Shown here: piece by piece, positions 1-56,415 of the stretch
How positions within the stretch are numbered: position 1 is the stretch's first letter
Layout of the letters: every line of letters starts with the position of its first letter
Assembly (NCBI GenBank): GCA_947378965.1
Contig: CANCMG010000015.1
Coordinates: forward strand, 1-56,415
Length of the DNA stretch: 56,415 bases
Reading direction: 5' to 3'
Source: Alcaligenaceae bacterium
GTDB lineage: Bacteria > Pseudomonadota > Gammaproteobacteria > Burkholderiales > Burkholderiaceae_B
Position numbers and translations under genes: made by a program
Notes under the pieces: generated by a model
The model's database searches: none
The model's input: the letters and a program-made list of their open reading frames with translations, nothing else
What the model was told of the DNA's origin: nothing

Positions 1-426
1 AAAATAGCGCCACTAATATGAAACGTATCTATTGTCTCAATTACAGGGTAGAGTAAGGCTAGCTCAAAGCTGTGCACTGTTACGGCTTTGATTCTTTTAT
101 TCTGTATAACAGTCGTCCTCTCTAGCGAAATATAGTAGGTCTCATCAGCCGAATGGCCCGTATTAAACAATCTTGGTCGTTGCTCTGATTGTTGGTTGTG
201 TGCTTGGCTTACCTAACTTGGTCCGTGATCTGGGTTAAGTGTTTCAGTTAGGCATTCCGGTTTTATCGTTCGGCTGCGTAGCCCAGTCGCGTGAATCGAC
301 TCTCTAACGTTTTTCTCCTTAAGTACCGACGCCCGCGCGCGTTGACCTTCGCAGCGACTGCGCTTTAGTAGGCAAGTGGTTGCGCGCCGTTATTTCATCT
401 CTCCTTCAAATGGTTTGAATATCATC
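1..426. other. Non-coding left flank
   Basis: No convincing reading frame, RNA gene or terminator is visible here. The frame of the next gene stays open from about 376, but the part before 427 does not look like a signal peptide and is best read as untranslated leader. Any promoter of the downstream amide hydrolase should lie here; I could not pick one with confidence. Confidence 0.5.
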
Positions 427-1530
427 ATGTCAAAAAAATCTCTGTCAGCGCCATTGACTCAAACTCTTCTGGCGGCTTGCTTGACCTTCGCCTTGGGGGC
501 TCAAAGTGCGACGGCTTGTACGCGCGCGATGTACGTGGGCCCTGATAATGTTGTGGTCACAGGCCGCAATATGGATTGGAGCGAGAACATGGATGCCAAC
601 CTTTGGACCATCCCCAGAGGGACAGCACACGATGGCGCTGCCGGTAAAAACTCAATTAAATGGGTGTCTAAGTACGGCAGTGTGGTGGCAACGGCCTACG
701 ACATTGCTGCTGCCGATGGCATGAATGAAAAAGGCTTGGTGGCCAATACTTTGTATCTGGCGACTGCAAAGTGGGGCAGTGTGGGCACAAAACCAACGCT
801 ATCGGTTTCGCTATGGGCACAATACGCTTTGGATAATTTCGCGACAGTCGCCGAAGCCGTCACTGCCCTCAGGGCCGAGCCTTTTCGCATCGGGGCGCCT
901 AATTTGCCCAACGGTAGTCCGTCGTCGGTACACTTGTCTTTATCCGATCCAACCGGTGATTCGGCAATCTTCGAATACATCGAGGGAGTCTTAGTCATTC
1001 ATCATGGTAAACAATTTAAGGTGATGACCAACGAACCAAATTACGACACCCAGTTAGCCATTAATAGCTACTGGGCCGACGTGGGTGGCATGACCTTTTT
1101 ACCCGGTACCTTCAGCCCTTCAGATCGTTTTGCCAGAGCCTCGTTTATGGTTGGTGCCTTGCCAATGTCTTTAGACAAAAAATACGCGCCGGCGTTGCCC
1201 GATCAGTCGTTAGAAACTCAGGCTAGCCTGGGTGTGTTGGGCGTGATGCGGGCAGTTAGCGTACCGCTGGGTGAGGGGGTTGCAGGCAAACCAAACGTGT
1301 CAACTACGCTTTGGCGCAGCGTATCGGATCAAAAAAATAAAGTGTATTACTTTGATTCAGCGACTTCACCCAGTGCTTTTTGGGTCGACTTGAAACAGGT
1401 CGATTTCACGGCAGGGGCTCCGGTCAAAAAACTGACTATGGCAGGTGGTAAGACTTACTCGGGTAATGCCACTGCATTGTTTGCCAAGGCCACATTGTTT
1501 ACGCCTTTGCCGGTGGTGATTAAAGAGTAA
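427..1530 (+). CDS. Secreted linear amide C-N hydrolase (choloylglycine hydrolase / penicillin V acylase family)
   Basis: An N-terminal nucleophile hydrolase of 367 residues that cleaves linear amide bonds; family members act on bile salts, penicillin V or N-acyl homoserine lactones. The ATG at 427 gives a clean signal peptide (hydrophobic LLAACLTFALGA) ending in an ATA-C junction, so removal would expose Cys31 as the nucleophile, as expected for exported family members. The following residues fit the family: a GRNMDW motif about 14 residues after the Cys and a MTNEPNYD segment that should supply the oxyanion asparagine. The product is probably periplasmic. It stands alone on the plus strand and converges with the deacetylase. 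The substrate cannot be read from sequence; acylase or lactone-quenching activity are both possible. Confidence 0.85.
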   Translation: MSKKSLSAPLTQTLLAACLTFALGAQSATACTRAMYVGPDNVVVTGRNMDWSENMDANLWTIPRGTAHDGAAGKNSIKWVSKYGSVVATAYDIAAADGMNEKGLVANTLYLATAKWGSVGTKPTLSVSLWAQYALDNFATVAEAVTALRAEPFRIGAPNLPNGSPSSVHLSLSDPTGDSAIFEYIEGVLVIHHGKQFKVMTNEPNYDTQLAINSYWADVGGMTFLPGTFSPSDRFARASFMVGALPMSLDKKYAPALPDQSLETQASLGVLGVMRAVSVPLGEGVAGKPNVSTTLWRSVSDQKNKVYYFDSATSPSAFWVDLKQVDFTAGAPVKKLTMAGGKTYSGNATALFAKATLFTPLPVVIKE

Positions 1531-1673
1531 ACACTGGTTGCACTTCTACGCCTGTTGGCGGGTGTGGCACTTGAGATGATTTCAAGGCCGAACACCTCTC
1601 TGACGACTCGCAGCATTCAGCCTGAACACACCTCACACGCTTTGCGCTCAGCGGCATGTGCTTTGTCTCTTGG

Positions 1674-2585
1674 CTACTTTGGCATATAAGCAATATCTCT
1701 GCCGGGTACGACCCCAACGGGCAAGTTTTCAATATGCTGACAAATGGCGCCAGGCGTGGTGATCCAAAGCTCAGCTCGGTGTTTCATGATGTGTTCGATC
1801 ACACGCCTAAACTGCCTAAGGCGGTAAGGCTGCCCCAGAATAAAACTGTGTAGCACAATTGGCATGACCAACGGTCTGCGAGCCGACTCTTCAAGCATTT
1901 CGTCAAACTGATCAATGAGATTTTGACAATAGAGTTGTGAGGGAGTGCGGCGAGTCACTGCCTCGATCGAGTCGTTCAGGTCGTGTTGATAGGGTACCGA
2001 CAAGATCGGGCCATGGGTGGTTCTGAACCATACCGGCTGATCATCTAAAGACCAATCCATCATGTAACGATAGCCCGCTTCTTTGAGCAAATCGAGCGAG
2101 TGATGTGTTTGTGAGATGTAAGGCGCCAACCACCCCATCGGCGGCTTGCCCTCGTGGCGACGAATGGCCTCAGTCGCTTGAGTAATGCAGGCTTTCTCTT
2201 GCTCATAACTCATGTCGACCTGACGTTCGGCATTGGTTCGGCCGTGTCCTACGATTTCGTCACCTCTGCGACTAAAGGCTTTAATCATCTCGGGGCAATA
2301 GTCATACAGCGCTGTATTGATTAACAGGGCATACGGAAACTGATAGGCCTCTGCCAAGTCAAGCAGCCGCCAGGCGCCAACGCGATTGCCGTAATCCCGC
2401 CAGGCAAAACTGCGGGTGTTCGGCTGCGGGCCCGGGCCGCCGTAGTCGTTGCCAATCCCTTCACCAAAAGAAAAATGCTCAACATTTAAGCTGAAATGCA
2501 CTGCCAGACGCTTACCGTCGGGCCAACTGTAGTCGGGTCGAGCGTTGATGGAGCTATAGTCATAACGATGATGAGTTTTAAGCAT
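1674..2585 (-). CDS. Polysaccharide deacetylase-family protein (NodB fold, PuuE-like)
   Basis: A 303-residue cytoplasmic-looking protein without signal peptide. It begins with a Y-D-Y-S-S segment and has the compact NodB-type barrel pattern (HFSLNVEHF, GDEIVGHGRTNAE, GWLAPYISQTHHSLDLL). This resembles the allantoinase PuuE/peptidoglycan deacetylase branch that hydrolyses C-N bonds of small or polymeric substrates, rather than secreted chitin deacetylases. I prefer the ATG at 2585; a TTG six codons upstream (2603) is the only other near start. It is a single gene convergent with the amide hydrolase. The substrate is unknown; allantoin-like amides are a reasonable guess because the window is rich in small-molecule catabolism. 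Confidence 0.75.
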   Translation of the reverse strand: MLKTHHRYDYSSINARPDYSWPDGKRLAVHFSLNVEHFSFGEGIGNDYGGPGPQPNTRSFAWRDYGNRVGAWRLLDLAEAYQFPYALLINTALYDYCPEMIKAFSRRGDEIVGHGRTNAERQVDMSYEQEKACITQATEAIRRHEGKPPMGWLAPYISQTHHSLDLLKEAGYRYMMDWSLDDQPVWFRTTHGPILSVPYQHDLNDSIEAVTRRTPSQLYCQNLIDQFDEMLEESARRPLVMPIVLHSFILGQPYRLRQFRRVIEHIMKHRAELWITTPGAICQHIENLPVGVVPGRDIAYMPK

Positions 2586-2964
2586 GATGAGTCTCAAGGG
2601 CAATGAGCTAAGTCAAAAAGAGCCAAGGCTCAGTGTAAAGCAAGTTATCTGAGGTCGCGACGATCAGACGGGGACCACACCGGGGCCCCAAAACAAATAC
2701 GCATAGACGAGCGTTCTGGGGTCGATCAGCGTCGTGATCCCGTATTCTGCGAAAACGTAGACATTGTCTGTTAGCATTTATAGAGCACGGATATTGCAGG
2801 GCTGATTGTCAACATAGTATCTTTATCAGGTATCGTTTCTGTTGGGCTAAGAATTAACACCAGTGTTGCTCTGTTGGGTCACGCTTGACAGTGCGTTAAA
2901 CGGCTCAAAAAACGTAGTGCTGAAAGCCCTTAACACGCAGTTTTTCTAGTGAGGTTTTAAAAAA
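2586..2964. other. Divergent intergenic region
   Basis: A gene-free stretch of about 380 bases between the divergent deacetylase and VOC genes, so it should hold both promoters. A GTGAGG ribosome-binding site precedes the VOC start, and TTGACA occurs near 2886. A GGGG...CCCC hairpin lies near 2672-2692. Nothing else is supportable. Confidence 0.4.
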
Positions 2965-3399
2965 ATGTCTGCTCAAGCTGCATCAATGCCCCCTTTTCAT
3001 TTGGCTTTTCCGGTGCGTGATATCGAAGAGGCCCGTCAGTTTTATGTTGGAGTATTGGGCTGTGGCGAAGGCCGTAGCGCCCCAGACTGGGTTGACTTTG
3101 ATTTTTATGGGCATCAAGTGGTTGCCCACTTAGCGCCTGACGAGTGTGGCCACAAACAAACCAGCGCGGTAGATGATCATCAAGTGCCTGTGCGTCATTT
3201 TGGGGCGGTGTTATCGATCCCGCAATGGGAAGCCATGGCCACAAAGCTCAAGGCAGTCGGTACAAAGTTTGTGATCGAGCCCTACACCCGCTTTAAAGGC
3301 GAGGTTGGTGAACAATCAACCATGTTTTTCATGGATCCGTCGGGCAATGCCATTGAGTTCAAGGCGTTTGCGAACATGAGTTCGCTATTCGCAAAATAA
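2965..3399 (+). CDS. VOC-family protein (glyoxalase/dioxygenase fold)
   Basis: A 144-residue vicinal-oxygen-chelate protein. The first half-module begins FHLAFPVRDIEEARQFYVGV, with a His as candidate metal ligand. The C-terminal half ends in a FFMDPSGNAIEFKAF motif, whose Glu is the usual last metal ligand. An internal His (PVRHFGAVL) is the third likely ligand. It is probably a single-chain glyoxalase/dioxygenase-like enzyme, cytoplasmic, of unknown substrate. The start is supported by a GTGAGG motif 10-15 bases upstream of the ATG. It is monocistronic; the next plus-strand gene is 5 kb away. Confidence 0.8.
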   Translation: MSAQAASMPPFHLAFPVRDIEEARQFYVGVLGCGEGRSAPDWVDFDFYGHQVVAHLAPDECGHKQTSAVDDHQVPVRHFGAVLSIPQWEAMATKLKAVGTKFVIEPYTRFKGEVGEQSTMFFMDPSGNAIEFKAFANMSSLFAK

Positions 3400-3498
3400 C
3401 GCAGTGATGTGAGAGTGTGCGGTGCTACCGTATGAGGCGAGGCGTCTGAAGGTGTAAGGTAGCGTGCTCTTGGCTCGCTCACCTTACGTCTCTCTGTG

Positions 3499-3515
3499 CC
3501 AGCCAGCTTGGCTGG
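3499..3515 (-). terminator. Hairpin directly after the microprotein stop codon
   Basis: CCAGCCA and TGGCTGG form a perfect 7-bp stem around a 3-base loop immediately beyond the minus-strand stop codon at 3516-3518. No T-run follows, so it may be a weak terminator or a 3' stabilising hairpin. It would close the leftward transcript that includes the Bug receptor. Confidence 0.35.
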
Positions 3516-3647
3516 TCAAGACGACTGATGAATCACCCACCAAAGTGTCAGTGCTGATGGCCCGAACAGTAAGAGCATGAGTGTCCAAAGAGCTGTTTGA
3601 CTGGTGCCGCTAGCTGGCGCTTCGTGGTGCGACGTTTCGTGTTGCAT
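3516..3647 (-). CDS. Small His-rich single-helix membrane protein (43 aa), unknown function
   Basis: A short frame that usual length cut-offs would miss. The ATG at 3647 is preceded on the minus strand by AAGAGG six bases upstream, one of the better Shine-Dalgarno sites in the window. The product starts MQHETSHHEAPASG, with four histidines in the first eight residues, followed by one predicted transmembrane helix (TALWTLMLLLFGPSALTLWWVI) and a short tail. It lies 59 bases downstream of the Bug receptor gene on the same strand and ends directly at a hairpin, so it is probably the last cistron of that operon. I do not recognise a family. The His cluster suggests metal or heme contact, which is inference. 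Confidence 0.55.
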   Translation of the reverse strand: MQHETSHHEAPASGTSQTALWTLMLLLFGPSALTLWWVIHQSS

Positions 3648-3706
3648 AGTTGCCTCTTCAAAAAATGTTGTCGATCTATTATTCCATACATACATGTGTT
3701 GACCTT

Positions 3707-4708
3707 TTACTCGGCCTTGATTCCATTCTTTCTCATCAGCGCAGTCAATTTGATGATATCTGCCGCAATCTCTGCGGCAAACGCTTGTGGAGTGCTACTG
3801 ATGGCTTCAGAGCCTTGCTCAGCAAATAGTTTTTGCGTAGCTGGGTCGCGAGCGATTAAGGCGACTTCGGCAGCGAGCCTATTCACAATCGCTGGCGGCG
3901 TACCGGCTGCTGCAAGCATGCCAACCTTCAGCGTCACGTCGTAGTCTGGGTAGCCGGCTTCGGCTACCGTTGGTACGTCTGGTAATAAAGGCGAACGCTT
4001 GTTGCTGGTCACTGCTAGGGCTCGTAATTTACCGCCTCTGATGTGGGGTAGTGCAGTCGATGTTGTCTCGATCATCATTGAGGTTTGTCCGGCCACCGTA
4101 TCGGCCAAGCCCGGCGCATTACCCTTGTAATGAACCGCGGTAAATTGTGCGCCCGAGGCCATCGTGAGTAGTTCGACGGCTAAATTTGCCGAGCCACCGC
4201 TGCCACCCGTTGCGACGTTGATCTGCTTGGGCTTTGCCTTAGCAAGCGCGACGAGCTCTTGCAATGTGTTTGCCGGTAAAGACGGATGCACCACGACGAA
4301 CAATGATATTTGCGTCAATAAACTGATGGGTGCAAAGTCTTTGTTCGTGTCATAGGGCAGAGTGGCAAATAACCCTGGATTCATCGTGAGTGCCGACGTA
4401 ATGGTGCCGGTGACTAACAAGGTATAGCCATCAGGTGGGCTCTTTGCAACTGACTGACTACCAATAATTGTGCTGGCGCCTGGGCGATTTTCAATAATCA
4501 CTTGCTGCCCAAGTTGCTCGGATAACTTTTTTGCGTAGATCCGCGCCGTAATGTCGATATTGCCGCCGGCGGTGTATGGCACAACAATTTTGATAGGGCG
4601 GTTTGGATAGTCAGATTGTGCGTGCGTGACTTGTGTGGCGTTTAGCAGCCCGAGGGTGCAGGCAAACAAGACCAAGGCGATGCGTTTGACTCCACTCTGC
4701 AACATCAT
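3707..4708 (-). CDS. Bug-family tripartite tricarboxylate transporter receptor
   Basis: A periplasmic solute receptor of the Bug (Bordetella uptake gene)/TctC family, about 333 residues. The signal peptide runs to a VTHA-QS site and the mature protein starts DYPNRPIKIVVPYTAGG, the family hallmark. Further family blocks are VIIENRPGAS, AKSPPDGYTLL and ALAVTSNKRSPLLPDVPTVAEAG. Receptors of this family bind carboxylates or related acids and usually work with TctA/TctB-type membrane partners, none of which is in this window. The ATG at 4708 (or the adjacent one at 4705) is chosen because it begins the signal peptide; the frame extends upstream without a plausible leader. It follows a MetE-like gene with a 188-base gap. 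Confidence 0.9.
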   Translation of the reverse strand: MMLQSGVKRIALVLFACTLGLLNATQVTHAQSDYPNRPIKIVVPYTAGGNIDITARIYAKKLSEQLGQQVIIENRPGASTIIGSQSVAKSPPDGYTLLVTGTITSALTMNPGLFATLPYDTNKDFAPISLLTQISLFVVVHPSLPANTLQELVALAKAKPKQINVATGGSGGSANLAVELLTMASGAQFTAVHYKGNAPGLADTVAGQTSMMIETTSTALPHIRGGKLRALAVTSNKRSPLLPDVPTVAEAGYPDYDVTLKVGMLAAAGTPPAIVNRLAAEVALIARDPATQKLFAEQGSEAISSTPQAFAAEIAADIIKLTALMRKNGIKAE

Positions 4709-4896
4709 TCTTTGAACGTTTTGTTTCAAGTCAGTCTCCAGAAAAAATCCTTGCCGCTTCAGATGGTAGAACAAGCAATACACTTTTTATTGCATTCAGC
4801 TTCACTGCATTAGAGGGTGAGTCAAGCAATGGATGGTCGCTGTCAAATACGTCGCCGCTTGAGGCGAGGTAAATCTCAAAGTATGCCCTCAGTGCT

Positions 4897-5946
4897 TTAA
4901 ACGATGCCAAGCTCAGCGCGCACTAGCCCCGCGCCTTGGCTGAGCGCGCAGAGTTTTCCGTACGCGACATTGCGCGGCAGATATTTCATACCGCAGTCTG
5001 GCGCCGGGATTAATTGCTCGGCTTTCACAAATTTCAAGCCAGCTCGAATACGACTTGCTACCTGCTCGGCTGTCTCGATTTGTGTGTTGCCAAGATCTAA
5101 GACTCCCAGCATAATTTTTTTACCAGCCAAATCGGCCAATACGCCCAGATCCAGTTTGGGTTGAGCCGCCTCGATTGAAATCTGCGTCGCAATCGAATCG
5201 CCGAGGCCGGGTAAAAATGAATAGCCAGTTGGCTTTTGCCCTTTGACGACTGCTGCATAGCCAAAGCATAGGTGCACAATCGTGGGCACACTAATCCCCT
5301 GCAGGGCGCGGTTGATGGCTTTGACGGCGTAGCGTTTAGCCGCCTCAGGGTCGTGGCGTAACCAAGGCTCGTCAAGCTGGATGAAGTCTGCGCCTGCGGC
5401 CTGCAAGGCAAGCGCCTCGGCATTCACGGCCGCGGCAAAGTCCATCACCATGGCTTCTTCGTCGCGGTAGAACTCATCTTTAGCTTGTTGTCCCATCGTA
5501 AATGGGCCTGGCAGCGTCACCTTGGTTAAGCGGTCAGTGTGCTGTTTTAAAAACTTGAAGTCTTCGACCTCAACGGACTGCACGCGGGTGATTTTGCCAA
5601 CCACACGCGGTATCAGCGTCTCAAGTCCGTTTTGCGAACGAATCACAGCGGGGTTTTGGTCGTCGATGCCATCCAAAGAGTTGGCAAAGCGGTTTGAATA
5701 GCTTTCGCGCCTGATCTCACCGTCTGTGATGATGTCGATGCCAGCGCTCTCCATTTCTTGAATGGCAAGCTTGGTGGCGTCGTCTTGCGCGGCCTGCAGT
5801 TGTTCGGGGGCAACACGCCAGAGTTCGCGCAAGCGCGTACGCGGCACACCCTGTGCGAGCAGTGCGTGATCCACGAGCCATGCGGGTTGCGGGTAGCTGC
5901 CCACAACAGTGGTCGGCAAAATGGGGGGAGTTGTTTTCGCTGTCAT
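4897..5946 (-). CDS. MetE C-terminal-type (cobalamin-independent methionine synthase family) protein
   Basis: A 349-residue TIM-barrel protein matching the catalytic C-terminal domain of MetE without its N-terminal duplicate. The start TTVVGSYPQP is characteristic. The likely zinc ligands are present: a VHLCFGY segment (His and Cys separated by one residue) and a late Cys in PAPDCGMKYLPR. Short stand-alone versions transfer methyl groups to small thiols or act in catabolism and need not be methionine synthases. It starts 19 bases after the stop of an upstream Bug receptor and is followed by another, so it is probably co-transcribed with solute uptake. Uptake and demethylation of a methylated acid is a plausible role, but that is inference. 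Confidence 0.85.
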   Translation of the reverse strand: MTAKTTPPILPTTVVGSYPQPAWLVDHALLAQGVPRTRLRELWRVAPEQLQAAQDDATKLAIQEMESAGIDIITDGEIRRESYSNRFANSLDGIDDQNPAVIRSQNGLETLIPRVVGKITRVQSVEVEDFKFLKQHTDRLTKVTLPGPFTMGQQAKDEFYRDEEAMVMDFAAAVNAEALALQAAGADFIQLDEPWLRHDPEAAKRYAVKAINRALQGISVPTIVHLCFGYAAVVKGQKPTGYSFLPGLGDSIATQISIEAAQPKLDLGVLADLAGKKIMLGVLDLGNTQIETAEQVASRIRAGLKFVKAEQLIPAPDCGMKYLPRNVAYGKLCALSQGAGLVRAELGIV

Positions 5947-5965
5947 TCAAAAAAATCTTTTAACA

Positions 5966-6964
5966 TTAGTTCGCGGTTGCGCCAGAATCTTTGACGATCT
6001 TGGTCCACTTGACCAGTTCGGTGACGGTATACGCGTTGAAGTCTTTTGTGTTCATCGGAGTGACAATCAAGCCAAGTTCGATGAAGCGTTTTTGCGTAGC
6101 GGGGTCATTCAAGATCGTCATTGTGGCGGCATAGAGTTTGTCGATCACGTTCTGAGGTAAGCCTGCGGGGCCTGCCAAGCCCCACCAGGGGAGCAGGTCA
6201 TAGCCTTGGACTGTATCGCTAATGGGGGGGACTTCAGGGGCAATTGGGCTGCGTGTGGTGGTGGCAATACCCAGTGCCCTCAGCCGACCCGACTGCACAT
6301 GTGGATAAATGACAGGCACGTGATAGAACGCCATCGAGACTTCTCCGGCAAAAAGATCACTAAAACCTTGGGTGATATTTTTGTACGGAATATGTCTGAT
6401 GTCGATGCCCGCTAGAGTCTTCAGTAACTCACCCGCCATGTGTGGCGAGGTACCAGAACCTGCCGAGATATAAGTGAGCTTGCCGGGGTTTGCTTTTGCA
6501 TACGCAATCAACTCGGCCATGTTGGTGGCCGGGATTTTAGGATTGATCGCCAACATATTTGGCGCGGCAACCATCAGCGCGATATGCGTGAAATCTTTGA
6601 TCGGATCAAAGGGGATATTGGGATAAAGCGCTGGGTTGGTTGCATGCGTCGCGCTTGTTGAAAACGAAAGTGTGTAACCATCGGGTGCGGCTTTGGCGGT
6701 TGCATCAGCCGAGATATTGCCCCCAGCGCCAGACTTGTTGTCGACCACCACGGTCTGACCAAGGATGTCGCCGAGCTTCTGGGCGTACAGTCTGGCAATG
6801 ACGTCGGTTGTTGTGCCTGCAGAGTAGGGCACCAGAAATTTAATCGATCGGTTGGGATAGTCTTGCGACTGCGCGTGAGCGCTGAACATAGGTAAAGTGC
6901 CGGTCAGAGCGATAGCCAACATACCAACCAGTTGAGCCAGTTTTGAGCGTGAAAAGCGCAACAT
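5966..6964 (-). CDS. Bug-family tripartite tricarboxylate transporter receptor
   Basis: The second Bug/TctC receptor, 332 residues. The ATG at 6964 has an AAAGGA site seven bases upstream and opens a signal peptide ending SAHA-QS. The mature N-terminus DYPNRSIKFLVPYSAG, the VVVDNKSGAGGNISAD block and the AAPDGYTLSF block are family-typical. It lies 19 bases upstream of the MetE-like gene and 253 bases downstream of the dehydrogenase gene, all on the minus strand. No membrane subunit is encoded nearby. The bound solute cannot be deduced; a dicarboxylate or hydroxy acid would fit the adjacent decarboxylating dehydrogenase. Confidence 0.9.
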   Translation of the reverse strand: MLRFSRSKLAQLVGMLAIALTGTLPMFSAHAQSQDYPNRSIKFLVPYSAGTTTDVIARLYAQKLGDILGQTVVVDNKSGAGGNISADATAKAAPDGYTLSFSTSATHATNPALYPNIPFDPIKDFTHIALMVAAPNMLAINPKIPATNMAELIAYAKANPGKLTYISAGSGTSPHMAGELLKTLAGIDIRHIPYKNITQGFSDLFAGEVSMAFYHVPVIYPHVQSGRLRALGIATTTRSPIAPEVPPISDTVQGYDLLPWWGLAGPAGLPQNVIDKLYAATMTILNDPATQKRFIELGLIVTPMNTKDFNAYTVTELVKWTKIVKDSGATAN

Positions 6965-7217
6965 TGCGGTTCCTTTTGAGTGTCTGTCTGTATCAGTTTT
7001 TGCCACGGAGTCTCTGCTTGATAGTCATGCGCCCTGCGGCAGCGTCAAGGCCTCTTGTACGCTCAGTGTAAAGCGCAAACCTCGTTAGCGGGCGGGTTTT
7101 ATATAGAGGTGAACCTGTATTGACAGGCCTCAAATAATCAGAAGAGCTTTTTGAGCGAGGCCGCGAGGAGGCAACGCAAGCCCAGCAAAGGCCCCCAACG
7201 CGCCGTTTGCAGAAAGG

Positions 7218-8249
7218 CTAGGCGCTTTTGAGTCGCTTAACCAACGCTTCAGTAAACGCGACTGTAGTAGCTTTTCCACCCAAGTCCGTCGTCTTGACAT
7301 TGTCTTGATTCAGCGTCAGATCAATCGCGGTGCGCAGACGCGTAGCAAGCTCAGGGTGCCCAACGTGGTCAAGCATGAGCCCAGAGGCCAATAATAGTGA
7401 AATTGGGTTGGCGATCCCTTTGCCAGCAATATCTGGAGCCGTACCATGCACGGCTTCAAATATTGCAACATCCTTACCAATATTCGCACCCGGGGCCAGG
7501 CCAAGGCCGCCGACCAAACCGGCGAGCTCGTCTGACAAAATATCGCCAAACAAGTTCGAGCATAAAAGCATGTCGAACTGCCACGGGTTGAGCACAAGCT
7601 GCATGGCGCAGGCGTCAACAATACGGTCATCCACTGCGACACGGCCTTCGTATTCACGCGCGACGTTGCGAGCCTCTTCTAAAAATAATCCGGTCAAGAC
7701 TTTAAGGACGTTTGCCTTGTGTACGATCGTGATTTTTTTGCGACCATGTTTAACCGCGTATTCAAAAGCATAGCGCGCGATGCGGTTGATGCCGACGCGG
7801 GTGTTGGCCCCCGAGGACAACGCTACCGCGCGTGGGTCATCCCCGACCGGAAGATAGTGCTCATGCGCCACATAAAAACCTTCAAGGTTCTCACGAATCA
7901 AGACGATATCAATTTTGTCAAAGCGGCCGGGAACAATTGTTAAAGCAGGGCGCACATTAGCGTATAAGCCAAAGGTCTCACGCAACCGAACGTTGGCCGA
8001 GCGAAAGCCCTCGCCAATTGGGGTTGAGAGCGGGCCTTTCAGTGCCAAACCATTTTTACGAATGCTATCAATCAGTGCCGGCGGCATCGGGTCGCCACAA
8101 GCGTTAAACGCGGCCATCCCGGCGAGTTGGGTCTCCCACTTGAATGGGGCACCTAAGGCCTCAAGCACGGCAATGGTGGCTTTGACAACCTCAGGGCCAA
8201 TGCCATCGCCTGGAATGAGGGTGGTTGGGATCGGGTTGAGTGTGGTCAT
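7218..8249 (-). CDS. Isocitrate/isopropylmalate dehydrogenase-family beta-decarboxylating dehydrogenase
   Basis: A 343-residue NAD(P)-dependent enzyme that oxidises and decarboxylates a malate-type 2-hydroxy acid. Visible motifs are IPGDGIGPEV at the N-terminus, substrate-binding arginines in SANVRLRETFGLYANVRP, the RENLEGFY block, the catalytic lysine region HKANVLK, the metal-binding aspartates in SNLFGDILSDELAGL, and the cofactor loop EAVHGTAPDIAGKGIANP. The YANVRP and ENLEGFY forms resemble NAD-dependent isocitrate dehydrogenase-like or tartrate/homoisocitrate-type enzymes more than LeuB. It heads a leftward group with Bug receptors and a MetE-like gene and is divergent from the PhyH gene; the 119-base gap holds both promoters. 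The exact substrate is uncertain. Confidence 0.85.
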   Translation of the reverse strand: MTTLNPIPTTLIPGDGIGPEVVKATIAVLEALGAPFKWETQLAGMAAFNACGDPMPPALIDSIRKNGLALKGPLSTPIGEGFRSANVRLRETFGLYANVRPALTIVPGRFDKIDIVLIRENLEGFYVAHEHYLPVGDDPRAVALSSGANTRVGINRIARYAFEYAVKHGRKKITIVHKANVLKVLTGLFLEEARNVAREYEGRVAVDDRIVDACAMQLVLNPWQFDMLLCSNLFGDILSDELAGLVGGLGLAPGANIGKDVAIFEAVHGTAPDIAGKGIANPISLLLASGLMLDHVGHPELATRLRTAIDLTLNQDNVKTTDLGGKATTVAFTEALVKRLKSA

Positions 8250-8368
8250 GTTGTTTACGCTCTAGTGTTAAGTATTGCTTGTCAGGCGTGGCTAAAATCA
8301 ATGAATCCGCTAATATTAACGGTATTGATTCACGGCATCGCTTGGCCCCTTCAAAAAAGAGACTGATT

Positions 8369-9241
8369 ATGAACTTGACCCCCGCTCAATTGGCGCAGTT
8401 TGATAAAGACGGCTACCTGTTTTTCCCGGGTTTATTCACCCCTGAAGAAACCAAAACCTTGAACGCTGCAGTGCCAGAGCTTTACAGCCGGCGCGAAGCC
8501 TTCAATGTGCGTGAAAAAGGTAGCGATGCGGTGCGCACCAACTTTGCGGCGCATATGTATAGCGAGCCCTTTGCCAAGCTGGGGCGTCACCCGCGCATGA
8601 TCAGGCCGGTTGAAGAGCTGTTTGGCGAAAAGCTTTACATGCATCAGTTCAAAATCAACGGCAAGATGGCGTTTGAAGGTGATGTCTGGCAGTGGCATCA
8701 AGATTACGGCACGTGGTTGAATGACGACATGATGCCCACCGAGCGCGCCATGAATATTGCGATTTTCTTGGATGACGTGAACCCCTTTAACGGCCCGTTG
8801 ATGTTCATCCCTGGTAGTCATAAAAAGGGTGTGATTGAGGCCAAGCACGATCTCACTACAACGAGCTATCCGCTCTGGACAGTTGATAACGCACTCATTA
8901 CGCAGCTAGTTGCCCGTGCGGGTGACAAAAATGGCGGCATCGTCAGCCCAACCGGTCCAGCGGGTTCAATGATTTTGTTTCATAGCTGTTTGGTGCATGC
9001 CTCGGCCAGCAACCTATCGCCCTGGAACCGCAACGCGGTTTACTTAAGCTTGTGTGCAGTCTCGAATCACATTCGTCGTCACAAGCGCCCTGAATTCATC
9101 GCACATCGTGATTTCACGCCGATTGAATGCTTGCCCGATGACTGCCTGACCAAGCCCTACCCGATCGACTTGCCTTGGGGTAAAGGCATGCCCGCGAGTG
9201 CACTCGAAACTTCACTTGAAGAAGTGCAGGTGGCTGCATGA
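8369..9241 (+). CDS. Phytanoyl-CoA dioxygenase (PhyH)-family Fe(II)/2-oxoglutarate oxygenase
   Basis: A 290-residue non-heme iron oxygenase. The facial triad is visible as His110 and Asp112 (WHQDYGTW) and His210 (CLVHASASN); an Arg about 10 residues later (NRNAV) probably binds 2-oxoglutarate. The PGSHKKG loop is typical of PhyH and ectoine hydroxylase-like members. The frame is open upstream to 8240, but the ATG at 8369 starts the fold correctly (LTPAQLAQFDKDGYLFFPGLF). The stop overlaps the next gene's start (ATGA at 9238), so the two are translationally coupled. The oxygenase may hydroxylate a small substrate for the downstream oxidoreductase, which is inference. Confidence 0.88.
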   Translation: MNLTPAQLAQFDKDGYLFFPGLFTPEETKTLNAAVPELYSRREAFNVREKGSDAVRTNFAAHMYSEPFAKLGRHPRMIRPVEELFGEKLYMHQFKINGKMAFEGDVWQWHQDYGTWLNDDMMPTERAMNIAIFLDDVNPFNGPLMFIPGSHKKGVIEAKHDLTTTSYPLWTVDNALITQLVARAGDKNGGIVSPTGPAGSMILFHSCLVHASASNLSPWNRNAVYLSLCAVSNHIRRHKRPEFIAHRDFTPIECLPDDCLTKPYPIDLPWGKGMPASALETSLEEVQVAA

Positions 9242-10578
9242 GTTTGCACGCAAAGCTGTTACAACGTGCCGCAGCCAATCGCCCAATTCGTATTGGATTA
9301 ATCGGAGCTGGAAAATTCGGTTCGATGTATCTGTCGCAAATCCCTCGTACGCCTGGCGTGCATTTGGTCGGGATTGCGGATTTGTCTCCAACGGCTGCGC
9401 GCACCAATCTTGCGCGCGTTGGTTGGGAGCCAGAGCGCCTGAATGCCAAGTCGCTGGATGACGCCGCTAAAAACGGCACCACCTTTATCACTGAAGACTG
9501 GCAAGCCCTGGTGCGTCATCCTTCGATTGACGTAGTGGTTGAATGCACTGGCTCGCCGATGCATGCTGTTGACCATATTCTTGAGGCTTTCGCGTATAAA
9601 AAGCACGTAGTCAACGTTACCGTTGAGGCTGATGCATTTTGTGGCCCCTTACTGGGCTCGCGTGCCTTGGCCGCTGGCGTGGTCTATTCGCTTGCCTTTG
9701 GTGACCAGCCTGCCTTGATCTGTGATCTAGTTGACTGGGCGCGCACCTGCGGCTTTCCAGTAGTGGCCGCGGGTCGTGGTCACAAATGGTTGCCGCATTT
9801 TTCAGAGTCGACACCCGAGACCGTTTGGGGCTTTTATGGCTTGACCCCCGAGCAAGCCGAGCGGGGTGGCTTAAATCCCAAAATGTTCAATAGCTTTTTA
9901 GATGGCTCTAAGCCGTCGATTGAAAGCACGGCTGTTTCGAATGCGACCGGGTTAGGCGTGCCTTCCAATGGGTTGCTCTATCCGCCCGCCAGTGTTGAAG
10001 ATATCCCTTTTGTGACAAGACCCATCAGCGAAGGCGGCGTGCTTGAGCGTAAAGGCATGGTTGAAGTGATCTCTAGTCTTGAAAAAGACGGCCGCGTGAT
10101 TCCGTACGATATTCGAATGGGCGTTTGGGTAACAGTCGAAGCTGAGACTGATTACATCAAGAACTGTTTTGAAGAGTACAACGCTCACACCGATCCAACA
10201 GGGCGTTATTTCACGCTGTACAAGCGTTGGCACTTAATTGGGCTTGAGGTTGGCATGAGCGTTGCCAGCGTGGCCTTGCGCGGCGAGGCTACCGGTGTTG
10301 CCACCGGCTGGAACGCTGACGTGGTGGCCACTGCTAAACGCGACTTAAAGCCAGGCGATATGCTTGATGGTGAGGGTGGCTATACCGTATGGGGTAAATT
10401 GTTGCCCGCCTCAACTTCGAAGCGGATGGGTGGCTTGCCGCTTGGGATGGCGCACAATGTGAAGGTGTTGCGGGCTGTCGCAAAAGGGCAGAGCTTGTGT
10501 TGGGATGACGTGCAGATGGATCCCAACACCGCAGCCTTCAAGATCAGGCGCGAGATGGAATCGGCTTATACGTTTTGA
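9238..10578 (+). CDS. NAD(P)-dependent oxidoreductase with C-terminal SAF domain
   Basis: A 446-residue protein. The N-terminal Rossmann fold begins IRIGLIGAGKFGSMYLSQI and continues through VVVECTGSPMHAVDHI, as in homoserine-dehydrogenase-like and Gfo/Idh/MocA-like enzymes. The last about 90 residues (DLKPGDMLDGEGGYTVWGKL, VLRAVAKGQSLCWDDVQM) form an SAF domain like those of sialic acid synthase and altronate dehydratase, which bind sugar acids. Family relatives with this architecture take part in sugar-acid metabolism. The start overlaps the PhyH stop by ATGA, and the HIT gene follows after 17 bases, indicating a three-gene operon. The substrate is unknown. Confidence 0.8.
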   Translation: MSLHAKLLQRAAANRPIRIGLIGAGKFGSMYLSQIPRTPGVHLVGIADLSPTAARTNLARVGWEPERLNAKSLDDAAKNGTTFITEDWQALVRHPSIDVVVECTGSPMHAVDHILEAFAYKKHVVNVTVEADAFCGPLLGSRALAAGVVYSLAFGDQPALICDLVDWARTCGFPVVAAGRGHKWLPHFSESTPETVWGFYGLTPEQAERGGLNPKMFNSFLDGSKPSIESTAVSNATGLGVPSNGLLYPPASVEDIPFVTRPISEGGVLERKGMVEVISSLEKDGRVIPYDIRMGVWVTVEAETDYIKNCFEEYNAHTDPTGRYFTLYKRWHLIGLEVGMSVASVALRGEATGVATGWNADVVATAKRDLKPGDMLDGEGGYTVWGKLLPASTSKRMGGLPLGMAHNVKVLRAVAKGQSLCWDDVQMDPNTAAFKIRREMESAYTF

Positions 10579-10595
10579 ATCGTTGGTGATATTTC

Positions 10596-11039
10596 ATGAA
10601 TGAATCAACTAGTGAAACACGACAGCCTCCAGTTGAGTACGTCGTTGGTTGTTTATTTTGTGATGCACAAATCACCGATCGTGCGCGTATCGTTGAAGAA
10701 AACGAGTTTGCCTACGCGACGCGCGATGCGTATCCCGTGACATCTTTTCATACCTTGTTTATTCCAAAACGACACACTATTGATTATTTTGGTTTAACCG
10801 AGGCTGAGGCCGCTGCGATTCATGCGCTGATTCATTCGCAAAAAAAGATAATTGATGCGCTTGATCCGACCATTGGCGGCTACAACATTGGCATGAATTG
10901 CGGCGAAATCGCTGGGCAGTCTGTCTGGCATTGCCATGTGCATTTGATCCCAAGGCGCTTGGGTGATGCAGAGTTTCCGAAGGGGGGAGTCAGACACGTC
11001 ATCCCCTGGAAAGGGCGTTACGTCGATCCAAACAGTTGA
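10596..11039 (+). CDS. HIT-family nucleotide hydrolase/transferase
   Basis: A 147-residue histidine-triad protein. The triad reads WHCHVHLIP, with His112, His114 and His116. An N-terminal Cys pair (GCLFC) probably coordinates zinc, as in many bacterial HIT proteins. The central block PVTSFHTLFIPKRHTIDYF is also family-typical. HIT enzymes hydrolyse AMP- or nucleotide-linked phosphoramidates. It is the last gene of the PhyH/oxidoreductase group. The stop codon is followed at once by a perfect 14-base palindrome (11041-11054) with no T-run. Confidence 0.88.
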   Translation: MNESTSETRQPPVEYVVGCLFCDAQITDRARIVEENEFAYATRDAYPVTSFHTLFIPKRHTIDYFGLTEAEAAAIHALIHSQKKIIDALDPTIGGYNIGMNCGEIAGQSVWHCHVHLIPRRLGDAEFPKGGVRHVIPWKGRYVDPNS

Positions 11040-11183
11040 TCGACTGGCCAGTCGCGCCACATCCCCACCTCAACGACCGCAGCCTCGGTGGGGGCGCTCA
11101 CGGGTAATGTGGTGCACGGGCTTTGCCAGCAAGGTTTGTGGGTGGATGGCCGTTATATTGGTCGTTAATATCATTAAAAGTAA

Positions 11184-11222
11184 TATATAATTTACAAATA
11201 CTTGTTTAATGTAATTTATATA
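11184..11222. promoter_or_regulatory. AT-rich inverted repeat, candidate HipB operator
   Basis: The arms TATATAATTTACA (11184-11196) and TGTAATTTATATA (11210-11222) are inverted repeats with one mismatch, separated by 13 bases. The block lies just upstream of hipB (start 11237) in a strikingly AT-rich stretch from about 11165. Position and symmetry suggest an autoregulatory operator overlapping the hipBA promoter. This follows the general rule for XRE antitoxins; binding is not demonstrated. Confidence 0.6.
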
Positions 11223-11236
11223 TATCAATAAAGATA

Positions 11237-11551
11237 ATGAAAAATGACCCAACCTTATCTTTTATCGTTCGGCAGGCGCTCGAGAATCTTGGCTTGAACG
11301 TTCGAACGGCTAGGCTTCGCCGCGGCGAAACCGAAGAGATGGCGGCGCAACGTGCCGGCGTGTCGCGGCCGACGTGGCGGCGACTTGAGGCCGGTCACCC
11401 GTCTGTATCTGTTGGGTTAGCCTTTGAGGCTTTGCAGTTGTACGGCTTTAGCGAACAGCTGTTTTCTCTTGCTGACCCCGATCTAGATGCCGAAGGTCGC
11501 TCTAAAGAGGCAGCGCGTCGACCGTTGCGTGGACGCGCAATGAATGAGTGA
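11237..11551 (+). CDS. hipB: HipB-like XRE-family antitoxin/repressor
   Basis: A 104-residue protein with a helix-turn-helix of the XRE class (VRTARLRRGETEEMAAQRAGV followed by SRPTWRRLEAG), the DNA-binding antitoxin half of a type II HipBA module. The N-terminus starts at the ATG after the AT-rich operator region. The C-terminal tail is Arg/Ala-rich (EAARRPLRGRAMNE) and may be the flexible part that contacts the kinase. Its TGA overlaps the hipA start (GTGA), so the pair is translationally coupled. Antitoxin, kinase and an inverted repeat together make a complete module; autorepression is expected by analogy. Confidence 0.85.
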   Translation: MKNDPTLSFIVRQALENLGLNVRTARLRRGETEEMAAQRAGVSRPTWRRLEAGHPSVSVGLAFEALQLYGFSEQLFSLADPDLDAEGRSKEAARRPLRGRAMNE

Positions 11552-12903
11552 TCAGTCTCATGGCTAAAACGACCTCCTCGGCAAACTCCCCAAAAGTTCT
11601 CGAGCCAACACTTTTTGTTGGAATCGAAATTCGCGGTGTGAATCACTTCGTGGGAGAACTGCGGTGCGCGCAAAGTACGCAAGATTTCGTTGCGAGTTTT
11701 CAATACGCGCCAAGCTACTTATCGCTCGCTCAAAGTGGGCATGCTTTTGCTCTTGACCCGATCAATTTGCCATTGCGTACCGACCCATACAAAACAACTG
11801 GTCGGCATTCGATCTTAGGAGTTTTATTTGATGCGGCCCCCGACGCCTGGGGCCGCACCGTGATGGCGTTGGACGAAGGTGTTTCAAGCGTGAGTCTGAC
11901 CGAGGCAAGGGTATTGCTGAAGGGTAAAGGAGCAGGTGTTGGTGCTATTTTTTTCACTACACAGCCCTTTGAATCAGGCTTTGCCCTGCCTGTTTACCCA
12001 ACAAGTCGTCTGGATCAGGTGCCCGAGTTATATGAAATTGTTAGACGAATCGAAAATGGTCTGACACTTGATATGCACAGTCGAGCGTTATTGAAGAGTT
12101 CTTGGGATATTGGCGGCGCGAGACCGAAAGCGGTCGTGCAAGATGTAGATGGTGCTCAATGGATCGCAAAGTTCCCTCGAGGTATCGACACCTTTAGTCG
12201 TCAACGCGTCGAATGGGCGAATCTACAGATGGCGAAAGAGATAGGCGTGCAGGTGCCTGCTGCGCAATTGATCGAACTCGACGGAGACGACTGCGCTTTG
12301 TTAGTTAGACGTTTTGATCGGACAGTTCAGCCTGGTCACAATCAAGTCCTAGGGCGACAACACTACATCAGTGCGGCTTCGTTGATCAGCCCGCCCGCTG
12401 ACTTTGACAAATACAAAATGGATACGGCGTTTGGCGCCAGTTATTTTTCTTATGCACGCATTGCCGACGTTGTGCGACGTTTGAGTACCCATGCTGCGAG
12501 CGATTTGACCGAACTGTATGCACGTATGGTACTCAATGTACTAGTTCATAACACTGACGATCACTTAAAAAACACAGGCTTCTTGCTTGATGCGAGCAGT
12601 CAGTCGTATGGTCTGCGCTTGGCACCATTATTCGATGTCGTGACGCAAGAGGGTGGTTCGCTACACATGTTGCATTTAGGTCCGGGGGCAAATAAAACTC
12701 GGTCGTATCAATCAGGCCGCCTTGGCTCACTAGATAACGTATTGTCTGGAGCTAAAAGTTGTGCAATCAAATCTGCCGCTGCAAGTGCCATCATCGAGCG
12801 TGTACAAAGTGTCTTTGAGCGGCGACTTGAGTTTTATCAACAAGCGAAGATGCAACAGCAAGACATTGATTCGGTAGAGGCTTGCGTCATGCAGAGGGGT
12901 TAA
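11548..12903 (+). CDS. hipA: HipA-like serine/threonine kinase toxin
   Basis: A 451-residue HipA-family kinase. Family toxins phosphorylate aminoacyl-tRNA synthetases or other translation proteins and cause growth arrest. The P-loop-like block reads DIGGARPKA, the catalytic block HNTDDHLKN contains the Asp and Asn expected of the active site, and APLFDVV holds the metal-binding Asp. All are intact, so the kinase is probably active. The GTG at 11548 overlaps the antitoxin stop; an ATG four codons later (11560) is an alternative. It is slightly longer than E. coli HipA and lacks a separate HipS-like partner. An IS605-like relic lies just downstream. Confidence 0.87.
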   Translation: MISLMAKTTSSANSPKVLEPTLFVGIEIRGVNHFVGELRCAQSTQDFVASFQYAPSYLSLAQSGHAFALDPINLPLRTDPYKTTGRHSILGVLFDAAPDAWGRTVMALDEGVSSVSLTEARVLLKGKGAGVGAIFFTTQPFESGFALPVYPTSRLDQVPELYEIVRRIENGLTLDMHSRALLKSSWDIGGARPKAVVQDVDGAQWIAKFPRGIDTFSRQRVEWANLQMAKEIGVQVPAAQLIELDGDDCALLVRRFDRTVQPGHNQVLGRQHYISAASLISPPADFDKYKMDTAFGASYFSYARIADVVRRLSTHAASDLTELYARMVLNVLVHNTDDHLKNTGFLLDASSQSYGLRLAPLFDVVTQEGGSLHMLHLGPGANKTRSYQSGRLGSLDNVLSGAKSCAIKSAAASAIIERVQSVFERRLEFYQQAKMQQQDIDSVEACVMQRG

Positions 12904-12935
12904 CGTTTTCTAACTCCAGCAGTGAAACCTAGTTC

Positions 12936-12979
12936 CTGACATTTCCTAGCGCTAAAGGACGGGGCTTCTAAGCCTTAGG
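12936..12979 (-). mobile_element. Decayed IS200/IS605-type right-end segment
   Basis: The top strand reads CTGACATTTCC, then GCTAAAGGACGGGGCTTCTA. This matches in order the end segment at 56268-56335 (TTGACATCCTCCCC ... GCAAAGGACGGGGATTCCTA) but with the middle shortened. On the minus strand this is the region after a tnpB stop that normally encodes the omegaRNA scaffold and the right end. No transposase remains. It sits between convergent hipA and senA and could double as a terminator-like structure. Confidence 0.5.
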
Positions 12980-12988
12980 ATATTTGCA

Positions 12989-14161
12989 CTACAGCGCACA
13001 AGTTCTGAAACCTGAGTAGATGTCGCGACGCTCGGGGGTAAAAAAATTGCGGTACTGCACATGCCTTAACACTGAATGCGTGACGCGCGCGGCACCGCGT
13101 AAAACTTTGCGTGTACCAAACCAGGGGGCCGAATATTCGGCGTACGGGTGCACGACAAAGCCGTCAAACGGTTCAAACGTATCTTGCGTCCACTCCCAGA
13201 TTTCGCCCCAGTGAAAGTTTGGAATGGTGCGCGCGGCGCAATCCCACTCAGCTTCAGTGGGTAAGCGGCGCCGCGCCCAAGCGCAGTAGGCTTGGGCATC
13301 GTCCCAAGATAGATGAACGGCTGGCCCTTGCATGTTCATTGGCGCCCAAACGCCAAAGGTTTGAATATCGAAGCTCGAGCCAGCACGGCGAACGTATAGT
13401 GGCAAGCGATGCCCGGTGGCCGCGGTAAAGCCCATATATTGGGCCCAACAAACGGGCGCCATGTCGATTTCAAATGCTTTGAGTGCGACTGGGCGGGCGG
13501 CGAGTTCGTTATCAAAACAAAACTGGCCTGATGCAGAGCCTAGTGTCCAAACTTGAGCGGGCACACGTGTTGTTGTTTTGTGTGACCGAGGCTCGTTGGC
13601 TTTGGCTTTCGCATGAGTACCAGCATTGGGGTTAGCCTGATTTACGTGCTCGCTTACCCACATCAACTCAAAGGGTATTGCTAAAGCTTGCGCCATATAA
13701 GCACCCGCCTCAAGGTGCATGGCTTCGTGTTGTAACACCAGCCAGTAAAAATAAAGTGTCGAGCCGCTCTCTGCGTCAATCTGTAACAACGCGAGAGTTT
13801 GCTCCAGGGTCTGTTCAGCGTACTTTAGGCAAGTCTCGCGTGTTAGAAGTGCTTGATCCCAGCGCGTCACGTGTTGTACTTTAGCGCTGTCAAACCATTG
13901 GTCAGATGTGATGAGCAAAGACGTATTTTGAGGACGCCCGATTTGCCAATCCGTGCCCTCAGATCGATGCTTGTTGCGGCCGATCCAGTATTCTTGAAAC
14001 CAGGCGATGTGACCAAGCTCCCAAAGGGGGGGATTGAACTCCGGCTGATAGGGAATGTGTAGTCGATTGGCACGTTCATACGCTCGAAACGCGCTGAGCG
14101 TATGCGTACGCAGTTCTTGTAGTGCCGCGGTAAGCTCTTGCGCTTTAGCCTGACGCATCAA
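12989..14161 (-). CDS. senA: Selenoneine synthase SenA (EgtB-like: DinB-type plus FGE-sulfatase domains)
   Basis: A 390-residue two-domain non-heme iron enzyme of the EgtB family. The N-terminal DinB-like domain has the iron-ligand pattern: His51 (LGHIAWFQEYW) and His145/His149 followed by Glu151 (QHEAMHLE). The C-terminal FGE/SUMF1 domain contains LSWDDAQAYCAWARRRLPTE, EIWEWTQDTF and a terminal YSGFRTC. SenA joins selenium from a selenosugar to hercynine to make selenoneine; the assignment over ergothioneine EgtB rests on the adjacent senB and selD genes. A Lys/Ala/Asn-rich insertion (about residues 180-210) between the domains is unusual. The start lies only 15 bases from the divergent senB start. 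Hercynine would need EgtD, which is not in this window. Confidence 0.85.
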   Translation of the reverse strand: MMRQAKAQELTAALQELRTHTLSAFRAYERANRLHIPYQPEFNPPLWELGHIAWFQEYWIGRNKHRSEGTDWQIGRPQNTSLLITSDQWFDSAKVQHVTRWDQALLTRETCLKYAEQTLEQTLALLQIDAESGSTLYFYWLVLQHEAMHLEAGAYMAQALAIPFELMWVSEHVNQANPNAGTHAKAKANEPRSHKTTTRVPAQVWTLGSASGQFCFDNELAARPVALKAFEIDMAPVCWAQYMGFTAATGHRLPLYVRRAGSSFDIQTFGVWAPMNMQGPAVHLSWDDAQAYCAWARRRLPTEAEWDCAARTIPNFHWGEIWEWTQDTFEPFDGFVVHPYAEYSAPWFGTRKVLRGAARVTHSVLRHVQYRNFFTPERRDIYSGFRTCAL

Positions 14162-14176
14162 TTTTAGTGACCTTCA

Positions 14177-15154
14177 ATGTTTATAGCCGCTCAAACTCGC
14201 AAGCTCAATGTTGTCATTGTAAGTCCGGCGCTAGCGAGTACCAACAACGGCAATTGGCAGACCGCTAAGCGTTACTCCAACATGCTGTCAAAGAATTTTT
14301 CAGTACGAATCCTGCAAGAGTGGGATGGCGCTCAGACCGATGCCGTGTTGATTGCTTTGCATGCGCGTCGCAGCTACCAATCGATCAAGGCTTGGCATGC
14401 GGCGCGGGGCTCTAAAGGTTTGGTCGTGGTGCTCACCGGTACCGATCTCTATCGCGATATCAAGCAAGATCCACAGGCGCAGCAGTCGCTGCATTGGGCG
14501 GCGCGACTGGTGGTGCTGCAAGGGGCGGGTTTAGCCGAGCTGCCTGCTACGTTGCGCGACAAAGCGCAAGTGTTATTTCAATCAACGACCACGCGTCAGA
14601 CCTTGCCAAAAACTAAACGTCGTGTGCGAGCAGTGATGGTGGGCCATTTGCGTACTGAAAAATCCCCTCAAACTTTTTTTGAGGCGGCTGTCTTGTTAGC
14701 CAAACACAAGGACATTGAGCTGTGCCACATTGGAGGCGAACACGACCTCGCTTTAGCGCAACAGGCGCAGCAAACGGCGGTTCATTATCCCAATTATCAG
14801 TTTTTGGGTGCACGTAGTCATGAACAAACGCGACGATATATTCAGCGCTCGCACGTTTTGGTGCACGCCAGTGTGATGGAGGGGGGCGCCCATGTGATTA
14901 TGGAGGCCGTTTGCAGCGGTGTGCCAGTACTCGCCTCGCGGATTGCAGGCAATATTGGAATGCTAGGTGAAGACTATGCAGGATTTTTTACAGTCGGTGA
15001 CTCGCACGATCTAGCGAGCTTGCTATTGAAATTTAGAAATGAACCAGCGTTTGTGGCTCAATTACAAGCGCAGTGTGCGGCCCGTGCCACTTTATTTGAA
15101 CCCGCTCACGAATGTAGCGGATTGATTACAATCGTTCAAAACCTCTTGCCCTAG
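14177..15154 (+). CDS. senB: Selenosugar synthase SenB (GT-B glycosyltransferase-like)
   Basis: A 325-residue GT-B-fold protein. The N-terminal half has VVIVSPALASTNNGNWQTAKR and VVLTGTDLYRDI; the C-terminal nucleotide-sugar site reads EGGAHVIMEAVCSGVPVLAS, a GT4-like pattern. SenB makes a selenosugar from selenophosphate and a UDP-sugar, supplying SenA. The call depends strongly on its position between senA (divergent) and selD (8 bases downstream, same strand). No other in-frame Met exists near the N-terminus, which supports the start at 14177 and therefore the tiny divergent gap. Without context it would be called only a group 1 glycosyltransferase. Confidence 0.82.
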   Translation: MFIAAQTRKLNVVIVSPALASTNNGNWQTAKRYSNMLSKNFSVRILQEWDGAQTDAVLIALHARRSYQSIKAWHAARGSKGLVVVLTGTDLYRDIKQDPQAQQSLHWAARLVVLQGAGLAELPATLRDKAQVLFQSTTTRQTLPKTKRRVRAVMVGHLRTEKSPQTFFEAAVLLAKHKDIELCHIGGEHDLALAQQAQQTAVHYPNYQFLGARSHEQTRRYIQRSHVLVHASVMEGGAHVIMEAVCSGVPVLASRIAGNIGMLGEDYAGFFTVGDSHDLASLLLKFRNEPAFVAQLQAQCAARATLFEPAHECSGLITIVQNLLP

Positions 15155-15162
15155 GAACCTTC

Positions 15163-16212
15163 ATGGCTACTAATGAACCTCGTCTGACTTCGCTCTCACA
15201 TGGCGGCGGCTGTGGCTGCAAGATCGCGCCTGCAGTGTTGTCTGAAATTTTAAAAGGCACGTTGCAGATGCCGATTCCGAAAGAGTTGATGGTAGGAATC
15301 GCCACTGCAGATGATGCGGCCGTGTACAAAATCAACGATGAACAAGCGTTGATTGCAACGACCGATTTTTTTATGCCCATCGTTGACGACCCGTATGACT
15401 TTGGTCGTATCGCAGCCACCAATGCCATTAGCGATGTCTACGCCATGGGCGGTAAGCCGATTTTGGCGCTTGCCTTGGTTGGCATGCCGATCAATGTCCT
15501 ATCCACCGATACCATCGGAAAAATCCTAGCTGGCGGTGCCTCTGTGTGTAACACCGCAGGGATCCCGATCGCAGGTGGTCACACGATTGATTCAGTCGAG
15601 CCAATTTACGGCTTGGTGGTGTTGGGCTTGATTCATCCTGATCGCGTCAAGCGCAATGATGGTGCGCGTAAGGGTGACGTAATGGTGCTGGGCAAACCTA
15701 TCGGTGTCGGAATTTTATCGGCCGCGCTCAAAAAAGAAGCGTTAGATGCAACGGGTTATGAATCGATGCTTTCTAATGCAACAAAGCTCAACACCCCTGG
15801 TCCTGAGCTTGCTGAGCTGTCGGGCGTGCACGCCTTGACCGACGTAACTGGCTTTGGTCTGGCTGGCCATGCGCTAGAGATTGCGCGTGGCGCAAAGTTA
15901 AGCGCGCATATCAAGTGGGCAGATGTCCCCTTGCTGCCTAACGTATCGGCTCTGATTAAAGCTGGGATGGTGACCGGTGCCTCGGCCCGTAATTGGGATG
16001 GCTATGGCAAAGAGATCAAGCTTGCCGCTGGACTGCCTGCTGATTGCCAAACCTTGTTGTCTGACCCCCAAACCAGTGGTGGGTTGTTGGTCTGCTGCTC
16101 GCCCGAAACAGTGCCTGAAGTGTTGGCGGTGTTTGGCCGACACGGGTTTAATGATGCGGCCGTGATTGGCAGCATTGGCGAGGCGCAAACAACGCGTCTG
16201 TTGATCGAGTAA
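15163..16212 (+). CDS. selD: Selenide, water dikinase SelD/SenC
   Basis: A 349-residue enzyme converting selenide and ATP to selenophosphate. The catalytic N-terminus SHGGGCGCK provides Cys17 and Lys20 at the positions used in E. coli SelD; Cys, not selenocysteine, is encoded. Other family blocks are DFFMPIVDDPYDFGRIAATNAISDVYAMGG (metal and ATP binding), GGHTIDSVEPIYGL and LTDVTGFGLAGHALE. It follows senB by 8 bases and serves as SenC in the selenoneine pathway. No selA, selB or tRNA-Sec is in the window, so whether it also feeds selenoprotein or selenouridine synthesis is unknown. Its stop codon overlaps a downstream ATG (TAATG). Confidence 0.93.
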   Translation: MATNEPRLTSLSHGGGCGCKIAPAVLSEILKGTLQMPIPKELMVGIATADDAAVYKINDEQALIATTDFFMPIVDDPYDFGRIAATNAISDVYAMGGKPILALALVGMPINVLSTDTIGKILAGGASVCNTAGIPIAGGHTIDSVEPIYGLVVLGLIHPDRVKRNDGARKGDVMVLGKPIGVGILSAALKKEALDATGYESMLSNATKLNTPGPELAELSGVHALTDVTGFGLAGHALEIARGAKLSAHIKWADVPLLPNVSALIKAGMVTGASARNWDGYGKEIKLAAGLPADCQTLLSDPQTSGGLLVCCSPETVPEVLAVFGRHGFNDAAVIGSIGEAQTTRLLIE

Positions 16213-16247
16213 TGCCTAAGCTTGACGCTTGGTTTAGCTCGCAATAA
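16212..16247 (+). other. Possible 11-codon coupling ORF (MPKLDAWFSSQ)
   Basis: An 11-codon frame starts inside the selD stop (TAATG at 16210-16214) and ends inside a TAATG that forms the first possible start of the transporter gene (16247). Its start region (ATGCCTAAGCTTGACGCTTG) is an imperfect copy of that at 16283 (ATGTCCAAGCTTGGCGCTTC). It may act as a translational relay, or be the remnant of a duplicated gene start. There is no evidence of an expressed peptide. Confidence 0.3.
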
Positions 16248-16282
16248 TGACCCCCGTCGAGTCCTCTGTGGCACGGTGGCTG

Positions 16283-17995
16283 ATGTCCAAGCTTGGCGCT
16301 TCGCTTGGGCGACTAGGTTGTTTGGGTGTGTTGCTGCTGGCGCAGGCGCTGATGCAGATTTCTTTTGCCCAGCCCTTGGTAGTTGGCTCAAAACGTTTTA
16401 CCGAGTCATATATTCTTGGCGAGATCGTGAGCCAAGCGGTGACGGCAGCAGGACACGACCGGGTGATGCTGAAGTCTGGTCTGGGTAACACGGGTATTGT
16501 GTTATCGGCGTTACGCAGCGGTGAAATCGACCTCTATCCCGAATACACCGGCACCATCACGCGCGAGATTTTGAAAACGGAGCAGGTCTTGTCGCTTGCA
16601 GAGATCAATGCACGTCTCTTGCCAAGCGGGCTGCAAGCGGGCGTCTTGCTGGGTTTTGATAACTCTTATGTCTTGGCGGTTCGGCGCGACGTTGCCGAAA
16701 AATTGCAACTGCGTAGCATTTCTGATTTGGCGAAGCACTCCGAGTTGATTTTAGGATTGTCCCATGAATTCATTGGACGCAGCGATGGCTGGAAGGGCTT
16801 AGCTAACAGATATCAACTGAGCAAACTCGCGCCAAAGGGCTTGGATCACGGCCTGGCATACGAGGCGATCAGAGCGCGACAAATTGATGTGATGGATGCC
16901 TATGGCACGGATTCAAAGTTGCTGCGGGATCGACTCGTAGTCCTGCAAGATAATTTGAATTTTTTTCCAACGTATGACGCACTTTTGTTATATCGCTCGG
17001 ATGTGCCAACCAGGTTTGCGAGTACATGGAAAGTGCTGTCTGCGTTGCAGAACACAATTTCTCAACAGACAATGGGTGAGTTAAATGCCCGCGCTGAAGT
17101 CGATGGCCAGCCTTTTGCTGTCGTCGCTCGCGATTTTTTGCGAGGACAAGGTCAGGGGCAAGTGCAAGGATCAGGGCAAGTGCAAGTGCAAGGGCAAGGG
17201 CAAGGGCAAGCGCAAGTGCAAGGGCAAGGATCGGGGCAAGTGCAAGTGCAAGTGCAAGGGCAAGCGCAAGGATCAGGGCAAGTGCAACATCAGGTTCAGG
17301 TTCAGGGTACAACAAGCGCAACTGGGGTAGAGGGCAATTTGCCGCACGCCGAGCGCGCTTCGACTCGACAATCTTTTATGCACGTATTATTTGGCCCTGA
17401 TTTTTGGCGGTTGAGCGGGCAGCATCTATTCTTGGTGTTGGTGTCTTTGCTCTTAGCGATCGCGGTAGGAATCCCTTCGGGCGTGTTAATTTTTTATCGG
17501 CCTGGGGCAGGGCAGATTGTGTTGTCTGTCAGCAGTGTGATTCAAACAATCCCCTCACTTGCACTGTTGGCCTTTTTAATTTCTCTGTTTGGTTTAATCG
17601 GAACAATCCCGGCGATCGTGGCATTATTTTTGTACGCGCTGTTGCCGATCATTCAAAGTACGCATGCGGGTTTGAGCGAGATCTCGCCTTCAATGCGTCA
17701 GGCGGCCACTGCCTTGGGCCTTGGTGCTCGCGATCAACTCTGGTTTATTGAACTGCCTTTGGCGCGCACCGTGATTTTGAGTGGTATCAAAGTATCGGCG
17801 GTAATGAGTGTGGGTACTGCAACGATCGCTGCTTTCGTGGGGGCTGGCGGCTTTGGCGAGCGTATCGCTCAAGGTCTGGCCTTGAATGACACGTCGATGC
17901 TCTTGGCTGGTGCTATACCATCGGCGGGTTTGGCGTTGTTGATGCAATACGGGTTTTTTGTATTTGAGCGTAGGCTGAGCCGACGTACAAATTAA
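16283..17995 (+). CDS. Osmoprotectant/glycine betaine-type ABC transporter: binding domain fused to permease
   Basis: A fused importer subunit of 570 residues from the ATG at 16283, or 582 if the TAATG-coupled ATG at 16247 is used. I prefer 16283 because it begins a normal signal peptide ending FAQP. The OpuAC/ProX-like binding domain comes first (VVGSKRFTESYILGEI, EIDLYPEYTGTITREIL), then a Q/G/V-rich repeat at residues about 287-341. A permease with several helices and an EAA-type loop (MRQAATALGLGARDQLWFIELP) follows. Having the solute receptor N-terminal is the less common order. No ATPase gene is adjacent, so the partner must be encoded elsewhere. It follows selD closely, which may be co-transcription rather than shared function. 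Confidence 0.85.
   Translation: MSKLGASLGRLGCLGVLLLAQALMQISFAQPLVVGSKRFTESYILGEIVSQAVTAAGHDRVMLKSGLGNTGIVLSALRSGEIDLYPEYTGTITREILKTEQVLSLAEINARLLPSGLQAGVLLGFDNSYVLAVRRDVAEKLQLRSISDLAKHSELILGLSHEFIGRSDGWKGLANRYQLSKLAPKGLDHGLAYEAIRARQIDVMDAYGTDSKLLRDRLVVLQDNLNFFPTYDALLLYRSDVPTRFASTWKVLSALQNTISQQTMGELNARAEVDGQPFAVVARDFLRGQGQGQVQGSGQVQVQGQGQGQAQVQGQGSGQVQVQVQGQAQGSGQVQHQVQVQGTTSATGVEGNLPHAERASTRQSFMHVLFGPDFWRLSGQHLFLVLVSLLLAIAVGIPSGVLIFYRPGAGQIVLSVSSVIQTIPSLALLAFLISLFGLIGTIPAIVALFLYALLPIIQSTHAGLSEISPSMRQAATALGLGARDQLWFIELPLARTVILSGIKVSAVMSVGTATIAAFVGAGGFGERIAQGLALNDTSMLLAGAIPSAGLALLMQYGFFVFERRLSRRTN
17144..17307 (+). repeat. In-frame hexamer-type tandem repeat (GGGCAA/GTGCAA/GGATCA/GGTTCA variants)
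   Basis: About 27 six-base units coding for alternating Gly-Gln, Val-Gln and Gly-Ser dipeptides between the binding domain and permease. All units keep the reading frame. The last copies (CAGGTTCAGGTTCAGGG) have the same GGTTCA core as the Ser/Gly tract at 48389-48556. Unit order is irregular, suggesting repeated slippage or unequal exchange followed by substitution. Confidence 0.9.
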
Positions 17996-18020
17996 CGAGA
18001 TGCGCAGACATCCATCTCGT
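17995..18020. terminator. Hairpin between convergent genes
   Basis: ACGAGATG (17995-18002) and CATCTCGT (18013-18020) form a perfect 8-bp stem with a 10-base loop in the 36-base gap between the transporter and the CoA-transferase gene. It could serve both strands. No strong U-tract follows on either side. Confidence 0.4.
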
Positions 18021-18031
18021 TCAGGAGGAGG

Positions 18032-19576
18032 TCAACACTTCCAATTCGCTTCGCTGCTACCCAGTGGCCCAGAAGGCTGATCCCATTGCATACTGATCCC
18101 AGAGACATCAACTGGCCAATGCAACCGCCGCGCAGCACCCCAGAAGGTATCTTCAATTGCAGGGGCTTGATCTGCCTCGGTTTCTTGCGCTAACGCCTGA
18201 TTACTTTTCTCTGCGTGGTTAAGGGTTGTCATGAGCAGCGCCCCTGTTCGTGCGAGCGAGGCCCGCGCGATGCTGCCCGCACCAGTTCGTAGTCGCACCT
18301 CAAGGCCACGCAACGCAGCGGTAGCTAAGATATAGCCAGTCGCGTGATCAAGTGCCTGTACCGGTAAAGGTTTTGGTGTGGCGCTGCCTGCGAGTTGTTG
18401 CCCCGCGTGCGCAATGCCAGTACTCATTTGTACCAAGCTATCAAAGCCGCGACGATGTTTCCAGGGGCCAGTAAAACCGTAGGCATCTAACGAGACATCC
18501 ACCAAGCCTGGTCTGATTGTTTGTCGTTGCTCTGCATCGAGGCCCAGCGCTGACAACGCATCGCTGCGATAACCGTGCACAAGGATATCGGCTCCGCTTA
18601 GCAAGCTGATCCAACGTTCGCGCTCAGAGGCATTGCGCAAATCAAGGCGAGTGCAGCGCTTACCGAGGGTCATCTCTGGTGCTAACGTCGGCTCATCCCA
18701 CCAGGGTGGGTCGACACGCAAGACTTCAGCACCTAAGCCCGCAAGCATGCGGGTGGCCGAAGGCCCTGCCAAGACGCGCGTCATATCAAGTACCCTAAGG
18801 CCTTGCAGCGGACGGTCGCGGTTGAACTCCCAAAAGGGTTTGGCTATCGGGGCGCCAGGCTGCCAGTGCAGCAGAGGTTCGTTCAGTACGGCTTGGCCTT
18901 GTGCGTGAGCCTGCCAGTCTTGCCATGAGCGCATCGTTGCTGCACAGCCCCCTTCAGCTAAAACCCTGGCTTCAAGTGCGTCAGCATTCCAGGTGGCAAC
19001 GGCTTGCGCAACATCGGCACGTCCGTTGGGCGCAGCGAGCTTGAGTGCGCGTAGAGCGGCGGCCCGGTGGTGTGAGGCGTTGGTGTGTAGCCTGATCCAT
19101 CCATCAGCGGTTTGATAGTCACCCACCACAAAATCTTCAGCAGAAGGGGGTGTCCAGCCGCTTGGACGCAGCGAGTACGCAAACCAAAACGAGGCGAGGC
19201 GGCGATCGACGTTGACGGTTTTTATTGAAGCTGAGGCGTTTGTTGGAGTTGCACCGTGCGCAAACGCCGCAGCTATCGCAGCAGGCACTGACGCGGAATC
19301 CATGACACCACGCGCTGAAACGAAATCCATGGCACCAAGCGCTAGTGTTTGGTCACCTTTCGACACTAAATCAATTGCTTCAAGTAAAGAGCTGAGCGCG
19401 AGCCCTGCGGCACCCATTGCCGCGGCGGCTAAATCTGTGACTGCAAAGACCGAAGGTAGCTCGCCTGCACCCGTGAACCTCACCCGATTCAATTGCAGTT
19501 CGCTGCCTTGTGCTGCAAGCCAGATCGCTTTGAGTAGCTGCGGGGCTAAATTGTTTGAGTTGATGAGAATCGACAT
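18032..19576 (-). CDS. CaiB/BaiF-family (class III) CoA-transferase
   Basis: A 514-residue protein moving CoA between carboxylic acids. The core starts at about residue 258 with GLRVLDMTRVLAGPSATRMLAGLGAEVLRVDPP, the conserved N-terminal motif of family III enzymes. YGFTGPWKHRRGFDSLVQMSTGIA and PLPVQALDHATGYI follow as expected. The preceding 250 residues form an additional, less conserved segment containing part of a second CaiB-like domain. The catalytic Asp normally lies in the middle of the fold, but I could not place it securely. It is convergent with the osmoprotectant gene and divergent from feoA. The substrate is unknown. Confidence 0.85.
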   Translation of the reverse strand: MSILINSNNLAPQLLKAIWLAAQGSELQLNRVRFTGAGELPSVFAVTDLAAAAMGAAGLALSSLLEAIDLVSKGDQTLALGAMDFVSARGVMDSASVPAAIAAAFAHGATPTNASASIKTVNVDRRLASFWFAYSLRPSGWTPPSAEDFVVGDYQTADGWIRLHTNASHHRAAALRALKLAAPNGRADVAQAVATWNADALEARVLAEGGCAATMRSWQDWQAHAQGQAVLNEPLLHWQPGAPIAKPFWEFNRDRPLQGLRVLDMTRVLAGPSATRMLAGLGAEVLRVDPPWWDEPTLAPEMTLGKRCTRLDLRNASERERWISLLSGADILVHGYRSDALSALGLDAEQRQTIRPGLVDVSLDAYGFTGPWKHRRGFDSLVQMSTGIAHAGQQLAGSATPKPLPVQALDHATGYILATAALRGLEVRLRTGAGSIARASLARTGALLMTTLNHAEKSNQALAQETEADQAPAIEDTFWGAARRLHWPVDVSGISMQWDQPSGPLGSSEANWKC

Positions 19577-19705
19577 ATTGTGTGCAAGCTGATCTAGGTC
19601 AAGGTGTTGAGTGAAAGACTGTGTGAAAGTCGTGTTTTAGGCATAGCCAGCAAAAAGAACGGCGTTGAGTAGGACGATCTAAGAAGAACTACTGGTATCA
19701 TTTAA

Positions 19706-19724
19706 GATAATAACAATTCTCATT
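19706..19724. promoter_or_regulatory. Fur-box-like site upstream of feoAB
   Basis: GATAATAACAATTCTCATT matches 13 of 19 positions of the classical Fur consensus GATAATGATAATCATTATC by my own alignment. On the other strand it reads AATGAGAATTGTTATTATC, also typical of Fur sites. It ends 24 bases before the feoA start and lies within the expected promoter. Iron repression of feoAB and the coupled downstream gene is a fair prediction. Confidence 0.65.
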
Positions 19725-19748
19725 TAGAGGTCGGCGCTCAGGCGGGTG

Positions 19749-20021
19749 ATGCAACCATTACATACAGCGCAAGTTGGGCAGTTATATCGGATCGCTGAGG
19801 TTCAGGCAAACGCCCTGATGCCCGGTTGCGATCGACAGCTCAATGAACTCGGTTTCTTGGTGGGTGAGCAGGTCATGGTTCTGCGGCGCGCAATGCTTGG
19901 TGCTGATCCGCTTGTCGTTCGTATTGGCATGTCAACCTTTGCGTTGCGTGCCGCTGAGGCGGCGTTGGTCGGTGTGTACCTCGATTCCGACACTACGTCA
20001 GCAGCGGACGGCATTGCGTGA
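19749..20021 (+). CDS. feoA: FeoA, ferrous iron transport accessory protein
   Basis: A 90-residue SH3-like cytoplasmic protein that modulates FeoB. Family pattern: short N-terminal strand, ANALMPGCDRQLNELGFLVGEQVMVLRRAMLGADPLVVRIGMSTFALR, ending before the final strand. The ATG at 19749 is preferred; a GTG one codon earlier (19746) is also possible. It overlaps feoB by four bases (19018-style ATGA/GTGA coupling at 20018-20021). The Fur-like site is just upstream. No feoC is visible. Confidence 0.9.
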   Translation: MQPLHTAQVGQLYRIAEVQANALMPGCDRQLNELGFLVGEQVMVLRRAMLGADPLVVRIGMSTFALRAAEAALVGVYLDSDTTSAADGIA

Positions 20022-21901
20022 TTGAAGCGCCGATCCATCTCTACCCCACCGGCCCGCTTGTGGCGCTGGTGGGTAATCCCAATTGCGGTAAAACTGCTTT
20101 GTTCAATCGCCTCACCGGGAGCCGCCAAAAGGTGGCCAATTACGCTGGGGTGACGGTCGAGCGCAAAGAAGGTCGGCTTGTGACGCCTGGTGGTAAAAGC
20201 CTTCGCATACTTGACTTACCCGGCACGTATAGTTTGTATCCACGCTCGCTTGATGAGCGCGTCACGTGCGACGTGCTGGCGGGTCGTGCGGCAGGCGAAA
20301 AACGCCCCGACCTAGTCGTTTGTGTCGTCGATGCAACCAACTTGCGTCGCAGCTTGCGACTGGTCTTGGCCGTGCAGCGCATGCGCTTACCCTTTGTCGT
20401 AGCCTTAAATATGTCTGACGAGGCGTTTGCGCGCGGGATCCGGATCGATGAGGCGCTTCTGGCTGCCAAGCTTGGCGTTCCAGTGGTGGCGACTGTCGCC
20501 ATTGAGATGCAGGGTGATCAGGCGCTGCGCACGCTCCTCGATGACGCGGCTGTCTGGCAAGCCAGCACGTTCGAATCTGATTTACCTGAGGCCGAACAAA
20601 ACCTACAGCTTGATCACGAGCGTGTTCAGTCAATTTTACGAGCACTCAATCTGGATCGCATCACTCCGGATGAGACCACTGCGAAGATTGATCGCGTGCT
20701 GTTGCATCCCGTGCTAGGCCCTGTGATTTTGATGCTGTTGTTGTTTCTGATTTTTCAGGCAATGTTTAGCTGGGCAGCTTTGCCAATGGAGTGGATCAAA
20801 GACGCCACGACTTGGTTTTCAGAACAGGTGGTTCAGTGGTTACCCGATAACTGGCTGCGCAGCCTGTTAGTCGATGGCATCATCGCAGGTGCTGGTGCCG
20901 TAATTGTTTTTTTGCCGCAGATTTTGATTTTGTTTGGTTGGATTTTGATTCTCGAAGAGTCGGGCTACCTGCCTCGCGCGGCCTACTTGCTTGATCGCCT
21001 CATGGGCTCAGTCGGGTTATCTGGGCGTTCTTTCATCCCCCTCTTGTCGAGCTTTGCGTGCGCGATCCCTGGCATCATTGCGATTCGCACGATACCCAAT
21101 GCACGCGATCGTGTCGTGACAATGTTAATTGCACCGTTGATGACGTGCTCTGCGCGCTTGCCAATTTATGCACTATTGATTGCAGCCTTTATCCCCCAAA
21201 AAACAATCGCTGGTTTTTTGCAATTGCAGGGCCTGGTGATGTTTGTGCTTTATCTGGCTGGCATTTTGGGGGCGATGGCAGTGGCATGGCTATTAAAAAC
21301 ACTCACTGCTGCAGGCCGCCAGGTGCGCCCCTTGATGATGGAGTTACCCACCTATCGTCGCCCGCATCTGCGCAATATTTTGATGGGCTTATTACATCGC
21401 GCCCAACTATTTATGCGCCGCGTCGGTGGTGTGATTATGGTGTTGACGATTGCCTTATGGTTTTTGGCTAGTTTTCCAGGTGCGCCTGAAGGTGCCACCA
21501 ATGCAGCAATTGAATATAGTTTTGCGGGCATGCTTGGCCAGGCCTTGGCAGTTGTGTTGGCTCCAATTGGTTTTAACTGGCAGATATCGATTGCCTTGAT
21601 ACCTGGTATGGCTGCACGCGAAGTGGCGATTAGTGCGCTTGGTACGGTCTACGCACTTTCGGCGACTGGTGCCTCGGCGGCAGATAATTTGGGGCCCTTG
21701 TTGGCGCAGCAATGGAGTTTGCCAACAGCCTTAGCGATGCTTGCTTGGTATGTCTTTGCGCCGCAATGTATTTCGACCATCGCAACCCTCAAGCGCGAAA
21801 GCGGTGGTTGGACAGTCCCTGTGATTGCCACCACGTATTTATTTGTATTGGCATACCTTGCCGCATTTATCACCTATCGCGTCGCGCTAGCCTTATCGTG
21901 A
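20018..21901 (+). CDS. feoB: FeoB, ferrous iron transporter with G-protein domain
   Basis: A 627-residue inner-membrane Fe(II) permease. The cytosolic G domain has G1 GNPNCGKTALFN, G2/G3 NYAGVTVERKEG and DLPGTYSL, and a G4-like LNMSDE. After it comes the membrane part with two gate-like repeats; LLSSFACAIPGIIAIRTIPNARDRVVTMLIAPLMTCSARLPIYALLI holds the conserved cysteine-containing permeation segment. It is somewhat shorter than E. coli FeoB (773 residues), as in many betaproteobacteria. It starts on the feoA stop and its own stop overlaps the next gene (GTGA at 21898). Expression is probably iron-repressed through the upstream site. Confidence 0.95.
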   Translation: MIEAPIHLYPTGPLVALVGNPNCGKTALFNRLTGSRQKVANYAGVTVERKEGRLVTPGGKSLRILDLPGTYSLYPRSLDERVTCDVLAGRAAGEKRPDLVVCVVDATNLRRSLRLVLAVQRMRLPFVVALNMSDEAFARGIRIDEALLAAKLGVPVVATVAIEMQGDQALRTLLDDAAVWQASTFESDLPEAEQNLQLDHERVQSILRALNLDRITPDETTAKIDRVLLHPVLGPVILMLLLFLIFQAMFSWAALPMEWIKDATTWFSEQVVQWLPDNWLRSLLVDGIIAGAGAVIVFLPQILILFGWILILEESGYLPRAAYLLDRLMGSVGLSGRSFIPLLSSFACAIPGIIAIRTIPNARDRVVTMLIAPLMTCSARLPIYALLIAAFIPQKTIAGFLQLQGLVMFVLYLAGILGAMAVAWLLKTLTAAGRQVRPLMMELPTYRRPHLRNILMGLLHRAQLFMRRVGGVIMVLTIALWFLASFPGAPEGATNAAIEYSFAGMLGQALAVVLAPIGFNWQISIALIPGMAAREVAISALGTVYALSATGASAADNLGPLLAQQWSLPTALAMLAWYVFAPQCISTIATLKRESGGWTVPVIATTYLFVLAYLAAFITYRVALALS

Positions 21902-22932
21902 AAAACGTCATCGTTTTTATCCGAAGTATGCAGTTTTTAGGGACACAAATTGTGTCTTATCCGCTGCTCTATCAAATCAAACAGTTTTGGCCTGCATGCA
22001 CGTTGCGCGTTGTGGCGCAAGACGCTGTGGGTCAGCATTACCTGACCTTACCGTGGGTGGATGCGTTTACTCAGGCCGATACCTTGCCTGAGGTGTATCG
22101 GGCGCTGGACGGCAGCGCAGATATGGTGATTGCACTGCACTTTGCCAGCGAAAAATACGGTATTGCTGCTTTGCTAAAGCGTCCAACGTATCGCTTGGGT
22201 TTCAAAAATGGTCGCGTTACGGATTTTGTCTGGACGCATTCGCACCGCAAAGATTTTTCTGAATACATGGGGTTAGCAAATCTGCGAGTGTTAGCGGCTT
22301 TTAAAGATTTTGATCCCGCGCAAGCGGCGCGGCAGTTTGTGCAAGCCTTGGCAGCCATCGAAGGCGGGGCCTCAACGGTTTGTTCTCCTGAGCTCGCCAA
22401 TGCGAACGACCTGCCGAAGAGTCGCTCGCAACCTCTCGAATCAAGCACTCAGTCAGCGAGTGTTGATGACATAAATACCGCAGAGATCGTCTTGATGCCG
22501 GGCGGCGGTGCCGGTGAGTACAAACGCTGGCCGATCGAACACTATGTGGCGCTGGCTGACTTATTCAAGTCGACAGTCCTCCCGCAAGCGAGGTTTTGTT
22601 TTGTGATGGGCCCGGACGAAGCCGAGCAACATCGTTGGCTACAAAGCCTTGGACGCAGTGATTTTGTCTTTCTCATGACACGCCCGATTGCTGACATTGC
22701 AAAGGCGGTGATGGCTGCCAAACTGGTGGTCGCAAATGATTGCGGTCCGTCGCATTTGGCGCAATTTTCTGGCGTCCCTTATGTGGGTGTGTTTCACGAA
22801 AGCAATCGCGAATGGTTCTGGGCACGTGACACCAGCGTCGATGTTTTACCGCAAGATGGCACGAACGAGATTAAAAACGTCACGCCCGAACAGGTCTTGG
22901 CCGCATCGCGGCGGGTCTTGAACGCCGGTTGA
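21898..22932 (+). CDS. Glycosyltransferase family 9 (heptosyltransferase-like)
   Basis: A 344-residue GT-B enzyme of the family that adds heptoses to the LPS core. The start is a GTG overlapping the feoB stop, giving KNVIVFIRSMQFLGTQIVSYP, the typical N-terminus; the open frame upstream to 21712 lies inside feoB and is ignored. The donor-site half has LMPGGGAGEYKRWPIEHYVALADLF and the hallmark VANDCGPSHLAQFSGVPYVGVFH. A Ser/Gln-rich insertion (about residues 165-190) lengthens the interdomain linker. Coupling to feoB implies iron-linked expression of an envelope-sugar enzyme, which is unusual; it may just be operon hitch-hiking. Confidence 0.85.
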   Translation: MKNVIVFIRSMQFLGTQIVSYPLLYQIKQFWPACTLRVVAQDAVGQHYLTLPWVDAFTQADTLPEVYRALDGSADMVIALHFASEKYGIAALLKRPTYRLGFKNGRVTDFVWTHSHRKDFSEYMGLANLRVLAAFKDFDPAQAARQFVQALAAIEGGASTVCSPELANANDLPKSRSQPLESSTQSASVDDINTAEIVLMPGGGAGEYKRWPIEHYVALADLFKSTVLPQARFCFVMGPDEAEQHRWLQSLGRSDFVFLMTRPIADIAKAVMAAKLVVANDCGPSHLAQFSGVPYVGVFHESNREWFWARDTSVDVLPQDGTNEIKNVTPEQVLAASRRVLNAG

Positions 22933-23035
22933 TGCTCACCTGGGCAGCAACGTGGCGGTTTTTGAGCGCTAAGTGCCGCACGCTATTGGTTGGGCCGAAA
23001 GGTGTGTTTCGTGATCAGCGATATGTGTGTCTGAC

Positions 23036-23824
23036 TCAGGATTGTGCGATCACAGTGTTACGAAGCGTACCGATTCCAGTGATTTCAACTTCACAGACGT
23101 CACCTGGTTTCATGTTGCGTGGCGCACCGTCTGTACCCATCCAAATGATATCGCCCGGGTAAAGGGTGCAGTACTTGCTAATCTCGACAATATAGGTTTC
23201 TACGTCGTGGTGCATATCGCCGGTGGCGAAGCGCTCAACCTCTTCATTATTTAAGCGAACAATCGTCGTCATCTTGCGGTAGTCAAGATCAGTGGCGATC
23301 CATGGCCCCATTGGGTTAAACGTGTCACAGTTCTTGGCGCGCCAGTTGGTGCGGTCACTGCGTTGCCAGTTTCTTTCGCTTACATCGTTGCCGATAGTCC
23401 AACCAAAAACGTGCTCTAAGGCGTTTTCGGGTTGAATAAATCTGCCTTCTTTACCGATGACAACAACGAGTTCGCCCTCATACTGAAAGTCTTCGCCGGC
23501 ATCTTTGGGTTTGATGATCGGATCGTTTTGCCCACAAAGCGCATTATTGGCTCGATAGGCTACATCGGGCCGCGGTGGAAAGTTTGGTTCAACACCCGTA
23601 CGCTTTGCGATCGCGATGATATGAGCAGGGTAATTGAGCCCGACGCAATAAAAAGTGGGTGGTACGACTGGAGCAAGAAGCTTGACCGAGGATAGTGGAT
23701 ATTTGGCGCCTGTTTCGGTTGGGTTTCCCCAGGGCATTCCGTGTACCACTACGATTTCATCATCATGAAGCCAGCCATATTCGATGACGTTATTTTTTTT
23801 AAAGCGACACCATCTCTTACTCAT
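23036..23824 (-). CDS. Fumarylacetoacetate hydrolase-family protein
   Basis: A 262-residue enzyme of the FAH superfamily (hydrolases, decarboxylases and isomerases of keto acids). Metal-binding residues are visible in DFQYEGELVVVIGKEGR (Glu pair) and VFGWTIGNDVSERNWQ (Asp). PGDIIWMGTDGAP and KPGDVCEVEITGIGTLRN form the conserved C-terminal part. Short bacterial members usually cleave acylpyruvates or decarboxylate oxaloacetate-like acids. It is 142 bases downstream of the FMN-dependent oxidase on the same strand and may form a catabolic pair with it: oxidation of a 2-hydroxy acid to a 2-oxo acid, then cleavage. That pathway is inference. Confidence 0.88.
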   Translation of the reverse strand: MSKRWCRFKKNNVIEYGWLHDDEIVVVHGMPWGNPTETGAKYPLSSVKLLAPVVPPTFYCVGLNYPAHIIAIAKRTGVEPNFPPRPDVAYRANNALCGQNDPIIKPKDAGEDFQYEGELVVVIGKEGRFIQPENALEHVFGWTIGNDVSERNWQRSDRTNWRAKNCDTFNPMGPWIATDLDYRKMTTIVRLNNEEVERFATGDMHHDVETYIVEISKYCTLYPGDIIWMGTDGAPRNMKPGDVCEVEITGIGTLRNTVIAQS

Positions 23825-23966
23825 AAATTTCTCCTGTTGATGACTCGATCATTTTGGATGAAACTAGACTCTTTTTCGCCGCCGTCTCTAACTGAACGCA
23901 CGGCTATGATTATGTAACCTTTGTTGCTGAGCGATGACCCGGATTGAGTGAGTCCCCTCCTTCAGG

Positions 23967-25157
23967 TCACATCGCTAGGGGCATATGTGGAGTATCCACA
24001 AACTCAAGAAGATTGCGATTGAGTTCAGCAATATGGTTGCAGCCAAGGTAGGCCAGGGTCCGACTAATTTCTTCGTGATAAAACTGGATCGCGCGTGCGA
24101 CACCGGCCTCTTGAGCGATCGTCGCGCCCCAGAGTGTTGAGCGACCGATCAAAACTAAGTTTGCCCCAAGTGCAAGCGCTTTGACGACGTCACTGCCACG
24201 ACGAAAGCCGCTGTCTACGATGATGGTGGTTTTATGTCCTACCGCATCGACAATGCCAGGCAAGACTTCTATGGGTGCCATCGAGCTATCAAAGTTTCGA
24301 CCGCCATGATTAGATACAACGATGCCATCCGCCCCTTTTGCAATGGCGCGTTCAGCATCTTGTGGCGTCAGAATCCCCTTGACGATGAGCTTTCCAGGCC
24401 ACATATCGCGCAGTATTGATAAGTCGTCCCAAGACAGTGAGTCATTTTTAGTTTTGCGTTCGGCAGACGAGACCTGGGTATAGCGCTCTTTGAGTTCGGT
24501 TGGATAGTTTTCGCGTTTGGGCATCCCTGTTGTGACCAAATATCTGCCCAACACGGTCAACAACCACGCCGGATGCGTTAAGACATCAAGTGTATTTTTT
24601 CGGTTATAGCTAAAGGGAGCCGTAAACCCATTACGAACATTGTATTCACGGTTGGTATTGACAGGGCCATCAACGGTGACGACCAACGCCTCATAGCCCG
24701 CACGTTTCGCGCGCTCGACCAGCATGTGCGACAGCTTGACATCAGACCACATGTAAAGCTGAAACCACAAGGTGCCACCGACTAGGTTGGCAACGTCCTC
24801 CATGCTGGTGGTTGAACCGGTTGCTAAAGTAAACGGGATATTTGCTGCTTTGGCTGCACGTGCGAGTGCTAGTTCGCCCTTGTAGGCAAGCATTCCGGCC
24901 GCCCCAGTTGGTGCGATAGCGATAGGCATGTCATGGCTTTTGCCAAACAGAGAGATCCTTTGATCCCGTTTTGAGACATCAACCAAAACCTGTGTTTTTA
25001 GTTTGATACGCTCGAATGCAGCGCGATTATTGCGCAGCGCAACCTCGTCTTCAGTGCCTCGATCGACGAACTCAAAGAGCCACTTCGGCAGCCGTTTTTT
25101 GGCCATCATGCGAAGGTCGTGCACATTTTGTGCATCGCTTGGGTTAATCTTAAACAT
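23967..25157 (-). CDS. FMN-dependent alpha-hydroxy-acid oxidase/dehydrogenase (LldD/glycolate oxidase family)
   Basis: A 396-residue flavoprotein oxidising 2-hydroxy acids to 2-oxo acids. It shows APTGAAGMLAYKGELALARAAK, the FMN-binding lysine in LIVKGILTPQDAERA, the catalytic His and substrate Arg in VSNHGGRNFDSS, and the phosphate-binding GFRRGSDVVKALALGANLVLIGR. The ATG at 25157 has AAGGA upstream and begins the fold; 25 more codons are open before it without function. Lactate, mandelate or glycolate-like acids are possible substrates. It is divergent from the TPP-dependent enzyme across a 251-base region that carries phased repeats. Confidence 0.9.
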   Translation of the reverse strand: MFKINPSDAQNVHDLRMMAKKRLPKWLFEFVDRGTEDEVALRNNRAAFERIKLKTQVLVDVSKRDQRISLFGKSHDMPIAIAPTGAAGMLAYKGELALARAAKAANIPFTLATGSTTSMEDVANLVGGTLWFQLYMWSDVKLSHMLVERAKRAGYEALVVTVDGPVNTNREYNVRNGFTAPFSYNRKNTLDVLTHPAWLLTVLGRYLVTTGMPKRENYPTELKERYTQVSSAERKTKNDSLSWDDLSILRDMWPGKLIVKGILTPQDAERAIAKGADGIVVSNHGGRNFDSSMAPIEVLPGIVDAVGHKTTIIVDSGFRRGSDVVKALALGANLVLIGRSTLWGATIAQEAGVARAIQFYHEEISRTLAYLGCNHIAELNRNLLEFVDTPHMPLAM

Positions 25158-25315
25158 GAATGAATCCTTGTCTCGTTGCGCGTGAGAGTGGCTGGGGTAA
25201 TCGGGCCAACTCTGAGCGTTGATTTCGATCAACCGTTATATTTTCATTTAATGTACTACAGTGTGGAGGCTATATTCTGCGCTTGAGTCCTTGAGGTGCT
25301 GGCGGCTACACATGA

Positions 25316-25380
25316 GTGACAACGCAAGACACTAAAAGACAATACAAGACAACGTAAGACAGTATTTAAAAGCGTAAGAA
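25316..25380. repeat. 10-bp-phased AAGAC direct repeats in a divergent promoter region
   Basis: AAGAC occurs at 25326, 25336, 25346 and 25356, exactly 10 bases apart. A related GTGAC sits one step before (25316) and AAGAA two steps after (25376). Units are separated by variable 5-base spacers. The array lies 30-90 bases upstream of the TPP-enzyme start, within the region shared with the divergent FMN oxidase gene. All copies face the same side of the helix, as expected for cooperative regulator binding or curved DNA. Confidence 0.65.
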
Positions 25381-25408
25381 AAACAAAGTATCTTTGTCAG
25401 GAGTTTCT

Positions 25409-27151
25409 ATGAATACAAATAAGCCCATCCCCAGTCCGCTCACAGTGACGGGGTTGAACGTTCACAACTCAGTTGGGCACGCGATTGTGCGCGCGCTCAA
25501 GCGCCACGGTGTCGAGTGCACCTTTGGCCAAAGTCTGCCCACCATGTTTCAGTTGTCGGCAGAAGAGGGCGGCATTAAGCAGATTGTGTACCGCACCGAA
25601 AACGCGGGTGGCTATATGGCTGATGCGTATGCACGACTGACTGGTAAGCCAGGTATTGTGACGGCTCAAAATGGTCCGGCTGCAGCGCTGTTAGTCGCGC
25701 CGCTTGCCGAGGCGCTCAAAGCGTCGATTCCGGTGATTGCTTTGGTGCAAGATGTGAGCCGTCTGCAAACCGATAAAAATGCTTTCCAAGATTTAGATCA
25801 CATTGGCATGTTCAGCGCCGTCTCAAAATGGGTGCGCCGTGTCAATGAACCAAGCCGTGTTGATGACTATATTGATCAGGCCTTTACGATGGCCTGCTCG
25901 GGGCGCCCTGGGCCTGTGGTGTTGCTGTTTCCGAGTGATGTGCTCACCGAACCGTTGGTGCCTTCAACGCGTACCGCATGCTTGGGGCAGTATCCCTTAG
26001 ACCCAACGGTTGCCTCTCCTGAGGCAGTGCGTCATGCCGCTGAATTGTTAGCAAAGGCCGAGCGTCCGCTTGTGATTGCCGGGGGCGGTGTGCATCTGTC
26101 GCACGGCCACGCCGCGCTGACGCGTCTGATGGACGAGGGACACTTGCCGGTAGCCACCACTGTGATGGGCAAGGGAACAATCGATGAGCGACATCCGCTT
26201 GCCGTGGGTGTGGTTGGCTATTTTATGGGCCCTAATGGTGCTACGCGCTATCAGCGCAAGCTTGTTACCGAAGCCGATGTCGTGCTGTTGGTGGGCAATC
26301 GTACCAATCAAAACGGTACTGATTCATGGCAGCTGTATCCAAAAAATGCCCATTACATTCACTTGGATATCGATGGCACTGAAGTGGGTCGCAACTACGA
26401 GGCAACGCGTTTGGTGGGTGATGCAGGGCTGACACTCGATGCCTTGGCTGAAGCTCTTGGCACACTGGATCTGTCAAAGCGTCGCGGTCAACGCGCTGCA
26501 CTCGAGGCGAGCATTCAAACCGCGCGTGACACGTATTTAAAAGAATCAGCGTCAGTACGTTTGTCAGCGCAGGTACCCATTCGTCCCGAGCGAGTCATGC
26601 ATGAGCTACAAAAACGCCTGACCGGTGATACGGTGATGGTCGCTGATGCAAGCTACTCTTCAATCTGGATCGCAAACTGTTTAACGTCAGTTAAGAGTGG
26701 CATGCGCTTTATTACGCCACGCGGGTTGGCTGGCTTGGGCTGGGGGTTTCCGATGGCGTTGGGTGCAAAAGTTGCACGCCCACAATCAGAGGTCTATTGC
26801 TTGGCGGGTGATGGTGGTTTTGGACACGTCTGGTCAGAGCTTGAAACCGCGCGTCGCATGGGTTTGAAGGTAACGCTGATCGTGTTGAACAACGGCATCT
26901 TGGGCTATCAAAAGCACGCCGAAAATGTTAAGTTCGGTGCGCACACCAGTGCGGTTGATTTTTATCCAGTCGATCACTCCGCGATCGCGCGCAACTGTGG
27001 CTGTCAAGGTATCCGGGTCACAGACCCCGAGCAATTGAATCAAGCCCTTGATGCTGCACGCGCGAGCGAGGTCACCACGCTCATCGAAGTGATGACTGAC
27101 GAAAACGCTTTTCCTCCTATTACAGCTTATACGGCAGCTCTTGAATCATGA
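25409..27151 (+). CDS. Thiamine-pyrophosphate-dependent enzyme (acetolactate synthase large-subunit-like)
   Basis: A 580-residue ThDP enzyme. The N-terminal catalytic glutamate region is YRTENAGGYMADAYARLTG, the central domain is Rossmann-like, and the C-terminal cofactor motif is AGDGGFGHVWSELETARRMGLKVTLIVLNNG (GDG ... NN). CAGGAG stands before the ATG at 25409. No regulatory small subunit follows, so a catabolic carboligase or decarboxylase (glyoxylate carboligase or benzoylformate-type) is more likely than branched-chain amino acid synthesis. Its stop overlaps the SDR start (ATGA at 27148). With the SDR and the Bug receptor downstream it appears to form a carbon-source utilisation set. 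Confidence 0.87.
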   Translation: MNTNKPIPSPLTVTGLNVHNSVGHAIVRALKRHGVECTFGQSLPTMFQLSAEEGGIKQIVYRTENAGGYMADAYARLTGKPGIVTAQNGPAAALLVAPLAEALKASIPVIALVQDVSRLQTDKNAFQDLDHIGMFSAVSKWVRRVNEPSRVDDYIDQAFTMACSGRPGPVVLLFPSDVLTEPLVPSTRTACLGQYPLDPTVASPEAVRHAAELLAKAERPLVIAGGGVHLSHGHAALTRLMDEGHLPVATTVMGKGTIDERHPLAVGVVGYFMGPNGATRYQRKLVTEADVVLLVGNRTNQNGTDSWQLYPKNAHYIHLDIDGTEVGRNYEATRLVGDAGLTLDALAEALGTLDLSKRRGQRAALEASIQTARDTYLKESASVRLSAQVPIRPERVMHELQKRLTGDTVMVADASYSSIWIANCLTSVKSGMRFITPRGLAGLGWGFPMALGAKVARPQSEVYCLAGDGGFGHVWSELETARRMGLKVTLIVLNNGILGYQKHAENVKFGAHTSAVDFYPVDHSAIARNCGCQGIRVTDPEQLNQALDAARASEVTTLIEVMTDENAFPPITAYTAALES

Positions 27152-27894
27152 ACAAAAAAATTGCTTTAGTCACGGGTGCCGCAAAAGGCATCGGGTTGGG
27201 TACCAGTCAGGCCTTGATTGCTGCAGGTCGGTTTGTTGTGATGGTTGATCGCGTGCCGATCGACCTTGAACAACTTGGCATCAAAGAGGATCAAGCGCTT
27301 GCGTTTCAAGCAGATGTGACTGACATGGCCTTTATGACACGCTTGCAAGCGCAGATCAAACAGCGCTTTGGTACTGTGTCTATTCTGGTGAACAACGCGG
27401 GGATATCGCCTAAGCGTGCCGATGGGTTGTCGAACGGCATTCTTGACTTAACCATAGAAGAGTGGTCGAAGGTGCTGCTGGTGAATCTGACGACAGTCAT
27501 GCAGATCACACAATTATTTTTACCTGATATGAAAGCGCAAGGCTTTGGCCGTATCGTCAGCGTGTCGTCTTTAGCTGGCCGCAGTAAATCTGTGGTGGCG
27601 GGCCCAAGTTACATGGCCTCAAAGGCTGGCATTCTTGGGCTGATGCGTGCGATTGCCTCAGAAATGGGCCCTTTTGGTATCACGGCTAACTGCGTGGCGC
27701 CTGGTCGTATCCTGACTGAGATGGCGATGCAGGCGGGCGAAGCGGTCAATCAGCGCTACGCCGACCAAATCCCGGTCAGGCGCCTAGGTACGGCTGACGA
27801 AGTCGGTGCCTCGATTGCCTTTTTGTGCGCGGATAACAGCGGTTTTATTAACGGTGCGACGATTGATATCAATGGTGGCTTTTTTATGTCGTAA
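27148..27894 (+). CDS. Short-chain dehydrogenase/reductase (3-oxoacyl reductase-like)
   Basis: A 248-residue NAD(P)-dependent SDR of classical length. It has the cofactor motif TGAAKGIGLG near the N-terminus, NNAGIS in the middle, the catalytic Ser in SVSSLAGRS, and the YxxxK motif as SYMASKAG. The end FINGATIDINGGFFMS is typical of FabG-like enzymes. It overlaps the TPP-enzyme gene by four bases, indicating a shared transcript and probably sequential reactions, for instance reduction of the carboligation product. The substrate is not deducible. Confidence 0.9.
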   Translation: MNKKIALVTGAAKGIGLGTSQALIAAGRFVVMVDRVPIDLEQLGIKEDQALAFQADVTDMAFMTRLQAQIKQRFGTVSILVNNAGISPKRADGLSNGILDLTIEEWSKVLLVNLTTVMQITQLFLPDMKAQGFGRIVSVSSLAGRSKSVVAGPSYMASKAGILGLMRAIASEMGPFGITANCVAPGRILTEMAMQAGEAVNQRYADQIPVRRLGTADEVGASIAFLCADNSGFINGATIDINGGFFMS

Positions 27895-28108
27895 CTGTTT
27901 TGTTGCCGCACGTCGTTGACACAAAGGTCGCAGCGGTAGGGCTGTTCGGGTTGTCAGCGGCTACTCAAGCCTCAGTTAGAAAGTGCGTCAGTGTCGTGAG
28001 GGTCAAGTTTGTAATCAGAAACCGGGTTGTAGCTTCACAAGTGAAGTCTGGGCGAGGTGTGTGACGTTCAATGCGCCTCGCTATTTCTAAAAACTGCAGG
28101 AGACAAAA

Positions 28109-29080
28109 ATGAAAAACATCATCAGTCGTAAATGGTTTGGTTTTGCCGCCTTATTCGGGTGGGCGGTTTTAACTGCGCCGGTGAGTGCGCAAAGTTTTCC
28201 GGCACACGAAGTGAATATGATCGTGAACTATGGTGCTGGCGGTACTACCGATGTGGCCAGTCGTGCGTTGGCGCAAACGATGGAAAAGATTTTAGGTAAA
28301 TCTATCGTCGTTCAAAACAAGCCTGGCGCCTTGGGCACGTTGACGCCAGCCTATATTGCGCGCCAAAAGCCTGATGGTTATCAGGTGGGCGTTGTCACGT
28401 ATTCCACCGTTGCGATCATGCCGCACCTGATGGACTTGACCTACAGCATGAAAGATTTTGAGTTTGTGGCGGGATTTGGTCGCTTTCGTTATGGGATCGC
28501 TGTTAATGCCGATTCGCCGTACCACACGCTCGCTGATCTGATTGCGGCCGCAAAAGAGGGTAAAGGTTTATTTTTTGGTACAACCTCGGCGCCTAATAAT
28601 CTTGCGATTTTTGAGTTGACGCGTCTGGCCGGTGCACAGTTTGAGCATATTTCGTACAAGTCTGGTGGCGAGGCAGTGACCGCACTGTTAAGCAAGCAGG
28701 TGCAGGTGATTGTGCAAAACCCACCTGATCTCATCCCTCATATCAAGGCAGGTAAGCTGCGAATGCTGGCCTCAGCCAGTCCGATGCGGTGGCCTGAACT
28801 GCCTGACGTTAAGACGATTAAAGAGCAGGGCTTTGATATTGAAATCGATTCGTGGCTGGGTTTGGCCGTGCCTAAAGGGACCCCCGCGGCGATTGTCAAA
28901 GTCCTTGAAAACGCTACCTTAAAAGCCATGAGCGACCCCGCGTTAAGCGATCGTATGACGCAAATGGGTGTTGACCCAGCCTCCCTGTCAGCCAAGCAAT
29001 ACCTAGAGATTTTAGAGAAGGGCTATATCGAAATGGGGCGCGCCATCAAGGCTGCCAAGATCCCCCGCATCTCGGGCTAA
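28109..29080 (+). CDS. Bug-family tripartite tricarboxylate transporter receptor
   Basis: The third Bug receptor, 323 residues, with GCAGGAG ahead of the ATG. The signal peptide ends PVSA-QS, and the mature start is FPAHEVNMIVNYGAGGTTDVASRAL. VVQNKPGALGTL and RQKPDGYQVGV correspond to family blocks, though VNYGAGG replaces the more usual VPYxAGG, so it is a divergent member. It lies 214 bases after the SDR gene and probably serves the same catabolic unit. The tRNA-Arg gene follows 32 bases after its stop. Confidence 0.88.
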   Translation: MKNIISRKWFGFAALFGWAVLTAPVSAQSFPAHEVNMIVNYGAGGTTDVASRALAQTMEKILGKSIVVQNKPGALGTLTPAYIARQKPDGYQVGVVTYSTVAIMPHLMDLTYSMKDFEFVAGFGRFRYGIAVNADSPYHTLADLIAAAKEGKGLFFGTTSAPNNLAIFELTRLAGAQFEHISYKSGGEAVTALLSKQVQVIVQNPPDLIPHIKAGKLRMLASASPMRWPELPDVKTIKEQGFDIEIDSWLGLAVPKGTPAAIVKVLENATLKAMSDPALSDRMTQMGVDPASLSAKQYLEILEKGYIEMGRAIKAAKIPRISG

Positions 29081-29088
29081 AAAACTGC

Positions 29089-29094
29089 TATACT
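29089..29094 (+). promoter_or_regulatory. -10 element of the tRNA-Arg gene
   Basis: TATACT matches the sigma70 -10 consensus (TATAAT) in five of six bases and lies about 19 bases before the mature tRNA 5' end, the usual distance for a short leader. No good -35 is seen at the expected spacing. Confidence 0.5.
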
Positions 29095-29112
29095 CTTGGT
29101 CTTGTCTTAAAG

Positions 29113-29189
29113 GCGCCCGTAGCTCAGATGGATAGAGTACCTGGCTACGAACCAGGGGGTCGTAGGTTCGAATCCTGCCGGGCGCACCA
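29113..29189 (+). tRNA. tRNA-Arg (anticodon ACG)
   Basis: A 77-base cloverleaf including an encoded CCA end. The acceptor stem GCGCCCG pairs with CGGGCGC, the anticodon stem is CTGG/CCAG with loop CTACGAA (anticodon ACG, to become ICG), and the T-arm contains GGTTCGAATCC. It reads CGU/CGC/CGA arginine codons. A strong terminator follows 8 bases after the CCA. Confidence 0.97.
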
Positions 29190-29197
29190 GTAATACC

Positions 29198-29232
29198 AAA
29201 GGGTTACAGATTTCGGTCTGTAACCCTTTTCT
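29198..29232 (+). terminator. Rho-independent terminator of tRNA-Arg
   Basis: AAAGGGTTACAGA pairs perfectly with TCTGTAACCCTTT around the loop TTTCGG, followed by further T residues. This is a strong intrinsic terminator directly after the tRNA. Confidence 0.9.
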
Positions 29233-29261
29233 ACTGCCTTTTTCAATTACGGTCGAACTCT

Positions 29262-29471
29262 GTGTCTAACTTGCCAGAGCTACAAAAAGCCAGTATTGCA
29301 AAAAAACGGCTTATGTCTTTGCAATATTTGGGCTCTCCGAGGGGCACCATCCGGATCTCGGCGATGAAGCACGAGTTGCTTCAAGATAAAAATATTTTTT
29401 CAAAAAATGGCTTGGTGCAAGGCAAAGGCCTCGGTGAAGTCGAAGCCTTTGCTTTGATAGGTAAGCGCTAA
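29262..29471 (+). CDS. Hypothetical protein, doubtful (69 aa)
   Basis: A GTG-started frame between the tRNA terminator and the convergent Bug receptor gene. The product is Lys/Leu/Gly-rich with no signal peptide, helix or recognisable motif, and no good ribosome-binding site precedes it. An 8-bp inverted repeat (GCAAAGGC at 29422, GCCTTTGC at 29445) lies within its 3' part and may instead serve as terminator for the minus-strand gene. Because it sits next to a tRNA it could be a remnant of an integrated element. I regard it as uncertain. Confidence 0.2.
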   Translation: MSNLPELQKASIAKKRLMSLQYLGSPRGTIRISAMKHELLQDKNIFSKNGLVQGKGLGEVEAFALIGKR

Positions 29472-29472
29472 C

Positions 29473-30474
29473 TCAATCCTGTTTTTCAATCTTTGCGTCT
29501 TGCAAGATCTTGCCCCAGCGGGTGTACTCTGCATTCACATAGGCTTGAAACGCAGCCGGGTTCTCCATGCTTGAGGGCATAATGCCTGCCGCTTCGAGCT
29601 TGGTTCTGACATCGGACCGAGCAATTGTTTTGATGATGGCCGTGTTGATCTTTGCCACAATTGGCTCTGGGGTTTTGACCGGAACAAACAGCCCCAACCA
29701 ATTGACTGCGCTAAAGCCGGGTAGATATTCGCCCACAGGCGCCAGATCCGGCACAAAGCTCATGCGCTCGGCGCTTGTCACTGCAATACCTTTTAAACGC
29801 CCATCAGCCATCATTGGCATGAGGGGTGAAATATCCATCACGATGCCATCGACGTGGCCGGCAACGGTGTCCGTCACCGCAGGCCCTGCGCCCTTGTACG
29901 GCACGTGAACCAGGCGCCCTTTCGAAGCCGCTTGCAACAACTCAATCGTGAGGTGCGACACGCCACCCGTGCCGGCAGACGATAGGGTGACATCGCGGGT
30001 TTTAGACACCGCAATCAGATCGGCGATGGTTTTGACGTTTGGCAGAGTTGGCCCCATCGCAATACCTAGCGGTGTAGACCCCACGCGGTTGATCGCTCGA
30101 AAATCAACGGGAGTATTAAAAGGCGGATTCTTGGCAGCCTGCGGCGAAACAATAATTGGGCTGAGGCTACCCAGCAAAATCATGTAGCCATCCGGTGCGG
30201 CGCGCGACACATAGGTGCCCGAGATCATGCCAGCAGCGCCGGGCTTATTCTCAATCACGATTGTGGCGCCAAGCGCCTCGCCCAAGGCTGGCGCGATCGC
30301 GCGTGCGGTCAGGTCGTTAGAGCCACCGGGTGGGTAGCTCACGACGAGGGTGACGGGCTTGCTTGGATAGTCTTGGGCGATGGCTTGCGAAATGGCCAAG
30401 CTACTGGTGATGAGTAGTGCCCCGCAAAGGGCTTGCCCAAAAAATTTATGATTTAAAGCGTCTTGTGTATTCAC
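29473..30474 (-). CDS. Bug-family tripartite tricarboxylate transporter receptor
   Basis: The fourth Bug receptor, 333 residues from a GTG start at 30474 preceded by GAGA. The signal peptide ends SQAIA-QD and the mature protein starts YPSKPVTLVVSYPPGGSNDLTARA. VIENKPGAAGMISGTYVSRAAPDGYMIL and GIAVTSAERMSFVPDLAPVGE match family blocks. The frame is open for 65 further codons upstream, but these contain an unrelated hydrophobic stretch and no ribosome site, so a longer start is unlikely. It is divergent from the ureohydrolase gene; their 254-base intergenic region holds both promoters. Confidence 0.88.
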   Translation of the reverse strand: MNTQDALNHKFFGQALCGALLITSSLAISQAIAQDYPSKPVTLVVSYPPGGSNDLTARAIAPALGEALGATIVIENKPGAAGMISGTYVSRAAPDGYMILLGSLSPIIVSPQAAKNPPFNTPVDFRAINRVGSTPLGIAMGPTLPNVKTIADLIAVSKTRDVTLSSAGTGGVSHLTIELLQAASKGRLVHVPYKGAGPAVTDTVAGHVDGIVMDISPLMPMMADGRLKGIAVTSAERMSFVPDLAPVGEYLPGFSAVNWLGLFVPVKTPEPIVAKINTAIIKTIARSDVRTKLEAAGIMPSSMENPAAFQAYVNAEYTRWGKILQDAKIEKQD

Positions 30475-30728
30475 GGTTGTCTCGCTGTTCAATTTTTTTG
30501 TTTGTGTATGGCGATAGTGCTGAACCCTAACAGTATATGCACAAACGAGTAAAAATATGCACAAAATGAGGGCATGAGCGCGATCCAACATGGTGCAAAA
30601 TCTTCTTGTGGAATTTGACGCGATGGCAGCCCGTTGAGTTAGACCGAGGGGATTATGTTCAAGTCGCACCCGTTCGGTTACTTTACTGACTGCTATTGTT
30701 TATGTATATCCTAAAGGCATGGTTGGTC

Positions 30729-31709
30729 ATGAGTCAATCGAACACTAAAAATACGCTGTTTGCTCCGATCACCGGAACAGTGATGCCGCGTTTTGCGGGC
30801 ATTGCCACGTTTATGCGCTTACCCTTTTTAGAGTTCGATCACCCAAGTATCGATGAAGTTGATATTGGTTTGTTCGGAATCCCCTGGGATGGGGGCACCA
30901 CCAATCGCGCAGGGGCCCGGCACGGACCGCGTCAAATCCGTGATTTGTCAACGCTCGCCCGTAACGTGAATCGTGCTTCGGGTATCAATCCGTTTGAGTT
31001 GTGCAATTGCGCAGATCTTGGCGATACTCCGGTCAATCCTGTGGACCTTGAAGACACCCTAGCGCGCGTACAGCGTTTTGTCGAACAGCTGCATGAAAAA
31101 AATATGATTCCCTTGGCGGCTGGTGGAGATCATTTGGTGACGTTGCCCGTCATGCGCGCGATCGCAAAAGATCGCCCCGTTGGCATGGTGCACTTCGATG
31201 CGCACACTGACACGTGGGATCGCTATTTTGGTGGCAGCAAATACACGCATGGCACGCCCTTTCGCCGAGCGATCGAAGAGGGTCTGCTAGATCCGAAGCG
31301 CACCATTCAGATTGGCATTCGAGGTGCCTTGTATAACGATAGTGAAAACAACTGGGGCATCGAGCAAGGCATTCGGGTCGTTGATATCGACGAATATCAC
31401 GCGCTTGGCACCCAGGGGGTGATCGACCTGGCGCACCAAGTGGTGGGCACGGGTCCTACCTATGTGAGTTTCGATGTTGATTTTTTGGATCCGGTGTATG
31501 CGCCGGGTACGGGTACGCCTGAGATTGGTGGTGCGACGACGTATCAGGCACAACAATTGCTTCGTGGCTTGCAGGGGTTGAATTTAGTTGGGGGAGACGT
31601 GGTTGAGGTATCCCCTCCGTTTGACCCCTCTGGTAACACGGCTTTGGTTGGGATGACCATGATGTTTGAACTGTTATGTGTGCTGGCGCATGCCCGTGCG
31701 CGGCGTTAA
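30729..31709 (+). CDS. Agmatinase/guanidino-acid ureohydrolase family protein
   Basis: A 326-residue manganese ureohydrolase that removes urea from guanidino compounds. All metal-binding motifs are present: GGDHLVTLP, HFDAHTDTWD and SFDVDFLDPVYAPGTGTPE. The motif order and length match agmatinase, guanidinobutyrase and guanidinopropionase, which sequence alone does not separate. The ATG at 30729 begins the conserved region; an in-frame start 11 codons earlier (30696) is possible. It is monocistronic and divergent from a Bug receptor, so a guanidino acid as its solute is a testable guess. Confidence 0.9.
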   Translation: MSQSNTKNTLFAPITGTVMPRFAGIATFMRLPFLEFDHPSIDEVDIGLFGIPWDGGTTNRAGARHGPRQIRDLSTLARNVNRASGINPFELCNCADLGDTPVNPVDLEDTLARVQRFVEQLHEKNMIPLAAGGDHLVTLPVMRAIAKDRPVGMVHFDAHTDTWDRYFGGSKYTHGTPFRRAIEEGLLDPKRTIQIGIRGALYNDSENNWGIEQGIRVVDIDEYHALGTQGVIDLAHQVVGTGPTYVSFDVDFLDPVYAPGTGTPEIGGATTYQAQQLLRGLQGLNLVGGDVVEVSPPFDPSGNTALVGMTMMFELLCVLAHARARR

Positions 31710-31785
31710 ACGTCATGCGTTGGTCATATTCAGTGGTTAATGTCGGTTCAGTTTAATTTTGAGATCAATTAAAGGGCTTCGCACC

Positions 31786-32832
31786 ATGACTGCACAGTAT
31801 CTACCAAAGACGGGTCAATCTTTAAAATTAAGAATATCTCTGGCGCTCGCCTGTCTGGTGACCAGCGCCTTGGCTAGTGCTGGTGAATTAACGATTTATA
31901 GTTCGGTCGAGGGAGACAATTTAAAGAACTTTGCCTCGCTGTTCAGTAAAGCCCATCCCGACATTAAAGTGAATTGGGTGCGCGATTCGACAGGTGTGAT
32001 TCAAGCGCGGGCGGTTGCTGAAAAAGACAATCCCCGTCACGATCTTTTTTTTGGTCATGCCGCTTCAAACTTGATGACACTTGATGCGATGAACTTGTTC
32101 TTACCGTATCGCCCTGTTGGTGTCGAAAAACTCGACGAAAAGTTTCGCGACAAGCGCGATCCACCAAACTGGACTGGTTTGTGGGGGTTCGGTGCCGCGA
32201 TTTGTTTCAATACGATCGAAGCAAAAAAGAGAAATTTACCAAAGCCAGAACAATGGGTAGACCTAACCAATCCGATTTACAAAGGGCAGGTTGTGATGCC
32301 TAACCCTGTTTCGTCAGGTACGGGCTTCTTGAATGTCTCTGGTTGGCTACAAATAATGGGCAAAGACCGGGCATGGGAGTTCATGGACGGCCTACATCAA
32401 AATATTGCGTCTTACTCGCACTCGGGCTCTAAGCCTTGCGAGCAAGCTGCCGCCGGTGAGTATGTGATTGGGATCTCGTTGCCCTTGCGCGGCGCGAACC
32501 TAAAGACCATGGGTGCGCCGATTGACGTGATTATCCCCACTGATGGCATTGGCTGGGAAATGCAAGGCGTGGCAATCATGAAGACTACTAAAAATCTAAA
32601 AGATGCGCAGACCTTTGTGAATTGGGCGGTGTCAGAGCCGGCGATGGATGCCTATGCGGCGCGAGCCGAAGTAGTGGCTTACCCGGTCAAAACGCCTAAG
32701 GCTCAGAACTTGCCACCTGAATTAGCGAGTCGCATGATCAAGAATGATTTTGCCTGGGCTTCAGAAAATCAACCTGCAATTTTGACTGAATGGCGCAAGC
32801 GCTATGACACCAAAACTGAGCCAAAGAAATAG
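31786..32832 (+). CDS. ABC transporter binding protein, 2-aminoethylphosphonate type
   Basis: A 348-residue periplasmic binding protein of the iron/putrescine/phosphonate cluster. A signal peptide ends LASA-GE, followed by LTIYSSVEGDNLKNFASLF and VNWVRDSTGVIQARAVAEK. The latter closely recalls the putative 2-aminoethylphosphonate (PhnS2-type) receptors rather than ferric-iron receptors. SSGTGFLNVSGWLQIMG is the phosphate-binding-like loop. The start ATG follows AAAGGG. The next gene's start lies 29 bases before its stop, and with the ATPase and large permease it forms a full importer. Phosphonate substrate is inferred from resemblance. Confidence 0.78.
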   Translation: MTAQYLPKTGQSLKLRISLALACLVTSALASAGELTIYSSVEGDNLKNFASLFSKAHPDIKVNWVRDSTGVIQARAVAEKDNPRHDLFFGHAASNLMTLDAMNLFLPYRPVGVEKLDEKFRDKRDPPNWTGLWGFGAAICFNTIEAKKRNLPKPEQWVDLTNPIYKGQVVMPNPVSSGTGFLNVSGWLQIMGKDRAWEFMDGLHQNIASYSHSGSKPCEQAAAGEYVIGISLPLRGANLKTMGAPIDVIIPTDGIGWEMQGVAIMKTTKNLKDAQTFVNWAVSEPAMDAYAARAEVVAYPVKTPKAQNLPPELASRMIKNDFAWASENQPAILTEWRKRYDTKTEPKK

Positions 32833-34006
32833 TGTGAGTGGCATTCGCAAGCTCGTCGTTGCCAACTTAAGCAAGAGTTTTGGTTCAACCGCAATTTTAA
32901 AAGACGTCTCGTTTGAGATTCAAGAGGGCGAATTTGTTTGTTTTTTAGGTCCTTCTGGTTGCGGCAAAACCACGTTGTTGTTGTGCCTTGCCGGGCTAGA
33001 GTCACCTAGCTCGGGCGAGATTTACAAAAATGGCCAAACGATCACTTCTGCACCACCTTCGCAGCGCGACGTGGGTATCGTGTTTCAGTCTTATGCGTTG
33101 TTTCCCAATCTAAGCGTTTATGACAATATTGCTTTTGGTTTGGTGAATTTGAAATGGGCAAAAGACAACATACGTGAAGCGGTTAGTGGCTTGGTGAGCT
33201 TGTTATCGCTTCAGGGCCACGAGAATAAGTATCCCAGTCAACTATCAGGCGGGCAGCAGCAACGCGTCGCCTTAGCCCGCGCCTTGGCTGTATCGCCGTC
33301 TTTGCTGTTGTTAGACGAACCTCTGTCCGCGCTCGATGCACAAGTGCGTACCCGCTTGCGTGGCGAAATCCGAGATCTGCAGCAACGACTCAAAATCACG
33401 ACAGTGATGGTGACGCATGATCAAGAAGAGGCGCAGACCCTAGCCGATCGGATCGTGTTGATGAACGCAGGGCGCATTGAACAGATCGGCACGCCCTGGC
33501 AAATTTATAACGAACCCGCTACGCCGTTTGTTGCAGATTTTATGGGTGTGAGCAATTTGCTTTTGGGTGTTGTGCGTGCGCAAGATGAAGTGGCCTGCGA
33601 TCAGTTCGCGCTGCGTTGCAACACTCAAGAGCATCCAGTTGGCACGAAGGTGCAGCTCTTGCTGCGCCCTGAAGATATTGCAGTGGTCGCGCCCAGTGCG
33701 CCTGGCACCCGTGCTGTCGAGGCAAAGGCAGTGAGCGGGCAGGCGAAGATAGCGAACACGTCCACGGCCGGCTTAGACGTAGCGCGAACAAATGTGTCAG
33801 AACACTCCTCTGTCAATCTGCTGCAAGCAACAATTGTCAAGGTTGAGCATCTGGGCGCCGTGGTGCGGGCGCACGTTGTCAGTGCGAATGGGCTAACGTT
33901 AAAGGTTGACATTTCCAAACGCGACTTTGATCCCGCTTTGCATGGCCTGTCGCAAGCGCTCGATTTGACGATTCAGACTACCGATATCCGTCTGTTCGTG
34001 CAATGA
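32804..34006 (+). CDS. ABC transporter ATPase, 2-aminoethylphosphonate type
   Basis: A 400-residue ATPase. Walker A is GPSGCGKTT, Q-loop FQSYALFPN, signature LSGGQQQRVALARAL, Walker B LLLLDEP and the switch His in VTHDQEEA. A C-terminal TOBE-like domain follows, interrupted by an Ala/Ser/Thr-rich insertion (about residues 307-340). The annotated ATG overlaps the receptor gene by 29 bases; a GTG at 32834 just after the receptor stop is an alternative and loses nothing conserved. It powers the neighbouring permease, whose start overlaps its stop (ATGA at 34003). Confidence 0.9.
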   Translation: MTPKLSQRNSVSGIRKLVVANLSKSFGSTAILKDVSFEIQEGEFVCFLGPSGCGKTTLLLCLAGLESPSSGEIYKNGQTITSAPPSQRDVGIVFQSYALFPNLSVYDNIAFGLVNLKWAKDNIREAVSGLVSLLSLQGHENKYPSQLSGGQQQRVALARALAVSPSLLLLDEPLSALDAQVRTRLRGEIRDLQQRLKITTVMVTHDQEEAQTLADRIVLMNAGRIEQIGTPWQIYNEPATPFVADFMGVSNLLLGVVRAQDEVACDQFALRCNTQEHPVGTKVQLLLRPEDIAVVAPSAPGTRAVEAKAVSGQAKIANTSTAGLDVARTNVSEHSSVNLLQATIVKVEHLGAVVRAHVVSANGLTLKVDISKRDFDPALHGLSQALDLTIQTTDIRLFVQ

Positions 34007-35718
34007 GTACTCAACCATTGAATGGCGCAGGCGTGAGTCTGTTTACACGTGGCAAGCCTCAAATTATGGAGCGCAGCGACTGGTTGGTACGGTGGGTGTG
34101 CGTGGCGTATTGCGTCGCGGCCCTCTGTACGATTGTTTTGCCAGTAGGCGCATTGTTTTTGCGCAGCCTAAACAATGCAAATGGTGTGTATATTGGCCTA
34201 CAAAATTATCTGACCTACTTCGGTACCTCTGCACTGTTTGATTCATTTTTGAATAGCTTGTTGGTATCGCTGTTGACCGCGACGCTTGTGGTGCCAATGG
34301 CCTTTGCGTATGCCTATGGTTTGTTGCGCACGTGCATGCCGTACAAGTCCTTCTTTCGTGGTGTTGCACTCATCCCATTGTTAATACCCGGGGTGCTCAA
34401 AGCCATTGCTCTGGTGTATCTCTTTGGTAATCAAGGGTTGCTGCGTGAATGGCTGTTTGGTCATCCGTTGTACGGACCGATTGGCATTGTGGCCGCGTCA
34501 GTGATCTGGACGTTTCCGTTTGCGGTGCTGATCATGCTTACAGCACTGCAACATGTGGATCAGCGTCTGTATCACGCGGCGGCCGTCTTAAAAACTAGTG
34601 CCTGGCGCACCTTTTTGCATGTGACTTGGCCCTCGTGTCGGTATGGTGTGACGACCGCTTTTTTAGTGGTCACGGTAAGTGTCTTTACCGATTTCGGTAT
34701 CGCCAAGGTGATTGGTGGCGATTTTCGTGTGTTGGCGACCGATATTTATAAAGAGGTCGTGGGGCAACAAAACTTTGAGATGGGTGCAGTCATTTCGGTG
34801 ATGTTATTAATCCCAGCCGTTCTGGTGTTTTTGTTAGAGCGACGAGTGGCCAGTAAACAGGTGGCGCAGTTCACAGGGCGCTCGTTGCCCTATACGCCTA
34901 AGCCCTCGGCTTGGCGCGATGGTGTATTTCTGGGTTGGTGCATCGCCGTCACGGTTTTCATTGCAAGCGTGTTGGGGATGGCGCAGTTTGCCTCGTTGGT
35001 TAAATTTTGGCCCTACAACCTGAGCCTGACTCTTGCCCACTACGAGTTTGAAATAGAGGGTGTGGGTTGGATGAATTTCTCGAATTCGCTCTGGATGGCC
35101 ACGCTTGCAGCGAGTTTTGGTACCTTGATTGTTTTTATCGGCGCCTATGTCGTTGAAAAAGCGCGACGCGATATTGGGCTTCGAAAAGCACTGCAGATGT
35201 TGATGTTGTTGCCGATGGCGATCCCAGGCTTGGTACTGGGGTTGGCGTATCTCATATTTATAAATACACCCGGTAACCCTGCTGGCTGGTTGTATGGGGG
35301 TATGGCGATTTTGGTGATCAGTACAGTCACGCACTTATACAGCGTGCCACATCTAACCTGCCTGACCGCCTTGAAAGGGCTTGATCGCGAAATCGAATCG
35401 GTTGGCTTGTCGCTCAATACCTCTGTCACACGCATGCTGACGCAAGTCACGTTGCCCGTCTGTTTGGCTGCATTGTTAGACGTTTGGCTATACATTTTCT
35501 TGTGTGCCATGACGACACTCTCGGCAGTGATTTTTTTATACTCGTCTGATACCAAGCTCGCGTCGATTGCTGTGATCCATATCGACGAAACCGGCAGGGT
35601 CGCCTCAGCCGCGGCGATGGCGATGTTGCTTGTATATGTATGCTTGGCCGTGCGGTTGGCACACCACCTGATCGCTCAAAAAGTGCTTCGTAAATTTCAG
35701 CCTTGGCGCACGTCTTGA
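34003..35718 (+). CDS. ABC transporter double permease, 2-aminoethylphosphonate/FbpB type
   Basis: A 571-residue inner-membrane protein with two fused permease halves, each with about six helices and an EAA-type loop (LKTSAWRTFLHVTWP in the first half, LNTSVTRMLTQVTLPV in the second). The two-in-one arrangement is shared by ferric-iron and putative 2-aminoethylphosphonate importers; the adjacent receptor favours the latter. The start overlaps the ATPase stop. Its 3' end overlaps the convergent phosphatase gene by 22 bases, leaving no room for a normal terminator. Confidence 0.88.
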   Translation: MSTQPLNGAGVSLFTRGKPQIMERSDWLVRWVCVAYCVAALCTIVLPVGALFLRSLNNANGVYIGLQNYLTYFGTSALFDSFLNSLLVSLLTATLVVPMAFAYAYGLLRTCMPYKSFFRGVALIPLLIPGVLKAIALVYLFGNQGLLREWLFGHPLYGPIGIVAASVIWTFPFAVLIMLTALQHVDQRLYHAAAVLKTSAWRTFLHVTWPSCRYGVTTAFLVVTVSVFTDFGIAKVIGGDFRVLATDIYKEVVGQQNFEMGAVISVMLLIPAVLVFLLERRVASKQVAQFTGRSLPYTPKPSAWRDGVFLGWCIAVTVFIASVLGMAQFASLVKFWPYNLSLTLAHYEFEIEGVGWMNFSNSLWMATLAASFGTLIVFIGAYVVEKARRDIGLRKALQMLMLLPMAIPGLVLGLAYLIFINTPGNPAGWLYGGMAILVISTVTHLYSVPHLTCLTALKGLDREIESVGLSLNTSVTRMLTQVTLPVCLAALLDVWLYIFLCAMTTLSAVIFLYSSDTKLASIAVIHIDETGRVASAAAMAMLLVYVCLAVRLAHHLIAQKVLRKFQPWRTS

Positions 35719-36245
35719 ACAAACGCTTCTTGCGCTTCCGTTTCGATAGTGCCCGGTCGAGCGGCGCGTACTTGGGCAATCGCAGCTGCAGGTGTTTGAC
35801 CGCAGGCAACTAGTAGGCAAGCTGCCATCATGCCTGTACGACCGAGTCCTGCAGCGCAGTGCAGCAGTACCGTTTCGTGCCGTGCTAAAGCGGCGAGGAC
35901 GTTCTTTTTGATCTGCTGCCAACTTTCAAGGGCATTCAGATCGGGTGTGCCGAAGTCTTCAATGACCAACTGCCGCCATTGCAACTGGTGCTGCACCACC
36001 TGGGTAGGTAGGTCAGGTACGCCGAGCTTTTTCATTTCAGCTAAGCTGATGAGCGACACCACCGTGCTAATGTTTGCAGAATGTATGGTGGCCAAGTCAT
36101 CGCTGAGTTGCCGTTGCCACTGGCGACCGCGTACGTCAACAGTATTACGACCTGGGCAATGCGTCATGGCAAGCTTGCCACCTAGCGAGGTGGCAAGATA
36201 ATCGATATGAAGTGGGCCGCTTAGGTCAGAGAGTTGAGTCGTCAT
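35697..36245 (-). CDS. Tyrosine/dual-specificity phosphatase-like protein
   Basis: A 182-residue cysteine phosphatase. The P-loop is HCAAGLGRTG, matching H-C-x5-R-T/S, preceded by a general-acid region IEDFGTPD. Members of this bacterial group resemble CDKN3/dual-specificity phosphatases and remove phosphate from proteins or small molecules. No signal peptide is present. Its stop lies inside the 3' end of the permease gene on the other strand. Whether it handles phosphorylated phosphonate metabolites or proteins cannot be told. Confidence 0.82.
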   Translation of the reverse strand: MTTQLSDLSGPLHIDYLATSLGGKLAMTHCPGRNTVDVRGRQWQRQLSDDLATIHSANISTVVSLISLAEMKKLGVPDLPTQVVQHQLQWRQLVIEDFGTPDLNALESWQQIKKNVLAALARHETVLLHCAAGLGRTGMMAACLLVACGQTPAAAIAQVRAARPGTIETEAQEAFVQDVRQG

Positions 36246-36318
36246 GCGTCATCGTAACCGTAAGGCAGCCATGAGTTGCCTGGCTGATACAACAGTAATC
36301 TTTGCTGAGTTGCCCGAC

Positions 36319-37341
36319 CTATTCAACTTTAATCTTTGCTGACTTCACGACCTCTGACCAGCGGGCCGATTCTTTGGTAAAAAAGGCTTTGAATTCTGGC
36401 GCGCTGAGTGAAAGGGGTGTGGCACCCATGCTTTCAAGTTTTGCCGTGACTTCGGGGGTTTTGACTGAAGTGTTGATCGCCTGGTTCAAGCGATTGACTA
36501 GTTCAGGCGGCAGGTTGCCTGGGCCAAAGACTCCCCACCACACGGCGACTAAAAAGTCGTTCAGGCCTTGTTCGGCAAACGTTGGCACATCGGGCAAGGT
36601 TTTGTTACGAGTGGTGCTTGCAGTACCCAATACTTTGACTTTGCCGCTTTGCAAGGCCGAAATAGCCGTGATCTGATTGGTAAACATGAGCTGCACTTGA
36701 CCGCTCATCAAATCGGTGGCGGCCGGCGCACCGCCTTTGTAAGGAATGTGTGGAATCGTCGTGCCCGCCTTCAGGTTAAACAGAGCCGCGGCTAGATGCT
36801 CAGACGTACCTGAGCCGCCCGAGGCAAAATTCAAACTGGCTGGATTCGTTTTTGATAATGCGATCAAGTCTTTAATCGTTGTCGCCGCGACTGAATTGTG
36901 CGCAAGCAGTACGTTCGGCATTTGTCCCACGATGGCGACAGGGGTCAGATCCGTGTCTGGGTCATAGTTCAGATTGCCATACAAAGCCTTGTTCACTGAG
37001 TTACCCGTTGAGCCCATCAAGAGGGTATAGCCATCTGCATCTGACTTGGCAACGAACGAAGCGGCAATATTGCCACCAGCGCCTGCTTTGTTTTCAACAA
37101 TCACATTTTGATTGAACTGTTTTGAAAGCTCGCTAGCGAGTAAGCGACCGACGATATCTAAGGCGCCGCCAGCGTTAAAGGGGATGATAAGTTTGATCGG
37201 TTTACTGGGATAGGGCTGGGCATAGAGATTTTGACTGCCCAAACCAAGGCCAAGGCTCAATACGCTAACGACTCCGATGATAAGTGCCCGACGATGCAGG
37301 GTGCGTGCAAAAAAAGGGTTCAGCAGAGTGCGAATCTTCAT
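36319..37341 (-). CDS. Bug-family tripartite tricarboxylate transporter receptor
   Basis: The fifth Bug receptor, 340 residues. The ATG at 37341 has AAGGA ten bases upstream and starts a signal peptide ending NLYA-QP; the mature start is YPSKPIKLIIPFNAGGALDIVGRLL. VIVENKAGAGGNIAASFVAKSDADGYTLL and VLGTASTTRNKTLPDVPTFAEQG are family blocks. Another 74 codons are open upstream but have no leader character. It is 73 bases downstream of the phosphatase start on the same strand and has no membrane partner nearby. Confidence 0.9.
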   Translation of the reverse strand: MKIRTLLNPFFARTLHRRALIIGVVSVLSLGLGLGSQNLYAQPYPSKPIKLIIPFNAGGALDIVGRLLASELSKQFNQNVIVENKAGAGGNIAASFVAKSDADGYTLLMGSTGNSVNKALYGNLNYDPDTDLTPVAIVGQMPNVLLAHNSVAATTIKDLIALSKTNPASLNFASGGSGTSEHLAAALFNLKAGTTIPHIPYKGGAPAATDLMSGQVQLMFTNQITAISALQSGKVKVLGTASTTRNKTLPDVPTFAEQGLNDFLVAVWWGVFGPGNLPPELVNRLNQAINTSVKTPEVTAKLESMGATPLSLSAPEFKAFFTKESARWSEVVKSAKIKVE

Positions 37342-37555
37342 GACGAGTGTCCTTGGGTGCTTTGGTAAGCGGTAAGCGATTGCAATCGCTATTTTTGTCT
37401 CAATTTTATTTTTCATCGAAAGTCTAGACTTTATGATATTACAGGCTGATGTCTTGTTACACAATGTTACTGGACGTCGTGCTGCTGATATTTTAGAGTT
37501 AAGGTCTCTCGCGATCTGCGCGTCAGTGACCGCGATTAACATCTCAGAGCCTGCC

Positions 37556-37744
37556 ATGACCAAATGCCACCAACCTCACCACAGCCCAGCCTTAAAAAAA
37601 ATCCGCTTGATTATGAGCGGCGCGATTGTTGGAGTATCAATCGCAAATATTATTGGCGCTAACTTTCTGTTTCAAGAATATGCAGAGGTCATAGGTGCTT
37701 CACTTGGCGCATTGTCAACGGCCTTCATTGTGCGAGGGTTTTAA
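37556..37744 (+). CDS. Small membrane protein (62 aa), unknown
   Basis: A short protein with a basic, His-containing N-terminus (MTKCHQPHHSPALKKIRLIM) and two hydrophobic segments (SGAIVGVSIANIIGANFLF and VIGASLGALSTAFIV). The topology resembles small holin-like or regulatory membrane proteins, but no family is recognised. The start is chosen at the ATG opening this topology; the upstream codons lack it. The next gene begins one base after its stop, so they are probably translated together. Function unknown. Confidence 0.5.
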   Translation: MTKCHQPHHSPALKKIRLIMSGAIVGVSIANIIGANFLFQEYAEVIGASLGALSTAFIVRGF

Positions 37745-37745
37745 T

Positions 37746-38045
37746 TTGTTGGATGGTAATGTTGTTGATCTTCTTTCGTTGGTAGTTGGCGCTCTATGTA
37801 TGCTTATCAGGCCATTTAAGCGATTTTTCTTGAAAATCCAGCCAAAGTATTTGTTTAACCGACGGGATTGTATTTTCGATTTTTTGAATGGAACGACGCT
37901 AATTGCCTTTGGATTGCTCGTGGCGACCGCATTTTCCAATCGATTCTTGCATCTTGCCTTGCAATCCAAGCTTTCCATCGCGATTGCGGGCGCGGTGGGT
38001 TTGATTTTTGTTTGCGGCGAATTTTTGGGTGAGTTGCCTGAGTAG
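37746..38045 (+). CDS. Small membrane protein (99 aa), unknown
   Basis: I place the start at TTG 37746 because GAGGG lies seven bases upstream and it follows the previous stop by one base; an ATG at 37695 would overlap 50 bases. Three hydrophobic segments are visible (VVDLLSLVVGALCMLI, GTTLIAFGLLVATAF and LSIAIAGAVGLIFVCGEFLG) with a basic stretch (RPFKRFFLKIQPKYLFNRR) after the first. Paired with the preceding small protein it probably forms a membrane complex. No family recognised. Confidence 0.5.
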   Translation: MLDGNVVDLLSLVVGALCMLIRPFKRFFLKIQPKYLFNRRDCIFDFLNGTTLIAFGLLVATAFSNRFLHLALQSKLSIAIAGAVGLIFVCGEFLGELPE

Positions 38046-38110
38046 TGACCGACCAATCATTGCTCAATCATTAAGCCTATGCCTGTGGTTTGTTATATGC
38101 CTAACTCCTA

Positions 38111-38132
38111 AACCATAGCAAAACCATAGCAA
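38111..38132. repeat. Perfect 11-bp tandem repeat (AACCATAGCAA twice)
   Basis: AACCATAGCAA at 38111-38121 is repeated exactly at 38122-38132, 30 bases before the winged-helix start. The one-turn spacing and promoter position suggest an operator, possibly for that regulator itself. Confidence 0.6.
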
Positions 38133-38162
38133 TTATTTGAATAAGACCTTAATATTGCAGTT

Positions 38163-38522
38163 ATGGTTAATAAATCGAAATACTCTGCCACCTATCTTCG
38201 TTTTTTGAACTTAGTCCAGGCGATTCGCGAAATCCCCACTTTTCCGTTGATGGATCCGGTTGAAGAGCGCTTGCTTTCATTGCTAGCTGCGGCTTGGCAT
38301 GTTGAAAAAAAGATTAGCGTTCTTGAGGCTATGGGTCTGACCAATGAGATTTCAGCAACGACTGCGCATCGGCGCCTTAAAAGCCTACGTAAAAAGGGAA
38401 TGATCGCGCTGGACACCGATGAAGCGGATACCCGCGTGAAACACGTGGTGCCGACAGCGCTTGCCAAGCAATATTTCATGACGCTTGGTCAGGCTCTAGA
38501 CAAAGCCCAGCACGCAGTTTAG
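38163..38522 (+). CDS. Winged-helix transcriptional regulator (MarR-like)
   Basis: A 119-residue DNA-binding protein. Helices LMDPVEERLLSLLAAAWH and ISVLEAMGLTN lead to a recognition-helix region SATTAHRRLKSLRKKGMIALDTDEADTRVKHVVPT ending in a beta wing, a compact MarR/phage-regulator-like fold. Dimer helices are short. It overlies an 11-bp tandem repeat upstream and is followed by a membrane protein gene 6 bases after its stop. It probably regulates its own cassette; the ligand is unknown. Confidence 0.7.
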   Translation: MVNKSKYSATYLRFLNLVQAIREIPTFPLMDPVEERLLSLLAAAWHVEKKISVLEAMGLTNEISATTAHRRLKSLRKKGMIALDTDEADTRVKHVVPTALAKQYFMTLGQALDKAQHAV

Positions 38523-38528
38523 CCGGCG

Positions 38529-39134
38529 ATGGTGTTTGATCCCCGCGACGACGCCCAGACTGGCGCCGCTTCCAAAGCGCAGACCAATGTATTGATCATG
38601 GTAGCATCGGCAATTGTGGTTGCATTGCTGTGGGTGTTGCTGTTTCGTTTCAATCTCTGGATGTTTTCGTCTTTTGAGATGACGAGTTTTATCAGTTGGA
38701 TATTTTTGCCAGCAGCTATTCGCGTGTTGGCGGTGATGGCTTGCGACTGGGTGGGGGTCTTAGGACTGTTTGCTGGGGCCTTGTTTACGAATCAAGCAGA
38801 TCCCACATTGGATTTGACAGACGGACTGGTACTAGCCGTTTTGTCTGCAACTGGGCCGCTTGTGGCGTTTTGGTTCTGTACTCGTTTACTTCGTTTGCCA
38901 TCGACTTTGTCGGGTTTGACAGCCAGACAGGTACTAGTCTTTGCGGCTATTGGGGCCTTGCTCAATGCAGTGCCGCATAACATTTATTTTTATTTATCGG
39001 GCCGCATGGCTAGCCCCATAGAAGGCATAGTGCCGATGTTTTTCGGTGATCTGTTAGGCACCATGGTTGTGTTGTATGTGCTAAGTCTTGCCTTACGCTT
39101 GCTGTTCAAACGCGCAACCAGTCAGCGGGTATAG
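38529..39134 (+). CDS. Multi-pass membrane protein, MASE1-like/unknown
   Basis: A 201-residue protein with about five to six hydrophobic helices (VLIMVASAIVVALLWVLLF, FISWIFLPAAIRVLAVMA, LGLFAGALFT, LAVLSATGPLVAFWFC, QVLVFAAIGALLNAVPHNIYFY, LLGTMVVLYVLSLALRLLF). The pattern of helices with conserved LPAAIR and TGPLVAFW-type turns recalls the MASE1 sensory membrane domain, but no signalling output domain is attached. It is tightly linked to the winged-helix gene. It may be a stand-alone sensor module or part of a small regulatory cassette. Confidence 0.55.
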   Translation: MVFDPRDDAQTGAASKAQTNVLIMVASAIVVALLWVLLFRFNLWMFSSFEMTSFISWIFLPAAIRVLAVMACDWVGVLGLFAGALFTNQADPTLDLTDGLVLAVLSATGPLVAFWFCTRLLRLPSTLSGLTARQVLVFAAIGALLNAVPHNIYFYLSGRMASPIEGIVPMFFGDLLGTMVVLYVLSLALRLLFKRATSQRV

Positions 39135-39169
39135 TGTCAAGCGGGCTTCGTGAGTGCCACGATCAATGC

Positions 39170-39562
39170 CTATAGCCAACCCTGGCGCCAGTGTTCACGA
39201 TTTTTTAACTCGCGCCAGGGCATGCAAAACTTGCGTCCCGTCATGGCCGCTTCAAGCTCAATCTCAACAATCGCCTGCCCCACGATTTCGGGTTCAAACA
39301 CCTTCGTCACCAAAAAATGTTTCTCTTTGCGCTCAGGGTGAACCGCCGTCCACTTGCTCAGCAAGAGTTTTTTGGGGCTGACTCGATTTGTGTGATTGAT
39401 CGACGCAGCGGGCCCGACTGCGGCACTAGAGTCTGCACCGACTGAGATACCCAAAGCGCTCTTGGCGTCGCGATCGATATGAGTATCGCGAGGGGCGCCC
39501 GCAATGCGGTCGCTGCTGTTGCTGTCAGTTGCAACGCTTGGTTTGAACGTGCCAGGGTGCAT
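39170..39562 (-). CDS. TIGR02450-type Trp-rich protein with N-terminal extension
   Basis: The C-terminal 75 residues (NHTNRVSPKKLLLSKWTAVHPERKEKHFLV ... CMPWRELKNREHWRQGWL) match the small Trp-rich family normally about 70 residues long. A 55-residue Ser/Ala/Asp-rich leader precedes it, with no internal Met to give a shorter start. The ATG at 39562 overlaps by one base the stop of the AtuA-associated gene (TGATG). Function of the family is unknown; coupling suggests co-expression with the acyclic-terpene-type catabolic genes. Confidence 0.7.
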   Translation of the reverse strand: MHPGTFKPSVATDSNSSDRIAGAPRDTHIDRDAKSALGISVGADSSAAVGPAASINHTNRVSPKKLLLSKWTAVHPERKEKHFLVTKVFEPEIVGQAIVEIELEAAMTGRKFCMPWRELKNREHWRQGWL

Positions 39563-39942
39563 CAACTGTACTCTTTCACTTCAAGCCTGGCAGCCAACGC
39601 AGTTGGTACTGTGATAGGCATATCCAGCATCCAAAAAGACAAGCCCTTGCCGTGTGTGTCGAGGTTAAGCGCGTCATTGACCCCGCCATCCAGCACACCT
39701 TCAAGTACAAAATTCATCGCTTCGAGCTTGGGCAACACATGGCGCGTGACTTTGGTTGGATGACGATAGTCAAACCACTGCGCGACCCGTGCCTCGGTAA
39801 GTTGCTCGACGAGCAAGGCAAAGCACTCAGAATCCCAGGCGATGACGCTGATGTTTGAGGTATTGCCCTTGTCGCCCGCACGGCCATGGGCTAACTGGTA
39901 CAGCGGCAATTCAGTGGTGTTTAAAGACGTATTGGTGTTCAT
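39562..39942 (-). CDS. AtuA-associated ferredoxin-fold protein
   Basis: A 126-residue protein with the conserved start LPLYQLAHGRAGDKGNTSNISVIAWD, the hallmark of the domain found at the C-terminus of, or next to, AtuA. Here it is separate, as in many betaproteobacteria. Its ATG overlaps the AtuA stop (ATGA at 39939), so subunits are probably made in equal amount. It is likely the partner of the DUF1446 protein upstream. Confidence 0.85.
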   Translation of the reverse strand: MNTNTSLNTTELPLYQLAHGRAGDKGNTSNISVIAWDSECFALLVEQLTEARVAQWFDYRHPTKVTRHVLPKLEAMNFVLEGVLDGGVNDALNLDTHGKGLSFWMLDMPITVPTALAARLEVKEYS

Positions 39943-41351
39943 GCGCGTTGCTCCTGCACAAAACTAAAGCCAGAGGGCACTGCCTCGCGAGGGATGGTGC
40001 ACGAGAGTGTGTCTAAACGTGGCCGCAGAGACGTTCGTACACCGCCACCGCCCGCTGGGCCGCAACAATACAAAGCGGTCACTTCACGAAGAATTTTTTC
40101 AGCGATTTCTTTTTGCAGATGCACGCCAGCAACTCGCAGACGTACGTCGCGTGACGCACCGGCGTAGCCTTGCGCCATCAGTTCGCCGGCATCGTCACCA
40201 AAAATACTTAAGGCGCCAATTAAATCCACGCGCAGAGGCAGTAAGTGCCCGATGCGCTTGCGAATGGTTTCGCCGGCAAGCGCCGCACGTTCTTTGGCCT
40301 GAAAGCCCGCGTAAGAGATCTCTGCCTCGGCAAAGTATCCATTGTCATAGCAGACATTCACTTTGAGTTCGTCGGGTCGCTGGTGTCCGGTCACGCCTTG
40401 TATCAGGATCCGATCTTTACCCTCTCGCGTGACGGTAGCCTGACTGATGTCAGCCACCACATCGGGGGTGAGATAGCGAGCGGGGTCATGCACTTCGTAC
40501 AAAATCTGTTCGCGCCCCGTGCGGTCATCGACACGCCCGCCGGTATTGGCAGCCTTAAACACCGAAAACGTTCCATCTGCCCGAATCTCTGCAATCGGAA
40601 ACCCAAGGCAATCCATGCCTGGCACTGACTTTTGGCCCGGTACGCTGTAATAGCCGCCCGTGACCTGCGTGCCGCACTCAAGCATGTGACCCGCCATCGT
40701 GCCACAGCCCATTAGATGCCAGTCTTGCATCGACCAGCCAAAGTGTGCGATTGCGGGCCCGAGCGTCAGTGAGGGGTCTGAGACGCGCCCTGTCACCACA
40801 ATGTCGGCACCGTCTTTGAGTGCCTGTGCGATTTCGCCAGCGCCCAGATACGCATTGGCGCTGACGACTCGCTTGGGGTCGATATCACTGCCTAAGCGCT
40901 TGAGTAAGAAGGTTAATTGCTCGGGTTTCGTTAGATCGTCGCCATGCACCACGGCAATGCGCGGGGTTCGTAGACCTTGGGCACGCGCCAAGGCGAAAAT
41001 CCGCTGCGCGCACGCCTGTGGATTGGCCGCGCCAAAATTACTGACAATTTGAATCTTGTGCTCTAGGCAGCGCTTGAGTACGGGTCCCACTAGATCGTCA
41101 AGCAAGGGCTCATAGCCCATGGCCGGATTTTTGCGTTTTTCGACCTGCGCCAACGCCAAGGTACGCTCGGCAAGGGTTTCGAAGTTCAACACTCCGCCGC
41201 CTAGGGCGATCAAGGTATCGACTACGGGCCCCGCGCCATCAGTGCGGTCGCCCGAAAAGCCCGTGGCACAGCCTACATAGAGGGGCTTGATGTGGCTATT
41301 GGGTGTCAAAGTTGCGGTGGTGCCGCCCCTTGGGTGCGAGTCAGTTTGCAT
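39939..41351 (-). CDS. atuA: AtuA-like (DUF1446) acyclic terpene utilisation protein
   Basis: A 470-residue protein with family motifs GCATGFSGDRTDGAGPVVDTL, VSNFGAANPQACAQRI, VVTGRVSDPSLTLGPAIAHFGW and ALYCCGPAGGGGVR. AtuA is part of citronellol/geraniol breakdown in Pseudomonas; DUF1446 relatives occur in other acyl-CoA pathways. No atuB-H genes are nearby, so terpene use is not established and a general acyl-CoA role is possible. It heads a three-gene leftward operon with overlapping ends. Confidence 0.82.
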   Translation of the reverse strand: MQTDSHPRGGTTATLTPNSHIKPLYVGCATGFSGDRTDGAGPVVDTLIALGGGVLNFETLAERTLALAQVEKRKNPAMGYEPLLDDLVGPVLKRCLEHKIQIVSNFGAANPQACAQRIFALARAQGLRTPRIAVVHGDDLTKPEQLTFLLKRLGSDIDPKRVVSANAYLGAGEIAQALKDGADIVVTGRVSDPSLTLGPAIAHFGWSMQDWHLMGCGTMAGHMLECGTQVTGGYYSVPGQKSVPGMDCLGFPIAEIRADGTFSVFKAANTGGRVDDRTGREQILYEVHDPARYLTPDVVADISQATVTREGKDRILIQGVTGHQRPDELKVNVCYDNGYFAEAEISYAGFQAKERAALAGETIRKRIGHLLPLRVDLIGALSIFGDDAGELMAQGYAGASRDVRLRVAGVHLQKEIAEKILREVTALYCCGPAGGGGVRTSLRPRLDTLSCTIPREAVPSGFSFVQEQRA

Positions 41352-41397
41352 GGGTAAACTCTGCTGAGATGTGGTCTGATATGGTTTGTATTAAATC

Positions 41398-42486
41398 ATG
41401 GCGACTCGCCAACCCGCTTGGTGTGGTCAGACGCAAAGGGTTCAGAGGCTAAAAATGGATGAATCTGCTGAAATAGCGAACTCCCCAATCGGCAGGGTGC
41501 CCACTGTTGCGTCTGAAATTGTTGCTTCGCGGGCGTACTTCAATGGTCGCAACCCGCGCAGCGTCGAAATAGACGATTTGGGTAAGGTCATCACCGAGTC
41601 CGACACGTTGGTGTGGCTTGGCCTAAAAGAGCCAGACGAGGACTTGCTCGCTCGCGTGGGCACGCAGCTTAAGCTCGATCCGCACGTGCTTGATGACCTG
41701 CAAGCCAAACACCGGATGCCTAAGGTGATGGATTACGACAGTGTGGTGCTGGTTGTGGCCATGACGGTTGAGGTGAGAGCGTCGGATGGTTTGCCTAGCT
41801 TTGGCGAAACCCAGATGCTGATTGGATCTAATTTTTTGTTAACCATCAGACGAGGTGCATTGGCACCTCACACTGAATTACGCAACCGCCTCGAGAGCAT
41901 GCCCGATCGGCTTGCACGAGGTAGCGATTTTGTGGCGGCTGAATTGCTTGACCTGTTGATTGATCGCTATAACCTCGCAAACGATATGTTTGAAAAGACG
42001 GTCGAGCCGATGGAGCAAACCATGCTCTTGCGCGGCCTCGAGAAGTTAAAAGTTCGCCGCTTATATCAGTTACGGCGTGATTTTCATAAAATGCACAATG
42101 CGATCTCGCCGCTTGGCGAAGTGTGTCGACGCCTCGCCCATATCGAGATGGCACCGATTGATGCGCAATCCCGTGTGCAGTTTGGCGAGTTATCAGATCG
42201 TGTGTCAAGAGTCGATCGTTTACTAGATAATCTGGGAGATGGGTTGACCTTTGCCTTCGAGGCTGGGATGCTAATTGAGCAGGCCAAGCAAACTGAAACG
42301 ACGAGACGGTTGGCCGCGTGGGCGGCCATTTTGGCAGTGCCTACGGCCATTGCCGGTATTTACGGAATGAACTTTGAGTACATGCCTGAACTCAAATGGA
42401 AATACGGCTATCTGCTGATTGTTGGCGGCATGGCGACAATTTGTGGCACGCTTTATTACCGGTTTCGCAAAGCTAAGTGGCTTTAA
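41398..42486 (+). CDS. corA: CorA-family Mg2+/Co2+ transporter
   Basis: A 362-residue ion channel. A long cytosolic domain ends in two C-terminal helices; the signature GMN lies at residues 323-325 (IYGMNFEYMPEL), where the pore entrance loop is acidic as required for cation attraction. The ATG at 41398 is used; a second ATG at 41455 would remove 19 non-conserved residues. The last codons (FRKAKWL) coincide with the first copy of a downstream 41-base tandem repeat. It is divergent from the atuA operon with 46 bases between. Confidence 0.9.
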   Translation: MATRQPAWCGQTQRVQRLKMDESAEIANSPIGRVPTVASEIVASRAYFNGRNPRSVEIDDLGKVITESDTLVWLGLKEPDEDLLARVGTQLKLDPHVLDDLQAKHRMPKVMDYDSVVLVVAMTVEVRASDGLPSFGETQMLIGSNFLLTIRRGALAPHTELRNRLESMPDRLARGSDFVAAELLDLLIDRYNLANDMFEKTVEPMEQTMLLRGLEKLKVRRLYQLRRDFHKMHNAISPLGEVCRRLAHIEMAPIDAQSRVQFGELSDRVSRVDRLLDNLGDGLTFAFEAGMLIEQAKQTETTRRLAAWAAILAVPTAIAGIYGMNFEYMPELKWKYGYLLIVGGMATICGTLYYRFRKAKWL

Positions 42487-42660
42487 TATTTGTTGAATAA
42501 TCGTGTTCACGAACAATAACCGTGTTCACGAACAATAACCATGTTCACAAACAGCTAAGTCGCTTTAATATTTGTAAAACCTTTCTCGCAAACAGCTGAG
42601 CCGCTTTAATATTTGTAAAAATTTTCTTGCAAATAGCCAAACGGTTTTAATATTTTGTCG
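42466..42660. repeat. Decayed 41-base tandem repeats overlapping the corA 3' end
   Basis: Four related copies begin near 42467, 42547, 42588 and 42629. Each runs CAAA-(C/T)AGC-...-CTTTAATATTTG and ends in an A/T-rich tail. Copies two to four are spaced exactly 41 bases; the first is two periods before the second, with the missing slot filled by the GTTCACGAAC units. The first copy includes the corA stop codon, so the array arose by duplication of the gene end. Confidence 0.8.
42505..42552. repeat. Three 19-base units with GTTCACGAAC core
   Basis: GTTCACGAAC at 42505 and 42524 and GTTCACAAAC at 42543, a 19-base period with AATAACCGT as linker. The core is self-complementary at GTTC/GAAC. The units replace one copy of the surrounding 41-base array. 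Confidence 0.8.
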
Positions 42661-42697
42661 TGGTAGTATTTTTAATAACCTTTACTCGAACATCTCA

Positions 42698-43267
42698 ATG
42701 ACCTGTCATACTAAATTTCTGGCTCGCTCTCTGCTTGTTTTGGCTCTGTTTTGCGTGATTAGCTTTGGATTTGATGTGAGTGTGATTCGCCCTGCTCGGG
42801 GCTCTGGTCAATTTACGTTGACGGGCAAAATTGTTCAGGTCTCTGACGGTGACACCATCAATATTTTGGTGGGTCAGCAAACGCATCGGATTCGACTGGC
42901 TAGTATCGATGCGCCAGAAACCGCTCATGGCAGTGCCCGCCCAGGCCAACCTTATGGCGAGGCCTCACGTAAACATCTTGCCGAGCATGTTGCAGGTAAA
43001 ACTCTGACGCTGATTTGTTTTGAAAAAGATCGCTATGAACGCGATGTCTGTGACGTCCCAGTCGGGGATACCACCGCCAATCGCCTGCAGGTTCAGCACG
43101 GGATGGCTTGGGCCAATCAGCAAGGGGGGGGCAAATATTTGCGCGATCACTCGCTACCTGAGCTTGAAAAAAAGGCTAAGCAAGCCAAGCTAGGATTATG
43201 GGCAGAGCCTCACGCCATCGCCCCTTGGGTGTGGCGCTTTGATTGCTGGCAAAAGCAAAAATGCTGA
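42698..43267 (+). CDS. Thermonuclease (SNase)-family nuclease
   Basis: A 189-residue staphylococcal-nuclease-like protein with an N-terminal hydrophobic anchor or signal (LLVLALFCVISFGFDVSVI). The active site is intact: metal-binding Asp in VSDGDTI, Arg in HRIRLASIDAPE, Glu in APETA, and the second Arg in DRYERDV. LGLWAEPHAIAPWVWR is the usual C-terminal motif. It degrades DNA or RNA in a Ca2+-dependent manner, probably in the periplasm. It overlaps an upstream frame of the next gene; physical linkage to the peptide importer may be coincidental. Confidence 0.9.
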   Translation: MTCHTKFLARSLLVLALFCVISFGFDVSVIRPARGSGQFTLTGKIVQVSDGDTINILVGQQTHRIRLASIDAPETAHGSARPGQPYGEASRKHLAEHVAGKTLTLICFEKDRYERDVCDVPVGDTTANRLQVQHGMAWANQQGGGKYLRDHSLPELEKKAKQAKLGLWAEPHAIAPWVWRFDCWQKQKC

Positions 43268-43338
43268 AAGTGCAAACAGCATTGGACTTTGCCCAGCTGC
43301 CCCACAGTTGGTGGTGTGGCAGACGCGACATCGTGCAA

Positions 43339-45624
43339 ATGTCAGTGAGCGGAGCATTACTGCGGTATGTTGCTGCGATACCAATTTCGTCACTATTGTT
43401 AAAGTTTGCCGCTTTGTTATCACTGGGCGCGCTAGCTGCTTGTGGCCCTCAGGGCCTTGAGTCACCAATCAATAGCCCTTACGCCGCGGGCGCTGACAAT
43501 CAAAACGTGTTGTACACCGCGTTTACGCAACGCTCGCCTAAGTTTTTGGATCCCGCCAAATCGTACTCAACAGACGAAACCCCGTATACCTATAATATTT
43601 ACGAACCTTTATATGGCTATCACTATCTCAAACGCCCCTATGTCTTGACGCCGCGCACAGCGGCCGCGGTGTCTGAGCCGAGTTTTGTGGATCAGGCTGG
43701 CAACACCTTGCCCACCAATGCACCGGCGAAAGATATCGCAGAAAGCATCTACGACATCAAATTACGCCGCGGCATTTTGTATCAACCGCACCCCGTCTTT
43801 GCCAGGCAAGCAGATGGCCGTTTTAGCTATTGGCCGCTTGAGGATCAGGCGCTAAAAGATAAGTTTGTGATCGGTGATTTTAAACAGACGGGTACGCGTG
43901 AATTAACGGCCTTTGATTATGTCTATGCGCTTCGTAGGCTGGCAAGCCCACGCGTGGCGTCGCCTATTTTTTCAACGCTCGCTGACCACGTTGTTGGGAT
44001 GCAAGCCTACGGCAAACGTCTGCGTGAAATCGATACGAGCCTGCGCAAAGATCTGCCGCCTGGCTCTCGAGATTTGCCGTGGCTCGATTTGCGTGAAGCG
44101 GGCTTCTCGGGCGTCGAGGCGCTTGACGAGCACACCTTGCGTATCCGCGTTAAAGGCTTGTATCCGCAGTTCAAGTACTGGTTGGCGATGACGTTTGTTG
44201 CCCCCATCCCTTGGGAGGCAGATCGCTTTTATAGCCAGCCTGGCATGGCGCAACGTAATCTATCGTTGAATTATTGGCCCGTGGGCACTGGGCCCTATAT
44301 GTTGGCGGAGTCGTTACAAAATCGTCGCCATGTGTTGGTGCGTAATCCTAATTTTCGTGGCGAGCCTTACCCTTGCGAAGGTGAGCCTCAAGATCAGGCG
44401 GTTGGGTTATTAGCCGATTGCGGTAAGCGCACGCCGTTTATCGACAAGATTGTTTTTAATATTGAAAAAGAAAGTATCCCCTTGCAAGGTAAGTTTATGC
44501 AAGGCTACTACGATATCCCGCAGGTGGATCGTGGCGATGCGGGGGTGGCCATGTTGGTGGCAGCCGGCGACTCGGCAGCAAAAGCGACACTCTATGCCGA
44601 GCATGGTATCCAATTGCCCACCACCGTTGAAGCGCAAATGCAGTACTTTGGATTTAACTGGAAAGACCCCGTGGTGGGCCTGGGTGACACGCCCGAGCAG
44701 CAAGTGCGTAATCGTAAGTTACGACAAGCGCTAAGTATTGTCTTTAACTGGGAAGAGTACGTTGCAATTTTTCAAAACGACCAGGCGCAGGTGGCACAGG
44801 GGCCGATACCGCCGGGGATCTTAGGGTATCAGGCCGGGGCCGAGGGCATTAATCGCGTGGTGTATGACGTCAAAGACGGCAAGCCTGTACGCAAATCGCT
44901 AGAGCAAGCACGCGCGCTGTTAGCCGAGGCGGGCTACCCCAATGGTCGTGATGCACGCACTGGCGAACCGCTGGTATTGCATTTTGATTCAGCGAGTGGT
45001 GTGGGTGGGTCAAGCCCGACGCTTGACTGGATGCGACGTCAGTTTGCGCTGCTGGGTGTGCAGTTTGACGTGCGCGCGACTGACTACAACCGCTTTCAAG
45101 AAAAGATGGCACGCGGTGTGGCGCAAATGTATATGTGGGGTTGGGTGGCTGATTACCCTGATGCCGAAAACTTTTTGTTTTTGTTGTACGGCCCAAATAT
45201 CAAGGCAGGTAAGGGTGGTGAAAATGCTTCGAACTATGTCAACGCTGCCTACGATGCTTTGTTTGAAAAAATGCGTGATTTACCTGATGGTTCTGAAAAA
45301 GAACAGGTGATCGCGCAGATGATTCAAATATTGCAAGAGGATGCCCCCTGGATGTTTGGCTTGTTTCCCAAATCGGGCGGGGCGTTTCAGCAATGGGTGG
45401 GTAATGCAAAGCCTACGCAGATGGTGCGTAATACCTTACAGTACATGAAGATAGACCCGGTGCTGCGAAGTCAAAAAATTGCTGAATGGAACCCGCCGGT
45501 TTGGTGGCCCGTGGTGTTAGGTGCGTTGTTGTTGTGTGCGATCGTCTGGCCTGCCTGGCGCGCCGTGCGTCGACAAGATCGACAAACTGCCTTTGGTGAT
45601 GTCGCTAAAGAGGGTGCGCGATGA
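43339..45624 (+). CDS. YejA-like peptide ABC transporter binding lipoprotein
   Basis: A 761-residue solute receptor of the peptide/oligopeptide class. The ATG at 43339 opens a lipoprotein signal (FAALLSLGALAAC), Cys being the lipid attachment site; in-frame starts at 43243 and 43261 add 26-32 non-signal residues. The SBP_bac_5 fold is seen in YEPLYGYHYLKRPYVLTPRTAAA, YWPVGTGPYML and RKLRQALSIVFNWEEYV. It is longer than E. coli YejA (about 600) and ends with a transmembrane helix (PVVLGALLLCAIVWPAWRAV), so it is anchored at both ends. Its stop overlaps the permease start (ATGA). Confidence 0.85.
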   Translation: MSVSGALLRYVAAIPISSLLLKFAALLSLGALAACGPQGLESPINSPYAAGADNQNVLYTAFTQRSPKFLDPAKSYSTDETPYTYNIYEPLYGYHYLKRPYVLTPRTAAAVSEPSFVDQAGNTLPTNAPAKDIAESIYDIKLRRGILYQPHPVFARQADGRFSYWPLEDQALKDKFVIGDFKQTGTRELTAFDYVYALRRLASPRVASPIFSTLADHVVGMQAYGKRLREIDTSLRKDLPPGSRDLPWLDLREAGFSGVEALDEHTLRIRVKGLYPQFKYWLAMTFVAPIPWEADRFYSQPGMAQRNLSLNYWPVGTGPYMLAESLQNRRHVLVRNPNFRGEPYPCEGEPQDQAVGLLADCGKRTPFIDKIVFNIEKESIPLQGKFMQGYYDIPQVDRGDAGVAMLVAAGDSAAKATLYAEHGIQLPTTVEAQMQYFGFNWKDPVVGLGDTPEQQVRNRKLRQALSIVFNWEEYVAIFQNDQAQVAQGPIPPGILGYQAGAEGINRVVYDVKDGKPVRKSLEQARALLAEAGYPNGRDARTGEPLVLHFDSASGVGGSSPTLDWMRRQFALLGVQFDVRATDYNRFQEKMARGVAQMYMWGWVADYPDAENFLFLLYGPNIKAGKGGENASNYVNAAYDALFEKMRDLPDGSEKEQVIAQMIQILQEDAPWMFGLFPKSGGAFQQWVGNAKPTQMVRNTLQYMKIDPVLRSQKIAEWNPPVWWPVVLGALLLCAIVWPAWRAVRRQDRQTAFGDVAKEGAR

Positions 45625-46598
45625 TTGGCTACATTATTCGACGCTTGCTTTACGGTGTGTTGATTTTGATCGGTGTGAATCTCTTCACCTTTATTTTGTT
45701 TTTTGCCGTTAATACGCCTGATGACATGGCACGTCTGGCCATTGGTGGGCAACGCGTCAGCGCCGATGCAGTCGAAAAATGGAAAATAGAACGTGGGTAC
45801 GACAAACCTTTATTTTTGAACGTCAAACAAGACGGCATCAAACAATACACCGAAACGATTTTTTATCAGCGCTCGGTGCCCTTACTCACGTTTGATTTTG
45901 GTGCCTCAGATGAGGGTCGCGATATTAGTCGTGAAATCAAAGCCCGCATGTGGCCAAGCTTGGCGCTCGCGGTACCCACCTTTGTCTTGGGCCTGGCGCT
46001 GAGTATTGCGTTTTCGCTCGTGTTGGTGTTCTTTCGAACAACAGCACTTGATTTTTGGGGCGTCGTGGTGTGTGTTGTGATGCTCTCGATTTCAAGCTTG
46101 TTTTATATCATCGCGGGGCAATGGTTGTTTTCAAAAATATTAAGGCTTGTGCCGTATTCGGGCTTTGCTGGCGGCTGGGATACGCTTAAGTTTTTAGCCT
46201 TACCCATCATCGTGGCGGTGATTGCGGGATTAGGGTCTGAGGCCCGGTTTTTGCGAAGCTTATTTTTAGAAGAGGTCGGTAAAGATTATGTGCGTACCGC
46301 GCGTGCAAAGGGCTTAAGCGAGCGCGTGGTGCTGTTCAAGCATGTCTTGCGTAATGCGCTGTTACCTATCTTGACGGGTGCCGTCGCCTCGCTTCCTTTG
46401 TTGTTTATGGGTAGTTTGATTGCCGAATCATTTTTTGGGATCCCAGGCCTTGGTAGCTATACGCTTGATGCACTCAGTGGTCAGGATTTTTCAATCGTAC
46501 GCGCCATGGTGTTTTTGGGTTCGTCTTTGTATATCGTCGGTCTGATCATGGCTGATATCTCGTACACGCTCGCCGATCCGCGCGTGCGCTTCGAGTAA
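45621..46598 (+). CDS. YejB-like ABC transporter permease
   Basis: A 325-residue permease of the DppB/OppB class with a long periplasmic N-terminal loop after the first helix and five further helices. The EAA-like loop is RTARAKGLSERVVLFKHVLRNALLP. It starts on the receptor's stop codon and is followed by the fused permease-ATPase gene after five bases. It forms one half of the translocation pore. Confidence 0.9.
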   Translation: MIGYIIRRLLYGVLILIGVNLFTFILFFAVNTPDDMARLAIGGQRVSADAVEKWKIERGYDKPLFLNVKQDGIKQYTETIFYQRSVPLLTFDFGASDEGRDISREIKARMWPSLALAVPTFVLGLALSIAFSLVLVFFRTTALDFWGVVVCVVMLSISSLFYIIAGQWLFSKILRLVPYSGFAGGWDTLKFLALPIIVAVIAGLGSEARFLRSLFLEEVGKDYVRTARAKGLSERVVLFKHVLRNALLPILTGAVASLPLLFMGSLIAESFFGIPGLGSYTLDALSGQDFSIVRAMVFLGSSLYIVGLIMADISYTLADPRVRFE

Positions 46599-46603
46599 CG
46601 ATC

Positions 46604-49600
46604 ATGCCTAAAATTATTTTTCTCTGGACGGATATTGCGCTCTTTGCGCTGTTGCTCGCGGTGCTGGGATATGGCTACTATGCGTCGCGTTCGCCAGCGC
46701 TGCGTGCTACGTGGGGTAGAGTCGCGCGCAATACCCCCGCGATGTGTTCGGCCGTGGTGCTGTTAGTGTTTGTTGTGATTGGTTTGCTTGACTCGCTGCA
46801 TTATCAGCCGCGCTTGCCACCGGTGGTGGCTGCGTCCAGTGCGGCGTCTGCTACCGCTTCGCCTGGCGCGAGTCCGTCGGCTACGACAGCAACGACGCCT
46901 ACGACGCCTACGACAGCAACGACAGCAACGACAGCAACGACAGCAACGACAGCAACGACAGCAACGACAGCAACGACAGCAACGACAGCTACGACAGCAA
47001 CGACAGCAACGACAGCTACGACAGCAACGACAGCAACGACAGCAACGACAGCAACGACAGCAACGACAACTACCGCAGCGACCGCAGCGGCTGCTCCGAT
47101 TTACGCTCCAAAAGTCATGTCGCTGCTCGACGCCTTGCTCGAAGATACGGCGTTTGCACGACCTGAAAAAACTTATTCAGCTCCGTTGGCCTGGCTGCAA
47201 TATACAAAAGAGTCGATTTTGCAAGAGGGCGGTGAGCCGCGCCGAGATTTTCCGCGGCTGCGGTTTGGCGGTAAACATCTGACGGCACCAGACGATCAGT
47301 GGGGTGCCGACGTCACGAAACGCTTACTGCTTGGGCTGTTGGTTGGCTTGCTGGTCGCCTGCTCAGTGGTTGTGTTGACGCTAAGTTTGGTCGGGCGTGG
47401 CCGTCGAGAAGCACTTGCATCCGAACAAGACGTTGAGTCGCAACAACCTCATGACCCTCAGCACTCAGCTGGGCCTGCGCCAGAGCGGGCGCGGGTGGCC
47501 TTTGCGCTCCAAGTGTGGCGCGGTGACACTGAAATCCCCTGGCGTGCCATCCTAATCACAACGACGTTGTTGTGCTTGCTGTTTGGTGCGGTGTTCGGCT
47601 TGGCGTCTGGGTATCACGTGCTTGGCACCGACCGCACCGGTAACGACGTGTTGTGGCAAGCCTTAAAAAGTATCCGCACGGCGTGGGTGATCGGTAGCTT
47701 AGCAACCGTTGCCATGTTGCCGCCCGCATTGATTTTTGGGATTGCAGCAGGCTATTTCAAAGGGTGGATCGATGATGTGATCCAGTACCTCTACACCACG
47801 TTAACCTCAATCCCAGGTGTGTTGTTAATCGGCGCTTGTGTGTTGATGATGCAGGTCTACATCGATACCCACCCCGGCATGTTTCCAACCTCGGCACAGC
47901 GCGCCGACCTGCGTTTGTTTTTACTCTGTATGATTTTGGGCTTAACCGGCTGGTCGGGCTTGTGCCGCTTATTGCGTGCCGAGGCGCTGAAGCTGCGCGA
48001 GCTTGAATACGTGCAGGCAGCCCGCGCGTTCGGGATCTCACATGCGCGCATCATGGCGCGTCACCTATTGCCTAATGTGATGCATATCGTACTCATTACG
48101 GTCGTGCTGCAATTTTCAGGGCTGGTGCTGTACGAGGCTGTCTTATCGTATTTAGGAATCGGTGTCGATCCTAGTATGAACTCGTTTGGGTCGATGATCG
48201 AGAAGGCGCGTCTAGAGATGTCGCGCGATCCGATGATCTGGTGGAATTTGCTCACAGCTTTTCTATTTATGTTGGCTTTAGTGTTATCAGCCAATTTATT
48301 TTCTGATGCGGTTCGTGATGCGTTTGATCCGCGAACCAGGGCGTTCAGACCCAAGCGCTTTAAGCTGAGCGCTCGATCTTCAGTTTCAGGTTCAGGTTCA
48401 GGTTCAAGTTCAAGTTCAAGTTCAAGTTCAAGTTCAAGTTCAGGTTCAGGTTCAGGTTCAAGTTCAAGTTCAAGTTCAAGTTCAGGTTCAAGTTCAAGTT
48501 CAAGTTCAAGTTCAGGTTCAGGTTCAAGTTCAAGTTCAAGTTCAAGTTCAAGTTCAGCGGCCGTAACGGCGTTCGACCAATCAACGGCGACCCTCGCGCC
48601 TCAGTCGCCAATGGTGGCTAGCTCGGCACCTTCCCTCGATGGGACAACGATTGGAACAACCTCACCAGTCATGTCTGTGGTGTTAAACGTCACCGACCTC
48701 GACATCGCAATCGACACAGACGATCAAGTCCGTTTTGCCGTCAAAGCCTTAGCTCTGACCATTCATCGCGGTGAAACTTTTGCGTTAGTGGGCGAGTCGG
48801 GGTCGGGTAAAAGTATGACCGCGATGGCGTTGATGCGTTTGTTGCCAGAGGCCTTACGTGTGGTGGGCGGGCGAGTCGATCTTCAAGGCACAGATTTAAC
48901 GCGTCTCTCTGAAGCGGCGATGCGTTCGGTGCGCGGCGCACGTGCGGGCATGATTTTTCAAGAGCCAGGCACAAGTTTGAATCCTGTGATGCGCATTGGC
49001 GAGCAAATCCTTGAACCCATCGAGCGGCACACTGCGTTACGCGGTGCACAAGCCCGCGCACGTGCTGTGCAGTGGTTAGGCCGCGTTGGTATCCCCGATC
49101 CAGAGGTTCGCATCGATGATTACCCCTTCCAGTTCTCTGGTGGGCAAAAACAGCGAATCATGATTGCGATTGCGCTGGCAGCTGAACCTGAGTTGTTGAT
49201 CGCAGATGAACCGACGACTGCACTGGATGTGACAGTGCAGGCGCAAGTGTTGGCCTTACTGGCAGATATCCAAAAAGAAATGGGGATGGCGGTATTGCTG
49301 ATTACGCACGATCTGGCGGTTGTGCGTCACGTGGCGGATACTGTTGCATTGATGCGCTATGGCGAGATCGTTGAAACGGCGCCTGCCGAGCAGTTTTTTG
49401 CCTCGCCTAAACATCCTTACGCACGTGAACTGTTTGACGCGATCCCCACGTTTGCCAAGCGTGGGCGGGCCCTGTCGGCGCAAGGGCAAGTGCGCGAGGG
49501 CCTTGGGCGCTCAGGATCTGATCTCGGTTTGGCGAGTGTGGCTCAATCAAGTATTTTGCAGGTGAAGGAAACTGAGGTGATGTCGAACGCTAAGTTGAGG

Positions 49601-50440
49601 TCCGAGCCTATCAGCGAAGCGACTGAGATCTTGCGCGTTGAACAACTGCAGGTGCACTACCCAATTCGTAAAGGGCTGTTGCGCAGAATCGTGGCCTACA
49701 ACAAGGTGGTGCAAGGCGTCAGCTTCACGCTGCACGCCAACGAAACGCTAGCGCTAGTGGGCGGCTCGGGGTGCGGCAAGACAACCGTTGCCAAAGCCTT
49801 ACTCAGGTTATTAGACGGGAGTGCTTCGATCAAAGGTTCTGCTGTCGTTGAGCACGCCAATATTTTGCAAGCCTCCGGTGCCACGCTCAAAGCCTTGCGT
49901 GGTCAAATTCAAATCGTGTTTCAAGATCCTTTTGCTTCGCTTGACCCACGCATGCGAGTGGGTGCCATTTTGCAAGAAGGGATCGCTGCGCTTCGCCCTG
50001 AGTGGTCGGTGGCTGAGCAGGCGCGCCGCATTGCTTATCTGCTTGAGCGCGTTGGCTTACCAGAGAACTCTGCGTTGCGGTATCCGCACGAATTTTCGGG
50101 TGGGCAGCGCCAACGTATTGCGATTGCACGCGCGCTCGCGGTTGAACCGAAGATTTTGATACTTGATGAGCCCACCTCAGCACTGGATGTCTCTGTGCAG
50201 GCCCAAATTCTTGATCTCTTGCAAGATCTGCAACGCGAAACCGGCATGGCATATTTGTTTATCACGCATAATTTTGGGGTGGTTGAATACTTTGCCGATC
50301 GTGTGGCGGTGATGGACGCAGGGCATATCGTTGAATTAGGTACAGCTGCGCAAGTGTTGCAGGTACCTTCTCATGCCGTGACCAAAGAACTGTTAGCAGC
50401 AGTGCCACGGCTTGAGTTTGTGGTCCCGGGGGGGCGCTGA
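46604..50440 (+). CDS. Fused YejE-type permease and YejF-type double ATPase (1278 aa)
   Basis: One open frame joins three modules normally encoded by two genes. Residues 1-590 are the DppC/YejE permease, with HVLGTDRTGNDVLWQAL and the EAA loop ARAFGISHARIMARHLLPN; a Thr/Ala repeat at about 93-155 fills a periplasmic loop. A Ser/Gly repeat occupies about 595-651. ATPase 1 follows with Walker A GESGSGKS near 728 and signature FSGGQKQR near 844. ATPase 2 has GGSGCGKTT near 1052 and FSGGQRQR near 1164. An internal ATG at 48671 lacks a clear ribosome site, so expression as a fusion is likely. In E. coli the yejABEF system takes up microcin C-type peptides; that substrate is inference. All catalytic motifs look intact. 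Confidence 0.85.
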   Translation: MPKIIFLWTDIALFALLLAVLGYGYYASRSPALRATWGRVARNTPAMCSAVVLLVFVVIGLLDSLHYQPRLPPVVAASSAASATASPGASPSATTATTPTTPTTATTATTATTATTATTATTATTATTATTATTATTATTATTATTATTATTATTTTAATAAAAPIYAPKVMSLLDALLEDTAFARPEKTYSAPLAWLQYTKESILQEGGEPRRDFPRLRFGGKHLTAPDDQWGADVTKRLLLGLLVGLLVACSVVVLTLSLVGRGRREALASEQDVESQQPHDPQHSAGPAPERARVAFALQVWRGDTEIPWRAILITTTLLCLLFGAVFGLASGYHVLGTDRTGNDVLWQALKSIRTAWVIGSLATVAMLPPALIFGIAAGYFKGWIDDVIQYLYTTLTSIPGVLLIGACVLMMQVYIDTHPGMFPTSAQRADLRLFLLCMILGLTGWSGLCRLLRAEALKLRELEYVQAARAFGISHARIMARHLLPNVMHIVLITVVLQFSGLVLYEAVLSYLGIGVDPSMNSFGSMIEKARLEMSRDPMIWWNLLTAFLFMLALVLSANLFSDAVRDAFDPRTRAFRPKRFKLSARSSVSGSGSGSSSSSSSSSSSSSGSGSGSSSSSSSSSGSSSSSSSSSGSGSSSSSSSSSSSAAVTAFDQSTATLAPQSPMVASSAPSLDGTTIGTTSPVMSVVLNVTDLDIAIDTDDQVRFAVKALALTIHRGETFALVGESGSGKSMTAMALMRLLPEALRVVGGRVDLQGTDLTRLSEAAMRSVRGARAGMIFQEPGTSLNPVMRIGEQILEPIERHTALRGAQARARAVQWLGRVGIPDPEVRIDDYPFQFSGGQKQRIMIAIALAAEPELLIADEPTTALDVTVQAQVLALLADIQKEMGMAVLLITHDLAVVRHVADTVALMRYGEIVETAPAEQFFASPKHPYARELFDAIPTFAKRGRALSAQGQVREGLGRSGSDLGLASVAQSSILQVKETEVMSNAKLRSEPISEATEILRVEQLQVHYPIRKGLLRRIVAYNKVVQGVSFTLHANETLALVGGSGCGKTTVAKALLRLLDGSASIKGSAVVEHANILQASGATLKALRGQIQIVFQDPFASLDPRMRVGAILQEGIAALRPEWSVAEQARRIAYLLERVGLPENSALRYPHEFSGGQRQRIAIARALAVEPKILILDEPTSALDVSVQAQILDLLQDLQRETGMAYLFITHNFGVVEYFADRVAVMDAGHIVELGTAAQVLQVPSHAVTKELLAAVPRLEFVVPGGR
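46882..47070 (+). repeat. In-frame ACGACAGCA nonamer repeat
   Basis: About 20 copies of a nine-base unit encoding Thr-Thr-Ala, with a few proline variants (ACGCCT) and ACAGCT substitutions. It keeps the reading frame and lies in the periplasmic loop between the first and second halves of the permease module. Confidence 0.93.
48389..48556 (+). repeat. In-frame RGTTCA hexamer repeat
   Basis: 168 bases, exactly 28 copies of GGTTCA or AGTTCA, encoding Gly-Ser or Ser-Ser. It bridges the permease and the first ATPase. Blocks of GGTTCA and AGTTCA alternate, a pattern expected from slippage. The two strands both give long ORF shadows. Confidence 0.93.
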
Positions 50441-50453
50441 CAGCCCGCGCGCC

Positions 50454-50522
50454 TTGACCTCCTCCCCGTCCTCCTCCTGTCGGACGTCGCTTACGCGGAA
50501 AGAAACGGAGGTTTCGGCGGCG
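50454..50522 (-). mobile_element. Decayed IS200/IS605-type right-end segment
   Basis: The top strand begins TTGACCTCCTCCCCGTCCT and continues CGTCGCTTACGCGGAAAG, then ACGGAGGTTTCGGCGG, aligning in order with the end at 56268-56335. It lies in the 197-base gap after the Yej-type gene. No transposase frame is next to it. Next to it is an unrelated hairpin GAGGGC/GCCCTC at 50568-50587. Confidence 0.5.
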
Positions 50523-50637
50523 TCAATCCTGGAATAGGCTCGATCATTTCGGCGGACGCAGGTGACTGAGGGCAGCGTTGCGCCCTCCGGTATACTTCAA
50601 AGCTTGAAAAGCGGGTATTTAGCCCCACTTAAGGCTC

Positions 50638-51141
50638 ATGGGACTCAAAGTTTTCGATCTTGAATGCGGTAATCGCCATCTTTTTGAGGGCTGGTTTAGC
50701 TCGCACGAAGATTACGATTCGCAGCAGGCGCGTGGCTTGATCACCTGTCCGCTCTGCCAAAACGACAAAATCGAAAAGCGCTTGTCGGCTCCTCGGATCA
50801 ATGTCGGGCATTTTGACCAACCCCGCCTTGAATCAAACGCTTCTGCTGATGCCGCCGCGGCTGCGCAAGAAACCTCGCGCAGTTTGATCTCTGCCAATCC
50901 TGAAGCCGCCCAACTGATGCAAATGCAGGCCGCTGTCATGCAGCAGATGCGCGAGTTTGTGAGCAAAACTGAAAACGTCGGTGATCGCTTTGCTGACGAA
51001 GCACGTCGTATTCACGAAGGCGAGTCTGACGAGCGCCCAATTCGCGGCACAGCGACGCGTGAAGAACGCGAAGCGTTAGCCGAAGACGGCATTGCCGTCG
51101 TTGCCTTGCCAGATTTTCTGGATACTGATCGAATGCAGTGA
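50638..51141 (+). CDS. DUF1178-family protein
   Basis: A 167-residue cytoplasmic protein. The start [22 protein letters not shown] and a Cys pair in [21 protein letters not shown], likely a zinc ribbon, are family hallmarks. The middle is Ala/Gln/Met-rich and probably helical ([17 protein letters not shown]). AAGG precedes the ATG at the usual distance. The family is common in Alpha- and Betaproteobacteria; its function is unknown. The YkgJ-like gene follows 10 bases after its stop. Confidence 0.9.
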
Positions 51142-51151
51142 GTCAAAACTG

Positions 51152-51403
51152 ATGCACTGTCGCCCTGATTGCGGTGCCTGCTGTATCGCGCCCTCGATCA
51201 ACAGCCCCATTCCAGGTATGCCGCAGGGCAAACCGGCGGGTGTACGTTGCGTGCAGCTCTTGCCAGACAATCGCTGTGCGATCTTCGGTCAACCCGAGCG
51301 CCCAGCCTTTTGCGGTGGTTTACAACCCTCAGCAGAGATGTGCGGACCTGATCGAGAGTACGCCATACGCTGGCTTGCTGATCTCGAATGGCAGACGCGG
51401 TAA
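51152..51403 (+). CDS. YkgJ-family cysteine-cluster protein
   Basis: An 83-residue protein beginning [11 protein letters not shown]. Four Cys in the first ten residues and later Cys (VRCVQLL, NRCAIF, AFCGGLQ, MCGPD) form the zinc/iron-chelating pattern of this family. Its true start is the ATG at 51152, since 20 upstream in-frame codons overlap DUF1178 and lack the motif. It is followed by a bidirectional terminator shared with efp. Confidence 0.85.
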
Positions 51404-51456
51404 TCGGCGCCAGCTAAGAATCAAACCCCTAGCCACTTTGCCACGAAACAAATAAA

Positions 51457-51483
51457 AAAAGGCCTAACAGCGTTAGGCCTTTT
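51457..51483. terminator. Bidirectional rho-independent terminator
   Basis: AAAAGGCCTAAC pairs perfectly with GTTAGGCCTTTT around a three-base loop, with A-runs before and T-runs after. It ends both the rightward DUF1178/YkgJ transcript and the leftward efp transcript. Confidence 0.95.
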
Positions 51484-51505
51484 TATGACTTAAGACGCGA
51501 ACAAC

Positions 51506-52063
51506 TTACATCACACGGCTACGGTATTCGCCAGTGCGTGTATCGATCTCGATCTTGTCGCCAATCGCGCAAAACAACGGCACGGGTAATTCATGACCGG
51601 TGTTGATTTTGGCGGGCTTCATGACTTTGCCTGACGTGTCACCACGTACTGCAGGCTCGGTGTACACGATTTCGCGCACGACCATGGTGGGCAGCTCGAT
51701 CGAAATCGCGCGACCGTCATAAAACACGGCTTCAACAGGCATGCCTTCTTCAAGATAAAAGAGTGCGTCGCCCATGCTGTCGGCTTCGATTTCGTATTGA
51801 TTGAACTCGCCATCCATAAACACATACATTGGGTCAGCAAAGTACGAGTAGGTGCACTCTTTGCGGTCGAGAGTGATGACGTCGTATTTTTCGTCAGCTT
51901 TTGAAACGGTTTCGCTACCGGTGCCCGTGAGCAAGTTTTTGAACTTAAGCTTCACGACTGAGGCGTTGCGACCCGACTTGCTGTACTCAGCGCGCTGCAC
52001 GACGACGGCATCTTTGCCGACCATGACTACGTTGCCGACGCGCAACTCTTGAGCGGTTTTCAT
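51506..52063 (-). CDS. efp: Elongation factor P (Arg32 type)
   Basis: A 185-residue translation factor that rescues ribosomes stalled at polyproline. Three OB-type domains fit. The modification loop reads [11 protein letters not shown], placing Arg at position 32 instead of the Lys of the E. coli enzyme; this is the form rhamnosylated by EarP. The earP gene lies 1.6 kb away on the same strand, separated by an MFS gene on the other strand. The start ATG is followed by [16 protein letters not shown], the typical N-terminus. Confidence 0.96.
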
Positions 52064-52399
52064 GACTTAAAGCTCCGGTAATTCGGTAAATGTTAAAAAA
52101 GCCCTCCATTCTAGCCTGCCTCGGCCTTTATTGCTCTGTTTTCATGGATTTCGCCAAGTTTGCAGTGGGTTACGTGCTACTTTCAAGTTTTGCTGAGTCT
52201 CGAGTGGAGGACTAAAGGCGAGGCTTGCGGCTGCTGCGACAAGCAGGTGACTTTGGTTGTGCGCTTAACTCCCGTAACAGTGGGCCTTAGTTTTGCATGC
52301 CCTCAATGGCGGGTATTGCTTCATCGCATTCTGATCGGTGAGGTGCGCTTCTTGTTACAGTCCACATCATGACCGAAATCAATATCCTTAAGGTTACCC
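52064..52399. other. Divergent intergenic region between efp and the MFS gene
   Basis: About 336 bases with the efp promoter on the left and the MFS promoter on the right. A 23-codon ATG frame at 52144 has no ribosome site and is not accepted. An inverted-repeat structure is not evident. Nothing else is supportable. Confidence 0.45.
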
Positions 52400-53620
52400 A
52401 TGAGTTTTTTTCAAACCTTTAAACAACGCGATGTCTTGCTGGTGACGCTCACGGCTGCGGGCATCATTATGATCATTAACGGCACGCGTCAAACCATGGG
52501 GCTGTTCGTCAGCCCCCTGAATACCACGACGGGGCTGGGGATCGTGAGTATTAGCCTGGCGATGGCCGTGGGCCAATTTGTGTGGGGGGCGGCACAACCG
52601 CTGGCCGGCATGATTGCAGACCGCCATGGCGCGCGACCTGTGCTGTTGGGCGGGCTGTGTTTGACAGTTGTGGGTACCGCGCTGATCCCCTTGATGGACT
52701 CAACCTGGGGGCTGATTTTTACCATTGGTTTAGTGTCGGCGATTGGTAACGGCGCTTGCAGCTTTTCTATTTTGATTGGGACCGTAGCCAAGCGGATCCC
52801 AGCAGAGGCGCGCGGCAACGCAGCGGGTTTAATTAATGCCGGCAGCTCAATGGGACAGTTTGTGTTTGCCCCGATCGCCACGCGCCTGATTCAATCGCTT
52901 GGCTGGATGAACGCGATGTGGTCGCTGGTGCTCTTCGCGTTACTTTCGTTGCCCTTGATCAATAAACTGACCAAAAATGTACCAGCACCTGCTGCGCCAC
53001 AAGGCACCGATGCCGGGATGGGCGCGGCAGTCAAAGAGGCGTTCAAATCCCCAAGCTATCTGTTGCTGCATTTGGGTTTCTTTACCTGTGGGTTTCATAT
53101 TGCCATGCTGGTGACGCACTTGCCTGGCGAGGTTGATCTTTGCGGCTTGCCTGCGTCTGTGGCGGGGTGGTCGCTAGGGATTATTGGGTTAGCGAATATC
53201 TTTGGCAGCATCTTTGTCGGCGCCCAAATCAATCGCTTCAAAAGTAAAAACATTTTGGCCGTGATGTATGGCTCGCGCGCGGTGTTGATTGCGCTGTATT
53301 TGATAGCGCCTAAAACTGAACTGACGTTTTATATTTTTGCGATTGGTTTAGGGGCAACCTGGCTGGCTACTGTGCCTCCAACGGCTTCAATCGTTGGCAA
53401 GTTGTTTGGTGTGCGCTATCTGTCAACACTGTTTGGCTTAACGCTCTTGTCGCATCAGATCGGGGCCTTTTTAGGTGCCTATGTGGGCGGCTTAGTGTTA
53501 TTTTCTTTTGGCGACTATCAGTGGATGTGGTACGCCGACATTGCACTGTCTGCGATGGCGGCTTTGATTAACTTGCCGATCAAAGAGCCGGCGCCAGTGA
53601 TGGCAACGGCGGCAGCCTGA
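52400..53620 (+). CDS. Major facilitator superfamily transporter
   Basis: A 406-residue membrane protein with twelve predicted helices. The conserved MFS loop after helix 2 is AGMIADRHGARPVLLGG and helix 5 carries GNAAGLINAGSSMGQFVFAP, typical of the oxalate/formate or monocarboxylate-like subfamily. It interrupts the efp-earP linkage on the opposite strand. Substrate unknown; organic acid efflux or uptake would fit the neighbourhood. Confidence 0.9.
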   Translation: MSFFQTFKQRDVLLVTLTAAGIIMIINGTRQTMGLFVSPLNTTTGLGIVSISLAMAVGQFVWGAAQPLAGMIADRHGARPVLLGGLCLTVVGTALIPLMDSTWGLIFTIGLVSAIGNGACSFSILIGTVAKRIPAEARGNAAGLINAGSSMGQFVFAPIATRLIQSLGWMNAMWSLVLFALLSLPLINKLTKNVPAPAAPQGTDAGMGAAVKEAFKSPSYLLLHLGFFTCGFHIAMLVTHLPGEVDLCGLPASVAGWSLGIIGLANIFGSIFVGAQINRFKSKNILAVMYGSRAVLIALYLIAPKTELTFYIFAIGLGATWLATVPPTASIVGKLFGVRYLSTLFGLTLLSHQIGAFLGAYVGGLVLFSFGDYQWMWYADIALSAMAALINLPIKEPAPVMATAAA

Positions 53621-53702
53621 GGATTTGTCTTCAAGGTACCCAAAGGCATGTCACATTTGGGCAAAAGCGGTTTGTTGTGCTGGTGATGGATGCCGCTGGG
53701 GT

Positions 53703-54968
53703 CTAAGACGGTATCTTTGACGCGCAAAAGTCATGCAGCGCTTGGGCGAAGTCGACCCCTTGTGCCAGCGTGTGACTCAACGCCAACGCGTGGTTTAACC
53801 ACTGCGCGTAGGCTTGGGCGTTGATCGCGCGTGTAAAGCCGTTAGGTAAGTCGGCTGAGACAGTGTCGGCATTCCAGTTGCGCAGCAAGTCTTGAATATC
53901 AGCGGGTAGGCTAGACATCTTTAACCAAGCCTCGAGCTTGATCAGATGTGTACCCTCGGCTTGTGGATAAATCTGCCAAATAAGCGGTTTGCCCGCCCAG
54001 ACCGCACGAACAATTGAATCTTCACCACGCACAAAATTCAGATCAGCCATCCATAAAAGTTGATCGTATTCTGGCTGTGAAACGAAAGGGATGCGTTCGA
54101 TATGAACCTGTTGCAAAGGGCCGAGGCGTGCCGCGTTGAGCTCTGGGGCGACACCCTGGGGGATGAGCACAACCGAGGCGCGCGAATCTGCGCAAAGTGC
54201 CTCGAGCAGTTGCGTGACGGGTGCGTGTGGATAGCAAAACAAGGTCAACAAGCGCGCAGTCTGCGCGTGAACGCTTAGCGGTAGCGATACAGGGTGAGCC
54301 CCTCTTTGTGACGCTAGGGTGATTTGGTGCACGCTCGGCGGAGGTGATAATTCTTGAACTTCGCTTTGTCGTTTCGGCTGAATGTCGCTCTTGTTGCTCG
54401 ACGCTGTTGACTGAGGCCGCCAGGCGGCAAGCGCTGCCGCAGAAACCCCCAAGCGTTCGAGCATCTGGCCTTGCCCATCATGATCCTTTTGCCAACTATC
54501 CCGGCGGGTGAGCAACTCATGCTCACGTAGTAGGCCACCGGTGTTCGCGTTAAAGCCCGGAAAAAAGAAATATGAAGACAACCCGTCGCCGCGCAGCGAG
54601 GGTAGACCGTGACAGCCTTCAACCCAGGTCTCTGCACTCAGATATTCAAGATTTAGCCAAAGCGCTGGACTTTGGTGCAACTGTGTAATGTAGGTGGCAG
54701 GCAAGTCGCATGAAAAACTACACAGCACGATTGGATAGGGGGTCAGATCGGGGGCAGGGTCGCCCCAATGAATGATCTCGATATGCTCGATCACTTGTTG
54801 CAAGGCATGCAAGTGAATGCGGGCTTCAAGCCGTTGAAAACTTTTTAAATCATCCACCCACAAGCGGATCGACCAGTTGTGCTCGCGTTGTAACTGACGT
54901 ACTAGGCGCCAGGTCACGCCGATGTCGCCAAAGTTGTCGACGACTCGGCAAAAGACGTCGGCCTGCAT
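53703..54968 (-). CDS. earP: EarP, EF-P arginine rhamnosyltransferase
   Basis: A 421-residue GT-B enzyme that transfers rhamnose from dTDP-L-rhamnose to Arg32 of EF-P. The start MQADVFCRVVDNFGDIGVTWRLV includes the DNFGD motif with the catalytic Asp residues, and the C-terminal nucleotide-sugar site reads RGEDSIVRAVWAGKPLIWQIYPQAEGTH. A Ser/Pro/Gln-rich insertion (about residues 195-225) separates the two halves. The ATG at 54968 begins the true N-terminus; upstream in-frame codons are Arg-rich and lie within DUF2863. It starts two bases after the DUF2863 stop. dTDP-rhamnose synthesis genes are elsewhere. Confidence 0.93.
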   Translation of the reverse strand: MQADVFCRVVDNFGDIGVTWRLVRQLQREHNWSIRLWVDDLKSFQRLEARIHLHALQQVIEHIEIIHWGDPAPDLTPYPIVLCSFSCDLPATYITQLHQSPALWLNLEYLSAETWVEGCHGLPSLRGDGLSSYFFFPGFNANTGGLLREHELLTRRDSWQKDHDGQGQMLERLGVSAAALAAWRPQSTASSNKSDIQPKRQSEVQELSPPPSVHQITLASQRGAHPVSLPLSVHAQTARLLTLFCYPHAPVTQLLEALCADSRASVVLIPQGVAPELNAARLGPLQQVHIERIPFVSQPEYDQLLWMADLNFVRGEDSIVRAVWAGKPLIWQIYPQAEGTHLIKLEAWLKMSSLPADIQDLLRNWNADTVSADLPNGFTRAINAQAYAQWLNHALALSHTLAQGVDFAQALHDFCASKIPS

Positions 54969-54970
54969 GA

Positions 54971-56185
54971 TCAGTGAAAGTGCGCGGGTGCCGTCTCGGC
55001 GTCTTCGGGTAGTTCGGCGTGCACCATTTCGCCCGAAGGATTGGGAAAATACGGCGCACCACAATCGTCGCAAAACTCAGGACTTAACATGTTAGAGAGG
55101 CGTCGAATGTCAGTAATGCCACACTCTTTTAGCAAGTTCGTGATTTCGTCGATGGTTTCGATCGGTGCTGGTTGCCCTTCAAGCAGGGGTTCGTCTTCTT
55201 CGCGACCGTACAGCGGCCACAGGCAACCGTAGATGACTTCAGTTTGATTTTTTTGTGTAAAACCAATTCGGTATTCTTCGACGGTGCGCTCGCCACAACC
55301 AACGATCACGGCGCGCAGTTGACTGGCTTCGAGCTGCAACGCACCTTCGAGCCAAACGACTGCAGACTTGACCGAGAGCGGGCGAATCTGACGATCGGCT
55401 TCGCGATTGCTGACGTAATAGGCATCTGGGACTAAGATTTCAAAGCCACAACCCGCTAACAGGTTTGCAAAAATTGGTTGGGTATCTTCGACCCATTTTT
55501 CTAGACACGCTTCACGCCCGTCCCCGAGTTCGCTGGGCGTTTCTTGCCAACGAAATATGGGTTTTCCTTCGGGCACGGCCACACCAATCGCAACATAGCG
55601 GGTATCTGCCAGCATGTTGAACGAGTCGGGTTCGTGATTGAGCTTGGGCGGGCCACTGGGCAAATCTAGTGCAGTGGCGCCAAGTTTGTGCAGCCAGTCG
55701 TAGGTTTCGCAAAGCGTGCGTGGCATTTGATCTAGGCTAATCAACTGCGGCATCATCGCGATTTGCGCGCCAGTTGCCAAGACATGTGTTTGTAAATGAC
55801 CTGCCAGTGTGACGACGATGCTGTCGCTTAGAGCGACTGCCGGAATACTATAGCGTGTCCAGGCAACTAAAGGCGCAATGACTAATAACACGTCAAAACG
55901 CTTGCCATCTTTTTCAAGCACGCACGATTCAGAATGGGTTTCGGCTTGTTCGATCAGGACTTCATAGCCGCCTAGGTGAGTGGTCGAGAGGCGATCGAGC
56001 GCAGCATCGAGCGTGGCGTCGTTGCCCGTGCGCATCAGTTTGTTTAAAGTATTTGCCAGTTCGGTTTCCCAGAACCGGTCTTCAACGCGGCTGCCTGAGT
56101 TGTGCAACGCGAGTGACAGGGTAACCAAGCGCGCTGAGTCGCGGTTGAGTCGTTTAGGAGAAGAGGAAGCGCGAGCACGAGCCAT
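54971..56185 (-). CDS. DUF2863-family protein
   Basis: A 404-residue betaproteobacterial protein of unknown function, with WETELANTLNKLMRTGND, LGGYEVLIEQAETHSE and a C-terminal Cys cluster (FCDDCGAPYFPNPSGEMVH) that may bind zinc. The ATG at 56185 is chosen over an upstream TTG. Its stop is two bases from the earP start, so both are on one transcript, suggesting a role near translation or simple co-expression. No signal peptide. Confidence 0.85.
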   Translation of the reverse strand: MARARASSSPKRLNRDSARLVTLSLALHNSGSRVEDRFWETELANTLNKLMRTGNDATLDAALDRLSTTHLGGYEVLIEQAETHSESCVLEKDGKRFDVLLVIAPLVAWTRYSIPAVALSDSIVVTLAGHLQTHVLATGAQIAMMPQLISLDQMPRTLCETYDWLHKLGATALDLPSGPPKLNHEPDSFNMLADTRYVAIGVAVPEGKPIFRWQETPSELGDGREACLEKWVEDTQPIFANLLAGCGFEILVPDAYYVSNREADRQIRPLSVKSAVVWLEGALQLEASQLRAVIVGCGERTVEEYRIGFTQKNQTEVIYGCLWPLYGREEDEPLLEGQPAPIETIDEITNLLKECGITDIRRLSNMLSPEFCDDCGAPYFPNPSGEMVHAELPEDAETAPAHFH

Positions 56186-56267
56186 AGAAATGTCAGAAAC
56201 CAAAAAAGCTGCAATAAAGGGCTCTAGTGTAACGAACTATCTAAACGAATCGTGGTTTGGTTTTTTA

Positions 56268-56335
56268 TTGACATCCTCCCCGCCCTCAGTCGATGACTGC
56301 CGCTTGCGCGCAAAGGACGGGGATTCCTACGGTGC
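56268..56335 (-). mobile_element. IS200/IS605-type right end with omegaRNA-like segment
   Basis: On the top strand TTGACATCCTCCCCGCCCT is followed by GCGCAAAGGACGGGGATTCC; on the minus strand this follows directly after the tnpB-like stop at 56336. The GGGGAGGATGTCAA end is the known right-end style of IS1341/TnpB elements. In such elements this stretch encodes the omegaRNA scaffold and the guide is the DNA flanking it. Confidence 0.65.
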
Positions 56336-56415
56336 TCAGGCAAACGCTGCCTGAGTCACTTCGGTGGGTTCCTGCTTCACTGAGCGGTCTGACTACACCG
56401 ACTCTCCACGGGCTA
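56336..56415 (-). pseudogene. C-terminal fragment of a TnpB-like protein, cut by the window end
   Basis: In the minus-strand frame ending at TGA 56338-56336 the codons read SVKQEPTEVTQAAFA at the end, the typical TnpB C-terminal tail of IS1341-group elements. An in-frame TAG at 56395-56393 (after ARGESV) interrupts it, so the gene may be truncated or simply end at that point. The window stops before the RuvC domain, so integrity of the rest is unknown. Confidence 0.55.

Follow-up and report, generated by a model that had tools for sequence, protein, structure and literature searches.

Three genes at positions 12989–16212 of a 56,415-nucleotide stretch of DNA from an Alcaligenaceae bacterium (contig CANCMG010000015.1; the whole stretch is called the window below) raise the question of whether they form a locus for the biosynthesis of selenoneine, an antioxidant that contains selenium, and whether the gene directly following them belongs to the same system. 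As a whole, the region is very probably best explained, judging from its sequence, as a selenoneine biosynthesis locus that would run like the described Sen pathway, and this pathway is thereby confirmed in another group of Burkholderiales. The protein families, the key residues, the gene neighbourhood, the phylogeny of SenA and the presence of other relevant genes were established directly for the locus. Its features are listed in Table 1.

Table 1. Features of the predicted selenoneine locus and of the gene following it (positions refer to the window)
Feature	Position	Strand	Remarks
senA, selenoneine synthase	12989-14161	(-)	390 aa; start TTG 14161 or ATG 14158 (second codon)
senA/senB intergenic gap, divergent start codons	14162-14176		15 bp, from coordinates
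senB, selenosugar synthase	14177-15154	(+)	325 aa; TIGR04348, solved SenB relatives
selD, selenide water dikinase	15163-16212	(+)	349 aa; PRK00943, Cys17/Cys19/Lys20
OpuAC-type binding domain fused to ABC permease, candidate fourth gene of the locus	16247-17995	(+)	582 aa; PF04069 + PF00528
6-bp tandem repeat, ~24 copies, encoding a Gln-rich linker (binding domain to permease)	17143-17287	(+)

The three reading frames lie exactly where an earlier reading, made from the sequence alone, had placed them, and its assignment of the trio to selenoneine synthesis is borne out by family models, solved relatives, catalytic residues and a tree of SenA, all of which agree. In the profile search that had been proposed as a check, SenB and SelD are well over the cut-offs of their models, whereas for SenA the best family is the right one with a score, 409.4 bits against NF041186 of NCBIfam, that stays narrowly below the cut-off of 420. 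Against the EgtB and OvoA models the same protein scores 176 bits (cut-off 360) and 53.7 bits (cut-off 400), respectively. It exceeds the cut-off of the SenA signature TIGR04373 (85.1 bits versus 71), has the domain content DinB_2/FGE-sulfatase, and among solved structures the selenoneine synthases 8ryz and 8k5i come closest (E of about 2e-98). It has His51 as well as the motif H145-x3-H149-x-E151, a set of residues that binds iron in this family. The proposed phylogeny was also built: in a tree of 44 rows, one branch with 100/100 support divides this SenA and 38 further SenA-like proteins, all taken from sen loci, from five EgtB-like proteins, among which the EgtB of the same genome falls. 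The Lys/Ala-rich stretch between the two SenA domains, described in the sequence-only reading as an unusual insertion, is indeed present, but it corresponds to a hypervariable linker of 22 to 61 aa across 25 SenA proteins (25 aa in four of them), and the emphasis on it as unusual is not supported. As both its length and its composition vary among kin, it was ruled out as a distinct domain.

SenB is an equivalog match to TIGR04348 (434.5 bits, cut-off 300), and its solved relatives are 8k5u, 8jjn, 8jjq and 8fbx, with E values from 3e-101 to 5e-99. It keeps N20, T23, H58, R61, T83, T85, R155, K158, E231 and E239, all mutation-tested in the SenB of Variovorax paradoxus according to the available text of PMC10891094. 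The same source assigns to Val157 of V. paradoxus SenB a contact with the N-acetyl group of the sugar donor; the corresponding residue here is Glu161, glutamate being invariant at this place in 15 aligned SenB proteins, and the donor preference may differ. SelD scores 533.4 bits against PRK00943 (cut-off 299), has 3u0o as its best solved relative (E 3e-94), and carries the canonical Cys17, Cys19 and Lys20, the first and last of which had already been read from the sequence.

The senB and selD genes are separated by 8 bp, and 34 bp lie between selD and the following gene; a promoter scan of positions 13900–14500 gave one promoter-like site versus 0.3 expected. The orientation of senA, divergent from senB, was correctly recognised at the outset, but it had been considered a departure from the usual arrangement, and this part did not hold. 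When the best 80 of 575 SenB loci from named genomes were scanned by tblastn with this SenA, a senA hit was found in 55, and in 51 of these senA is divergent and less than 400 bp from senB, with three divergent at a greater distance and one on the same strand. The divergent layout is thus the ordinary state, and it was dropped as a special feature. The remaining 25 of the 80 loci gave no senA hit, and the SenA profile found none in them either; in some, the contig ends near senB (e.g., L079, with 158 bp upstream). SenB alone is therefore no proof of selenoneine synthesis, and senA is present here. Of these best 80 loci, 42 have an egtD gene in the flanking sequence fetched, which extends to 8 kb at most; a SelD of high identity is found in 38 and a low-identity SelD match in 24, the only one of the latter to be scanned, L051, encoding an oxidoreductase-SelD fusion. 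The same trio, in the same order and orientation, recurs in loci of the genus (L006, L008, L010, L011, L013-L015, L018, L019, L022-L024, L028 and L029) and in the named loci L032-L040, including that of Zwartia vadi IMCC34845 (L040), which also contains egtD and the importer gene. Clustering of neighbouring genes was dominated by long frames on the opposite strand and was used for the importer cluster only. In a plasmid collection, 109 records match and none covers more than 80% of the query; the eight matches listed cover 14–18% and lie wholly within selD.

It is also worth mentioning that in L046, L051 (Limnobacter alexandrii) and L054 a gene for a PrmC/HemK-like methyltransferase fills the divergent place of senA between egtD and senB, at approximately 6.7–7.9 kb. 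No SenA hit was found in the fetched flank of these three loci, and L070 has a relative of the methyltransferase at a distance from senB. In L046, L051 and L054 senA may be remote, or selenium may go into another product.

That the first gene encodes an EgtB of the ergothioneine type, with the glycosyltransferase and SelD as merely unrelated neighbours, could be argued from the folds common to SenA and EgtB and from the slightly low SenA score, but is practically negligible in view of the SenA tree, the equivalog match of SenB, the separate EgtB adjoining EgtD in the genome, and the recurrence of the divergent layout in nearly all of the scanned loci with a senA hit.

Selenoneine synthesis from the trio requires hercynine, which had been expected to come from elsewhere, and the search of the genome for egtD agrees with this expectation. 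EgtD is encoded in a single copy (PF10017, 314 bits) on another contig, C33, where its gene overlaps egtB; since EgtD is found only in this egtB-egtD operon, the genome would take its hercynine from the ergothioneine operon. SenB is over the cut-off in 26 of the 32 genomes of the genus, and among these 26 egtD adjoins senB in 14 (partially in G011), lies on another contig in eight, this genome included, and was not found whole in three (G003, G019 and G024). In G022 a 123-aa remnant of egtD adjoins senA (L150, 7193-7564); this genome, 86% complete, is without the importer gene discussed below and gave no further EgtD match. In the window, a gene of the HTH type and one of the HipA_C type, at 11237-12903, occupy the place of the sen-linked egtD of the sister genomes. 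A decaying locus that has lost its own egtD, with selenoneine production ended, would be in line with the absence of a linked egtD here and with the remnant in G022; such decay is nevertheless very unlikely, as the frames of senA, senB and selD are open, the catalytic residues are kept, EgtD is encoded elsewhere in the genome and the layout is kept over the genus.

For a functioning selenoneine locus, we infer that every catalytic step in this organism would proceed as follows. SelD would convert selenide and ATP into selenophosphate; SenB would join selenophosphate to a UDP-sugar and, with removal of phosphate, yield a selenosugar; and SenA, as an iron enzyme, would attach the selenium to hercynine, presumably supplied by the EgtD of the remote egtB-egtD operon, the product then being resolved to selenoneine. 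The SelD of the locus is the only one over the cut-off in its genome (the other hit reaches 59 bits versus 125), and the genome also encodes SelA, SelU and, near selA, tRNA-Sec; this SelD should therefore serve all three uses of selenium, feeding the synthesis of selenocysteine and selenouridine besides that of selenoneine. A single selenophosphate synthetase, sited in the sen locus, would thus have to supply three selenium fates. The product of the gene after selD would be an importer subunit, either for a histidine betaine of the pathway or for an ordinary betaine, working with an ATPase encoded elsewhere.

This gene, the candidate fourth member of the locus and one to which the sequence-only reading does not refer, encodes the only protein with an OpuAC domain in the genome at E≤0.001. 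Among solved sequences, engineered sensors and EgtU of Helicobacter pylori are nearest to it. In a fold search with a confident model of its binding domain (mean pLDDT 94.3), H. pylori EgtU is the best match (E 2e-28, TM 0.90, 34% identity), followed by sensors, EgtU of Streptococcus pneumoniae, and ProX. The linker between the binding domain and the permease is 73 aa long here versus 6–37 aa in 28 other rows; the tandem repeat shown in Table 1 lengthens it, as a recent expansion. No partner ATPase gene adjoins the importer gene in the window, and TIGR03415 does not single out a candidate, since the 132 ABC proteins of the genome that it matches are all below its cut-off; the nearest match in the genome to the ATPase of the G008 operon (E≤1e-45) is 39% identical and lies on contig C10. 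The most probable role of the protein is that of receptor-permease subunit in a trimethylammonium ABC importer whose ATPase is encoded elsewhere, and this importer of betaine-like compounds may belong to the selenoneine pathway. Elsewhere in the window, at 8240-9241, there is a gene for a relative of ectoine hydroxylase (TIGR02408, 159.5 bits, below the cut-off of 336.5).

In the genus, the importer gene and SenB mostly occur together. Both are present in 25 of 32 genomes (the importer of G020 being represented by just a permease fragment), whereas G022 has only SenB, G014 only the importer and five genomes neither, giving a Fisher p of 2e-4 which, as the genomes are kin, is only a guide. Judged by position, the importer gene directly follows senB-selD in 21 of the 25 genomes with both, and in G003 and G020 the importer and the sen pieces are on separate contigs. 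In G008 and G028 the order differs: the importer gene stands between a ProV-like ATPase gene and senA, after which come selD, a four-gene importer and egtD, with senB convergent, and the receptor of the four-gene importer of G008 matches TIGR04553, the "putative selenate ABC transporter", with 368 bits (cut-off 250). The importer gene is found beside sen genes in two different gene orders within the genus.

A survey of 399 genomes across the order, in which this genus is represented by this genome alone and importer relatives have at least 46% identity, counted 81 with the importer and 117 with SenB; 57 genomes have both, 24 only the importer, 60 only SenB and 258 neither (odds ratio 10, kinship ignored). 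Four weak importer matches of 34–37% identity were dropped from this table, which with them would read 57/28/60/254, and the SenB set includes one fragment below the cut-off (G286) and excludes nine matches of 173–229 bits. By genus, SenB is present in 31 of 40 importer genera versus 28 of 119 others; ten families with 41 SenB genomes contain no importer, and three families with six importer genomes contain no SenB. Besides this genome, 56 have both; separate contigs carry the two genes in 43 of these, and the distance between them is 16 kb to 3.4 Mb in the other 13. As they are never close in these genomes, tight linkage is a feature of this genus.

The positions contacting the ligand in EgtU were matched to the importer by motif and spacing and not by a printed alignment with the S. 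pneumoniae protein. S. pneumoniae EgtU contacts ergothioneine through Lys242, Thr296, Asn339, Tyr341, Glu375, Arg379, Tyr419 and Tyr443 (PMC9732360, available text); the equivalents K49, T103, N139, Y141, E174, R178, Y219 and Y243 are invariant in 26 rows of the genus, in which some genomes are probably counted twice, through two loci each. The residues used in the same source to part EgtU from ProX are Gly244, Phe293 and Tyr337, and at their positions the importer agrees with ProX. In an alignment, EgtU of H. pylori deviates there as well, so that this comparison is not decisive; the EgtU residues were rejected as proof of an ergothioneine importer. All 56 proteins compared have an arginine, Arg50, in the place of Ile243; according to the title of entry 9egj, ergothioneine binding is retained in an I243P mutant. 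Of the 14 pocket positions compared in these 56 proteins 12 are invariant; position 83 varies in both the SenB-positive and the SenB-negative class, and Asp is present at position 139 in one of 19 SenB-positive and two of 11 SenB-negative proteins from outside the genus. The pocket is nearly identical in 11 relatives from SenB-less genomes. Pocket residues were thus discarded as a mark of sen-linked importers. The ligand is likely a quaternary ammonium compound and possibly a histidine betaine.

Whether the importer belongs with the trio is a closer question. The trio may make selenoneine next to an ordinary glycine-betaine/choline importer that is there by chance in the genus, an explanation to which about an even chance is given. 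It accounts for the ProX state of the pocket, shared with relatives from SenB-less genomes, for the relatives in 24 SenB-negative genomes, for G014, which keeps the gene without SenB, for the distance between importer and SenB genes in all genomes with both outside the genus, and for the lack of an adjoining partner ATPase gene here; however, the concordance of importer and SenB in 30 of the 32 genomes of the genus, the linkage to senA/selD in two different gene orders, the association across the 399 genomes (kinship ignored) and the best structural match, H. pylori EgtU, speak against it. A possible reading, though somewhat less likely than not, is an importer that is part of the selenoneine system and takes up selenoneine, ergothioneine or hercynine, in which case the cell would both make and scavenge the compound. 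If true, selenoneine would thereby gain its first known bacterial transporter, within the limits of the literature searched, and one with a pocket different from that of S. pneumoniae EgtU, with Arg50 at the position that in the latter contacts the thione sulphur. This literature, a limited set whose listings did not contain the original Nature paper, yielded no transporter linked to a sen locus, and the available text of PMC9732360 says that the effect of selenium in place of sulphur on EgtU binding was not examined. The importer gene matters more if it does belong to the selenoneine system, and it is the worthwhile lead of the locus.

A second importer was observed near sen loci of other genomes. 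A TIGR04553-like receptor occurs in 35 of the best 80 of 575 named SenB loci (survey L032-L111; tblastn, 61–100% identity, one hit of 29% dropped), for example in L037 from 4834, L043:6076-7017 and L087:5852-6985, and further in L148:8822-9712 and L149; the assignment was confirmed by the model in L043, L087 and L148. In G008 and G028 this importer sits inside the sen operon, and no such receptor was found in the window. It is a candidate for a dedicated selenium importer, on which a statement in the available text of PMC13188914 (2026) bears, namely that a system for selenium transport with both specificity and high affinity has yet to be identified in prokaryotes.

Among known systems, the locus most resembles the sen cluster of V. 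paradoxus, which consists of SenA, SenB and SenC (Kayrouz et al. 2022, taken from PMC9814287 and PMC10891094, available text), all three enzymes being alike by family, solved relatives and residues. It differs from that cluster in having Glu in place of Val157 of SenB, in the importer subunit gene following selD, and in a SelD that is the only one over the cut-off in its genome. With EgtU of H. pylori (8dp6/8dp7) and S. pneumoniae (7txk/7txl) the importer shares its fold, the fusion of binding domain and permease, and most of the charged and aromatic ligand contacts; unlike EgtU, it has Phe51, Tyr100, Phe137 and Arg50 for Gly244, Phe293, Tyr337 and Ile243, and it lacks the adjoining ATPase gene that G008 and G028 have directly upstream. 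The glycine-betaine/proline-betaine receptor AfProX (1sw1, 1sw2, 3mam) likewise has Phe at the position of Gly244 and Tyr at that of Phe293, but it ranks below EgtU in the fold search and has Pro where the importer, which in addition is fused to its permease, has Arg50.
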